The notes beneath the pieces were generated by a model. That model made no database searches, was not told the origin of the DNA, and worked only from the letters and a program-made list of their open reading frames with translations. From contig NC_081183.1 in NCBI RefSeq assembly GCF_029867415.1, positions 194,463,563-194,527,562 on the forward strand: a DNA stretch of 64,000 nucleotides, read 5' to 3'. This document shows, piece after piece, positions 1 through 64,000 of this stretch. Every line of letters begins with the position of its first letter. The stretch's first letter is position 1. Position numbers and translations under genes: made by a program. This DNA is from Vicia villosa (Eukaryota > Streptophyta > Magnoliopsida > Fabales > Fabaceae).

Positions 1-341
1 TAACTTTATGAGAAGAAAAATCTGGAACTTCTGTGCTGTTGTTTTTTGTACCCTATTTCAAATTGATTTTTTTTCTTTCTTTTTCTGTACGTCTGAAATG
101 AATCCAAACACTACCTCCTATCTGGTAATTACATCTAGTGCTATTTAAAGTGAGAGGTTGATAAGACAGGAATGTGAACCCTTTTTTTTTGGGGTGGAGA
201 TGGGGTTTGCGTCTCAAACAGGAACTTAATCTCATCCACGCTTTCTTTACCTTCATGGTGGATCTTTTTTTTTATGGAACTGACTACCCTGCCTTTATAT
301 ACTACTAGTGGGATGTCCTTATGCTTCTATTTCCATTTCAG

Positions 342-3300
342 GAAATATGCTGGCTTTCATGGTTGGTTCAAAGCAAGCTTTTGAGGTGTCTTTAGCAGAT
401 GTCTCTCAGACAAACCTTCAAGGAAAAAATGATGTGATATTGGAGTTTCATGTGGATGACACAACTGGAGCAAACGAGGTATATCTATAAATTCTTGTGA
501 GTTTTGAAGAATTTCTTACTGTTTAGAATAACTTGCAGCTGATTAAAAGTAAACTTACCTCGTCCGAATTTGGGCATGAATATTATTACAGGCTGTAGTT
601 AGTAGGGTTTTTTGCAAGTGCTTTGTTTTGGTCTAATATTTTTGTTGTTGCGATCTCAGAAAGATTCTTTGATGGAGATGAGTTTCCACATACCAAGTTC
701 CAACACCCAGTTTGTTGGTGATGAAAATCGCCCTTCTGCTCAGGTGAGTTTGTTTGTGACTTTAATAAATATCATGTTATAACAAATTATAAGTAACACT
801 GACATTTGAAAAATCATTTTGGTACAAGGTTTTCCGTGATAAAATAATGTCTATGGCTGATGTTGGTGCTGGAGGAGAAGACGCTGTTGTTACATTTGAT
901 GGTATTGCAATCCTTACACCAAGGTATATCTTTAAGTGCACTTCATGTATCATTCAACTATTTGAACTTATCATATCTTGCACGCTTATGCTGCATTACG
1001 TCATTTCAAGAAAAACATTAATATATAATAATAGAAATTTGCTTTATTTTTCAGAGGACGATACAGTGTTGAGTTACACCTGTCATTCTTACGACTTCAA
1101 GGACAGGCTAACGATTTCAAAATCCAGTACAGCAGTGTGGTTCGCTTATTTTTACTTCCTAAGGTTTATCTCCTAATCCTTGCTTTTATATCAGCAATAT
1201 TTGTTTTTGATATAAGCCACACATGTCTAAATATTGATGCTTTCCTCTGGACTTGTTAAGTACGCTGACATCTTCTCATGTTTTTTGGCTGTATGTATGT
1301 ATTCAAAGTCTAATCAGCCGCATACCTTTGTCATTATTAGTCTTGACCCCCCTATTCGGAAGGGACAAACTTTGTACCCTCACATTGTGATGCAGGTAAT
1401 TTATTTTACTTTGTTGGTTTGTGGTTTACCAATTTAGTGGATACATGTATTACTTGCTTCTGAACTCAACACTGTTTGCTCCTTTCTGTATAGTTTGAAA
1501 CTGATACTGTGGTCGATAGTGAATTGGCGATAAGTGAAGATCTTTATAACTCAAAATACAAAGACAAGTTGGAGCTGTCTTACAAGGTATTGACTAAACT
1601 ATTGATAATTGGTTTATTGATATACAGCCCGTGGTACTGCTCCTCGGGAGCTACTTGGGAAATGAAAAAGAGCATATTTTAATTGATTGGGTTGGTATGA
1701 GAATTTGGTAACTCTGGGTCATTCAATCATTTGATACAATATTTGATATGTTCAATTCATAATTCAATAATCAGGGGCTTATCCATGAAGTGTTCACCAC
1801 AGTATTACGTGGTTTGTCTGGGGGCAAAGTTACTAAGCCTGGAAAATTTAGGAGTTGTCAAGACGGTTATGCAGTGAAATCATCTTTGAAAGCTGAAGAT
1901 GGAATTCTGTATCCCCTCGAGAAGAGCTTCTTCTTTCTACCTAAACCTCCCACTCTTATTCTTCATGAAGAGGTAAAATCCAGTTGTAATTACTGATAAC
2001 CAGATATCCGTTACTGGTTGATGTGCATATGATACTTACAAATTAGAGATTTTTATGGTTTCATTATTTCGTACTAGATTGACTATGTGGAATTTGAGAG
2101 ACATGCTGCTGGTGGTTCAAACATGCATTATTTTGACCTTCTTATCAGACTAAAATCTGAGCAAGAGCATCTCTTCCGTAATATTCAGAGAAATGAGTAC
2201 CACAATTTGTATGAATTTATCAGGTAAATATCAGCTCACTGCCAAAATTTATTACAACTAGTTGTTACACAAGTGATTCACTTTTGGTCTGCACATGCAG
2301 TTCAAAGGGCTTGAAAATTATGAATTTAGCTGATGCCCAACCAACTGTTACTGGTGTGGCTAAGGTTCTTGAGAATGATGACGATGATGCTGTTGATCCA
2401 CATCTTGAGCGCATCAGAAATGAAGCTGGTGGAGATGAAAGTGACGAGGAGGTGCCTAATCTGTTCTTAATATTGTTTTTATCCTCTTCTGTAGATCGAG
2501 TAACTTTTGGTATATTTGTGTTCTAATTTAAGTGATTGCAGTTGAACTTTCTCTTGTTAATCCATCTATGCCTTTCAGTTTGTTAGGATCTCTATACTGC
2601 TTACCGTTGTGGTTATGTGCATTGACTCTGTATTTTTATGCATGCCGTGTGTGTATGTCTTATGGGGGCTGCGCGTGTCAGGATTTCCCTCTAGAATTGG
2701 TTTGTTTTTATGTATGAATTAAGAATTGGTGTAAAATGTCTACAGGATTCAGATTTTGTTATCGACAAGGATGATGGAGGTTCTCCTACTGATGATTCTG
2801 GTGGAGATGACTCTGATGCTAGCCAAAGTGGTGGTGAGACAGAGGTAAGTTATTTGCTTTTATTATCACGTGATACCTCACTCCTACTCTTAGTCTTTGA
2901 CAATTGTTCTCCCTAACACCTTAATGGTGACTAATTTTCAGAAGCCTAGCAAGAAGGAACCAAAGAAGGACTTGTCTTCTTCGGCATCCACTTCTAAGAA
3001 GAAATCAAAAGATGCTGATGTTGATGGAGTAAAGAAGAAACAGAAGAAGAAAAAGGACCCAAATGCACCTAAAAGGGCACTGTCTGGTTTCATGTTCTTT
3101 TCTCAGATGGAAAGAGAGGTTCGTTTTATGTCGTACATATTGGTGATATGGTTTTGGATTTGGTTGTGCTGTGTGGGTTGTGGGATTCGATTTGATGTTC
3201 AAGTATGTTTCTATATCTTATTTTGCTCTACGATATTAAGAGGGTGATAGTCAAGTTTCTCTGGTTGGATTTGTAAAGAATACCTTCATAATGCCAAGCT

Positions 3301-3823
3301 ATAGATATTATGAAATCGTCTGACAAACCTGTAATTAATGGACAAGAGCCTCGGAAGGCCCTACACTAATATAACTGGGCTCATGCTCATGCTCTGAACT
3401 CAATATAGCCAAATATGGCATTTAGCCAAATTGTTTAAGCTCTATTGGATTTAAGAATTAACATAGATGTTCTTTTAATGACAGAATCTAAGGAAAACTA
3501 ATCCTGGAATTTCATTTACGGATGTGGGAAGAGTACTTGGAGAGAAATGGAAAAACCTGTCAGGTATAGCTGATTACCATTGATTTCATTTCATTGAAGT
3601 TTTCCATCTAGTTTCATTTATGTTCATGATCAAAGCCTATTATATTAATGTGTTTGTAACCATGTTTTCTGTTTCTTTGCATGTTCAATACACAGCGGAG
3701 GAGAAAGAACCTTACGAGGCAAAAGCCCAAGCGGATAAAAAGCGTTACCAGGATGAGCTTAGTGGTTACAAGAATCCTCAACCTATGAATATTGATTCCG
3801 GAAATGAATCTGACAGTGCCTAA
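342..3823 (+). CDS. SSRP1: FACT complex subunit SSRP1, 5'-truncated by the window edge, 13 exons
   Basis: Histone chaperone subunit that, with SPT16, loosens and rebuilds nucleosomes during transcription and replication in the nucleus. Exons by GT/AG borders and unbroken frame: 342-478, 660-743, 829-923, 1055-1163, 1309-1395, 1494-1586, 1775-1972, 2078-2223, 2301-2451, 2746-2844, 2942-3118, 3485-3563, 3696-3823. They give 526 residues plus one split codon. Plant SSRP1 is about 640 residues, so roughly 115 N-terminal residues lie upstream; bases 1-341 look like intron. In order one sees the SSRP1 structure-recognition and middle domains, an acidic stretch ([10 protein letters not shown], then a [11 protein letters not shown] region), a Lys-rich linker, and an HMG box starting [15 protein letters not shown] in exon 11 and ending near RYQDELSGY in exon 13. 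No stops or frameshifts; it looks functional. Family assignment is firm. Confidence 0.96.
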
Positions 3824-4543
3824 GGTTGCCTTAATATTGACAGCAATCCCTACTGCTTGACTGCAGTTTTTTAGTTACTGTCACCAACTAATATCAGTCA
3901 TGCTTTGTTGTATTTATAACCGGTGATGGCATCTCCTATTGTAATGTTAAAAATACAATTTTATAGCAAATCTGTTGTTGTGAGTGATGCTGCTGAGTGT
4001 TCTATGTCTCGGGGATTCCAACGGCTGTTTATGTGCTTAGTATAGTTATAGATCTGTATTAGTAATTTAGTGTCTGCTGATGTAACATTAGGGTCACCTT
4101 TCAGTCTCATGTCATGTCTGTCTTAGAGATAGTTGTGTGCATGAAGGTTTTGCACTCCCTTTCTTCACTATATTTAAGAGGAAGGTTTTAATGAAACATA
4201 TTTTCTATTAATATTGCAGGAAAATTGCTGTGAACATTATTAAATCTTATATGTAGTTTTTGTTCTAGAATATTGACAGAGAATCTTTTTCCATGACGGA
4301 AAACAAAGGAAGATGATTAAAATGTCAAGCAGTCAGCAATTTTCCTATATTATTGTCACATGGTTGGTTAGATGCCTTTTCTGCGAAAATTCTATGAAAT
4401 TCTTTGGGATCTTTTAAGAACTCCATTTTAACTCTTTTTGAAAGAATTATGCCGGTTGGAAGCATCCTTTTGGAGCTAAAGAATTCCTATTTGATCCATA
4501 GATCCTCTTGATAATACTTTATATTGGGAAATGCTAACTAGTA
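3824..4543 (+). other. SSRP1 3' UTR and intergenic spacer
   Basis: AT-rich, without a credible reading frame. The first 150 bases or so are the likely SSRP1 3' UTR; an A-rich tract near 3950-3965 could serve as a polyadenylation signal. The exact cleavage site cannot be seen. Confidence 0.6.
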
Positions 4544-4551
4544 CTCTTGAG

Positions 4552-5122
4552 TAGACATGGCAATAAAATCCAGAGCCATGGGTACCCACCCGAACCCGCC
4601 CCGAAGTTGACGGGGAAAACCCGCTTTGACTGGGTTTGGGTTCGGGTTTGGGTTTTTTCCGATTAGAAGACATGAAGATCGGTCGGGTAATGGGGACACT
4701 AGTACCCACCCCGAACCCGTCCCCGAACCCGCCCCGTTTATTTCAATATGTACATTATTATTTATATTTCATAATTTATATTATTAAATATGTGACTAAT
4801 GTTTTAATAATTTGATTTGTATTTATTATTTTAAATATTTAAAATATATTATGAAATTTTTTGAGATTGTTTTATTTTGTTATTATAATGTAATTTGATT
4901 TTTCAAAATGTAAATATTTTTATTGAAAAATTTGATTTTACGAAATACATGGTGGCGGGGCGGGGATACCCGAACCCAACCCGAACCCGTTAAGGACGAG
5001 TTTGGGTTTTAATTCCCCATCCCCGTTTGGGTTTGGGGCGGATAACGGGGATTGATTGGGGATTCGGGTTTGGGTTTGGGGGAGGTAAAAACCGTCCCCG
5101 ACCCGCCCCGTTGCCATGCCTA
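4552..5122. mobile_element. hAT-type MITE with GC-rich ends
   Basis: A 571-bp non-coding element. It begins TAGACATGGCAA and ends TTGCCATGCCTA, near-perfect terminal inverted repeats, with CCCGAACCCGCCCC-type GC-rich subterminal repeats at both ends and an AT-rich core. The flanks CTCTTGAG (4544-4551) and CTTTTGAG (5123-5130) form an 8-bp target-site duplication with one mismatch, diagnostic of the hAT superfamily. It has no transposase. Two relatives lie at 52252-52804 and 62602-63094. Confidence 0.85.
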
Positions 5123-5401
5123 CTTTTGAGGCACTTTTTAAGTGATTAAAGTAATAAATTTTTTAAAAAATGTGTGCATTCAATGCATTAAAAATGCATT
5201 GGAAATTGAAATCATGATTTTTATAAAGAATATTTTCTTTATTTAGTATGCTTAAAGAGTGTCTTGAGGGCACTCGTTAGCAAGACCCTTTTATAATTTA
5301 ATGTGACAGGTCACATCTTAAACAATTTGAATGTTTTGATGTGATTTTAAAAGTTGACCCTTAATAAAAACCTAAATTGACCCTTATCAGACGTCATAGG
5401 C

Positions 5402-7066
5402 ATGCTTGGAAAACAATTCAACAGACTTATTAAAAAAGTTAATCAGAAGTCCAGACCCAATGTCAAGAACACTTCCAATGACATCAGTCAGACCTATGAC
5501 TCAAGCAAAAGATTCAAGGCTGAGGAGAAGCCCTATCTAGGGAAAGAGGTTCAGTGTCATGGATGTGAAGGATTCAGACACATTAGAGTTGAATGTCCTA
5601 CCTATCACAAGGAGCAAAAGAAATGACTCACTGTTACTTGGTCTGACGAAGACTCAGATTCAGAAGAAGAAACTGCAAGACATGTCACAGTTTCAACAAG
5701 AATCTATGAATCTGATTCCAGTGATGATGACCTAACCTTTGATGAACTAGCTACCTCGTACAAGAAGTTGTGTAGGGAGAATGCTGAAGTCTGCAAACAA
5801 GTGGAGAAGCAAGAGATAATCATAAGAGAGCTAGAAATTGAGAAGAACAAACATCTTGCAACCATAGACTCCCTCAGTAGTGAAGTAAGCATGTTGAACC
5901 ACAAACTTGATCAAATGACCAAGTCATTCAAAATGCTGAACAGTGTATCTGATTCTCTAGAAGAAACTCTGGAATCTGGACAAAGAACAGGAGACATGTC
6001 TGGAGTGGGATTTGTGGCTAAAGAGGAATTAATCTTTGGACTCAGGAGGACAGAACCCAAGACCTGTGTGACTAACTAGATGTCAATCCAAATGTCACAA
6101 CATCAAGGAAACATAAGAAGGAGGCACTCAAAGAAAAGGTTCCAGAAATGGAGGTGTTATCACTGTGGAAGGTTTGGTCACATAAAGTCGTTCTGTTTCA
6201 GACTTTTTGGATACCTAGACCAAACTCAACAAGTCAAACTTGATCATGATATTGGTAACAGGAAGCAATCAGGGATAGCTAAGAATGTTGCTCTAATAGC
6301 ACACACCACTCTAAGGACGCCCACCAAAGAAGATTGGTACCTTGACAATGGCTGTTCAAACCATATGACTGGAAGCAAGAACTCACTAGTAAACCTCAAA
6401 CCGGAGGGATCCAACTATGTGACTCTTGGTGATGGAGATGTAAGAGAAATCAAAGGTGTTGGCAGGATAGAAGGTCAGGGTATTCCTAACCTACATAATG
6501 TTTTACTTGTACAAGGACTGGCCACAAACCTTATAAGCATCAGCCAACTGTGTGATGAAGGAATGTATGTCAGATTCACTAAAGAAGAGTGCATTGTTAC
6601 CAACAAAGAAAATGAAGAAGTCATGAAAGGAGTCAGATCTGAAAATAACTGTTATCTATGGGAGCCAAAAAATTCCAAGTCTCTAACTACTTATCCCATG
6701 AACAAAAGGAAAAATGAAGAAAAAGATCAAGAAAGAACCATCAAATCGGAAGATCCTATTCCCAGAACAAGAATTCTGATAGAAGAAACAGATGAGTCTG
6801 ATGATGAGATCTACATTGAAGAACTCACCAGCGAAGAACTAGCTACTAGATACTCTGAGATGTGTGTTCTAAATGGAGAATTGAGCAAGAGATTGACGAT
6901 GTATGAAAATGCTTATGCACTGTTACAAGAAGAAAGAGTAAAACTCATGATGAACATTGTTGATCTAGAAGGAGGAATACAAGACAAAGAAGGGGAAAAA
7001 AGGCAAAACAAGAGGCTCAACACACTCCTATCTCAGCCAAAAGGTGCTATCAATGTGGTAAGTTAG
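5402..7066 (+). pseudogene. SIRE-type gag-protease fragment with nonsense codons
   Basis: One frame runs through two in-frame stops (5624-5626 and 6077-6079). Visible in order: a zinc knuckle CHGCEGFRHIRVECP; an acidic region and coiled coil (about 5650-5960); a second knuckle CYHCGRFGHIKSFC (about 6154-6198); and the Copia protease site WYLDNGCSNHMTG (about 6336-6374), where the family normally has DSG, so the catalytic-motif Ser is Asn. The protease matches down to about CYLWEPKN (6668) and then gives way to an unrelated acidic coiled-coil stretch instead of integrase. Nonfunctional as a complete polyprotein. Confidence 0.8.
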
Positions 7067-7401
7067 GTCACCTGAGGTTCTCTTGCCCCGACACTCAAGA
7101 ATCTTCCAATAGAAGTACACCTCAACAGGAAAACCTGACTAAAGAGAAGCCATCGCTACAAAAGTCGTGGGTGAAAGCTAATCACTCAAGCAATCTCATA
7201 CCTGAAGAGAAGGCTGTAAAGAAAGCAGGAAACTCCAGAAAAAGGAAATCCAGCCGAAACAAACATCACAAAAAGGATGGGGATTTCTCAGTTACAAACA
7301 AGAACAAATCAGTCATGAAGGATATTGTAGAAGGAAGTGAGTTGACTCACTCAGCATATCAAGTCAATGTCAACACAGATGTCAACATAAAAATTTGCTG
7401 A
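7042..7401 (+). pseudogene. Second gag-like fragment with a CCHC knuckle
   Basis: Frame-shifted relative to the preceding frame, which ends at 7066. It starts with CYQCGKLGHLRFSCP, a C-x2-C-x4-H-x4-C zinc knuckle, followed by a Lys-rich low-complexity tail to a stop at 7399-7401. Together with the acidic coiled coil just before it, this resembles another gag-like module placed where pol should be. Not recognised as a specific gene. Confidence 0.55.
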
Positions 7402-8233
7402 GAGCTCAATTATGCAAATTGAGACAAACAAAGCATCCGAGATTGATGAATGTTCTGCAGTAAATATTCAAAGAATCATTCAAAGGAAAATCACTGCTCC
7501 AAACACTGTCCCAAGGAAGGTATCCATCAACTGTCAGGATCCCCTGAGAAAGAAGACACTAGAGATAGACCAAGTCTCAAGATTCTAGATGGAAAGAGCA
7601 CTAGACTCACAGCCACACTTGGAAGATCAAGAAAGCAAGAAGAGCAAGATTCTTGTAATCACAACTGAAGATGCTAAGCTGATGACAGGTATGACTTCTA
7701 CAAATCTGTTGAACTGGTTTAAATCAAACTGGACACACCTTGGTGTATCTCACCAGAATATAGAGTGGAATGTCGTAACTATGCCTTACTACATCAAAAA
7801 CAAGGTGGAGGACGAATGGAACCTCGAGCAAAAGTCAACTACTGATCTAGATATTGCCAACAAGCTAGATATCCAGGAGGACTCTCAGCTGACATCCCAC
7901 CACAATAGCCCTAGTGTGATCACATAGTGCAATTTTCCCTTAGAAACAGGTTTAGAGCTAACTCACAATGTTGAGATGCCTCAACAATCTCGGTTCATCT
8001 CTCTTGAAACAATACATTGTCCACACACTCATACAAAAGGGACTAACCCTGTAGGAACCCTGAATGATGCAAGTATGCGAATGGTACATATGATGCATAT
8101 TAAAGATGATCCTAACAAGAGTGACGAGAATGCTTCTAACAAAATCAATGACATCTTCACAGAAACTCTTGATGCTACACAGTTTGAGAACTTGCGAAGC
8201 AAGTTGGGACTCTGCATCCTTGAAGAATCATAG
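7402..8233 (+). pseudogene. Unrecognised retroelement sequence ending in Copia RNase H tail
   Basis: Broken frames. The stretch at about 7589-7927 (around WFKSNWTHLGVSHQNIEW) is not recognised. At about 8145-8233 the residues DIFTETLDATQFENLRSKLG match the conserved C-terminus of Copia RNase H, normally DIFTK-L-D-x-QFE-LR-KLG, marking the true end of pol. This anchors the fragment to the same element as the downstream PPT and LTR. Confidence 0.6.
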
Positions 8234-8582
8234 AGTCAACAAAAAAAACCAGGTGAAGAAGACACTTCTGTTGGTTTTGGCAACATTTGTGGCCAAACAG
8301 GGGGAGAAGTAATTTATGTCACCCCAGAACAACAAGAATGGTGGTTGTGTGTGATCAACAATACTAATTTTCTTATCTTTGTGTTGATCTGTTTGTGCTT
8401 GTGCTACTCTTGTGGCTGTCTGTCTGGTTTTGTTTAAGCACCGTGTGCATACTGGTGATGTATGCTGTCTGCTTTGTATTAGCTTGTGTTATTGTGTTTT
8501 GGTTATCTTGTGCTCGCTGCAAGTTTTTCTCTGGTATGGTGTGACAGGTTGTTTTAGCCAAAAATTTGCCAAAGGGGGAGAT

Positions 8583-9491
8583 TGAAGGTGTTTTCATGTT
8601 GGCTGCATTATTGGTAAAACATACCTGGTTGATATTGTATATGCAGGTTGCATATATGTGTGAAGCTAATACAGGTTTTGTAGTGAATGTCATGATCGAT
8701 GTCATGACATCCGTTTGTGACAGTAGGTGCTGTTATTGTTTATTAATTGTGTTTCCTGATTTATTCTTTTTATCAGTTTAGGAAACTTTTTATTGAATGC
8801 TGCATATTTCGTCCAGAAGATCCTACTGACATCACATTGTGTAACAGACAGTTGGCGTGTGAATTAGGTTAACTTTGTTAACCCTAATGTGTTTCTTAAC
8901 AAGCCCAAGGCCCAAGACTGCATATAAAAATGACTGCAATCCTAATTTGGAACGCAGACAGAAGATTGTGTATTGTGAAGAACGGCTGTTATGTAACTGT
9001 CTCGTGTGATCCAAGCAATTGTCCTTGATGATTGCGTTGGAATTAGTTTGTGTTTTTGTAATGTCACTCTAAGCTTTTAAGCACGAGTGTGTGTCTCTTG
9101 ATTGAAGCTTTTAAGCAGATCAAGGTGTGTTTTTTGAAGAGTGTCTTCTATCTGTAATTGTTTATTGGTTATGTGTAATCACTGCTGTGATTGAGGGGGA
9201 GTGGAATGGAGATATTCCATATCTAGGAAGAACCTAGGTAGAAGGGTCATTGGGTAGTGATTAAGTGAGAAGTTGTAAACGGGGGAGTTTAGTTTTGAAT
9301 TGATACTACTGATAGTGGACTTCATCCCTGGCTTGGTAGCCCCCAGAGTAGGCTATTTAAACCGAAATGGGTAAACAATTGTGTGTGTTCTTTATTGTTT
9401 TTATGCTGTTTTGGTATTACTGTCTGTGCTGCATAATTGTGGATGTCATAACATCCAGGTTGACATCAAGCGTGTGTTACTAGAATTTTCA
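8583..9491 (+). repeat. 3' LTR of the SIRE-like element, preceded by polypurine tract
   Basis: A polypurine tract AAAGGGGGAGAT (8571-8582) immediately precedes TGAAGGTG. The LTR contains a TATA-like ATATAAAAAT near 8924-8933 and a run ending AGAATTTTCA, typical of SIRE LTR ends, giving about 909 bp. The right border is placed by similarity to that ending and by the start of opposite-strand gag. Confidence 0.7.
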
Positions 9492-10230
9492 CACAGTTTT
9501 TATTTTTAGATTTCAAAGCAATAAACTTACCTTTCTTTTGAGGCTCATTTGCATCTAGCTCAATCTCATGACTCCAAAAGGCACTTATCAGCTCCTCAAG
9601 AGATACTTCATTCAGATTCTTAGCAATCTTGAATGCTGTAACCATTGGTCCCCATCTTCTGGGAAGACTTCTTATTATCTTTTTGACATGATCAGCCTTT
9701 GTGTATCCCTTGTTAAGAACTCTTAATCCAACAGTTAGAGTTTGGAATCTGGAGAACATTGCTTCAATGTTTTCATCATCTTCTATTCTGAACGCTTCGT
9801 ACTTTTGGATTAGAGCTAAAGCTTTTGTCTCCTTGACTTGAGCATTTCCTTCATGAGTCATCTTCAGAGATTCAAAGATGTCATGAGCAGTTTCTCTGTT
9901 TGTGATCTTCTCATACTCAACATGTGAGATAACATTTAACAATATAGTTCTTGATTTGTGATGATTCTTGAATTCTTTCTTTTGGTCATCACTCATAACT
10001 TGTCTTGTAATCTTGACTCCACGAGCATTTACAGGATGTGTGTAACCATCCAACACCAAATCCCATAAGTCACCATCTTGACAAAGAAAGTAACTTTCAA
10101 GTCTATCCTTCCAATACTCAAAGTTTTCACCATCAAAGACTGGTGGTCTATTGTAACCATTGAAGCTACTGCTTCCATTGTTACCATTGTTGTTTTGATC
10201 AAGAGGATTTGAAGTAGTTGTTTCAACCAT
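9492..10230 (-). pseudogene. SIRE-type Copia gag N-terminal part (UBN2-like), truncated
   Basis: Open from ATG at 10230 for about 246 residues. It starts MVETTTSNPLDQNNN and carries the gag signature PPVFDGENFEYWKDRLESYF, then the UBN2-like core ending LEELISAFWSHEIELDANEP. It is cut before the zinc knuckles by the junction with the LTR at 9491, so its last residues in the open frame are read from the neighbouring LTR. Intact but incomplete; belongs with the LTR and PBS to its right. Confidence 0.85.
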
Positions 10231-10288
10231 TTTGTGTTTTCTCCCTGAATCTTTTCTCTAACACGGTTAAGTATTTGCACCTAGAACC

Positions 10289-10303
10289 GGCGCTCTGATG
10301 CCA
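10289..10303 (-). other. Primer-binding site, initiator-Met tRNA type
   Basis: On the minus strand the sequence TGGCATCAGAGC follows the LTR end after two bases. It matches the common plant PBS TGGTATCAGAGC, complementary to initiator tRNA-Met, with one change. Confidence 0.8.
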
Positions 10304-10305
10304 AT

Positions 10306-11396
10306 TGAAGGAGTGAAAAGCACTTAGAAAGGGGGGGGGATTGAATAAGGGTTCTTTCTCAAAAAAAGGTAGATAAAAATAAATAACACAATTATTTTTA
10401 TCCTGGTTCGTTGTTAACTAAACTACTCCAGTCCACCCCTGACAAGGTGATTTACCTCAACTGAGGATTTAATCCACTAATCAAACTGGTTACAATGGTT
10501 CTCCACTTAGAAACTCTCTAAGTCTTCTAGAGTATCCTGATCACAACTTGATCACTCTAGGAAATCCTTTTACAATCAATGTAAAATAAATATTACAAGA
10601 GATTCAAATGCTTCTAAAAAAGCTATAATCACAAAATAGTTTTTCTCTTAAGTTTAAGATCTAACTCTCACTAAGATATTACAAAGTTGTGAGGTTGAAG
10701 ATGAAGTTCTTCTTTTCTTTTGTTTGATTTCAATTTGACAGCGTTTTGGTTCTTTTGCGCAAGAGTTCGTTGCTGCTTCTGAATCATAACTTCTATTTAT
10801 AGGCGCTGAAGGAAATGTGACCGTTGGGAGTATTTAATGCTTTGCGTGAATAGTACACTGCTGCATTTAATATTTCACACTTTTGTCAACTACCTCAAGC
10901 CATGCTTTCACTGCTTTTACTGACTTTGGCGTTTGTAGCTTCTAACGCTCCTTTTGTCAGTCAGAGATTTGACGTTATAGCCTTTTCATCTTGCACTTGC
11001 TCCTGGACTCAGAATATGTAGAATAGACGTTTGAATATCAGAGTCTTCAGCTTTGGTGCAGATGCAACTTCTGTCTTCAGACTTCAGAAGTGCTTTGAGT
11101 GTGATACCATCAGAACTTCAGAGCTTTCCTTCTGACTGCCATCTTCTGATGCTTTCCAGTTCATGTTCTAATTTTGCAGGACCATCTTCTGATGTCTTGT
11201 CAGACCATGTTCTGATGAAGCACTCCAGAACTTCTGGGTCAGAGCCTCTGAGCGCTGATTTTGTGCATACTCTTTTATACTTTTCCTGAAATGGAAAACG
11301 TGAATAATTAGAGTACCACATTCTCTTATACAAAATTTATTTATAATGTTATCATCAAAACTAAGAATATTGATCAGAACATTTCTTGTTCTAACA
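10306..11396 (-). repeat. 5' LTR (1091 bp) of minus-strand SIRE-like Copia element
   Basis: On the minus strand the LTR starts TGTTAGAACAAGAAATG (ending at 11396) and ends CTCCTTCA (10306), followed by the PBS and gag. A TATAAATAG core-promoter motif sits near 10795. The rest of the element is missing, cut at the abutting opposite element. Confidence 0.85.
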
Positions 11397-12009
11397 TATA
11401 ATATACTATTAGAATATAACTTTTAATATATAATTAAATTATAATATAATTTTTAATATATAATTAAAATAGAAGGAGCCCATGTACTTAATACTAAACG
11501 TTATTAATATATTATTTTTAATATAATATAATTTTTAATATATAATTTTATTTTTTAAATTAATTGAAAAGACAATGTATCTGACCTACATATTATGAGG
11601 TGTGCTATATATACACCCAATTCATTTACACTGTATATACACCGTAGCCTTTTTCAACCCATTTTATTGTGGCACAGAAATCAATGCTGGAGAATAATTA
11701 TTAAAAAAATAGAAAGACAGGTCTAACCGTATACACATACGGTGTAGTGTAACCTTTTTATGTAAGCCTAGCATTTCTCATATATTATCTATATATTATC
11801 TGAGTATATTAGTAACTAAATGTATTTAAAAATAATTTATTTTCTTACAAATAGAATAGAAGGAGTATATATAATTAAATAAATCCTATTGAAAGGTTGG
11901 AAACTTGTCTCAATTATTGATAGATTATATTAATATAACAGAGAAAAAATATACTACCTGTCCTTTTATATTCTTCTTCTTGTTGAGTTTGTGTTTCAAT
12001 CTCATAGTT
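11397..12009. other. AT-rich spacer with a possible small inverted-repeat element
   Basis: No gene. Between about 11599 and 11780 two imperfect arms (around TACACCGTA and TACGGTGTAG) face each other, suggesting a degraded MITE; no clear target-site duplication was found. Confidence 0.35.
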
Positions 12010-13078
12010 ATGTTGGTCAACACCAGTGCTACAACTCCAATCTGTTGTGAAGTCAAGGTTTGTACCCTCAACTTATGCCACCTTCACCAACTAGTTTTTA
12101 TTATACTTGACTTCAAATTTTGACTTGTGTAGGTGCACCGTTCAATATGCATAGAGCTTCAAGGTTTCATTGATAGAATTTTGCATGTTATATTATCCAT
12201 TGAATCTGCAAGACCAAATTGTGCCTTAGCAATTCAAACACTGTGCTCTTTGCACTTCACTTTGGATAAAGCCAAGTTAGTTATCAAACACTGTTCTGAG
12301 TCCAGTAAACTCTACCTGGTATTTTCTTCAACTTCAAACCTTACTCAATTTTTATATGCCTTATAAATATTAATTTCAGTTAACCTTATTATTTGCAAAC
12401 TGGTTAGGCAATAACATCACAGAAGATAGTTTCAAGATGTGAAAAGATAAGAATCTCTTTTGAGTTGTACTTGGATCAGATTCAAAATACTGTTCCAATT
12501 CCATTAGCTTCTGAGGTTAGTGATACTTAACACAGAAGCCACACCTCTGAACAAAACATAGTGTTCGACACGTGTCAATATCTCACACTCACTTATTACT
12601 GGAATCGATGTGTCTGGTGTCTGATACGATGCTGAGACTAATACAACTGATTATGTTCAATTTATTTATTTTTTTAAATTTATTATTAGAGGTGATGTGT
12701 GTATTCGGAATATTTTTAAGTATATGTTTATTAGGTTTGCAACTAATTGTGATATTTGGAATTGGCCTACAGATATGTGCAATACTAGAGGATCTAAGGG
12801 GCACAAAATTTTCATTGGAAATTGAAGATGAAACTAGGAAAGTTTTACTTTCACTACTCGAGAAGGAATTTCCAGATTCAACTTCTAAAGAGAAAGCAGA
12901 ACTTGAAGCTATTCAAGTTGCAGCTTTGAAGTTGGATATTAAGTCTTCAATCTCTCTCTTAGAGGAGAAAGAAAATCTTAAGAAGCAAATTGAAAAAGTC
13001 AAGAAGACAAACCAAAAGGAGAAGGAGCTTCTAGAATACCTTTTGTATTTGTTGATTAAATATGAGAATTTTATTTGA
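12010..13078 (+). CDS. PUB-type protein reduced to its N-terminal domain (no U-box)
   Basis: Four exons with GT/AG borders: 12010-12057, 12133-12318, 12408-12515, 12773-13078; the frame is unbroken for 215 residues. The sequence matches the U-box N-terminal domain (UND) of plant U-box E3 ligases of the PUB5/PUB44/PUB45 group: around IESARPNCALAIQTLCSLHF, then HCSESSKLYL, a DLRGTKFSLE stretch, and EKELLEYLLYLLIKYENFI just before the stop. Full-length relatives continue into a U-box and ARM repeats; none is seen in the 1.2 kb downstream. It therefore lacks the E2-binding part and could not itself act as a ubiquitin ligase. It may be a truncated duplicate or an expressed adaptor-like remnant. 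The first exon (16 residues) is the least certain. Confidence 0.7.
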
Positions 13079-14160
13079 ATTTCAAAATGGTAGGAATGTG
13101 TGTGAATCAAGTCAAAGATTCAATCAACCCAAAAGGTGGAAATTTATGATTATTTATTGATGATTATTATTGTCCATTGACCATTAAGATCCATTTAATT
13201 GGAGCAAAAATAGTGTAAGATGCAAGCAATTTAAATGAATACATATAAATCCAAAAGCACTTACTAGAAGGAGTCTCTACTAATTTGACCAGGTTTCTAA
13301 TTTAACCAGAGGTTAAAAATTCATTTTATTTCTCACTTAATCTCTCACAAACTTGGATAAATATGCAATTAAATGCAATAGAAAATTAATGATTGAACTG
13401 TGAAATCACTCTTTTACAAAATTTAGTAAATTTTGATTTTTTTTTTTTAATTTTAAACAAGAGGGCAGAAGCTTGGAGAAAAGCTACAGGATCAATTTAG
13501 GAACAAAGATTTCTAACAAATCATCTTCTAACAACCCAATAATAAAATTAGGACGGCAAAGTATTCAACAAAAGTGCAATCTAAGTTGTATCCTTCATTG
13601 GTCAACACATCTACACACTTGTTAGCTTCACGATAAGAGTGGTGAATTTGAACATCACAAAACTCTAAGAGCCTTGTGATTTGCCATAATAAAACATAGC
13701 CTTCAACATTTTTAAGTATGAAGTTTTTTTTTAACATCTTTTTTCTTTGCCTGCGGATAAACAATAGTTCGAATCAGCTACGTGTTATTTAAAGTTTTGA
13801 TTTTAGTGAACTAAATTCACGCATATCTACATTATTAAAGTTCACTTATACATAAATTATATAAATTTATGAATTTATAAAAATTTACTTAAATCGAATT
13901 TGTTAAAGAGAAAATAAGAGATATATTAACAAATAAAATAATTTTACACCGTCATCCAATCAACAACGTGTATTTCCTTAGATCATACTAATAATTAAAA
14001 CAATTTTAAATGATTTGACAGATTGCTGATTTCTTATTAGACGATCGTGTAAAATTTCTTTTCACCATCGGTTGCAAATACATTTAAATTCAGTAGGCAG
14101 AAGTTTTAGTGAATTGAGATTTTGGATGTATATTTCTCCACCATAGTTTACTAACCACAC
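13079..14160. other. Spacer containing a LINE RNase H fragment
   Basis: AT-rich and mostly non-coding. On the minus strand at about 13540-13730 the residues HHSYREANKCVDVL match the C-terminal part of the RNase H domain (RVT_3) of plant LINEs or related host proteins, usually HVYREANxCADxLA. Only this scrap remains. Confidence 0.5.
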
Positions 14161-14182
14161 CCAACCACTTTCTATATGATAT

Positions 14183-14327
14183 TGGGCTTATCTCAGTACT
14201 AAATAGGCCCACAAACAATAACCCACAGGCCCATAGTTCCATTTCATTTCATGCTTCTTCTTCTCCGTTTGTTCGTTTTTCGCAACAGTGTAAGCGACGG
14301 AACCATAGCATAAACCCAAAACCCTAA
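14183..14327 (+). promoter_or_regulatory. Site II-like GGCCCA elements and telo-box upstream of PPR gene
   Basis: TGGGCT at 14183-14188 and GGCCCA at 14206-14211 and 14228-14233 match TCP-bound Site II motifs; AAACCCTAA at 14319-14327 is a telo-box 43 bases before the ATG. This pairing is known from promoters of plant ribosomal and organelle-biogenesis genes, which fits a PPR protein. Function is inferred from motif and position only. Confidence 0.6.
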
Positions 14328-14369
14328 CCAGTTAATGCTTCACTCCCACCATTTTCAAATCCAGAAACA

Positions 14370-17243
14370 ATGAGTTGGAGAACTTTACTTTCACTTCATT
14401 CTTCAAGATACGCAATCAACAAACTCAAATCAATCTCAAATTCCCCATTTCCCACAACACTCTTCAAACCACTACCCGTTTCATCATTCACCGTTCACCG
14501 TAACCTTCATTCCCATTCCCCGGAACTCGGTAACTCGTTAATCGATCCATCACTCGGTACTCACTTCAAAAACGACACCGTTCATCGAAACGACGATGAA
14601 GACGAAACAACCAACGAGTTCCTCTCACGATTCGCGTGGATTATGCGGAAGAAGGTGAAGGAATCGTATCCCGAGAGCGACAAGAGCACTGTTGATGCGA
14701 TGTTACTTGTGATTGTGGAAAGAGTTGCTTCGGAAATGGAGAAGGATGGTGGTGCGACGGCGGAATTTTCGTCTTTTGAATCGGTGGATTTCAGTGAGGA
14801 TCTTTGGAGGACTGTGTGGGAGGTTAGTAATAAGGTGTTGGTTGATATGAATAAAGAGAGGAAGAAGGAGAAAATGAAAGGGTTTTTGCAGTGTGATGAG
14901 GTGAAAGAGATGTGTAGGTTCGCCGGTGAGGTTGGTATTCGGGGTAATTTGCTTCGAGAGCTTAGGTTTAAATGGGCGCGCGAGAAAATGGAGGAACACG
15001 AGTTTAATGAGGATTTGGAGAAATTGAGGAAAGAGGGAGAGGTTGTTGAAGAAGAAGTTGAAAATGATAAGGAAACTGAAACTAATGTTGATGGTGATGT
15101 TCTTGTTGATGGCAATGTTGAGGAGAAGAAGGTTGTTGGGCTTCCGAAGAGGAAAGGGAAAATGAGGTTTAAGATATATGGGCTTGATTTATCTGATCCT
15201 AAATGGGAGCAAGTTGCGGATAGGATTCATGAGGCGGGAGAAGTTCTTTGGCCGAAGGAGGCAAAGCCGATAACTGGGAAATGCAAACAAGTTACTGAGA
15301 AAATTTTGTCGTTGAAGAAGGAGGATGGGGATGATAATTTGTTAAACCTGTTGGCTGAGTGGGTAGAGCTTCTACAGCCTGCTAGGGTGGATTGGATCAA
15401 TTTGCTTGATAGGTTGAAAAACCAGAATTCTCCTTTTTACTTCAAGGTACGTCAATGCCAGTGGTTTTTTTTTTGTTTGTATAGTTGGATTGGTATATCT
15501 GCGATTGCATTGGCTGTTTTAGTTTTTAAATTCGATGTCATTTTTGTAGATTACTTGTCTATGTGAATTTGTTAAGATAGTTTAGCTGATTAATGCTATT
15601 AGAAAATGTTTTTGTTACCATATTATTTTAGCCATGGTAACTTGAAAGTAATTCAAGAAATAAAGATACAACTATACAAGAAATCAAAAGCACATATTTG
15701 GAATGAAAAATCAAGAGAGAAGTTGATAACTAGAGTAGCTAAGAGTTAGTTAGTACTAGTAGTAAGTGGATAAGTTTATTAGGTGGTTGTTAAGAGTTGT
15801 TATTTTGGTTATTCTTAAGAAGTCTTTAAATAGCCTTAAGTTGATAGGCAATATAGCTTTGAATAATTCAATTTTGTGATTAGAGAATTATCTAGTGTGA
15901 AAAGGGAGTGCTTCTTTTGGGTAGCCTTGTGCAATGTTATCATCTTTACTGTTTACTTTTTGTATCTTCTCTTTCGATGTCTCTACACCAATAAGAAATC
16001 ATTCATTTGTTTTCAATCTTTATCATTTGAGAGCACAAATGATTCTAAGAAAACATTTCCATATGCTGCATATGGAAGTTGTAAAAATTTTCATGTAGTG
16101 TATAGGTTTTAGAATGTGAATTGATGTGATCCAAAACGAGATTAAATAAGGCCTGTTTGAATTTTGGGTGTAATTTTTTTTCAAACACTGCTTTTGTAGG
16201 TGGCAGAAATGGTATTGACCGAAGATTCTTTCCAAACAAATATATCTGACTACTCTAGGCTTATTGATATGTATGCTAAAGAGAACCGCATTGATGATAC
16301 CGAGAGGATGCTTAAGAAGATGAATGAAAATGGTATAAAGCTAGATGCTTCGATAGCCAGTGTGTTGGTTCACATGTACAGCAAGATAGGTAATCTGGAA
16401 CGTGCAGAAGAAGCATTGAAAGTCTTGAATGATCTGGGTTTCCAACCAGACACTAAAGTCTACAACTCAATGATCATGGCCTATATAAATGCCGGTGAAC
16501 CTACAAAAGGCGAGACACTGATGAGGCAGATGGACACCCGAGATATTAAGCCCACAAAGGAAATATACATGTCATTGCTCAGATACTATTCCCAACGTGG
16601 TGACTTTGATCGTGCTTCACGAACTTCAACATCTCTGCAGTTTGCAGGACACCAGCAGACTATGGAGACATGCACCCTGCTCATTGAAGCAGCTGCAGTT
16701 TCAGGTGACCTAGATAAGGTAAGCTCCAATTTTGACCACATGGTACAACTTGGGCATAAGCCTGATGATAGGTGCACTGCTGCCATGATTAGTGCTTATG
16801 AGAAGACAAATTTATTGGACAAAGCATTGGATCTTCTTTTGACGTTAGAGAAGGATGGGTTTGAGCCTGGGGTTGCAACTTATTCTGTTCTTATTGATTG
16901 GCTGGCCAAAATGCAGCTTGTTGATGAAGCTGAACAGATTTTAAACAAAATTGCTCTGCTGGGTGAGGCTCCTCCTTTTAAGGTTCAAGTTAGTCTCTGT
17001 GATATGTATGCAAGGACTAAAATGGAGAAAAAGGCCCTTCAAACACTAGGCGTTCTAATAGCTAGGAAGAACGAATTAAAAGAACTCGAGTTTCAGAGGG
17101 TTATAGCCGGCCTTGTTGGTGGCGGGTTTATGCGGGACGCACAAAGAATGCTTGGGATCATGGAGGCACAGGGTTTCAAACCATCTGGACAGCTTATTTC
17201 AGCCCTTAAATCTGGCGACTTACTATTAAGTATGAGGTCATGA
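14370..17243 (+). CDS. P-class pentatricopeptide repeat protein, organelle-targeted
   Basis: Two exons, 14370-15446 and 16200-17243, joined in frame to 706 residues. The N-terminus (MSWRTLLSLHSSRYAINKL) is Ser/Arg-rich with few acidic residues, like a mitochondrial or plastid transit peptide. Residues about 70-350 form a charged helical region specific to this subfamily. From about residue 375 to 690 there are nine consecutive 35-residue PPR motifs, for example VYNSMIMAYINAGEPTKGE and TYSVLIDWLAKMQLVDEAE, with no E or DYW extension. P-class PPR proteins bind organelle RNA and affect its stability, splicing or translation. The overall layout recalls Arabidopsis NFD5-type proteins, but that is only a guess. 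The 753-bp intron holds an AT-rich stretch at about 15680-15900 with a TTTAAATAG motif that could be an old LTR. AATAAA at 17340-17345 is a likely poly(A) signal. Confidence 0.92.
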
Positions 17244-18186
17244 GTTGTGCTGTGTCTGTCTTTTTCTGCCATGTGGCCGACAAATCCACTGCCTTATGAA
17301 GGGAGCCTCGGTCTTATAGATTGACCATACAATGTAACCAATAAAAGATTTTTAGTTTATTATTGATAAGTTGTTAGTTCCTCAGTTGTATCATTTTCAA
17401 TGAAAATTTTGCCATGGTTGCATGTTTGGAAGTGTTCAGAATTCACTGATTTATTTCTCTTAATATTCTTTTGAACTTTTGTCTCGTGTATATAGTAGTA
17501 GATTAATTTGATTAAGCATTTTCTTGTTCGATTTTACAGTTTTGCATGGATGCACTTTGTTCTGACTTTACCTTGAGCTGTCCTGGAATTTGGATTTTAC
17601 TGTGTGAAATTGCCTAAACGTTTCGGGCCAAGCCAAATGTGTCTCTGCCCCACCTCAAAATTCTTAACTTGATGGGTCATGCCCCATATGCAGAGCATGC
17701 CAAGCAAATGAGAATACTCACATTTTGGTTCAAAATGAAATTAGTTTTCAAGAAATGGATGAATAACTAAAAGAAAGAAAGAAACAACAATGAGGCAAGG
17801 CATATCCTTTCTTAAGAGTCAAGAAACAACAATCAATGGGTGGCAAACGTTTGATTATTTGCATAATTTAAGTCATTAATATAATGAAGAAAAGAACCAA
17901 AGTAGAACTTTTTAAGGGAATCAGCGTGAAATGTTCCAAAGGAAGTAATAAAGAAATTGTGAGCTCAAGTAAAACATATATAATGAAAGCTTCATCATGC
18001 ATCCAAGGCATAAATACAACTTCAATTATGTATATATAGATAGACTACAATCACATTATGCAGCATTACATTTAACCAGAACACTAGAAAAACAAAATTG
18101 ATTACTTTTTTTTTTTTAACTCAGATATTTGATTACAGAAAGAAAAACATAATCCTCTTTGTATTCAAATATTAACCAAACCATCC
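17244..18186. other. 3' UTR of PPR gene and intergenic spacer
   Basis: No gene seen. It contains the PPR poly(A) signal region and, from about 18000, the probable promoter and leader of the next gene. A short AAAG-repeat tract lies near 17770-17785. Confidence 0.6.
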
Positions 18187-20214
18187 ATGACGCAAAGAAA
18201 GCCGTCGTTTCGTTTTCGAATCCCTTGGCTAACAGCAACACAATCATTTTCTCGCCATCCGAAAGAAGCAGCAAAATCATCTACTCAATCAGACATAAAT
18301 GTTCCGATTCAAAGATCATCTAGCAGGCCTTCTGTCATAACCCCTGCAGAGTCTCCTCCAGGTCCTACAAAAACTCAAGAAGCCTCTAGAACAGAACCTC
18401 AAATTCAATCACCACCTCATCCAGTTCAACCAACACCATTATCAACTTCAGTGGTTGTTGAGACCACTCATTCAAAACCTCTTTCTCCATCAAAATCTCC
18501 AAACCATGTTAACTCTCCACCACCATCCTCTTATGCAGCACCTCAGTTTCATGTTTTCTCAACTCCACCTCAGTCTCCTTCTCAATATGACACCATGAAG
18601 GTGCCAAAGTCGATGCCTTCTTCTACTGAAGAGAGTACTCATCCTTCATCATCTGTATCTGAACCAATGCCACAAGAAGCTGAAGCCGAGCCCAAGATGA
18701 AGGTAAAGGTGAATTCACCATTGAGAGAAATCACCAAGTCACCAGAAACCTTTTATCAACAACCTTTTTCTACTCCCTCTTCGCTCGAAGTTTCTAAAAT
18801 TGAACCAGCTTCTCAGCACCATCCACCATCTCCTTTGGCCTCGGAGCGAAAAAATGAGGTGTTAGAAGCTAATCACGAAGAAAACACTTTGCATATATCA
18901 TCTATTTTTCAAGGAGAGAAAGATAAGATGACAGTGTCAGTGTCTGATTCGGTGCCAAATGATGCAGAACCAAAGATGAAGTCACCATTGAAAACCATCC
19001 CCATGTCACAACCAGAGAATCTGTCTAAGCACAGAGAAACAAAATTAGACGAGGAACGATCAATCCCAAAAACAACACCAAAGTCCCCTTTGGGAGCTTT
19101 AAGCAAGTTCCTTCAACATAAAGGGAAGGATAAGCACGGAGAAAACACTCTGCATTCATCGTCTACCTCTCAAGAACAAAAAGTTAAAATTCCAGTGTCA
19201 GTGTCTGATCCGATGCTAGATGAAGCAAAACCAAAGATGAAGTCACCATTGAAAACCTTCCGCATGTCACAATCAGAGAATTTGTCTAAGCACACAACAA
19301 CAAAATTAGATGAGGAAAGATTAATCTCAAAAACAAGATCAAAGTCCCCTTTGGAGACTCATCACAAGATCCTTCAACATAAAGAAAAGGAGAAAGCTGT
19401 GCATGAAAACAAAAAGATAGGAAAATCCAAAGACAAAAGTACTAACCAACTGAATCGACATGCCAAGCCATCTTCTTCAGGCACAAAGGATAAGAAGCAT
19501 CATGGAGCAAGAGAAACAGTAGAGAGAAAGATAATGTTTGCCACATCAAACTCTAGTGGAAAAGACATAGGAGTTATGAGCTCAAAAGATCCAAGCTCAA
19601 GCATTTCACACGAAAGAACTGCTCCATCAAGCGAGGAAAGGGAGAAACAGAATGAAAAGGCTCCAATACAAAAAGGTATCAAAGATGATATTACAAAGTT
19701 TGTTCATAAAATATCTGCCTCAGTTCAACCAACACAGCCTATGGATGACAAGAAATTCAGTGTCATAACGCTGACCGGTGACAATAGAGGAGCTACGATG
19801 CATGTTGTTTCTGAATCAGATAAAAAAGACGGATCAATCCACATTCATAGGGACTACAAGACTGAATCTGAAGAGAGCATTGAGGTGAGCACAGATGGAG
19901 AAGGAAATACTAACAATGAAGAAGATTCTATGGAACATGGTGAGGTTGGGAAGGCATATGTTAACAGCAACATACAAAGTATCAACAATTCACTCATGTT
20001 TCACGGTTCAGTCAGTGAAAGAGACCCTGGAGTTCAAGTTACACTTCCACAAAAGCCCTTAGAACCCGTCAATCACAATGATAAAGACACTCACAATCAG
20101 AGGACCGAGTTTAACATGAGCCGGTCTCAGAAGTCGACATTTCAGCCAACGGTTCGCCGTTATGGTTGCAAGTTCAGTCGTGGCAATAATAATGAAGATA
20201 TCGAGATTATGTGA
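18187..20214 (+). CDS. Ser/Pro/Lys-rich disordered protein with an 87-residue tandem repeat
   Basis: Single-exon frame of 675 residues from ATG 18187, immediately after an A-rich leader. No known catalytic domain or membrane segment. Residues about 15-190 are Ser/Pro/Thr-rich; about 232-318 and 319-405 are two copies of an 87-residue unit containing KMKSPLKT and ENLSKH; a decayed third copy may lie at about 150-185 (KMKVKVNSPLREI). A Lys/Ser-rich middle follows, then a more ordered acidic C-terminal third with a FSVITLTGDNRGATMHV segment and a C-terminus QPTVRRYGCKFSRGNNNED. The intact frame over 2 kb and the conserved-looking termini argue that it is a real protein, but I cannot name a function. 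Convergent with the Tubby-like gene, 408 bp away. Confidence 0.8.
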   Translation: MTQRKPSFRFRIPWLTATQSFSRHPKEAAKSSTQSDINVPIQRSSSRPSVITPAESPPGPTKTQEASRTEPQIQSPPHPVQPTPLSTSVVVETTHSKPLSPSKSPNHVNSPPPSSYAAPQFHVFSTPPQSPSQYDTMKVPKSMPSSTEESTHPSSSVSEPMPQEAEAEPKMKVKVNSPLREITKSPETFYQQPFSTPSSLEVSKIEPASQHHPPSPLASERKNEVLEANHEENTLHISSIFQGEKDKMTVSVSDSVPNDAEPKMKSPLKTIPMSQPENLSKHRETKLDEERSIPKTTPKSPLGALSKFLQHKGKDKHGENTLHSSSTSQEQKVKIPVSVSDPMLDEAKPKMKSPLKTFRMSQSENLSKHTTTKLDEERLISKTRSKSPLETHHKILQHKEKEKAVHENKKIGKSKDKSTNQLNRHAKPSSSGTKDKKHHGARETVERKIMFATSNSSGKDIGVMSSKDPSSSISHERTAPSSEEREKQNEKAPIQKGIKDDITKFVHKISASVQPTQPMDDKKFSVITLTGDNRGATMHVVSESDKKDGSIHIHRDYKTESEESIEVSTDGEGNTNNEEDSMEHGEVGKAYVNSNIQSINNSLMFHGSVSERDPGVQVTLPQKPLEPVNHNDKDTHNQRTEFNMSRSQKSTFQPTVRRYGCKFSRGNNNEDIEIM

Positions 20215-20622
20215 ATGAAGAACAAACAACATAGCTTTCCTAGTATAAAAATATTGCAACACAAAAAGTATAAGAAAATAAGGAGCCAGTTTCACCACTT
20301 CTATCATGCAAGTGTTGACAACATCCACAATGTATACTGTGAAGTTTTACTTTTATTTTTATTTTTATGGTCAATGTCAATGTCATTTTTATTTTTAATT
20401 GTTCATTTATATTTACAAGAAAATATATATTATGTTCAGTGGAGTACTTTGTAATGTCATGCTTGAGGAAATTAACAAACTTGATTACACATTAATTATT
20501 GATTCTGAAAGCTAGCATAACACAAACTTGGACCTGCTGAATGTAAAATGAAATTTATTTTGTGCAACATTTTCTCAACTAAATATGTACACTTTATACC
20601 AAATAAGATTGCAAAGGCATTA
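20215..20622. other. Convergent intergenic region
   Basis: Shared 3' ends of the disordered-protein gene (+) and the Tubby-like gene (-). TTTATT at 20554-20559 is AATAAA on the minus strand, a likely poly(A) signal for the latter. AT-rich, with no gene seen. Confidence 0.6.
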
Positions 20623-22162
20623 TTATTCACAAGCTGGTTTTGTATCAAAGCTACTCAAACAGATTGCGAAAGCTTGAAAAGCAGAAAGAGGATATCGAAA
20701 ATCCATAGTGAATATGTCCTTGCCAATTTTTCCAAATTGAAGTATAACTTTCTCTTGTTCGGCAGCCGAAACGTTATGGCAAGGTTCTGCAGCTGCTACA
20801 AGCTGGAAATTCTTAACCGAAGCCACCGTAACCCGTCCCTTGAAATTCAAGCACCAACATTGAAGTTGTTCATGCCATCTAGGTGCTTTGTTTTTCAAAA
20901 TCAGTGGTTCTCTTGCAAAATCGGAGCAAGTTGAGCCAAATTCAACAACTTCTGGTTTCTTTCCTTTTGAAGATTCACGCTCATTACGACAATTGCTAAA
21001 CTCCATGGGAGTAGGAGCAGTCCCTCCCTCTTGGACTGAAGATATCGGAATTAAGTGCATTGTACACCGCATTCGCCTTGGACCTCTCGTACGAAGAACA
21101 TTAAGTTCATAAGATACCGTTGCTACTTTAAAGTTAGCAGAAGCAGCTCTCGGATGTACTTGTTTCCGATGGACCTTTTGATGCAACTTACAACTCAATG
21201 GAAGCGAAGAATCATGTGGAAGATGACCGTCCAAGATCGTGAACTTCGTTCCGAGAAAATTAGACCTGTTTATTGCTTAATGATAAGCAGTCGAATAAAA
21301 ATGCACCATCCATGAAAAGATGTGAATCAATTAAAGAAACTAACCTTAACTTTCCAATGTAAGTATTGCTAGCTTGAGAGAAATCATTAGAAACCAATGA
21401 TATTAAAAATTCTGTACACGTTGCTCTTCTTATCTTCTTTGCTGCCAAGAGAAGTTTGCTCATATCACCAGAAAGAGCTGCAAATACAATGTAACAATTT
21501 TCACAAAGACGCTAATTTAGCGACTAAATTAATAGATTGAGTATAACTCATATGAACACAACAATCTTACCTGGGCTCAAACCAAGATATAAACTATATG
21601 TAGAAGAAACCCTTTCTCTTTTAATAAAACACTGAATTGTGTTGTCTCTTGGACCAGGCTGAAAAAACAAAACAAAAGACAAAATAATCACACATTTAGT
21701 ACTATCTTACAACCAAGTTTGAAACAAAGATGACATTAAATCAAATACATAGAGTGCGAAAAAAACTACCTGCTTCAAAGATATAGGGAAAGTGATCCAA
21801 CCACATTGTTCAGGTGTCTTAACCACACTTTTTGTTATCTCTCTCCATAATCTACAAACTAAGGCACAAGCTACAATTGCTCGGCGAGACGGCCAAGAGG
21901 TTTCACTAGCTTCCACTCTTTGAATTATGTCTAATAGCAACTCAGGAGGTAAATTAGCCCATTTGCTTTGTGACGATGGCGATAACGATGAAGACGGAGT
22001 TTCAGTTGGTGATAGTGATAATGATATTGGTGATGAACATTCTGGGGCAATATGAGATTTTCCATGTCTATACATATTCTTAGCTTCTACCCTTTTTCTA
22101 TACATATTTCCAATTCCTTCTTTCATCTCCTTGATCTCTCTCACAATACTCTTGAATGACAT
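20623..22162 (-). CDS. Tubby-like F-box protein (TLP), four coding exons
   Basis: Coding exons on the minus strand: 22162-21770, 21658-21571, 21477-21345, 21265-20623; 1257 bases, 418 residues, all splice sites canonical. The start at 22162 ([18 protein letters not shown]) is preferred over an in-frame ATG at 22195 because plant TLPs begin with this motif. Residues about 68-125 are the F-box ([20 protein letters not shown] through TPEQCG), which docks to SKP1 in SCF ubiquitin ligases. From about residue 132 the Tubby domain follows ([52 protein letters not shown]), ending in the family signature [15 protein letters not shown]. Tubby domains bind phosphoinositides, tethering plant TLPs to the plasma membrane. 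No defects seen. Confidence 0.95.
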
Positions 22163-22275
22163 TATGATATGCAGGACTAGAAATCTAGCATACACAACAA
22201 TATAGTAGCATTTTTTATTAAGTTCAATGTATTTATCATATTAACAATGATGGAGTGACAATATATATAAAGACA

Positions 22276-22379
22276 TTGCACGCATTCAGAAACTACTACA
22301 GTCGTTGAATTGAGATCACACGGTTCATATCTTGACCGTCTAATCTCGATTCAACTGACTGTTGGGTGAATGCGTGCAA
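22276..22379. repeat. Inverted repeat upstream of TLP gene
   Basis: TTGCACGCATTCA at the left end is mirrored by TGAATGCGTGCAA at the right end. Inside, CAGTCGTTGAATTGAGAT faces ATCTCGATTCAACTGACTG. The arms are about 45 bases, imperfect after the first 13, over a total of 104 bp: a foldback or small MITE in the TLP promoter or 5' UTR region. Confidence 0.7.
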
Positions 22380-24383
22380 CTATAGACTTCGGAGAATCCG
22401 AATTCGATAAAATATAAAAGTTGGTACAAGATTTAAGAAACAAAAAAAGAAGTGAAAAAAGCTCAAAAAATGAGAGAAAGAAGCGTGTACCGTGAGACAA
22501 GAGTCTAGAAAATTGCAGAGAATTTGAAAGGTACAAAAAAGGGGAGGGTTCTTCCAAGACTTATACCTCAAACTCCAAAGACAATTTCTTGGACAAAACA
22601 AGTTTATAGGTTACCACAACAAAGGTTGTGGATTGAAACTAAAAGTAGAAAAATGAGCATCAAATCTTCATGCTTTTTGATTTTCAAATTCTAGTAGTTT
22701 ACTAGTTTTCATCATATGCATCATTCACTTATTGCATTTTTTTATGACTTGCCTTAAACTATAATCTAACATGATTTATGGCATAAATATGGTTATTTAA
22801 GTGGGGTCCATTTTGATTGTAATCTTTTTAAGATTGTTTTGTGATTCAATTTCAATCATAGAACTATCCGATGGTCAATGGTTATCAAACCTATCCGTAG
22901 AAAGATCTTCGTGATCTTATGTTATTGTTATTAAATTTTTTGTAATATATTTTTAATTTAGGCTTATTTTATTTTAGTGCTATTTTAATTTATCTTAAAA
23001 TAATTTATTGCAAAATAATGACATAAATACTTATTAGTCAACCTTGCCACATAATAAAAACGATAAAGAGAGTAATAAAATTTCAAAGGTAATAAAAAGA
23101 GAGAAAAAAAATGCTGTTATTAAAAATAAAGAGACTAAATATTAAATTGAGATAAAATAGGTAATATATTTAAACTTAATATAAGTATTGTTTATGTGGA
23201 TTCATTAACTTAGTTATCATACAAATATTCCATTTATAAAATTACAAAGAAATCAAGGTTTAATATTTTTTTCATTTATTTTTGATTCAGGGTTATTTTG
23301 ATCCTTTAATATTTAGAAAAACTATTTGTCTTTACTATGTGATTTTGACCACAACATTGCTATTTAGTACGATGAATTTTCTTCATGAAATTCATGTGTA
23401 TTAAATTCAATGGATGTAACTTTTCGTTTTTTGAGATACATGAGTAGTGATGGTATAGAAAGGTGTCGAAGTAATGCCACCTCACTCGTATATCTTTTGT
23501 TTCATAACATAAAATATTTTTCTTTTGACCATATTAGTCCTTTTCGTCAATTCTGTCAATCAATAGAATTACATGACATTGACGTGGAATGATTTGACTA
23601 ACTTACGACTAATTTAATGATAAAAAAATCGATCACTAAAAGTATTTTTTGGGTTTTGATAATTATCTTAATCTTCTTTAAAGAGGGTGTATTAACAATA
23701 TTTTCTTGATTATGGAACTCAAACATCGAAAAACAGAATACTAACTTTACTTTCAACGAGAGCTGTACAAATTGGTCATAACCCTTTTTTTAGTGGAAGT
23801 GTGTCTAAAATCTCTCAAAATTCCCGTCTCTCAATCAATTCAAATCGTTCACAAAGTCGGTTAATAAAGATGAGTGTGGTCTTGATCTTGATCTGAAAGA
23901 CCCTTTTTCCTCTCTCTTTTGCATTTCTTTGATTAGGGCTTAACTTTGGGGCTTCCTTTGTCCTTAGCCATGAGGTGAGTACAACAAAATGTTACAAATG
24001 GACACAAAAATTCATAGCAGAAAACCAACATACCACAATCTAAGAAGAGGAGAAACAAATCAAACAATATTGAAAACAACACATAAATCCCAACCTTTAA
24101 TGAACTAAAAGTTCTTGGAACTCAGAAATGTATAACTAAAGAAATCTTAGAAAACAAAAAAAAAAACTAAAGAACTTGAAGAAGTCAAGGTTCTAGGCTA
24201 AGTGGAGATTTTGAGAGGTTAAACAAATTGAGGGTAAAATTTGTGTAGGTTGAGTGAGAAACCGAATTCGGAGGTTGTTCAATGGTGAGCAAAACCAAAA
24301 AACTCATAATAAAGAAGGTATCTTCTTCCCTCTTGTCGTTTGTTATCCTTTACACATGAAAAATAAGAACTTGCTGAGCCAGA
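22380..24383. other. TLP upstream region and AT-rich spacer
   Basis: The first few hundred bases probably hold the TLP promoter and 5' UTR. The rest is AT-rich; short open frames here have no recognisable domain. No gene supported. Confidence 0.5.
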
Positions 24384-24630
24384 TATAAAATTGGGTTAAA
24401 TATACGATGCCCCCCTGCCACTAGGGCGAGTTTCGATTTTGCCCCCCTGAAGTTTTTTTTTTGTAAACTGCCCCCTATAAAACAAAGATTCTGTTTTCAG
24501 AAGCCCCTATCCCTTGTTTGGCTGACTGGACGTGGGAGATTTGGCTGACTGGGCATTTGAATCCCTTGTTTGGCTGACTGGACTTGTATACTATGTTTTA
24601 AAGGCAAAAAACATTCAAAAATCATGTCAA

Positions 24631-24705
24631 ACCCAAGAATCGAACCTGGTAGTTGAAGGTTACCAACCAACATCTCCAGCCAGCTAAACCATTTCGTTTT
24701 AATGA
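24631..24705 (-). other. tRNA-like box A/box B module, left, pointing outward
   Basis: On the minus strand TAGCTGGCTGG (24676-24686) resembles box A and GGTTCGATTCT (24636-24646) box B of Pol III promoters; runs of five or six T follow outward. No good cloverleaf, so not a functional tRNA gene. Confidence 0.5.
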
Positions 24706-25794
24706 CTTTTTTCGTTTCAAAAACAATTTAATATATATTACTTACGTTTTACCTATCATTTTTATAAACTAACCCTAATTAATATTTTATATAATATATA
24801 AATATAAACTAACAATAATTAATAATTAAAAAACTGAACAATAATTAATAATTAAAAAAAACTAAACAATAATTATACATATTAAAAACATTAATATATT
24901 ATAAAAAAACGTTAATATATAATTAAAAATGTACTTTATATATTATAAAAAATATTAATATATTATAAAACATTAATATATTAATGTACTTTATATATTA
25001 TAAAAAATGTATTTTATATATTAATGTTTTTGAAAAAAAACGTTAATGTATTATTTCATAGTATTATTTAATAAAATTAATATTATATTATTTAATAAAT
25101 ATGTTTATAATGATTCTAATATATATTAATTGTGTACAGTTTTTTTATATGTACATTTTGTTAGTATATGTACAGTTTTTTTAATATGTATAGTTTATTT
25201 ATTTTGTTAGTATATATTATATTATGTACAGTTTTATAATATATAGTTTTTTTATATGTACAGTTTTTTATAATGATTCTAATATATATTATATAAATCA
25301 TTTTATATGTACAGTTTTTTTTTTAAAAAAAAATTCATTTTATATGTACAGTTTTAATATAAATATATTTTATATAAAAGTATATATATTAAAACGTTTA
25401 ACATATAAAAGTTAGTATATTAAAACGTTATATATAAAAGTTAGTATATTAATATAAAACGTTATATATAAAAATTAATTGTGTTAAATTAATTGTGTTA
25501 TAAATCATTTATATATATATTTTTATAGAACAAAATTATAAATTAATATGTATAGTTTTTTTATATGTACAGTTTTTTATAATGATTCTAATATATATTA
25601 TATAAATCATTTTATATGTACAGTTTTTTTTTTTTAAATTTCATTTTATATCTACAGTTTTATATAAATATATTTTATATAAAAGTATATATATTAATAG
25701 TTTATAAAAAATTTAGTAATTAATATGTTCAGTATTTATTCAGTTAAACAATTAATAAGAAAAGCATATAAAAAATATTTAGTTACAACGAAAA

Positions 25795-25866
25795 CGCATA
25801 GCTCAGTTGGTTGAGTAGTTGCTCATTAACATCCTAGTAGGTGGGTTCGATCCTTGGTTGTTGCAA
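25795..25866 (+). other. tRNA-like box A/box B module, right, pointing outward
   Basis: TAGCTCAGTTGG (25799-25810) fits box A and GGTTCGATCC (25844-25853) fits box B at the usual spacing; TTTT follows shortly after. It mirrors the left module at nearly the same distance from the element end (about 240 bp). Acceptor and T stems do not pair well, so it is tRNA-derived, not a tRNA gene. Confidence 0.55.
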
Positions 25867-26117
25867 AAATTTTAATTGATTTTTGCTTATTAAACATCTT
25901 ATACAAGAAGTAAGCAAGTCTAGTCAGCCAAACAAGGACTTCAAATGCCAAGTCAGCCAGATCCCCCACGTCCAGTCACCCAAACAGGGGATAGGGGCTT
26001 CTGAAAACAGAATCTGTGTTTTATAGGGGGCAGTTTACAAAAAAAAAACTTCAGGGGGGCAAAATCAAAACTCGCCCTAGTGGCAGGGGGGCATCGTATA
26101 TTTAACCCTATAAAATT

Positions 26118-27250
26118 TAAATCACAAAATGATTCAATTTTACATTGTTGAACAACATAAAATTTTAGTTAGACAAAAATCCATAAAGGATAGAAAGTTA
26201 CCCTTATGTAGTTTGAGATTGAGAGAGAAAAATTGATCACGAATTTGGTGTTTGATTTTAATGAAGAAGATGAAGAATAATGTAAAAAAAAATCCAAAAA
26301 ATCTCTTTTAACGATCGATTTTTCAGTTGCTTAATTAGTCACAGAATTGAACTCGAGTTAAGCGGCCGATTTTCATGTCATTTTCCATATCAGTTAAAGT
26401 TGATGTTGTTACTAACAATTAAATAAACATGTCTAATTTAAGAGTTAAATGACCAAATAATATTTTTAAATGTCAATGAATCAAACTAAGGGGGTTAGCG
26501 GATAAAAAATCCAATTAAACCGATAATCCAAATCAAACTAAATCGAAATAAAATCGATTATTATTGGTTTGATTCAAAAACCGAACCAAACCAATAAAAA
26601 CCGATGTGATTTGGTTCGGTTCTCGGTTTTAGTTTTTAGGCACCGCCAAACCGATGAACCGAACCAATGAAAATAATGACACTCTAAATATTTTATTCTA
26701 CCCGTCATTAAGCTCAAATTTTTTATCGGTCAAACCATTATCCATTTTTGTTTACACTTCATTCCTTTAAGCAAAACACGCCTCTAGAACCAAACTCTAA
26801 AACATAGAAAGTAGAAACCATAAGTCACCAAAAATATGCTTTCACAGAACTGTTGCTCTTATTGCCCACAACCATTGTTCCTTTCACTACAGTCATTATG
26901 ATATGTTATGGCCGTCTTCTTCGTGTTCACTTTCTCTTTGTTAATTTTCATATATTTTTGTACCTTTTTTTCTCCTTCTTCAACAAAATTCATTTCAATT
27001 TTGTTACAAAATAGTTTTGATGCGTGTTTAAGATGTGAAACATGTTAATATTAATGGATGTGTGTTTTGTTATATTTTATATGTTAAGTTTTGAAATCTC
27101 TTTCCAACATTCTGATGCTAAGTGTTAACTTTTATATTTGATAGTGAACTTATTTCATGATGCAATGGAAATCATGTAACTATTTCGTATGGAATAAGAG
27201 CAACTTGTAATCTATCGTATAAGAAAATTTGATGTTCTTAAAATGACCTA
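26118..27250. other. AT-rich spacer with CCGAACCAAACC-type repeat
   Basis: No gene. At about 26510-26670 there is a block of AACCGAACCAAACC/GGTTTGGTTCGGTT sequence in both orientations, typical of subterminal repeats of plant hAT-like MITEs; clear ends and duplications could not be set. Confidence 0.45.
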
Positions 27251-29560
27251 ACTGCCCTGCTGCTCAACCATGACTCCACGTGGATGCCTTCCTCATTCTT
27301 CTTTGCTTTTCTTTTATTTCTCACATGTTTTATCTCATTCACTGCAAAACTGGTGGTTGGAAAAATTAAACAATATTATATTAATTAACTTTCTGATAGA
27401 AACACTACATTTCTCTCTTCCTCTTCCTTTTTCTCTCTCATTCTCTTTCCTAATTTTTCAACTTTTTCTCTTTCTCTCATTTTTTTCTCAGGTCCTCTCT
27501 CTCTCCCTTCATTTTTTCCAATTATGTTCTCAGCTATTTCATCAATTTTTTGTTTAAATTTACTCATCTTTATTTAACAATATTCCATTACATATTTTTT
27601 CCAGGTCTTACTTCATTGTTTAGAAGCTTATTTTGTTCTACTTCAGGTATGGTTTTATGGTTATTTTATTTTGTTAATGATGCTCAAAGTTCTTCAAGCT
27701 ATGTTTTAAGTATAAATTTCATGATTTGTATTATTTTATCCATCTCTGCTTAGATCTACGAAACTTTGGCGGCGGCTATGGCGTTTCCGGCGATTTTACG
27801 GTAGTAGGCGTTTTCACAATGGTAGATCTGTTGCAGCGACAACATGTTTCCGACGACGAGCATGGTGGTGGTTGGATTCGAAATGCTTTATGTGTGATTT
27901 CTTCAGTTTAGGTTTATTTATTAACTTATTCCCCTTAAACCCTAAGTTTAGATTTGTTTAATGATTTTTTGTATAAGAAAACAATGTTAATAACATATTC
28001 TCTTTTATTTGATCTGTTTAGGTTTTCAACTTTGGAGAACCAACGTTTACTTTTAAGCATTTGGCTTTCAATATTACAGACAATGGTGAAAGTGATGATT
28101 GTTGATGAAATGGTTGTTGTGTTTTCTTTTCATTATCTGTAACATTGATACAAACCCTAAAAATCAACAATGTTCATATTTCTTTATTTATTTTCCAATC
28201 TCATATTTTTTTGTATTGATTTGCATTTATTACTCAAAAAGTCATCTAGATTGTTCAGATTCTTACTGATCTCTTTCTATTCAAGGGAAACCAGTGAAAA
28301 AGATTGTTTTTTATTTAGTTGGAGCTAAATTTCTTGGGAATGTGAAATTTATACTTTGTTGGTAAGAAAGTTGATAAATAAATGTTGCTGCCAAATTAAA
28401 TACTATGTGATAATATGAAACAATCTTTTAATTTATAATTATTTTTTATTTTTTATTGTATTTCAAGATGCTTTGTTATGTTAACCATACATTTTTTGAG
28501 TTATCATAAACTGATAAAAGCTTCAATTTTAACAGAGACAAAATGAAAGCAGAGAAAGTCTAAGTAAATTTCACTATGGAGCTTCAATTTTAACAGAGAT
28601 AAAAAGAAAGCAGAGAAAGTCTAAGTAGATTGCACTATGGATTTAGAAGTGGATGTTGGGGTGAGTAAAACAAGTTCTTTTTTATTTGATTTGATGGTTT
28701 GATTTCTTGAAATGTTTTATGTGATTTCGGTAAGTTCAGGTGTTGCGACGACTATAGCGTTTCCGGCGGCTTCTATGGCGTTTCGACTCTCTTACCACAG
28801 TTTGCGGTTTCGCGGTGGAAGATATCTTGCGGCGCCAAGTATGATGGTAGCTTTGTTTGAAATGTTATATAATAATGTATTTTGGAATTTCTATTATGAT
28901 TTGTATCAAATTATGGTATTTCTAAACAAATATTTGATTTTATATGGCATATAGTTTCATTTTTTGCAGAGATGTTTATGGAATTTCTATAATGATTTGT
29001 ATCAAATTACGGTATTTCTAAACAAATATTCTATTATGATTTTATATAATAATGTTTGATTTTAATTTTTTGGGTTTTTAGTTTTATTTTATTTTATTTT
29101 TTTGTGTTTGGTTTGATTTTTTTGGGTTTTTAGTTTTATTTTATTTTATTTTTTTGTGTTTGGTTTGATTTTTTTGGGTTTTTTTTATGAAGTTGTTGTG
29201 TGATTTTGAATGAAAATATTCTATTTTTTTATTTGTTATTACAGATCCAAATAAGAATAAGAAAAATGAGAAATGAGAAAAAAAATCTTAAAAGATAGTA
29301 AGTGAGAATTTAAAGACGACCAATAAAAAGGAATGGTTTTGATGTAAGAGATATGAGAGGTAATGATGGTCTTAAGAGATATGAGGAGTAATAATGGTCT
29401 TTGATGGAATAGATATGAGGAGTAATAATGGTCTTTGATAGTAATAATAATCTTTGATGGAGAACTGGATTGTGGAATGACAAAAAGACACGTGGAATAA
29501 AGAAAGAGAAAAGAAAAGAAAATTAATTATGAAAAATTGATATCCTGTAATAAAGCTAAT
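27251..29560. repeat. Unresolved repeat region with two related GC-rich blocks and tandem duplications
   Basis: Two GC-rich islands in AT-rich surroundings resemble each other: about 27765-27880 and about 28735-28860, both with ATGGCGTTTC or GCGTTTCCGGCG and ending near GAAATG. A 61-bp tandem duplication lies at 28520-28641 (units start GCTTCAATTTTAACAGAGA), and a T-rich unit of about 51 bp is repeated at about 29066-29185. Short open frames are disrupted and match nothing I recognise. Possibly a transposon carrying duplicated gene scraps, but no termini were found. Confidence 0.45.
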
Positions 29561-30904
29561 ACTAGTTGTCTAGCATCAACAAAATACAAAAAGTATTTTT
29601 TTTTTAATTTTATCAGTTGTTGGAAATATAATTATACATATTATTTATTAAACTACCATTATAAATACTATTTGTTACTTATTAAAACATAATAATTTTT
29701 TTAAGTTTTAAATTTATGTTTTTATTATTTTAAATCATTTATACTATACAATCATTATTATAATATTGATAAATTTTATTATTCTTTATGAAATTATAGT
29801 TATCTTTCTCTTTTATTACCATTCAATAGTTATAATATCTCTCTCATTATTACCATTCTTTATGAAAATATTGTTAAAAAATAGTAAGATAGTTCTATTT
29901 TGAATACAAAATCAAATCGAAGTCTCTCATAATAACTTCAACATTTTTTATATGATAAATTTAAAAATTGGTATGTACAAATGAATTACATGAACTTCAA
30001 TATATTGATATAAAATTATAGATTACTTTATAATAAAATTAATTTTTTTCTATAAATATATAGTAAAACGGTAAACTTCAATTAATGGAATTAACATATA
30101 GTTAATTTGTAATATTATAGTAATTATTTGATATTAATACATTAAAGTCTATTTATTATGAAATAATTTATGAAAAAAAATGTAAATATGCTTTATTATA
30201 AATAAATTTTACGTGATACTGTTATATTGATACTTAACTTTTTTTTTCTTCTTTTGTTAGATTAAATTATGAGAATAAAACAATGTATTGCATATTAAAA
30301 TGTTTTTTTTTTTAATTATGAGAATATATTTTAACTAAGTTTAATATAAATCTCACATGTTTTTTCTATACTAAGTTTTAAAGAAAAAAATAATATATAA
30401 AATGATTGTACAAATATTAAGTGTGATTGGATGATTCTATATGAACCAAAATATTAAGTGTGATTAGACAAATATATTAAGTGTTATTTATCTTCCCAAT
30501 ACAACTTTCTCTAACCCCATACTCAACCTTTTCAATCAAAATATTTTAATTAATTAAATTCAAATATTTTTACTACTTTACCTTATACAACTTATGAGGA
30601 GAATAATTAATGATTGTTTTTTAATTTTTTATCATTCACTATCGCAATAGTCATTTAATAAGTATGATAATAAGTGATTTTAAGACCAACAATTTTTGTG
30701 ACAGAATAAACTTAGCCAAAATTCTTATTTAAGCAAATGGTTTTATAATAGATTATTTTTAATAAATACTTTTTACAATTTCGGATTTTAAAAATAAAAT
30801 AATATATAAGAAAATTTATGCTTCTAAAATGAAATTAATAATATTTTTTTAAGTTAGATTTAGTATATAAAATATGATGAAAAATTAAGATTTTTACTAA
30901 ACCT
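29561..30904. other. AT-rich non-coding region
   Basis: Very AT-rich, with no gene or clear element border recognised. It may be the body of the Helitron whose 3' end is at 31275. Confidence 0.4.
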
Positions 30905-31140
30905 TTTGTACCGGGAACATGAAGTTATTAATAAAAATATGAAATATTGATTATTAACGGGACATGAAACTATTGTTCAAAATATTGATTATTAACGGGA
31001 CATGAATTTACTGATCAAAATATTTTGTAAGGTACACGGGGACATGAAGTTATTGATCAAACTAATATTTGTACACGGGAATATGAAGTTTTTTTTATCA
31101 AAATATTAATTATTAACGAGACATGAAGTTACTGGTCAAT
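30905..31140 (+). repeat. Degenerate tandem repeat, about 40-bp unit
   Basis: Five to six imperfect copies of a unit around ATTAACGGGACATGAAG followed by TTATTGATCAAAATATT. Located just inside the Helitron-like 3' end, a common place for such arrays. Confidence 0.65.
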
Positions 31141-31245
31141 TTTTTTTTATTAATTACACATTCAATTATTATTTTTTTTCACATGTAACTAGATATTTTT
31201 CTATTAAAAATATACATCTTAACCAAATGGGCGTCCCGTACCAGA

Positions 31246-31275
31246 ACCCGTGTGAACGCACGGGTTTGTTACTAG
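31246..31275 (+). mobile_element. Helitron 3' terminus (+ strand)
   Basis: A GC-rich hairpin (ACCCGTGTG-A-ACGCACGGGT, 31246-31265) is followed after six bases by CTAG at 31272-31275 and then a T, the standard Helitron 3' end (hairpin, CTRR, insertion between A and T). The 5' TC end upstream could not be located with confidence. Confidence 0.6.
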
Positions 31276-32393
31276 TTTGTTTGAAAAAAATATAGCATGA
31301 AATAAATAACATAAAATGTCCTACTATTTTAAAAAATAATAGCATTAAATACACACAAAAAAAAAAAGATAATGGAGAATATATTGATGAATGTAATTTT
31401 TTTAAAAATAAATATTGTAAACTGATTAACCAAACCAAACCGAACCAAACCGGTTAGTTTGGTTCGGTTCCATTTTTGAAAAATGTTGAAAACCGAACCA
31501 AACCAAACCGATGGAAATATCATTGGTTCGGACTTTTTTTGACAAAAAACCGGTCCAAACCGATCTGATTACACCCATAAATCAAACTAAATTGCATGAG
31601 AAAACAAAAATAATTTAATAATAAAGGATCAATTTTTGGAATTTATTTCTCTCTTAATCACATGAATTTAGAAATAGAGAACAAAATATTTACACAATTG
31701 TATTTAAATTTATCAAAAGTGGTTTAAAAAAAAAAAAACATATTTTTAAAAATTAAAACAAACGGCACATTATTTGATTGTATTTAAGTTAAGAGATTAA
31801 TTTATATAAAATATTCAATTTAAAACAATATTTTCCCTTATCATAAAATAAATTGGTTAGCTAGTCCATGCACTAGTGACTAGAGATGATAAAATAAATC
31901 TGACTTATTTGACATATCTGCTTTGTTCATATTTTTTCTATGAAACAAATTACGGTTGTTCCGCCAAAATTTTTTCTATGAAACAAATTACCGTTGTTCT
32001 GCCAAATTTTTTTATTGACTTATAAAAGTGCAATGTTTGCAGATCAACTCTATTTTTATTTCTTTATAAAAAGAAAATCAAAATTTTAAGACTACCCCCT
32101 ACACAATGTTTGTTCCATTCCGCTTCGGCTTCTTTTGTTTGCACTTTTATGTGACAAACTTAAATGGAAACGGATTTGTCACCCTAGAATGACATTCATT
32201 CACCATAATACAGACTTTATGTCCTATCAAATAGACCAGGCGACAAACTCAACCAACCAGTTCAATGCAATACTTTATCTAATTATAAAAAACTATTCCA
32301 TGTCTTTACTTTTAGTTTCAGTCTTCAATTCAATAAAATTAAATTAATATAGTTTTCATGTTGTTATTTTCTTAATGGAATAAGCTAACAACA
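31276..32393. other. AT-rich spacer with hAT-like subterminal repeats and a short tandem duplication
   Basis: At about 31430-31575 there are inverted CCGAACCAAACC blocks ending GATTACACCC, as in plant hAT MITE ends. A perfectly spaced 38-bp tandem duplication lies at 31931-31968 and 31969-32006 (units begin ATTTTTTCTATGAAAC; two substitutions). No gene. Confidence 0.5.
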
Positions 32394-32420
32394 CCCCCCC
32401 CCCCCCCCCCCCCCCCCCCC
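32394..32420. repeat. Poly(C) homopolymer, 27 bases
   Basis: Uninterrupted C run in an AT-rich context. The exact length may be affected by sequencing or assembly. Confidence 0.9.
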
Positions 32421-33347
32421 TCCTTTCCTTTAATGGTCAAAAAAGTAAAGACTTGACTACTAAGATGTTTGGATGTGGAAAAAGTTAGGTGTTTAAAATG
32501 ATTTATAGGTGATGATTAATGTCCCTTTCTTCCCTAATCTCCCTATTGATTTAATCTAGAAATTTCTTCTTCCTCCTTGATTTAGGTATAAGGTCACTCT
32601 TGATAGCTACTACTATATTATGGGCTACATGATTCACATCTCTAAGTGGAGTGGGGGACACAATTATGTACATCTCTTGAAGAGACTTCATTCACAAGTT
32701 ATTAAAAGTTAGTTTGTATATCGATTTTAATTATATATATATTTTTTTGAAAGAATAGCTTGAAAAATTAAGCATATACTTTATTAATGAATTTGATAAA
32801 ATAAGGGTAACATTTAAATTTTTCTTGAGGTTAAGAGTGTATTCTCTCTAAGACAATATATTGTTCAAATATTATATTATTTATTTAATGTATTTGAAAA
32901 ATGAATTTTTTTTTCTTATAAATGGGACGGAGATAGCATTATTTAGCAATATTTTAGTAATTTATCTTGAATCTATTAAATTTTTTATCAACAAAAGTTA
33001 ATTCAATTTTAAAAAGTTGTCTCATATTCTGCGAAGAGGCAAGTTCAATTTTTATCATCAACAATAAACAATTTTTTAAATGAATAATTTGTAAATTCTT
33101 TTATAATTATTTTTTAAATCTTAAAATTTGCCCTAACTCTAATAAAAAAATTCAATTCATTTATAAATATGTATAAAAAATAAATATAATAATTAAAACA
33201 GTTTATAAGACAGTTTGTGAGAAAATTAAATCGGACCGAACTAAACAATAATAAAAATTCACTCGAATTGAACGAACCGTTTTAATTTACTAAGAATTGA
33301 AACAGAACTAAAATTATTAGTTTGGTGTACCATTTTGAAATTTCAAA
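32421..33347. other. AT-rich non-coding region
   Basis: No gene, RNA or element border seen; around 33230-33320 there is further CGAAC-type hAT-like sequence. Confidence 0.5.
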
Positions 33348-34583
33348 CTAGAAATATACCCGTGCGTCCGCACGGGTAAAAATTATTTAGTAGTATAAAA
33401 TTATACTACAAATTTAAAGTTATGTTTATGTATGTTTAACTGCTTGAATCTAATTGGTTGTGTTCCATGACACTTAATAAAGTATTTAATTCACATTTTC
33501 AACATTAAACACAAGTGCAAATGAGTGATAAGTAAACACCTATGAAATAATAAATTATCTTGAGAGTAAGAATAAATAGGTTCTTCAATCATATTAGAAC
33601 GAAAAGATTAGAATAGATATTAATATTTAAGATATTTCATCATTAAAAGGGTCAATTTATGTATTTTTTTATCTAAATCTAATCGATTGTGTCTAGTGTC
33701 ACTTTATCAAATGTAAATTAACATTTATACATGTTTTATTGCTTGGATTTAAGTTGTTGTGTCCCATAACATTAAAGATAAATGCAGAGTTATAATGAAT
33801 AAGTTGTAATATGATTTTGAGATATATATTGTAAAAATCATAACAAAGCTAAATAATGATCTTTTAGAATTGTTAATTAAAATATAGAATAGGTATCGTG
33901 TTGATTTTGTCCCGTAATAAAATTAAAAATTTGGACATTTGAAAATAAGAATTGTGTCTCAAATAAAGGCAATGGTTAATTAAAATAAAATAGGTATTTT
34001 GTTGATAACGCCCCGTGAAAAAAAAATAAAATTTTGACGTTCGAAAATAAGAATTTTGTATCTCAAATAAAGACAATTGTTAATTATAATAAAAAAGATA
34101 TTTTGTTGATAGTGGTCCGTCAGTAAACAGACATTTTGACATTTGATTTTTTTTTAATAATTACGAATAATTTTTTAATAATCATAAAATAATTATGTTT
34201 TCGGTTGAGTAAATTTTTGCGTGTTCCTCTTTGTTCTATTAAAAAAGATTTAATTTATTAATTTATTTATGGTTAGAAAAATAAAAAAGGAAAAAGAAAA
34301 TTGAGGGGAAAAAAATTAAAACGAAAATTATGAAGTGTGTAGAGTGTTTAATAGAGAGAGTGAAAGATATAATTAATTTAATTTGAAAAAGGAGGAAAAA
34401 TATAATTTGATATGAGAAAGTGGTTTTGTATTGTGAAGTGTCAACACTTTATTGAATAGAAACTGTGATTATATTGATCTTTATGTAAATACTCGTATAC
34501 CTTTTTTACTTTGTAAATTTTAAAAGAGTAAAAGATATTTTGGGTAGAATAGTGTAATCTTTCATTAATAGCTAGATAGTAGA
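33348..34583 (-). mobile_element. Putative non-autonomous Helitron (minus orientation)
   Basis: The + strand reads A, then CTAG at 33348-33351, six bases, then a hairpin ACCCGTGCG-TC-CGCACGGGT (33358-33377): on the minus strand this is a Helitron 3' end nearly identical in layout to the one at 31275. A candidate 5' end, reading TCTACTATCTAGC on the minus strand, is at 34583, next to a T. Inside, at about 33871-34155, a unit of about 103 bp is repeated three times. No Rep/helicase frame. The 5' border is uncertain. Confidence 0.5.
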
Positions 34584-35828
34584 TCGTACCAAACTGTTAG
34601 AAAATAAGTTTTTCCAAACCGATCAATTTATTAACGAACTAAACCGTTAAGCTATTTTTCAATTTTATTTTATCTTTTAAATTTGTTTGAAGTATTTTTT
34701 ATTTTCAATTTGATTCGGTTCAAGTTCAGTTTCAATTTGATTTAATTTGGTTCTAAAATTATCTATATATATTATAGTTTGATTCACTAAGCAAACCTAA
34801 AGTTATTTTAAATTCAGTTGGATTTAAGACTTCGGTTCAATTCTTAATTTTTTTAAACAAGTTTAGCGATAAGTGTTAATTACATTTATAAGGCAAATAA
34901 TGTTTAGCTTAATTTAGTAGATAATGTGATAGTTGAATGTCAAAGTCATGATTCCCAATTCCTTATACAATGTTTGAAGCAATTAACAACCCTATCACAC
35001 GTGCCCGTACCAAATCTATCCCCACCACTTCATTATTGTTTTTTTCTAACTTGGAATTGGGTGGGAATCTCAATGTATTTCAATGGACTCTTCAAAATGA
35101 ACAAATATTATATTTCAAGTTTGTGCAATGGGCAAAACTGTCTTTATCGAAAATTTTGCATGAGTAGCTTACATGTAGATGGTCCATTCTCCAACTTGTT
35201 CAATGCAATTATACAACTCATTTTCATTCTTGGTTTAGTACTTGTTTTAATCACTATGTCCAACACAAACATGTTATCCATTCATTGTCATTTATTTGGT
35301 GTCGATATTTTGTGAATGTTGTACCTTGTTTCTTAAACATATAGGTCAAGCAATCAATTATGGCCTTCTAGTTTTCTCTTTCCCTTTCAATTTCGTATGA
35401 TTTTACTTTCATGTTAAGGCAACTATGTGTTTTGATGCTTTATGTATGACTCATCAAATCGCGATTGTTACATTAATTTAAAAGCTTCTTATACCATATA
35501 TTTTATTTAATAAAATATACAAAATTGTGGAGATAAGAAACTCATGTAAAAAATCATATATATAAAGTTATGTTTTCTTATTTAACATTAGGTGATATTT
35601 CATATTTGCGATATAATTGATTTGAATTGGTGCTTGGTATGGGAAAGATCAATTTCATTAACTAGTGAAGTGATGAACCATCATAGGGTGATAACTTCAG
35701 TAGTTGATTTTGGGTTTTGATGCTCTAGTTTGGCTGTGAGTGTGAGGAAGAGTATTGACCAATACTCTAACACACACATAAGTTAATGACAGTTAAAAAG
35801 AAAAGTTAGGGTTAGAATAATGTGTATA
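34584..35828. other. Spacer without recognised gene
   Basis: AT-rich. A 129-codon open frame at about 34926-35315 shows no domain and no coding signature. No feature supported. Confidence 0.5.
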
Positions 35829-37122
35829 TGTTAGAAAGTATAGGATAAGTATTTCTTTTATCGTCTCCTCAGGGATTGATGCGATATTATCGCCGTTCTA
35901 CAGTTTAGTGTATTTTGAGTTAAGTTTGGGTGAAAGTTTGGTGACATGAAATGTAAATAGCATGCAAAGTAAGTAAAGACAATAAAATAGGGTTTGAAAA
36001 TGATTTGAGAAAACTGTGTCAAGATTAGTGTTCGTTAGTTTGCTTCATATGTACTCTAATGATCAATTATATGAACCTATTAATGATTAATACAACCACG
36101 TATCCTCTCGATACCGTTTATCTCTAAAGCAATATCGTGATTATTATCATATTAACCGTCAGATGATCTCTCATGCCGACAATCAACGTGATAATCTTAA
36201 AAGATTGATACAAGTGATTATCAACTGACAAATCTATCTCTAGAGTTTGTTTATTGATAGATGCATATCTTTTAGGTCTAGCTTTGAAACATATCTCTCA
36301 ATAGTGATTCAAAACAACAAATAAAACATAAATAACAAGATATTCACCATATATTAATCATCAACCAAGTTCATACATAAAAGATCAAAGAAAATACATA
36401 TTTACAAACTAACTACCTCTAATCTTGACACAAGATGAAACTTAACTCTCCATAGCCATGGAAGCTTCAACAACAAGCAACAAACCAAGATTTAGTGGCA
36501 TCAAACTCAAGAAGAATGAAGAAAGATGCTTGGAAATCTTGATTTTACACTTTTGAAATGGTTTTTCTCTCCTCTTCTGTTGCCCTAGCTTTTTCTCTAA
36601 AGTTGTGTTATCATAAAAGTTAAATGAACCACCCAAAAATATCAAGTTTAAGTGGCTAAGCACTAGAGATGAAAAAGTAGGTCCGCTAAGCGGAACAAAT
36701 AAAATATCTGTTTTGTCTTCATGGTCCGCTAAGCAGAGGGGTTCCGCTAAGCAGACTCAAATTTGATGTTCGCCTCTGCCAAGCTCCGCTAGAGGTCCGC
36801 TGAGCGGGCTTGATGACCAAAATTTTCTGCCTGCCTCCACTAGAGCTCCGCTGAGGGGACCTTCTGGTGCAATTATTCTTCTTTTGGTCTTCCAACCTCC
36901 TTGCAAGCTTGTTCTTATCATTTCTTTTCATTCCAACTTGCCAAAAATTGCTAATACCTATAAAATACATTAATAAAAGTTACTAAACTAGCTTATATAC
37001 AAAATAAACAAAAAGTTATTTATTTACATGCTATTATATAAAAAGGAAATCAAACTTGGCACAAGAGTTTAAGAAATACCACAAAATTCATATACAAAAT
37101 ATACACAATTGGGATTCTAACA
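35829..37122 (-). repeat. Solo LTR, 1294 bp, Gypsy-like
   Basis: Ends are perfect short inverted repeats, TGTTAGAA at the left and TTCTAACA at the right. The flanks GTATA (35824-35828) and GTATC (37123-37127) form a 5-bp duplication with one mismatch. No PBS or coding sequence adjoins it, so it is a solo LTR. Orientation is inferred from the TCCCTGAGGAGACGATA-like stretch (minus strand) resembling Gypsy LTR 3' parts. It contains a cluster of CCGCTAAGCGG-like motifs at 36682-36860. Confidence 0.75.
36682..36860. repeat. Cluster of TCCGCT(A/G)AGCGG-like palindromic motifs
   Basis: Six or seven copies of a near-palindrome (TCCGCTAAGCGGA at 36682, then at about 36725, 36742, 36784, 36796, 36846), each 12-14 bases with 1-3 changes, inside the solo LTR. 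Confidence 0.75.
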
Positions 37123-37127
37123 GTATC

Positions 37128-37900
37128 TTGATGTGACATCATCCATAGGCTTTTATAGTAGAGTTCTAGAGTTTTAAGGATCTAGACCCCCCCCCCCCCC
37201 CCCCCCCCCGTTTTGGACAAACGCGAGGAAGGAAAAATGTTAAAAGATTCTTTGTAGTACAATATTACAATTATGATTCTTCTAGCTGCTCTGATCAGGT
37301 GTCTTTCTTGGTCTGGTTTATCTTAGATTCTACAATGTAAGATTTTTTGATGTGAATAACTGCTGCAAAAGGCTGACATCATCAATTTGACGTCAACGGA
37401 ATGATACCAACTCCTCTGATATTTAGGTTCATAATCCTTATTATCAGGACGGCTCCTTTGAATTCTCTATCAGGCTAGATTAAAGCTATTTAGACTTTAG
37501 TCTAGACCATAACAATGCTATTACTAAAAGATGTGATAGAAAAGTTTTCAATTTCATCAATTATATACTCAATTTCATCTCCTCAAAACTTATATGCGTT
37601 TGGAGTTTCTTGAATTATCTTTGTATTATTCTCTTGATAAGGACAATCCAAGTGCATTGGTTCATTTACATAAGTAAACCGATAGACCAATGCATTCTTC
37701 TGATGGTTAGCATTAATTTCTTCTTGAACTAGAGGGGGGAGGTTGCTAGTGCATATTTTCTAACAGTTCAATCTTGTATTTATAGATGATTTGTTCTCCA
37801 TTATTAACATTTGATGCGTCAATCATTATTTTTCAGGGTGTAAGGACCACATGTAATTCATCTTCATCCTATTGAATTTCTATTATTGTTTATTATTAAC
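37128..37900. other. Spacer with poly(C) tract
   Basis: Non-coding. An uninterrupted run of 23 C lies at 37187-37209. The left border of the following Athila LTR falls in or just after this stretch and could not be fixed. Confidence 0.5.
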
Positions 37901-39495
37901 ACATTTTGTGAGTTAATACATACTCTAATCTTCTAGGTTATTATTAATTAATTAGCTTTTTAATTATGATTTTATTTCTTTTTAATTGTTTTTGCAAGAA
38001 TTATCTTGGAGCATAATAGGTGCTCTCTTTTGTTGTTTTAATGTGTTTTTACTTGTTTCAAGGCTATTTATGTCGAGCTGAGGTACGACTGCGACAGTCT
38101 GTAGAAAGGAACACAAACTGAAGCAAGAAAGAACCTAGCTAAAGGGAAAAAGAATGAGGAATTCTGCTGGTTTTCTAGGGCAAACGTGGAATGGCGGAAT
38201 GCTGGAAGCATTGGAGGGAAATATTTGTTGTGATAAGAAGAAAATTTCATTTGAATCAAAGGATAAGGATAAGAGGCCCTAGAAGACAAAAGCATAGTAC
38301 GATAGTATACTGCACAATCTGTCCAGCGCCGCCTGCACCTCTGTTGTGGCAGTATGTCATATTACACCTTGTCTCCCACCAATAATTCATGTACCCGTTT
38401 CCTTGTTAGCCACGCAGAGGAGTTTGAATGGTTAAGTTGATTTTGTGATGGGTTTGATGTGATTTCCTCATTTTTGGCTCATGATCCTAGATAACACAAG
38501 AACCATAGTTGGGGACTATAAATAGGACCTTGATGATATTGAGAAATGAGTTCAACAATTCCAAGAGAAATACAAAAGTTATAATTGTGAGGAATATTGG
38601 AGAGTAGAAGAATTTTTCTTCTTCTCACCCAATCATGTACCAACTGTTAAGCCCTGGCACGATTGGATTTATCTCTTGAAGATTATCCATCTCAAGATGT
38701 TCTCAAGTCTCTCTTAGGTTTATATATCTTTTTCATTATGTGTTTTAAGATGTTCCTTTTGAGAACCATGTTTGTAGTTTATACTCTGCTCAATATGAGC
38801 TAAACCTATTGTAGTTGAGAAATGTGAAGTTAAAATTAAGTTGTTTTATGTGATATGATGTGTGATTAAGTGACTTGTTTTATTATTTGTTAACCTGTTA
38901 TAAGTCTATTTCTTTGCCTGATCAACTTAGGAGTAGATAACATGTTGTTGTGAGAGATCCAACAACAAGTGGTTTTCTTAGGAAAAATGGTTGAAAGAGT
39001 AGGATAGAGATATTCACTTGCCTAGCTTGCTTAGAGATAACAAGATGCAACTATTGGGGATTTCAGAATACAAACAGACTTATATTAGGGTTATAAGTGA
39101 GGTTTAGAGATTTGTTCCATTGCCCTTTATATACATGCTTTGATGTTGTAGAGATAAACCGCATGATCATTATGACCTCACGTGTCACGACAATGCACAT
39201 CAGCATAGATATTCACCTCTAAAATATTAATGGATCATAGCTCAACTAATTAACTCTTGATATATTTCCACTCTTCTATTCAGAATATTAACACTATTTT
39301 AGGTAAATACCGAGCACAACAAATCACATATTATTTTTCTATCTGCTCATGCTTGAGAACCTAAATATAACTAACTATTAAATCAATCTAAGTAATTACA
39401 TATTTCCCTGTGGGTACGATACTATTTCTCTATCACTTGATGCAATCAAATATACATGTATATTTGCATGTGGAACAACATTAATTCAAGCAACA
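37901..39495 (+). repeat. 5' LTR of an Athila-like Gypsy element (start approximate)
   Basis: Ends CAACA at 39495, seven bases before the primer-binding site. A TATA box ACTATAAATAGG sits near 38515. The downstream leader and gag fix the identity. The 3' LTR is missing, so the 5' border is only an estimate. Confidence 0.6.
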
Positions 39496-39501
39496 AGTTT
39501 T

Positions 39502-39519
39502 TGGCGCCATTGTCGGGGA
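39502..39519 (+). other. Primer-binding site, tRNA-Asp type
   Basis: TGGCGCCATTGTCGGGGA matches the usual Athila/Tat PBS TGGCGCCGTTGCCGGGGA with two changes. Confidence 0.8.
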
Positions 39520-39627
39520 TATATTTAGTTACATTTCTGATTTTGTGTTTATTTGTTTGTGTTTTATAGCATTTGAGCTTTTAGCGTTTGTTGTAATCTG
39601 GTGTCACAAAAGGTTTTTAGCTCTTGT

Positions 39628-40130
39628 ATGCATAGGTCGATACGTCCAGTTTACAGTGGATATCCTGAACCTGAAAGAACTCTTAGAGCGCTAAGAAGAC
39701 AACAATGCGGTGCACATCTACTAGAGAACTCAATTAAGCTATTGCTAATTTGGAACACTTTTATTAACTAGAAATACCTGAGGAAGAAGTACAAGAGGAG
39801 ACAATCCCTGTCATGGCTGATAATGATATTATTGGGATTGCCAAAGATAGGGCACACAGCATCAGAGACTTCACAATCTTTGATCCAAACGCCATGAGTA
39901 GTGGTATCATCTTACAAGAAATTACTGCAACCCAGTTTGAATTCAAACATATGATGTTTCAGATGCTACAAAGAACTGGTCAGTACTTAGGGTCTCCTAA
40001 TGAAGATCCTCATTTGCACTTACGACAGTTCTTGGATGTTGCTAGTAATTTCAAGATTCCAAGCATGATTGATGATGCCTTTCGGTTGAGGCTGTTTCCT
40101 TATTCTCTAAGGGATAGAGCCAAGAGTCGC
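39628..40130 (+). pseudogene. Athila gag, first part
   Basis: Starts MHRSIRPVYSGYPEPERTLR, is frameshifted near 39760, then continues in another frame with the Athila gag core (FEFKHMMFQMLQRTGQYLG; PNEDPHLHLRQFLDV; RLFPYSLRDRAKS). The break at about 40130 is the edge of an inserted LTR; gag resumes at 43460. Confidence 0.8.
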
Positions 40131-43100
40131 CATCGACTTTTATTTTATCCAATTTTATTAGGAAAGGTATAAAAGAACAGGAAAGACCTTTAAAAGATTT
40201 TGAGTTTGGGGGTAGATTATACAAAGGGAGGGTGTTAGCACCCTTTGTATCCATGGTTATGCATGGGCTCTTAATTGCTTAACTCACTTTGTTTGACGTA
40301 TGTGTGTGTGTGTGTGTGTTTGAAAAAGTATTTGGAGTGCCAATAGCAAGGCAGACTTTGTAATGATTCTTGTACGAATGTATACAAAGTGTTTATGAAA
40401 TTTTTTGTTTGAAAGCGTGAGATGTGAAAATGAGTTTGAGTGTGAGCAAGCAATTAGGAGCACCTACCAACTAATTAATAGTCTTTCCTATTCAATTATG
40501 TTTCCTTTGGAGATAGTATTATCCATGCCATTAGTTGGTAGGAAACCCTATCTATTGGATGTGAAGGGACAGGCGTAGGGTCGTCGTATGGTCATAGAAG
40601 GCAACATCTAAGGATACCTTAGCAATTCAAAGGGACTATCATCATTTTATCGTAGGGTCATCGAGGGACAGGGTCATTTGTTCGTAGGCAACTTAAAGGG
40701 TCATCGAGGGACTATGATCTTTATATCGAAGGGACTATGATGATTTTATTCGTAGGAAACTTTGCTAAGATATCCCTACGTTCGAGGGACATGACCATGT
40801 AATCGTAAGGCAACAAGAGAGGTTGCCCTAAAGGTGAGTGTGTGAGAAGTGTGTTGATTCAGTTATTTTATCTTGAAATTAAGGTTATCTATGTCCAGTT
40901 TTAGTCTTACCATACAATGCTATTAACATACATTTAACAGTTAAATAGACGTCATAAAGTGCAGAAGGTAAAGTGCGGAAATGTAAACCCTAATTAAACT
41001 ATTACATGGCTTCGGGGCAGATACATAATAATAAAAACCTTGCGGAAAAATAAAGTGCGGAAAGATAAAAGCCCTAATTAAACTATTACATCTCATGAGC
41101 AATTACATAATTGATAAAAATATGCGAGGAAAGTAAATAGCGAATGAATTGAAAAGTCGAGAAATTTAATTATGAAGGAAGAATTAGGGTTAGAAAATAT
41201 TTAAGGTTAATGTCAATAAAAATCTAAATCCTAATTTAATTATGAAGACAAATCCTAATTCTAATTAATTAATAAAATTAAATTAAATTATCTAATCAAA
41301 TCTAATTAAATCTAAATAAATCTCTAATTGATTTTAATTATTAAATCCTAAAATATCAAATCCTAGTTAAGTCAATTAAAATTAATATTAAGAAAATAAA
41401 TCAATTAACCTAATTCTAATTATTTTTTATATTTTTTTATGATTGAAATAACGTCCTATACTAATTATCCCAATTACCTAATTCTAATGGTTGTATTTTA
41501 ATGGTGGTTAATTAAATAGTAAATAATTAATTAAGTTAAAGAATAATTAGAAAAGAAGAGAAGGTTAGAAAATTGATGAAAAAAGGTGTAGGACACCCGG
41601 GTTTGAACCCAGGTTCCTATGGTGATTGGTCTCCCATGCTTGCCAGGTCAACTGTAGTGATTAATTGTTAGTGGAACACAAACAAATAATAAATAGAAAA
41701 CGTGATGTTAAATGGTTAGTCAAAAAGCAAAGTCAAAAGTGGTCCCCATGCATACTGCACAAGCCAATCGTAACGCACCAAAACGCCACACGTTCATCTG
41801 CTTCATCTTTTAAACTTGGGTAATTTAGCTACGAAATAGCTACGTTTTTGCTACGAGGTCTGCAAATTAGCTACGATTTCTGTTACTTTCAAAACTTGGC
41901 TTGTAGCTATAAATTAGCTACGAATTAGCTATGGTTTTATGTAGTTAATACCTACAAATTTCAAACTCATAAAATACGATGAATAAATTGCACACAGGGG
42001 CATGGTTCGATTGTAAACTTCCTTCTGAGCACGATGGTGGCCTTCGTTTGGCCTAGAAACGTCTGCAAACATAAAAACGACAGCATGCATCTAATGTGCC
42101 CTAACAATGGCACAACGTGTTCTGGGCATTAAAGCTTCGTACCAAGGGTTCAAACCCTTTAGCACCTCAAGAGTGGAATGGAATGATTGGAATGCTCTGA
42201 ATATTGCTAGAAACCAAGTTTAATCGTGCTCCCATTCTTGAAGATTTTTGCAAATTTGAGACCCTATTCCTTGGCAATCTTTTTCGTCCCCTTGGCATTT
42301 GAATAGGTTTGTGTACTTATAAGGAATGAATTAGGGCAACTTGTGGGCTTGGACTTCGAGTTATTAGTAAAATTGAAATTTGATTCAAAAATATATTAAA
42401 TCTTTCTAAATTTGGATGATATTCCTTCATAACCAAGCTAGCACGAATTTATACTCTCTTATGATGTTATCTGGGCTTTTAAATGATTAAAACCAAAGTC
42501 ATGCATTTAAATTCAATTATTTTGTAATTTTACTTAATTTATTTGACTTTTAATTGAATAAAATTCAAATAAATATAAATAAAGGTCACAAAAATATGAT
42601 AATGAATTTAAAGGTCATATTTTAGGTTAAGATCATGCTTGAAGTCCAAATCTTAGGCCCATTAGTCAAAATATTCCAATTTGCTCAAAGTGACTTTTAT
42701 GCATTTCTCAAATATTGACCAACTTGTGCAATCCATAACTTCCTCAATTCTTGTCATATGAAGGTGTTATTGGACTTTTTAGAAACCTTAAGATGTCTAC
42801 TACGACCTCTTGGTGGTCATTTGTTCATTTGGAGCTTTCACCTTTATGTAAATTACTTTGACAAATGATGTGTATTTGTTGACTTTCAAGACGACATGTA
42901 ATGTTTTGGCTTATATCTTTCAAATGAAGCATCTTTGGCCTTGCCTTAGGTTTGACAAAGTTGTAGAGGATTGAATTTCCTTCAAAATGAGCTTTGGTTG
43001 AGAAATTTCTAATAAAGCATGTGAAAGTTATGCTTGGTCAAAGTTTAGTTGACTTTTGCCTTAAAAAGCCCTAATTTAGTAACTTTGACTTTTGATGATC

Positions 43101-43459
43101 TTTGAGATTTTCTTGATGAATCATGATCAAGCCTTGATCAAATGATGAGTGTGGCCTCCAATCCTTGATGTTGCTCAAAAATCTTGAAGTTTGACTGTAT
43201 ATTGACCATAGTTGACTTTTAGGTCAACATAGTCAATTGTTGATCATTTGAGCAATTGACTGAGCAATCTTGTATTGTGAGGCTTGAAACTTGGCATGGA
43301 GATAGTTTGAGACATATGAGGTACCATGAAGTCCACTTGAGGCCTTGGAAGTTCCATATTCTTGACAGAAATCAAAACCCTAATTTGAGGCTCATTGCTT
43401 AGGAGATTTCTTGAAACAAATTGTCTTGAAGATGTGAGGGAAAATTTGAGGGTGCAACA
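40131..43459 (-). repeat. Ogre-like LTR inserted in Athila gag, minus orientation, 3' end eroded
   Basis: The minus-strand start TGTTGCACCCTCAAATTTTC is at 43459. Near the other end the minus strand reads AAAGTCGATGGCGACTCTTG, the same 3' region as the LTR at 49256-52944 (AAAGTCGGCGGTAACTCTTG). Both share a degenerate array of GTCCCTCGA/TTGCCTACGA units (40560-40840 here), the phrase GATACAAAGGGTGCT, and A-box/B-box-like sequence. A (TG)n run lies at about 40301-40320. No internal region follows, so it is a solo LTR. The last 50 or so bases are missing, so no target-site duplication is visible. Confidence 0.75.
41596..41650 (-). other. tRNA-like module in Ogre-like LTR
   Basis: On the minus strand TGGCAAGCATGG (box A-like) is followed by CTGGGTTCAAACCCGGGTG (box B, 41596-41610). 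It resembles a tRNA 3' half; no full cloverleaf. Probably tRNA-derived. Confidence 0.45.
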
Positions 43460-43789
43460 AATTCTTTAGAGCCTAATTTCATTGTCACATGGAATGACTA
43501 AGCTCAGAAATTTTTGGCTAAGTATTTTCCTCCTTCCAAGAATGCCAAGATGATAAATGAAATCACTTCATTTAGGTAAGGAGATGACGAGTTTTTGTTT
43601 GATGCATGGAAAAGATTCAAGGAATTGCTTAGACAATGTCCACACTATGGCATACCCATATGGATTCAACTTGAAACATTTTACAATGGGTTGATTACTC
43701 CTTCAAGGAATATGCTAGATGCCTCAAGTGGTGGAGCTCTTTTTTCTAAGTCTTATGAAGAAGGTTATAGATTGATTGAGAGTATTACG
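43460..43789 (+). pseudogene. Athila gag, middle part
   Basis: Continues the broken gag: NSLEPN, AKYFPPSKNAKM, then DAWKRFKELLRQCPHYGIP and LIESIT, matching Athila gag in order, with an in-frame stop near 43500. Bordered on both sides by insertions. Confidence 0.8.
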
Positions 43790-46700
43790 ATATACGTCAC
43801 AATATTTCAGCCAAAATGACATACGTCATAATATCTCACATAAATTCATATAAGTTCACACATCAAATCACATAAACTCATAATCACACAAATGAAATGC
43901 GACTCTAACAAATGCACATGCATGTGGTACCCAGGGCTTCAGCCCCCATCTCCAATCTGTACCCTGAAGAGCTTCATCAATTGAAGTTGGCTCAATCATA
44001 GAAACTAATCCAAATAGTGAATTTTCATTATTTCTGAGAAAAGATATAGTTCTGATGGGGTCATCTTTGTTTCCAAGTATGACATCTTCTGGATGATGTG
44101 TAGTGAGTCTCAAAAATCTTTTGAGAGAGGGTTTTTCAGAAATACTGAAATTCTCCATACTGATGTATTTTCAGCTTCTGAATCTTCAGAGTTTGTGACC
44201 TGTACTTCCGTATCTGCAAAATTTTCAAATTGCATTGGCTTTTGATGGTCAAGCTTATCATCAAATTTGATATTGATTTATTCTTCAACAATCAAGGTTT
44301 CTGTATTATATACTCTATAGCCTTTTGAGCGTTCAGAGTATCCCAGCAGAAAACACTTTTGTGCTTTAGAATTAAACTTGTCCAGATGTTCTTTAGTATT
44401 TAGAATATAGCAAGTACATCCAAATGGATGAAAATATGATATGTTTGGTTTTCTATTCTTCCACAGTTCATAGGGAGTCTTTTGAAGAATGGTTCTTATG
44501 TAAATTTTATTTTGAATATAACATGTTGTGTTTACTGCTTCTGTCCAGAAATGTTTAGCCATATTAGTTTCATTAATCATAGTCCTAGCCATTTCTTGTA
44601 ATGTTCTATTATTACGTTCTACAACTCCATTTTGTTGAGGAGTTCTAGGACAGGAGAAATTATGAGAGATTCCATTATCTTTAAAAAACTTCTCAAAGAG
44701 ATGATTCTCAAATTCTCCTCCATGATCACTTCTGACCTTTTAGATTTTAAGCTCTTTTTCATTTTGAACTTGGTTACAGAAGTCAAAGAACAAAGTATGT
44801 GACTAATCTTTGTGTTTTAAGAATTTTACCCATGTCCATCGGATGTAGTCATCAACAATAACCAATCAGTACTTCTTACCTCTGATTGATGCAGTTTTAA
44901 CAGGACCAAATAAATCAATATGCAGATGTTCTAATGGTCTAGAGGAGGAAATAACATTTTAAATTTGAAATAAGTTTTTGAAAACTTTCCCTTCTGACAT
45001 TTTGTAATCTTGACTATTATCTATAAATAGAGGCATCACAACAGGCATAAGCCTTCGTCACTGTTTGCCAATCCAGGCCATCACAAGAATGCAATACGCC
45101 TATATCACAAATGTTACCAATAATTAGAGGTAACTCAACGTCACTTTATTTCCTGCATTTTGTAGTAATCACAAAATCATCGCATCATCACTGGCCATAG
45201 GCCTACCACTTAATATCACCACGTCACAACAGCACGTCAACAACAATGCATACACAACAAGTCATCAATTATAATCGACAATCATCACAAATCGTCACAA
45301 ATAATACAACGGAAAATCACAAAATTCATAATGTTCATCGCATCACAACATCGCCAAAACATCACCAAAAATACAGGTACCGAATCATTTTCGGACACTC
45401 CTAATTTATTCTATTCGGGGTTAAATTAGCTCTGGTCTACCATTTATTTATTTTCTAATCACTAATTATTTATTTAATTTCTGTCACTGATATGTCGCTA
45501 ATTTATTAGTCGGCTACTTCACAAAATTATTCTGCTAAATACTAACTTGCTATTATCAAGTTGCTCTATTAAACATAACCAGAATTATGTTCTACTGTTC
45601 CTGTTACCAACTTATCATTTTCTATTTCTACTGATTCACTTAATTGATCTTAAGCTCTTAAATTAATCTAACAGGTACCTATTAATGCTAATTATAAAAC
45701 TCAGTACCTATTACTAGTTAATTAAGTAAACAAGAGTATATGAGAAATAGTAGGGACATGTTAAATATATCACTGAGAGAGAGTAAGTGTGCCTATTTTA
45801 AAGAAAATTGGAAATGAAACAATGTTGATGGCCCCCATCCCATGTATGGGGGCGCCCACCCCAGGGGCAAGGGGCACCCACCCCACACTCTGGTGGCCCC
45901 CACCCTCTAATATTTTCTTTAAGGGGCGCCCACCCCTTTTGTTGGTGGCCCCCACCCCTAAATTTCCTTCCTCTCCCAATATTTCGTTCACAGACCCAAT
46001 TTTTCCCATTACGGTCTCAGTTTTCAGTCCACAAACAATTATTGATTTCAGAAAATTTCACCGTCACAACATCACTAACAACCCAAATTATTTTCCAATC
46101 ACAGGAAACATCATCGATTATAATTTCTAATTCATTTCAATCATCACAGATAACATAATTCAACATTAATCATATAGCAGCAAGTTTTCACACAAAATTT
46201 CCAAGAACAACACACAACAGTTATCACACATATCACAAAATTAACTGGAACAAAGAGATAGTATCAATTCCCTAAACCCCACATACGGTTCATCATATCC
46301 CCGTTTATAGAGCAAGAACCCCACCCTTACCTTGTATTTGGAGTCCGCTCTACAATTTCCGGTCGAATTCCTAACTTCCGGCTTCGCATAATTCTTTCGG
46401 TTTCTTTTCTCTTCTTTTATGCAATCTCTTCTCATACCAACACCAAACCTTTATTCCTCTTCTGATAGCAATGTTTCCAAAAAACCGACTGCTACTTCAA
46501 TTCTCTAATGCCTCCAAAATTATGTTTTTCTAGTTTTCTCCCAAACCTAAGTGTCATACTTCTCAATTTGGGCCTAACTAAAATTATTCACGTACAGAGT
46601 ATTATTCACAAGCCCATATATTTAATATGGTATACCTCCTTTTTACTCTATGTCTCAAATTCTCGGTCTAATCTTAATTACTCAAAAAAATCCCAAAACG

Positions 46701-46869
46701 CCAAATATTATTCTAATAATATTTCTAATACTGAAAATATTAAAATTCACGATTAACTCTTGACCCGCTATCCCGTAAAAATACCGACTCAGTCGCTCAA
46801 AATACGCCAAAACTCAATAAATATTAGAATAATCCAAATTAAATAATAAATCAAAATACAGGTGTTACA
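43790..46869 (-). repeat. LTR of a second Gypsy family (Tekay-like), minus orientation, with nested Copia fragment
   Basis: The minus strand begins TGTAACACCTGTATTTTG at 46869, as in legume Tekay chromovirus LTRs. Athila coding resumes right after it (TDASKVACVYCG). The left part at 43790-43951 and the right part from about 45010 appear to be one LTR split by a Copia piece. At 45829-45960 it holds a GC-rich array of GGCGCCCACCCC/GGTGGCCCCCACCC units. Family name from LTR start only. Confidence 0.6.
43952..45008 (-). pseudogene. SIRE-type Copia integrase fragment, nested
   Basis: Minus strand, several stops. The integrase core is readable: LEHLHIDLFGPVKTASIRGK, IVDDYIRWTWVKF, VRSDHGGEFEN and QQNGVVERNNRTLQEMARTM (the D, D, E context), then FLLGYSERSKGYRVYN, and finally the start of the reverse transcriptase region (GLVSMIEPTSIDEALQGTDW), where it stops abruptly at 43952. 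No LTRs adjoin it. Confidence 0.8.
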
Positions 46870-47845
46870 ACTGACGCATCTAAAGTTGCCTGCGTGTATT
46901 GTGGAAGAGCCCATTTGTTTGAACAATGTTTTGCAAACCCTGTTTCTGTCAACTATGTTTGCAACAATAACAACAGGTGCAATAATCCTTGCAGACATGC
47001 CTACAACCCAGGATGGCGCAACCATCCCAATTTTTCATAGAGTAACACTCAAAGCGAACAAAAACCTCGAGCAACTTAAGCACCACATGTTCCACCTACT
47101 TTTGTGACACCTAAGTATGTTGTGGAAAATCAAGGCAATAACCAGTTGGAAAAACATCCTCAAGAGTTTTATTCAAGAAACCAAGAACCAGTTTCAAGCA
47201 CAAGGAGTATGCATAAAAAATTTAGAGAACCAAGTGGGGCAGATTGCTACTGTGTTGAGTTTAATAAATGAGTGTACTCCCAAGTTCTACTGAAACTCCA
47301 ATAACATCTTAGAAGCAAAGAGTCAAGTGGAGAACTGCCAGCTCTGGACAGTTCTAAAGTTGAAGAGAAATCCACTGAGGAACCATTCTCATCGGGCATC
47401 AAGAGAATGATAACAACCATATTCTTGGCATGGCTTCTAATTCAGATAAACATCCTAAAGTTTTACCATCCCTTATACTATTAGGAGCATTTTCTGTGGA
47501 AGAGCTATATGTGATCTTGGAGCTAGCATAAATTTTATGCCACTGTCTATCTTTAAAAAGCTAGGGATATGAGCTGTCAAGCCTACGACCATCACTCTAC
47601 AGTTAGCAGATATAAGTATTTGTTATCCTCAAGGAAAGATAGAAGATGTATTAGTAAGGGTTGACAAGCTTATCTTCCCTACTGAGTTCATCATTATGGA
47701 CTTTGATTCTGATGAAGAAACTTTCATCCTGTTGGGAAGACCTATCCTTGCTCCAGGAAGAACTCTAATTGATGTAGGAAAAGGACAACTCACCATGAGA
47801 GTTAATGGTCATCGAGTTATGTTCAATGTCCTCAATTATTTGTAG
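46870..47845 (+). pseudogene. Athila gag C-terminus (zinc knuckle) and protease
   Basis: Zinc-knuckle region ACVYCGRAHLFEQCFANPVS followed by YNPGWRNHPNF, a decayed linker with frameshifts and stops, then the retropepsin-like protease with its active-site motif as DLGASINFMPLSIFKKLG and the later GRPILAPGRTLIDVGKGQLT. The canonical D-x-GA is kept, but the reading frame around it is broken. Confidence 0.8.
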
Positions 47846-49255
47846 TACCCTGAGGAAGATGTAGCTGGATGTTCCATGATCTCTAGCTGGGAAGGAATGG
47901 TTCACAAAAGCCTACTCGAGTCTAGCAACATGTTAGAGCAAGAGTATGGAAAGTTGGAAAAAGAAGAAGTCCTACATGAAGGAATTATTTGTGGACCCTT
48001 GAGCAAACAAGATATTCAAGAAGAACCTATGGAGGTGTTGGAGGTGTCCACTGTATTAAGGAAGTACAACTCTTCTTCATTAGAAGTTCCACCTAAGTTT
48101 GAACTAAATCAACTTCCTGCTCACTTACAATATGCTTACTTGGAGGCAGGACAGAAGTTGCTTGTGATTGTTGCTACATATTTAGCTAAATATCAAAAGA
48201 ACCAACTCCTTGACATTCTGAAGAAACACAAGAGAGCTATCGCTTGATAAATCTCTAACATTAAGGGGATTAGTCCCACAGTTTGCATGCACAGAATCTT
48301 GTTAGAGGAAAATTCCAAGAATAACATTGAGAGCCAAAGAAGGTTGAATCCTATTATAAAAGAAGTGGTCAAAAGTGAAATCATAAAATGGTTAGATGTT
48401 GGGATCATCTACCCTATTTCAGATAGTGTATAGGTGATCCCTATTTAATGTGTGCCAAAGAAAGGAGGTATGGCTGTGGTCAACAATGAAAAAGATGAGC
48501 TAATCCCTACTAGAACTGTCATCAGATGGAGAATTTGTATGGATTATAGGAAGCTAAACAAGGCCACTAGGAAGGACCATTTCTCTTTGTCATTCATTGA
48601 TCAAATGTTGGATAGATTGGCTGGAAAAAAGTATTATTGCTTCTTGGATGGATATTCGGGCTACAACCAAATAACCATTGAACCTGAAGACCAAGAGAAG
48701 ACAATATTCATTTGTCCTTATGACACCTTTGCCTTCAGAAGGATGCCTTTTGGTCTATGTAATGCTTCATCCACTTTCCAATGTTGCATGATGGCCATAT
48801 TTTTTATATTAATGAAAGTTCTTTAGAAGTTTTCATGGATGATTTTTCTGTGTTAGTAGAATCATTCCAGAGATGCCTAGATAACTTGGATCTAGTATTA
48901 ACTAGATGTGAAGAAAATAATCTTGTGCTGAATTGGGGGAAGTATCATTTCATGGTGAAAGAAGGAATTATGTTAGGGCACAAGATTTCTAAAAAGGGAT
49001 TGGAAGTAGATCAAGCCAAGATAGAAGTGATAGAGAAGGTGCCTCCCACCAGTGACAAATAAGAGATTAGAATTTTCCTGGGGCATGATGGATTTTATAT
49101 AAGGTCTATCAAGGATTTTTTTCAAGATAACCAAGCCATTTTGTCAATTGGTGCAGCATGACGTGCCTTATGTCTTCAGTCAAGAGTGTTTGAAAGCCTT
49201 CAATATAGTGAAGAAAGCTCTTATCTCAGCACCAATAGTAAAGACTCTTGAATGG
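47846..49255 (+). pseudogene. Athila reverse transcriptase, decayed
   Basis: Linker (about 47846-48245), then RT motifs: VPKKGGMAVV, WRICMDYRKLNKATRKDHF, FLDGYSGYNQI, TFAFRRMPFGLCNASSTFQ and the catalytic EVFMDDFSV (FMDD is normal in Athila). In-frame stops occur near 48430 and 48445 and a frameshift near 48790. The coding is interrupted at KTLEW by the LTR inserted at 49256. Confidence 0.85.
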
Positions 49256-49318
49256 TGTCATACCCCCAAATTTGCCCTCATATATTTGCAAATGTCATTT
49301 TATTTCAAATAAGTGACA

Positions 49319-49383
49319 TAGCCCAGTTGGTAAGGATTTGAGGTTAAACGGTATATGAGCGAGAGGTCCCGGACTCAAATCTC
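49319..49383 (+). other. tRNA-like module in Ogre-like LTR
   Basis: TAGCCCAGTTGG (49319-49330) fits box A well; GGACTCAAATC (49371-49381) is a weakened box B. About 60 bases from the LTR start. No cloverleaf. Confidence 0.4.
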
Positions 49384-52251
49384 ACTTCTAACATTTCCCC
49401 TTTTTTATTTGTTTTCTAACTTTATTTCCATTTATTCAAAAATCATAAAAATTGCATTTTTCTTAATTATTTTAATTTAATTTTCGCACTAATTAAATAG
49501 GCATTTTTTTAAATAGTCAATTTTCACTTTTATGCATTTTTTAGTCAAAAAATCACCAAAAATCATAAAATATTCAAAAAATCCAAAAAAAAAAAGAAGT
49601 TTTTAATTTTAATTTTTCGTTATAATTTTAATTTTATATTTTATATTAATTTTTAATTGTAATTCATTATTTTATACATTTTATAGCTAAAAAAAATCAA
49701 AAATCAAAATAGTACTTTTTGCTTAGCTTTTGGTCCAAGTTAATTGACATTAAAATTTATTTGATTTGATTCTCTCTAATTTTAGATAAAATCAAAACAA
49801 ATAATTTTGTTATGTCAATAGTATTAATGTTAATTTATTTTTTCCTTTTTTTATTTTAACTTAACTTTACACTATAAATTGAGTCACTTTGTACACTTTT
49901 GAAAAACTAATAATTACCAACTTTTCAATTCACTCTCTCACAACTAAACCCTTTTTTTTTAACACCTTCAACCCCATTCTCCATTCCTAATTTCTACACG
50001 TACAAAACAATTCACTACAATTTCTACATTATACTAACATTTTTTACGCATTTTTCTTCAATCTCTTTTCTTTCAAGAGTCTCTTCAATATCTTTTGTTG
50101 TTTTTTTCTTGGTTCATGGTCAATCCAATGATTTTCTATGAGGCCTTCTCCTTTTAAAAAGTTTTTTCTACATCCTGTAACTAGAATTACAATATTTTTG
50201 GCCAATGATTTCCTATGAGACCTCCTCTTTTTTTTTTTAGAAAAAAACTTTTTCTAAATCTTTTTATCAAAACTAAAAACAAACATTTTCTTTTCAAAAA
50301 CCTTTTGGCCAATGATGATACCTGAGGCCTGTCATTCAAAAACCTCGTTTTGACCGACGATTTCTTCCATATAAGGCCACTCTTTTTCTTTTTTTATTTA
50401 TTTATTTATTTTCTTATTATTATTATTATTATTATACTATTATTATTATATTATTATTATTATTATTATAATTATTATCTTTTGTGCAAGTACTTCCTTT
50501 GGCCATTAACCATGTTTTGGCCAAACATTTTGTTGGCCACTTCCCCTTGATAAAATCTCTATTTTTTGAATCCAGACTTTTTGGCTAAAAGCCAAATCAG
50601 GTATTCCTGCCCTTTTGGTCTTGATCTAATTTTCTGAACATTATTTTATTTCTTGAGAAAATTGTATAATTTAAAAGCACTTTAATAGTTTAGTTTAATT
50701 TCTAACAGTTTTTGGCCAATATTTATAACTAGTATTAGGATTTTTACTTGTTTTGACATAAATTTTTTTTTAATTAATTACTTAGACATAAATTTTTATA
50801 ATTTAATTAATTTGTAAATAACTTATAATTAGGTTAATTAGTCTTTTAATTAAAATAAAATCATAAAAAAACACAAAAATATTAGTTCTAATTTGATTCG
50901 ATTTTTTTCCTAACATTAATTTTATTTGATTAGATTTAGGATTTGATTAGGATTTAATAATTAGGATTAATTTACAATTTAAAATTTAATTAGATTAGAT
51001 TAGATTTAGTAATTAGAATATTTCTTTAAATAATTAGATTTAGGTTTTTTATAACTTAAAATATTTTTCTAATTTAAATCTCTTTCTCTCCATCCCCAAT
51101 CTTTTCTCGATTTTTCGATTTTTGTGATATTTATATTTTACTTGCATATTATTTTTACAATTATTATGTAATTTGTTCATAGTTTGTAATAGTTTAATTA
51201 GGATTTATTTTCCGTATTTTTTAATTATGTAACTGCTCCTGGTTTGTAATAGTAATTAGGACTTTTATTTTCCGCGTTTTATTTTCTGCACAGGTTTTAC
51301 AATTATGTATCTCTCCCGAAGCCATGTAATAGTAATTAGGATTTATTTTCCGCATTTTATTTTCTGCAAAGGTTTTATAATTATGTATCTCTCCCAAGGC
51401 CATGTAATAGCGTTGGATTTTATTTTCCGCACTTTACTTTCTGCACCATTTAAACTGCTATTTAACTGCTAGATGTATGTTAATAGGATTGTATGACAAG
51501 ATTAAAATTGAACATAGCTAACAAATAATTCAAGATAAAATATCAGAAAATAACACACTTCTCACACACTCACCTTTAGGGTAATCCTCTCTTATGCTGT
51601 CTTTCGACGAATAATAGTCAAGTCCCTAGAGCGTAGGGATACCTTAGAAAATGTCCCTCCGATTTAGATCATCATAGTCCATCCGATAAAAGATCATAGT
51701 CCCTTCGAGTTGCCTACGATTAAAAATGATCTTGTCCCTCGATGTTGCCTCGATAAATGATGATCGCCCCTTCGAATTCTAAGGTATCCTTACTGGTTGC
51801 CTACGAATGACTATTCTCATCCTTTCCTAAAGACTTCCTACCCTTCTTATGGTATGGATAGACTTATGGCAAATGATGACCCACGATGACCCGATACATC
51901 CAATGAAAGGACTTCCCACTAACTAATGGTGTGGATAGTCTCTTTCCCTTAACGAAAGACTTTAAGAACAAGAAAGACTTTAAATTTAGGGTAGGTAGTT
52001 CTTAATTGCTTGCTCAATCCAAACAAATTCAAAATGCTTTTCACTCTTCCTTTTCAAAACTATTTTCAAAGACTACACTTTGTATACATCCGTACGAAGA
52101 TCATTACAAAGTTAAAGTCCTTATTCAAAAATCTTTTTCTAAACACACACAACACTTTTTCAAACAATTCAAAATAAAGTGAGCTAAGCAATTAAGAGCC
52201 CATGGATAACCATGGATACAAAGGGTGCTTACACCTCCCCTTTGTATAACC

Positions 52252-52804
52252 TAGGGGTGGCAAAACGGGCCGCCCGCCCCGCCTACCGCCCGCCCCGCCT
52301 TAAGCCCGCCAAAAAACGAGCGGGGCGGGCATGCCCGCCAAGTGAAATGGGCATAAAAATCATGCCCGCCCCGCCAAGATGGCGGGTTGGCGGGCGGCGG
52401 GCTTGCCCGCCTATTTTAATTCATATTTTTTTTCATTTTTTTAATAGATTAATAAGTTTTTTTTACCTTTTAATTAAATTTTTCACTTATTTTTTAAAAC
52501 AATTTTTTATAAAAGCAACTTTTTAACAAATTTTACTTAAAATAATATTACATATATTTACAAATAAATATATAAAATAAACCATTAAGAATTGAAATTA
52601 CTAGAATTAACTAAAAAAGAGGGAATTTTGGAGGAGGGGCGGGCTTTTGCGGGCGGCGGGCATTGGCGGGGCGGGCATGGTGGGCGGCGGGTTTTGGCGG
52701 GGCGGGCTTTGGCGAGCGGCGGGCCTAAATTCCCAACCCAACCCGCCATTTTTTGGCTGGTGCGCGGGCGGCCCGACGGGCCACGGCCCGTTTTGCCACC
52801 CCTA
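52252..52804. mobile_element. hAT-type MITE with GC-rich ends, nested in LTR
   Basis: 553 bp with perfect 20-bp terminal inverted repeats (TAGGGGTGGCAAAACGGGCC) and a perfect 8-bp duplication GTATAACC (52244-52251, 52805-52812). GC-rich subterminal GGCGGGC arrays surround an AT-rich core. Same family as 62602-63094; its open frames are compositional artefacts. Confidence 0.93.
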
Positions 52805-52944
52805 GTATAACCTACCCCCCGAACTCAAAATCTTTCAAAGGTCTTTCCTGTTCTTTTTGCCTTTCCAATTGGATAAAATAAAAGTCGGCGGTAACTCTTG
52901 CTATCCGCAACATTTTAAAAAGTCAGCTCTCCCACCGTATTAAA

Positions 52945-53323
52945 ACTGGACAAAGCCCTTTGAGTTAATGTGTAATGCAAGTGACTATGTCATTGGGGTT
53001 GTACTGGGTCAGAGGCACGACAAGGTGTTTCACACCATCTATTACACTAGTAGAACTTTGATTGGGGCGCAAGTAAATTACACCACCATTGAGAAAGAGC
53101 TTCTAGCTGTTGTGTTTGCTTTTGACAAGTTTATACCCTACTTGGTAGGAACTAAGGTCATTGTGTACACTGATCATGTTGCCATCAAATACCTAATTTC
53201 TAAGAAAGATGCCAAGCCAAGGCTTATTAAATGGGTACTCTTGCTATAAGAGTTTGACCTTGAAATTAGATATAAGAAGGGAGTTGAGAATTTGGTTGCT
53301 GACCATCTCTCAAAATTACCATA
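52945..53323 (+). pseudogene. Athila RNase H
   Basis: Resumes pol after the [23 protein letters not shown], the typical Gypsy RNase H start, then [27 protein letters not shown] and LVADHLSKL. One stop near 53248. The catalytic-type residues D (in ASDY), E (in EKELLAV) and D (in YTDH) are still visible. Confidence 0.85.
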
Positions 53324-53499
53324 GGTGGTGCAAGATAATGCCATTGGGGAGATTCATGAAACTTTTCTTGATGAGCAACCAATGTTGATCACCTCTTGCG
53401 TGACTTCGTGGTATGCTGATATTGTCAACTATCTGGTCAACTGATATACCCCCCCTCGAGTTCAACTCTCAACAAAGGAAGTGGTTCTTCCATTTGATA

Positions 53500-53938
53500 A
53501 AAATTTACTTTCGGGATTAACCTTTCCTTTACAAGAAGTGTGCTGACCATAGCTTAGAAGATGCGTAGACCAACCAGAGGCACGTCATATCTTGTTTGCA
53601 TGTCATGAAGCCTTATGGAGGACATTTTGGAGGGACCAGAACTGCTGCCAAGGTTCTGCAATCAAGTTATTTTTGGCTCACTCTTTTTAAAGATGCTCAT
53701 GTTATGGTTAAGAAATGTGACAAATGCCAAAGAATGGGAAATATCTCCATGAGGAAAGAGATGCCTCTTACCAACATCTTTGAAATTGAAATTTTTTATG
53801 TATGGGGCATTGACTTCATGGGGCCATTTCCCCAATCCTTTGGAAATTTATACATTCTAGTTGTTGTGCATTATGTTTCCAAGTGGGTAGAGGCAGTAGC
53901 AATTCCAACTAATGATATCAAGTTATACATTAATGTGT
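53500..53938 (+). pseudogene. Athila integrase, truncated
   Basis: Zinc-binding HHCC part ([20 protein letters not shown] ... CDKCQRMG), then the first catalytic Asp in [15 protein letters not shown] and [14 protein letters not shown]. It stops after AIPTNDIK at about 53930; the remaining catalytic residues, C-terminus and 3' LTR are gone, replaced by LINE-derived sequence. Confidence 0.85.
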
Positions 53939-53939
53939 A

Positions 53940-54850
53940 ATTTGGGTAGGAAAAATGGCAAGGATAGTTGGAGGTTGATATGGAAGCTTAAAGTCCCTGA
54001 ACGAATAAGATCCTTTATTTGGTTGGTGTATCATGGTAGGATAATGACCAATGAGAGAAAAAAATAAAATGCAACTATGAGGGAATTTTTGTAGTCACTA
54101 TGGAACATAGGTGGAACCCATTATACATGTCTCACGTGACTATCCTTTGACTTTTGCTATTTGGACTAATGTGGTTAAGTTGGATATGAGAGACTCTTTT
54201 TTCACTAGTAATATTAAAGAGTGGGTGGATACTAATATGCATTTGGATTTTAGTATTAGTGGTGATCCTTCGTGGTCGGAACTTTGGGCAACCTCTTGCC
54301 ATGCACTTTGGATATGGAGGAATAAGAAACAACATGATGAGAATTTTGTGGCGGCATGCAAATAAAGTTTCTCACGAGTATTTTTTGGCAACAAAGATGC
54401 ATGATATAATGGATTTAACTCGAAAGGCTAAGAAAATAAGGTAGCATCCTCCTCTTTCAGGTTGGATGAGATTAAACACGGATGGAGCTTGTAAGAATGG
54501 TTTGATAGCTAGATCTGGTGGAGCTTTAAGAGATTGTATGGGTGAATGGCTTGGAGGCTTCGTAAGATATTTGGGTTCTTATGGTGCGTATATTGTTGAA
54601 ATTTGGCGTGTACTAGAAGGATTAAGATTAACAAAAGAGATTGGGTTCCGAGCTATTGAGCTTCATGTAGATTTCAAAGTGGTTGTTCAAAATATTTTGG
54701 ACAAAATAGTATAATTGGAAAGCGGTTGGTTCAAAAAATTCAACAATTACTCAAACTGGATTGAGAGGTGTGTGATTATCATATTTACCTTGAATCGAAC
54801 ACTTGTGCACATACATATGTCAACATGAGGTGTGATTTAAGTCCAAATTT
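53940..54850 (+). pseudogene. LINE 3' fragment: zinc-binding and RNase H (RVT_3) regions
   Basis: First IWKLKVPERIRSFIWLVYHG (zf-RVT type), with stops, then a linker WATSCHALWIWRNKKQHDEN, then an RNase H domain: RLNTDGACKNGLIARSGGAL, EWLGGFVRYLGS, and HVDFKVVVQNIL ending at a stop at 54712-54714. The order is that of the 3' end of plant L1-type LINE ORF2. It is joined directly to the broken Athila integrase. Confidence 0.75.
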
Positions 54851-56943
54851 AATGCTTTACGAGCGAATTCTTATTCAATTTTTTCTTCTTTTATTAGTTG
54901 ATTGTATTGAAGTCTCTACTACTAAATTGATTGTATGTAATTTTTTCTATAAAATTCGATATTTTTTTATAGAAAAATTATGATATTTATAAAAATTTAT
55001 GCAGAAATCATGACACAAATAAATGATTAACTTATATAAAATTTATTATAACAAATAATAAAAAAATTATAAAATCTCAATTTTCCTCCTACTCATACAT
55101 CATTGGTAAATGGAATGTGAATATACCATATCAAAATTTGTTCACATAGTTGATCATACCAATATCGTATATTTGTAATGCATCTTGAACAGAACATACA
55201 AAGGAACTATTATCTTAAAAATTTGTAATGGATCTTGAATAGAATATATCAACTATTATCTTAAAAATCTTTAATACATAACTGAGCTAAGCCTCTAACA
55301 CCTACCATATTTTGCAATGAATAAAAAACAATGCTTTTGTTCATTATCCTAACATGCAATTTTTAGAGAGATCTTAAATTTTCTTTTATATTTATAGTTT
55401 AAATTAATTAAATTTTAAAAAAATATTTTTTAAATTATTTTATAGGCTAATTAATAATACCTATTTAAATTATATAATAATAATCTTTTACAAATTGTAT
55501 TATTTAATATGTTAATTTAAAAATCACACGTATAGATAACAATTTTTTAAATCTTTTTAACCTAATTGAAAATTTGATATCTAAGTTTTTTTTATAATTT
55601 TAGTTTTTTTTTTTAATAATGAGAAGAGTTTTTAGATGAGTTAATTTTATTATTAATTAAAAATAAAATATTAAATGAAATTAGTTATAATATATTAATT
55701 TTAAAAAATAATTTTATTATATCAAAAATATTTAATTTTAAATTTTATATCAAATTTCGAGATATGTTGGACCAAACTTGATTCTTTTAAAAAATTATTA
55801 AAGGTCAAAGCTCTCAAAAAAAAAAAACACTTATATAGAAACTTTAAAACACAAATAAATTGACTCTTCGACCAAAATTATCTACTTGTCTCTTGTAATA
55901 TTCTCTTCTAAGTTATTTTTAAAATTATTTTATTTATCTAGTCTATTTTATTTTATCTATTTTAAAATTCAATTCTCTATTTCAATCTCTTCAAGTCTCC
56001 CTTCTAACTCTTTCTCTCTTTTAATTTAAATATTTGTTTGTTGAAAATTTAAAATTTTAAACGAGAGATAGAAACTAGGGAGAGAGATGGAGAAAATAGT
56101 TTAAAAAAAATCAATTTCCTTCTCTCTTATTTATCTCATAAATTTTATTGGAGAGGAGGGGTACTAGTAGAAGAGGAACCAAATCTAAAAACTTAAGAAA
56201 ATAAAACGGAGTAAGATGGACTGTTTTGAGAGTGTTTTTGAGAGAGAAAGAGAATGACATTAGATTTTTTTATGAGAAAAGGAGAAGTGTGGAAGAAAAT
56301 GAGCAAGAGAGAGAGAGGAAGAGAAAGAGGAAGACACAAATGTAATTCTGAGAGACTATGAAATGAGAAAGAGAATGAGATACAATGGAAAAAGTTTATA
56401 TCACATTGATATCTATTAGAGAATACAAGTTTTGTGTGACCGTGTAGAATTTATAAGTGTCTTGAAAAAAATTGAATGTCATGTGAATTTCACTAGCTAA
56501 CAAATTCATCATAATTGAGCAGCTAAACTCCTTATACTCTCATGTGAGCATCCTGGTTAGTTTCATTCATAAATTACTTACCTTTCTAATTTGTACACAC
56601 ACTTTAATGTTTCACACCTTCCATGATCATCTTAAAACTATGATTTCATGCACAACATCAATCCACTCTCATGTCAAGTTAATGGTTATTTATATTCATT
56701 TTCTCATCATGTGAATCCTTTTTGTGCATAAAAAAAAACAAAATATAATAGACTCAGTGTGTCAAAACCATGGTGGACCAAAACTGTGTTAGTCCATCCT
56801 AAATGTCACTTAATATGTTTGGTACTATAGAAATAAGATATACTTGAGCCATTGTCATAATAATCATACGTCAAATGAAAGTTTTGGAGGGTTTATACAG
56901 TATATTAAGTAGCCGTGTGTATGGTTGGTTATTTTTAGAAACT
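54851..56943. other. AT-rich non-coding spacer
   Basis: No gene recognised. A purine-rich GAGAGA stretch is present at about 56215-56370. Short open frames have no domain. Confidence 0.5.
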
Positions 56944-56948
56944 AAATC

Positions 56949-57185
56949 TGATAGAGGGGTATAATAGTATTTATAATTAGTATTGTTATGGGATTTTAGT
57001 TGTATTCGGGCTTTTAATATTTGTTGGGCTTTTTAGTTTATTATCCTTTAATAGTATTATATAATGTAGTCTCATAGAGACATTTAGAAGGAATCAATGA
57101 AATCAAAAGTTATTTTATCCTTGTTTCTTTTAGATAGTTTTATTTTCTCTAGTTTTGTTAGGGTTTAGCTTTTTGCTTCCTAACA
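56949..57185 (+). repeat. 5' LTR, 237 bp
   Basis: TG...CA bounded; one difference from the 3' copy. It contains a short AT-rich promoter-like stretch (TATTATATAATG, about 57055-57066) and the repeated AGGGTTTAG near its end. Confidence 0.93.
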
Positions 57186-57187
57186 AT

Positions 57188-57200
57188 TGGTGCTTTCATT
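57188..57200 (+). other. Primer-binding site
   Basis: TGGTGCTTTCATT two bases after the LTR end; the leading TGG pairs with a tRNA CCA end. The same motif is common in plant Gypsy elements. The tRNA is not assigned. Confidence 0.65.
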
Positions 57201-57225
57201 TTCGATCTCACTTCCGCTTAAAGTC

Positions 57226-59583
57226 ATGACAATATTATTGTTTGATGGGGAAGAAGATGCCTATTGGTGGATTCTATGTTTGGAGAAATTTTTCAAGGAG
57301 CATGAAACACCCAAGTCATTGAAGGTTTTAAAAGCTGTTAGAGCATTGAGAGGCTCTGCTTTCAAATGGTGGATATGGTGGTCTCGTGTTCATCGCAGAT
57401 ATAATTGGGAGTTATTTACAACCGCATTATTATGGCGTTTTAAACCTGAATGGCGAGAAATCTTACCAATTTCGGATGAGGAAGAGGAACCGATTGAAGA
57501 GGATGAGGAGTGGGAGGTTGAACCTCAACAGTTGGTGCAAGGGGATAACATTGATGTACAACCAACAATGGTGGATGAAAGAATCAACGATTCCAACAAA
57601 TTTTCTTCTTCACGTGTTATTTCGGATCTGGATTTTGCATTATCAGTTAAAGATCCAATCGTTCAATCCCCTGTTCCGGAAGAAATCCCATTACATACAC
57701 CTTTGTTCGTCGAGTCAGACAATCAGTATGAAGAAAACACGATTCAACCATATGAGCTCATAACAACAAGTCTCGACATTTTTTCGGCAGTCGGCGGTGA
57801 ACAGAAAGATCTTATCGATACAGCCTGCAAGGAGAAATGTATGGATCATTCCTCTTGCTTTACACTCGTAACGTTCCCTCCCGCCTTCGCATTTCCATCG
57901 ATGAAGGAAACGATGAACACTACCTCCACAACATCACCCCAACACTCAGTTTCTTTATTCGACCCTGGAGGATATTTTAAATTGCAAGAGTCTTGGATTG
58001 CAAACCGAGCTTTACTCCCATCTCCAAAACCACCTTATCAGAATGACACACAATGGTTGATTTATTTGATAAAATTCTATGCAAATTTTAGTTGTATGTA
58101 CTCTGCACAAAAGGTGTTTGCTGAAATGTCTGAACAAAGTATTGTCTCATGTTTGACCTTCATTCAAAGAGTTTTTACTAGCAACACATATGGTTGGGAA
58201 GGGTACACATCACTCTCATTGGATTTATGGAACATTTATGAAATAGACACCATTTTTCCAGCGTATATTTTAGAGCAGAATCAAGGAGATGGAGAGATAA
58301 GTGTTCTTTATGCCGTAATTCTGGTTTGTGCCATAAGGGGATTTCACTACAAACAATGGGATCCAGGGGTTCTGTTTTGGAAATATTTCATGTGTAAGGA
58401 GAAAGCAAAGATTATGGTGAAATGGGCGACGCTGATCGAACAAAACATAGAAGACGTTGCAGCATTGGATACAATTGATGGAGGGAAGTTGTATAGTTGG
58501 TGTAAGGCTGTTCATGTACCTGAAGAGACGAATATCTTGCGATGCTATGCTGGCGCTGATGATAAGATTCTTGGAAAAGTGTTCAAAACTTCGAGGAATC
58601 TTCATTTATATACTTTGATGGAACATATTGGTGTTGTTGGACATATTATACCTTGGATTTTTCCGATTGCTATGTTCTTTACTAAGGTTGCTCCTTCTTT
58701 GGCTGCTGGTTGTACTATGGTTCCTAAACCGGCTGAACAAACACCTCTCTCTTCTTTGTTTTATGCTTATCTCGCTAACGAGGTTGGAATTCCGAATGGA
58801 GTACTCAATGTAGTACCTGGATTTGGCGCAACTGCAGGAGCTGCTATCACCTCACATATGGACATTGATGCAATCCGTTTCACTGGTTCAACCGAAACGG
58901 GTCGTCGCATAATGCAGGCGGATGAATGCTTGATGACAAGAATGCAAGATATGTATTTGGGCTATCATTTCCTTTTGGAGCAAGAATTTGGATCCTTAAC
59001 TCATGCTTTCTTTGGTTTCAATAGCACAATTGTTGTTTGGAGAATTTCACCACTAAATGAAGTTGGTGGATGGAAGGATCACACAACAGTAGAAGATATG
59101 GACTTAGCAGTAAGAGCTAGTCTCAAAGGATGGAAATTTGTCTACTTTAGTGACCTCAAGGTGAAAAGTGAATTGCCAAGTACCTTCAAAGCCTACTGTT
59201 ATCAGCAACATAGATGGTCATGTGGTTTAGCAAATCTTTTCAAAGAAATGACAATGGAAATTATAAGAAACAAGAAAGTCACCATGTGGAAGAAATTTTA
59301 TGTGGTTTATAGTTTTTTCTTTATGGGAAAGATAATAGCTCATGTAGTCACATTTACATTCTACTGTGTCATTTTGCTTGCAACTGTTTTAGTTCCAGAA
59401 GTAGAAGTTCTAAAATGGGGTGTTGTCTATATACCTTCAATCATCACACTTCTTAATGCAGTGGAATCACCTTACATGAGAAAATTGATTTTTCAAATTA
59501 TGAAGTATATGTCGCAAATAATTAGTGACAATTTGTTATTCAAGCAATGGGATCCGGGAACAATATCTCTACTCGTATATTGA
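57226..59583 (+). CDS. Chimeric gag-PPR?-ALDH-CSLA open reading frame
   Basis: 785 codons from ATG 57226 (an upstream in-frame TTG is not a likely start). Residues 1-80: Gypsy gag (LLFDGEEDAYWWILCLEKFF; LRGSAFKWWIWWSRVHRRYNW). About 81-240: acidic, low-complexity linker. About 241-270: SLFDPGGYFKLQESW. About 278-320: a possible PPR fragment (FYANFSCMYSAQKVFAEMSE). About 391-565: aldehyde dehydrogenase (ALDH2 family) piece, with IGVVGHIIPWIFP, KPAEQTPLSSLFYAYLANE, NVVPGFGATAGAAITSHMD and FTGSTETGRRIM. 566-751: CSLA (glucomannan mannosyltransferase-like) piece, with FFGFNSTIVVWRI, TTVEDMDLAVRASLKGWKF and YQQHRWSCG, and two hydrophobic segments. 752-785: tail with KQWDPG. The ALDH catalytic Cys lies outside the fragment and the PWNFP Asn is Ile, so no ALDH activity is expected. 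CSLA keeps its ED and QxxRW motifs but lacks the N-terminal half. No introns remain within either piece, suggesting mRNA origin. Confidence 0.88.
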   Translation: MTILLFDGEEDAYWWILCLEKFFKEHETPKSLKVLKAVRALRGSAFKWWIWWSRVHRRYNWELFTTALLWRFKPEWREILPISDEEEEPIEEDEEWEVEPQQLVQGDNIDVQPTMVDERINDSNKFSSSRVISDLDFALSVKDPIVQSPVPEEIPLHTPLFVESDNQYEENTIQPYELITTSLDIFSAVGGEQKDLIDTACKEKCMDHSSCFTLVTFPPAFAFPSMKETMNTTSTTSPQHSVSLFDPGGYFKLQESWIANRALLPSPKPPYQNDTQWLIYLIKFYANFSCMYSAQKVFAEMSEQSIVSCLTFIQRVFTSNTYGWEGYTSLSLDLWNIYEIDTIFPAYILEQNQGDGEISVLYAVILVCAIRGFHYKQWDPGVLFWKYFMCKEKAKIMVKWATLIEQNIEDVAALDTIDGGKLYSWCKAVHVPEETNILRCYAGADDKILGKVFKTSRNLHLYTLMEHIGVVGHIIPWIFPIAMFFTKVAPSLAAGCTMVPKPAEQTPLSSLFYAYLANEVGIPNGVLNVVPGFGATAGAAITSHMDIDAIRFTGSTETGRRIMQADECLMTRMQDMYLGYHFLLEQEFGSLTHAFFGFNSTIVVWRISPLNEVGGWKDHTTVEDMDLAVRASLKGWKFVYFSDLKVKSELPSTFKAYCYQQHRWSCGLANLFKEMTMEIIRNKKVTMWKKFYVVYSFFFMGKIIAHVVTFTFYCVILLATVLVPEVEVLKWGVVYIPSIITLLNAVESPYMRKLIFQIMKYMSQIISDNLLFKQWDPGTISLLVY

Positions 59584-59626
59584 TTTTAGAACCTTGAGGA
59601 CAAGGTTCACGTGAACCCGGCGGCAA

Positions 59627-59863
59627 TGATAGAGGGGTATAATAGTATTTATAATTAGTATTGTTATGGGATTTTAGTTGTATTTGGGCTTTTAATATTT
59701 GTTGGGCTTTTTAGTTTATTATCCTTTAATAGTATTATATAATGTAGTCTCATAGAGACATTTAGAAGGAATCAATGAAATCAAAAGTTATTTTATCCTT
59801 GTTTCTTTTAGATAGTTTTATTTTCTCTAGTTTTGTTAGGGTTTAGCTTTTTGCTTCCTAACA
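59627..59863 (+). repeat. 3' LTR, 237 bp
   Basis: Same length and sequence as the 5' LTR except for T at 59685; followed directly by the AAATC duplication. Confidence 0.93.
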
Positions 59864-59868
59864 AAATC

Positions 59869-60891
59869 ATAACTTTTTTTCTAAAAGCAACTGACATTAA
59901 GAAATCGCACTAGGGGTGCAACCCTTACACCAAAAAAAAAACACCAAATTAAAAGTACTCGAAACAAGACATCGGTAACTTGTACCAGTCATAATAACTA
60001 GAAAAGGAAAAAGACTCACTTAATCTAGCTAACCAACTCCAAGAGTTGAACAACACATTGTAAACCACCTCCTCAAAGTTAAACAAAATCATAACTATTT
60101 TCAAATCATTTAAATAGTTTGGATTCATAATTATAATCATATTTTTATTAAAATTGGTTATAAAATCAGTTATAAATTTGATTATGATTATATAACAGTT
60201 TTTTTTAAATTCAGTTTTAAAAATATTTTTATTTTGAAAATTAAGAAATTTATTATAGAATTAAAATATTTAAATTAATTTTGGATTTTAGATAATAACT
60301 AGATTATAACCGAATCCAAAAATAACTTAAACGGTTAATAATTATTTAATTATATAAATAGATAATCAAACCATTAATAACTAAAGTGGCTAATAACCAT
60401 TTAATTATATCTGAATATTTAAAACGGATTTAAATTTGGTTATAGATTTGAATTTCACAACCGGATATTTTACGACCCAACATTAACTGACTAGATCAAT
60501 GATTACATATAATGTTATTTCATATGACATCATTTTCATTTATTGAATTATAGGACTTTTAGCTAAAAATTAATTAAGTTGAGGATTCTAACATGTCGTT
60601 CTTAAAGAATCTAGAAAATATTCCAACTCCCCCTATTTTTGTTATGAAACTAAACCATAATATGATTAGCTCGTGATGTATGATAGAAGCCCATAGATTA
60701 AGATTTAACTCTAATAACACATTATTGAAAGAAGTTTGACTTTAGTAGAGGCAGAATATAGATTGCTAAGAGTTAAATTTGGCAGAATATCCAATATTGT
60801 TCATAGGCCTGTCTAATGCGTTTAGAGGCTTATGTAAACAATCGTTGAAAAATATCAGAAATTGCTCCACTTTGTATGGCGAAAAGTATTT
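59869..60891. other. AT-rich spacer
   Basis: No gene. The stretch at about 60130-60480 has AACCGAATCC/GGTTATAGATT-type inverted sequence reminiscent of degraded hAT-like MITEs, with no clear ends. Confidence 0.45.
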
Positions 60892-60894
60892 TAA

Positions 60895-61485
60895 GAGTGT
60901 GTTTGGACAAGGTAATTGAAAATTTTAAAGGAATTGAAAATTTTAAAGGAATTTAAAATTCAAAACAATTTAAATGATTCAATTGAAATCCATTTATTTT
61001 TAAATTATTTTGTTTGAATGAAGTATTAAGATAATTCATTGTTAGTATTTTGGGGTCACTTTTTATAAAATTTAAAATTTTTTGGACCAAATAAAAAATT
61101 GAAAAGTAGAGACCAATGTGCAATTTTTAAAAATTTGAAGGACCAAATTGTAAAATTTAAAAATTATTAAGGACCAATTTGTAATTTTTTTGAAAATTTT
61201 TGGGGTCAAATTTATAATTTTGGAAAATATGAGGACCAATTTACAAATTTTGAAGAAATAATAGTAACAAATACATTCTATGAATTATGAGAGGAATTTC
61301 AAATTCTATGAATTTTGGTGTCATTTCAAAATGATTAAATTTAACTTGGATAAAATACTCCATAAATCTCCATCATTTTAACAATTTTTCATATTTGTAT
61401 CCAAACAATAAATTTTGTACAAATCATTTTAAATTCCCTCAAAATATTTCATTACCTCATTAAAATTCTTCATCCAAACACACTC
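60895..61485. mobile_element. Tourist-like (PIF/Harbinger) MITE, 591 bp
   Basis: Ends GAGTGTGTTTGGA and TCCAAACACACTC are inverted repeats, flanked by TAA on both sides (60892-60894, 61486-61488), the 3-bp duplication of PIF/Harbinger elements. The core repeats GGACCAATTTGTAA-like units in both senses. Non-coding. Confidence 0.75.
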
Positions 61486-61549
61486 TAAGAGTGTGTAACA
61501 CACTCTAAGGAAATTTGAAAATGCCTTTTTGATTTTAAAAATGTATTTT

Positions 61550-61860
61550 CGGACGCATCATCAATATATCAAAATACAACCCATCTGAGTCTCAATATAT
61601 ATGTTTCACAAAATTTATTCCGCAGATGCATCTTTAAATCCACTTCATACACACCTCATACATTCTTCACTAAAACACTCTCATTTTGTCATAAATTGAT
61701 CCGAAGATGCAACTCTGAATTCACGCCAGACAGAATCCAGAGATGCATTTTTGTATTCTCAGCAGACAATATGTTTTTACTTTGTTTCAAAGATATACTG
61801 ATTTAATTGACGACACGTTATAGATATATTATTATATTTAACTTTATATAAATTAAATCA
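61550..61860. repeat. Probable left terminal repeat of a PMD-carrying element
   Basis: Several copies of a motif like CCGAAGATGCATCT. ACAGAATCCAGAGATGCATT (61733-61752) is mirrored at the very end of the window (minus strand ACAGAATCCGGAGATACATT, about 63981-64000). The outer border is not resolved because the other copy is cut by the window end. Confidence 0.5.
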
Positions 61861-61868
61861 TACACTAA

Positions 61869-63900
61869 TCAAATAATATGAAAATGACATATGTAAATGA
61901 ATAAATTTGGAGTACACAATAAAGTACAAACGATAATAGTGCTCTTAATACAAACATTATATACTACTAAGTATGAAGGAATCGGGGCCCTCGTTCCTAC
62001 GTTGCCTCGTGTACTATAGTGTCTCCCCATGATGGAATCTAGAGTGTCCATAGCCTCAGAGCCTTCTGGAAAGACTCCTCTGTTTATATCATCATGTACA
62101 ATATCCATGATAAACCGACATCTAGGCAGAACATCAACAGTAAGATTTGTCTTAGCCTATTTCTCCTATATTATCTCCTGATGAGCATGTGGCATATCCT
62201 CAGTGTAGGTCAGAACACATGATCAACCAGTTATGCGTGGGAAGTGTTGAAGGATCCAATCCTGAAAATGGTGCATATGAATTATTAGTAGTGGCGTAGA
62301 AAAGTGTTATGAAAATGACACACAAACACTAAAAGATATAGAAATATTACAGTCAACAGTGTGATGTTTCCTGCCATATGTTTGGTCTTTGACATACAAC
62401 CTTTAGCTGACTTGGAGTACAGGTAGAATAAACAAGCACCCATCCAGTTGTACTCATGAATCTTCTCCAAGTCAATGAAATATCCCGAGTAAATCACATC
62501 CACATAAGTGGCACTCTTGTCGATAAAAATAGATGTGCCAACCAAGTACAACATGTTTGATCTTAATGTGTAAGCTATATGTTGCAGATCCTGCTCATCA
62601 TTAGAGGTGGAAAAATGGACGGCGGCACGTCGGGTTGGGTTGGAATTTTGGTCTCGCCGTCCATCAAAATCTGCACCGCCAAAACACACAGCCCGCTAAA
62701 GCTCGCCTCACCTATTCGTTAAGTTCATCTCGCTTTAAGTCCGCCCTTTTTAAATTAATTCTAGTAATTCAAATTCTTGATGGTTTTATTTTAAACATTT
62801 ATTTGTAAATATATGCAATATTTTTTTAGGTAAAATTTGTTTAAAAGATGCTTAATAAAGAATTGTTATAAGAATAAATAAAAAATTTAATTGAAAGGTA
62901 AAAAAAGACTATTATATTAATCTATTAAAAAAATTAAAGAAAAATAAATAAATAAAATAGGCAGACAAGCCCGCCACTTTGGCGGGGCGAGCATGATTTT
63001 TATGCCCATTTTACTTGGCGGGCTTGCCCGCCCCGCTTGCTTTTTGTCGGGCTTAAGGCGGGTGCGCGGCGGGCTACCTGTTTTGTCACCCCTACTCATC
63101 ATCACCAGAAGCATGTTCTGCCGCATGCAGATGCTTTGTATATACCCTCTCCAAGAATCAAAACCTAGCATGACACCCTCGGGTGGCTTATAATTTGTAC
63201 AGGACATCTTCTGGTTCAACTCACTAATAATCCACCATTATAACCATTGCCTAATATATAATAATCCTGCAGTGGCATAACAGTCTCTCACTAATCGAAA
63301 GATGCAACAGACATGAGAAATCGTCCAATGTGATGGACATCTCACCATGTGAAAGATGAAAAGATGATGTTTGTGAGTGTCATCTCTCTACAAACGTGGA
63401 TAACATACCATGGTTCAACGTAACATTATTGATTTTGCACGAGTCTCTCACCCTAGATAGTTGTATCATATCCTTAAACCACTACTCAGCAGGATGCAGA
63501 AGACTCATAATGTTCTGGCGATGGTTAATGCATTACGAACTTGCAAAAAAATAAATCATTGTTAGAAACTTCGAATATTATAACAAACGTGTTTTTCAAA
63601 TAATAGATACAATTGAATTTTATCTCTCCGACCCAAACATGTCTTGAAGCATGGTCCGCGTATAGAGGCAGCAGCGATAAGCTATACGAGCCTCCTCCAA
63701 ATTCCAGAGGTGTCTCTGGTGACACATGTCTCATACGGGAAGACGAAAGCAGAGATGTATGAGCCCTAGAAGTTGACGCCCCTGCATCAACCGAACTAGA
63801 ACCGACATGTGTATGCAATGATTGAGTTATTTCCCTTCGAATTAATGCATGCTACGCAACTCTGTCGTGTCTCAATCTATCTTGTTTATCCATGATGCCT
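61869..63900 (-). pseudogene. Plant mobile domain (PMD/MAIN-like) gene, decayed
   Basis: Minus strand, right to left. A 5' exon with LEFGGGSYSLSLLPLYADHA and RHVWVGE (about 63610-63710); then NHGMLSTFVER, SSFHLSHGEMSITLDDFSCL (about 63310-63430); YKPPEGVMLGFDSW (about 63140-63200); after a MITE insertion, LRSNMLYLVGTSIFIDKSAT, then EYNWMGACLFYLYS and HMAGNITLLT; an intron from 62350 to 62262 with GT/AG; then DWILQHFPRITG and finally VFPEGSEAMDTLDSIM. These match the PMD proteins found as host genes (MAIN, MAIL) and as cargo of plant transposons. Stops (near 63850 and in the middle exons) and the MITE show it is dead. The associated inverted repeats favour a transposon-borne copy. Confidence 0.75.
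62602..63094. mobile_element. hAT-type MITE nested in PMD pseudogene
   Basis: 493 bp; ends TAGAGGTGG... and ...CACCCCTA (inverted), with a perfect 8-bp duplication CTCATCAT (62594-62601, 63095-63102). The core matches the element at 52252-52804 in reverse orientation (the GCGGGCTTGCCCGCC region and the AT-rich core). Confidence 0.92.
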
Positions 63901-64000
63901 ATAATTAAACCACACAATCATTATACAAATTAAATATAATGAAGTAAAGCTAAAAAATGCAAACAGATAAAATTAAAAAATGTATCTCCGGATTCTGTAA

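What the first reader, a model, noticed from the sequence alone, without database searches (positions are those of the whole stretch)
56949..59863. Young LTR retrotransposon that has captured fragments of several host genes into one open frame
Seen: LTRs of 237 bp with a single difference, perfect AAATC duplication, PBS-like site, and one uninterrupted 785-codon frame. Family knowledge: the frame reads gag, then ALDH2-family and CSLA segments, with a possible PPR scrap. Multi-gene capture with the frame preserved across at least two cellular genes inside an LTR element is rare; most such exon shuffling is reported for Pack-MULEs and Helitrons. The single LTR difference implies recent movement, so it may still be transcribed and mobilised in trans.
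Basis: partly seen in the sequence, partly recalled or inferred. Interest (0 to 1): 0.88.

Follow-up and report, generated by a model that had tools for sequence, protein, structure and literature searches.

The report
Gene-collecting LTR retrotransposon of vetch
This is a young jumping element in a vetch genome that has copied spliced pieces of at least two plant genes into its own single reading frame, and it belongs to a family whose other copies carry different pieces of plant genes, which makes the family a natural gene shuffler.

Summary
At 56949-59863 two 237-bp LTRs (one difference) with a perfect AAATC duplication enclose one 785-codon frame: Ty3-type gag N-terminus, family module, ALDH2-type segment, CSLA segment, short tail. 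Donor genes lie on two contigs of the same genome (very probably Vicia villosa), exons 91-95% identical in DNA. Five GT..AG donor introns are precisely absent, so spliced mRNA was copied. No other copy of the fusion was found. The insertion is young; the cargo is more diverged and nearly neutral.

The larger result is the family. A gag search scored 150 matches of 2206 candidates; 80 lie in frames of at least 300 codons. Of 18 elements scanned, 13 show host genes and 5 show two or more (e.g. SF3B1+PABP). In 6 of 7 young copies one frame spans 90% or more of the internal region; 4 of 4 older ones are broken. Gag is conserved where present, but three of the seven young copies lack a gag match. 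Best explanation: helper-dependent LTR elements that gain host mRNA pieces by template switching. Closest known: maize Bs1, TR-GAG. The PPR call was not confirmed; helper and expression are unknown.

The parts
56944..56948 (.). 5' copy of target-site duplication AAATC
56949..57185 (+). 5' LTR, 237 bp, TGATAG..CTAACA
   Evidence: LTR relatives genome-wide, 40 scored of 1277 candidates
57188..57200 (+). PBS-like TGGTGCTTTCATT, 2 nt after the LTR
   Evidence: tRNA partner not tested
57226..57465 (+). gag, Ty3-type capsid-like N-terminus (80 codons), shared by many family members and conserved
57226..59583 (+). single 785-codon frame covering 96.6% of the internal region
57498..58151 (+). module with FDPGG and PPKPPY motifs, 88.7% identical in DNA to element L056, whose gag is only 64.5% identical: recombination between elements.
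58152..58397 (+). segment of unknown source containing the first KQWDPG motif (58351-58368)
   Evidence: in the held loci only an 81-bp match (58231-58311, 79%, L031); genome search not answered
58398..58921 (+). ALDH2C4-type aldehyde dehydrogenase fragment (about residues 82-254 of about 500), two donor introns absent
58918..58922 (+). ALDH/CSLA junction, overlap of 1-4 nt between the donors
58922..59471 (+). CSLA (glucomannan 4-beta-mannosyltransferase) fragment (about residues 225-409 of 527), three donor introns absent
59472..59583 (+). 3' end of the frame with second KQWDPG motif (59542-59559); upstream part of unknown source
   Evidence: from 59536 on, 80% match to L076
59583..59626 (+). 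family-conserved 3' tail (AACCTTGAGGACAAGGTT ... GGCGGCAA) abutting the 3' LTR; no classical polypurine tract
59627..59863 (+). 3' LTR, 237 bp
59864..59868 (.). 3' copy of target-site duplication AAATC

Best explanation
A non-autonomous LTR retrotransposon whose only element-type coding part is a gag N-terminus. Its RNA would be made from the LTR and translated into one Gag-cargo fusion. Reverse transcriptase and integrase must come from a helper element, and particle protein can come in trans too, since some young relatives lack a gag match. During reverse transcription the enzyme switches between co-packaged templates: from element RNA to spliced host mRNAs (here CSLA, then ALDH in the order of minus-strand synthesis) and back, or onto another element's RNA. 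The product is a mosaic that keeps LTRs, PBS and 3' tail, usually gag, and swaps the middle. Shown here: structure, spliced donor pieces, mosaicism between elements, diverse cargo, conserved gag in many members, near full-length frames in young copies. Inferred: packaging, helper, template switching as the act, and selection for a continuous frame (for example to avoid nonsense-mediated decay).
For: LTR/TSD anatomy. Spliced exons from two unlinked multi-exon donor genes, five GT..AG introns absent. The gag region is 88-95% identical in DNA to the eight best of 36 held loci (some overlap), while the next 654 bp match only L056/L047 (one place), L057 and, for the last 98 bp, L058. L056 and L057 are 98.4% identical over 1.29 kb, then part abruptly inside an ALDH segment. 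Other members carry other genes in frame. The RRP12 cargo of L063 has a donor in five separate exons and lies as one run without introns in at least six places, three of them in the L063 array. No Pfam match (E<=0.01) in the five other frames of the query or of L053, so detectable cargo there is sense and in frame. Five-base duplications also in L058, L060, L061, L062, L023. Gag dN/dS median 0.095 over 370 pairs. Frames cover 90% or more of the internal region in 6 of 7 elements with LTR identity of at least 99.2%, and 25-49% in 4 of 4 below 99%.
Against: No helper element was identified. No RNA data. The PBS tRNA was not matched and the stretch before the 3' LTR is not clearly purine-rich. 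L053, L058 and L063 are young and carry long frames, yet show no gag match to the query (L053 and L063 start with another P/Y-rich leader), so a cis role of Gag is not supported for all members. Open cargo alone is no proof of selection: with the observed number of substitutions, no stop is expected by chance in 32% (ALDH) and 22% (CSLA) of simulations. The gag dN/dS sample was chosen by protein similarity, which lowers dN. L023 was picked partly for its long frame, which favours the frame/age pattern. Some 12-25 nt before the ALDH segment weakly resemble the donor's intron end, so that template may not have been fully spliced at its 5' edge. L056 shows no target-site duplication; L055, L057 and L059 gave no LTR pair. 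Five of 18 elements gave no recognisable host gene.
Confidence: 0.85

Rival explanations
1. The chimeric frame is a domesticated host gene: the Gag-ALDH-CSLA protein has a function and selection keeps it, and the LTRs are remnants.
For: 785 codons open; both fragments in their native frame.
Against: Near-identical LTRs and an intact duplication mark a recent insertion. The cargo evolves nearly neutrally: ALDH dN/dS 0.73 against its donor; CSLA 24 aa changes of 182 codons while two donor paralogues differ by 0 aa. The ALDH part spans only about residues 82-254 and the CSLA part only about 225-409 of the donor proteins, so both enzymes are incomplete. No second copy of the fusion among the scored matches.
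Confidence: 0.05
2. LINE-type processed retrogenes inserted one after another into an LTR element.
For: Spliced gene copies are also what LINEs make (recalled).
Against: In the query the pieces are internal exon stretches with no poly(A) and no duplication at the edges read; ALDH runs directly into CSLA with 1-4 nt overlap. Many members show host pieces in one frame; their junctions were not read at base level.
Confidence: 0.04
3. A DNA-level process (double-strand break repair, gene conversion, Pack-MULE or Helitron capture) filled the element.
For: Such capture is known in plants (PMC13317346, passages).
Against: The five donor introns lying inside the captured stretches are precisely missing. 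The RRP12 donor is likewise in separate exons while the cargo is continuous. No antisense or off-frame cargo found in the two elements tested.
Confidence: 0.04
4. Frames stay open only because the copies are young; there is no selection for a continuous frame, and in-frame cargo is what our protein-based searches can see.
For: Stop simulations are not significant. Pfam of the frame finds in-frame cargo by construction. 70 of 150 gag matches lie in frames under 300 codons. L036/37, with identical repeats, loses its frame after about 79%.
Against: Six of seven young elements, with mostly unrelated cargo, reach 90-99% coverage, although by inference each junction has only a 1 in 3 chance to keep frame; off-frame domains were searched for in two elements and not found.
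Confidence: 0.3

Closest known systems
Bs1 of maize (Elrouby and Bureau; seen only as described in passages of PMC13317346, and PMC7264820; the primary paper is not held)
   Same: An LTR element with pieces of three host genes that gave a chimeric gene.
   Different: Bs1 is described as one element with one set of cargo; here many members carry different sets, with exchange among them. Sequence homology to Bs1 was not tested.
TR-GAG elements (passages of PMC8704663)
   Same: LTRs with a single Gag frame, no pol; one Arabidopsis TR-GAG copy was seen to transpose, and the authors suggest a related autonomous element may supply the enzymes.
   Different: TR-GAGs as described there encode Gag alone; here only an N-terminal Gag part is constant and the rest of the frame is host cargo and modules.
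Acute transforming retroviruses with Gag-onc fusions (recalled, no call)
   Same: Defective element, spliced host gene pieces fused in frame to gag, helper needed.
   Different: Different element class and host; several genes per element; no growth advantage known.
LTR retrotransposons with gene fragments in maize (passages of PMC2774510), rice and sorghum (passages of PMC3726574)
   Same: LTR elements containing host gene fragments are widespread.
   Different: The maize survey reports 425 such elements and, under its conditions, no case with fragments from more than one standard nuclear gene; here 5 of 18 elements scanned show two or more recognisable genes.
Pack-MULEs and Helitrons (features recalled)
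   Same: Multi-gene shuffling.
   Different: DNA-level capture, introns may be kept; here LTRs, 5-bp duplications and spliced pieces.

Membership tests
LTR retrotransposon | Two near-identical LTRs, TG..CA, with a short target-site duplication | tested here: met
LTR retrotransposon | PBS complementary to a tRNA 3' end | tested here: inconclusive
   TGG-starting site 2 nt after the LTR; tRNA not matched
LTR retrotransposon | Polypurine tract before the 3' LTR | tested here: inconclusive
   Conserved tail ends CCCGGCGGCAA, only weakly purine-rich
Ty3/Gypsy superfamily | Ty3-type Gag | tested here: met
   Of 17 members, 16 match Retrotrans_gag (best E 4e-4) and 8 match Ty3_capsid at E<=1; the one without a match is the query itself, and no sequence hit in PDB is significant
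Ty3/Gypsy superfamily | RT/integrase phylogeny | not testable with these tools
   The query has no pol domain; none appeared in the frames read of 17 relatives, many read only for 580 codons
TR-GAG | LTRs plus a Gag frame and no pol | tested here: met
   the host cargo is extra
Bs1-type gene transduction | Spliced pieces of several host genes inside an LTR element, in one frame | tested here: met
Bs1-type gene transduction | Sequence descent from Bs1 | not tested
   No Bs1 sequence was fetched
Pack-MULE | Terminal inverted repeats and 9-bp duplication (recalled) | tested here: not met
   Direct LTRs, 5-bp duplication; introns absent
LINE-type processed retrogene | Poly(A) and duplication around each piece (recalled) | tested here: not met
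   Query junctions read at base level
Domesticated host gene | Purifying selection on the cargo | tested here: not met
   Near-neutral ratios and many amino-acid changes against strictly conserved CSLA donors

The most novel reading that the evidence does not exclude
The family is a natural open-reading-frame trap. A continuous translated frame up to the 3' LTR is a condition for a copy to be propagated, so random template switches onto host mRNAs are filtered for in-frame fusions, and the genome is steadily supplied with new multi-gene Gag-host (or leader-host) fusion proteins, some able to enter capsid-like particles.
Probability: 0.37. Interest if true: 0.9.

Novelty: new variant of a known kind. 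Interest (0 to 1): 0.78.

Why it matters
Capture of several host genes into one plant LTR element has been described for Bs1 and was not seen in the maize survey. Here it recurs in a family with many young copies in one legume genome and gag relatives in Lathyrus and Trifolium. That makes the birth of exon-shuffled genes by reverse transcription measurable: donor, junction, frame and age can be read for many events, and it can be asked directly whether translation filters which chimeras spread.

Tried and rejected
Considered and rejected: host gene flanked by LTRs; LINE retrogenes; Pack-MULE or Helitron capture; domesticated gene (see rivals).

PPR fragment: no Pfam support at E<=1 for the piece alone or for P0007, P0010, P0012. 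The pieces at 58152-58397 and 59472-59541 remain without a source. Helper element: no search was made for it; none was seen in the frames read. Literature: nine searches listed, by title and start of abstract, no paper on gene-capturing LTR elements of vetches. This covers only the open PMC library. I read passages of five papers and none in full; the vetch genome paper PMC12984296 was seen in a listing only.

Structure of the Gag part was not predicted. Genome searches for the donors of the L023/L076, L022, L060 and L016 cargo and of 58152-58396 did not complete. A third protein search with the gag region alone gave 6 hits against 13 in the first.
Full report
What is there. Two 237-bp LTRs at 56949-57185 and 59627-59863 differ at one base, begin TG, end CA and are flanked by AAATC on both sides. 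The difference is C against T in a CG/TG context. Between the LTRs lies one frame of 785 codons, against at most 160 codons in 500 Markov sequences of the same composition. The frame ends 43 nt before the 3' LTR. Residues 385-572 match ALDH at E 2e-52 and residues 569-721 match a family-2 glycosyltransferase at E 4e-17, the latter 79% identical to a Vicia faba CSLA over 203 aa.

Host. The window lies on contig 4 of a 2.035-Gb assembly. Contig 2 of that assembly has the same length, 230603863, as the contig that bears a protein named as Vicia villosa, so the host is very probably hairy vetch. Contig 4 is 197435516 bases here and 197438150 in the protein database's entry for this frame, so that may be another version.

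Donors and splicing. The ALDH donor is a multi-exon gene at C4:2.17 Mb (L051; blocks matching residues 13-482 of a 500-residue ALDH query). Three of its exons align at 90.6, 94.6 and 91.7% DNA identity, and the two introns between them (about 88 and 76 bp, GT..AG) are absent from the element. The CSLA donor is a multi-exon gene at C1:108.23 Mb (L068; residues 99-527 of 527 seen in the fetched stretch). Four exons align at 94.3, 90.6, 92.2 and 94.5%, and three introns (about 98, 285 and 75 bp, GT..AG) are absent (intron lengths are my arithmetic). The element holds only the middle of each protein: about residues 82-254 of ALDH and 225-409 of CSLA. The joint has 1-4 nt of overlap between the donors. 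Just upstream of the ALDH exon some 12-25 nt weakly resemble the donor's intron end; I leave open whether this is chance.

Age. One LTR difference in 237 bp means a young insertion. The cargo is older: 33 CSLA sites differ from both donor paralogues, which do not differ from each other in protein. No other copy of the fusion appears among the scored matches (65 of 65 candidates, 52 of 52). Branch arithmetic (about 9 synonymous and 25.5 amino-acid changes on the element side) gives a CSLA dN/dS near 0.7; the plain pairwise value against L068 is 0.47. ALDH against its donor gives 0.73, and against the ALDH cargo of L053 4 synonymous and 28 amino-acid changes. The cargo is thus nearly neutral, and simulated stops are too few to prove selection on its frame. 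The query, L053 and L054 share 14 bases that differ from L051, so these three ALDH pieces are probably not fully independent captures, or L051 is not the exact donor.

The family. A search with the 80-residue gag scored 150 matches out of 2206 candidates. Of the 150 (the query included), 80 lie in open frames of at least 300 codons, 55 of at least 450, 36 of at least 700 and 13 of at least 900; 70 are shorter than 300. I scanned readable frames of 18 elements, the query included, with Pfam, many for their first 580 codons only, and four cargo stretches also against PDB sequences. Thirteen of 18 show at least one recognisable host gene: the query; L016 (Nop domain); L022 (pyruvate decarboxylase + PPR); L023 (SEO_N, KH, SF3B1, poly(A)-binding protein); L025 (LRR receptor, PDB only); L036 (amidohydrolase); L053 (ALDH); L056 (ALDH + NPH3); L057 (ALDH); L060 (arginine decarboxylase + amidophosphoribosyltransferase, PDB; its Pfam matches are under cut-off); L061 (dynamin; GH3 just under its cut-off); L062 (coatomer beta; aconitase under cut-off); L063 (RRP12; a C2H2 finger under cut-off). 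Five of 18 (L014, L017, L027, L029, L031) gave nothing. Two or more genes above cut-off or with strong PDB matches: 5 of 18 (query, L022, L023, L056, L060). Twenty-six frames of at least 300 codons (of 37 read) fall, by my grouping of near-identical copies, into about 21 kinds, some sharing modules. Annotated proteins show the same: V. villosa P0006 (gag + helicase) and P0013 (gag + amidotransferase + carboxypeptidase + RSN1), with gag relatives in Lathyrus sativus (P0004, P0005) and Trifolium (P0002, P0008). Those are gene models and may have been spliced by annotators.

Constant and exchanged parts. In the query the gag region matches 36 held loci (some the same place fetched twice). The next 654 bp match only L056/L047 (one place, 88.7%), L057 and, for its last 98 bp, L058. 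The 3' tail matches 16 held loci. 58152-58397 has only an 81-bp match (L031), and the CSLA part has none over 60% of its length. Gag and the next module thus have different histories; L056's own gag is only 64.5% identical to the query's. L056 and L057 are 98.4% identical for 1.29 kb and then diverge abruptly inside an ALDH stretch, a recent exchange caught in one pair. The RRP12 cargo of L063 is found as a continuous copy in at least six places (three in the L063 array; the others were not checked for LTRs) and in one place as five separate exons. Tandem LTR-internal arrays occur (L063, L036/L037).

Selection. Over 28 gags (L022 and L032 left out because their matches are shorter), median dN/dS is 0.095 in 370 pairs with dS above 0.05, pooled 0.118; the 654-bp module against L056 gives 0.56. 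The gags were picked by protein similarity, which lowers dN. The gag is of Ty3 capsid type: at E<=1, 16 of 17 members match Retrotrans_gag and 8 match Ty3_capsid, all weakly, with the query alone giving no match. PDB gives no significant hit; the six listed are three Arc capsids (E 0.13-0.15) and three G-protein-coupled receptors (E 0.5). Against a universal need for gag in cis: L053, L058 and L063, all young with long frames, show no gag match to the query.

Frame and age. Single-frame coverage of the internal region by LTR identity (coverage is my arithmetic): L053 100% LTR, 99%; L023 100%, 95%; L036/37 100%, about 79% (3' LTR edge estimated); L063 first unit 99.7%, 98.6%; L058 99.6%, 90%; query 99.6%, 96.6%; L056 99.2%, 95.6%; L060 98.9%, 47%; L061 98.2%, 49%; L062 98.1%, 32%; L054 96.8% over a 125-bp match, about 25%. 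The second complete unit of L063 has a stop (about 86%). L055, L057 and L059 gave no LTR pair and are left out. New copies are thus mostly one long frame although the cargo differs. The sample is small, L023 was chosen in part for its long frame, and L053-L058 were found by their ALDH match. Five-base duplications were read for the query, L023, L058, L060, L061 and L062; L056 has none; L053, L054 and the tandem arrays were not settled.

Sense of cargo. No Pfam match (E<=0.01) in the five other frames of the query or of L053, as expected if host mRNA is the source and the frame is filtered. Other elements were not tested so.

Mechanism and standing. The simplest account is template switching within particles, with enzymes from an unidentified helper. 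It resembles Bs1 and, from memory, Gag-onc retroviruses. Against the maize survey, which reports 425 elements with gene fragments and, under its conditions, no case with more than one standard nuclear gene (PMC2774510, passages), this family is unusual in repeated multi-gene, in-frame capture. Nine searches listed no description of it in the open PMC library; subscription papers were not searchable.

Noticed in passing
window 16209-17243 (+), with 14370-15566 (+) upstream: A PPR protein frame (PPR_2 E 3e-32); the upstream 398-codon frame has no Pfam match and may be its N-terminal part.
   Followed up: partly
window 6080-7066 (+) and 9466-10230 (-): Copia-type retrotransposon remnants (Pol beta-barrel domain; copia gag).
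   Followed up: partly
window 43547-43653 (-): Plant C/D snoRNA snoR71 at full model length (52 bits).
   Followed up: no
window 18187-20214 (+): 675-codon frame without Pfam match, holding a 261-bp (87-codon) tandem duplication at 18870-19391, 83% matches.
   Followed up: no
L063, and L036 with L037: Tandem arrays of LTR-internal units that are 99.7-100% identical, suggesting recombination of recent copies.
   Followed up: partly
L053, L056, L061, L063 (start of frames): A second type of frame start, rich in P, Y, S, T and H (MYSNPP.., MAYPYY.., MEYSNF..), that precedes gag (L056) or stands without a gag match (L053, L061, L063): maybe an older leader of the family.
   Followed up: no
frames of many members: Recurring short motifs PPKPPD, FDPGG, YDPGPPK and KQWDPGK between cargo pieces, seen by eye; they may mark preferred switch points.
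   Followed up: no
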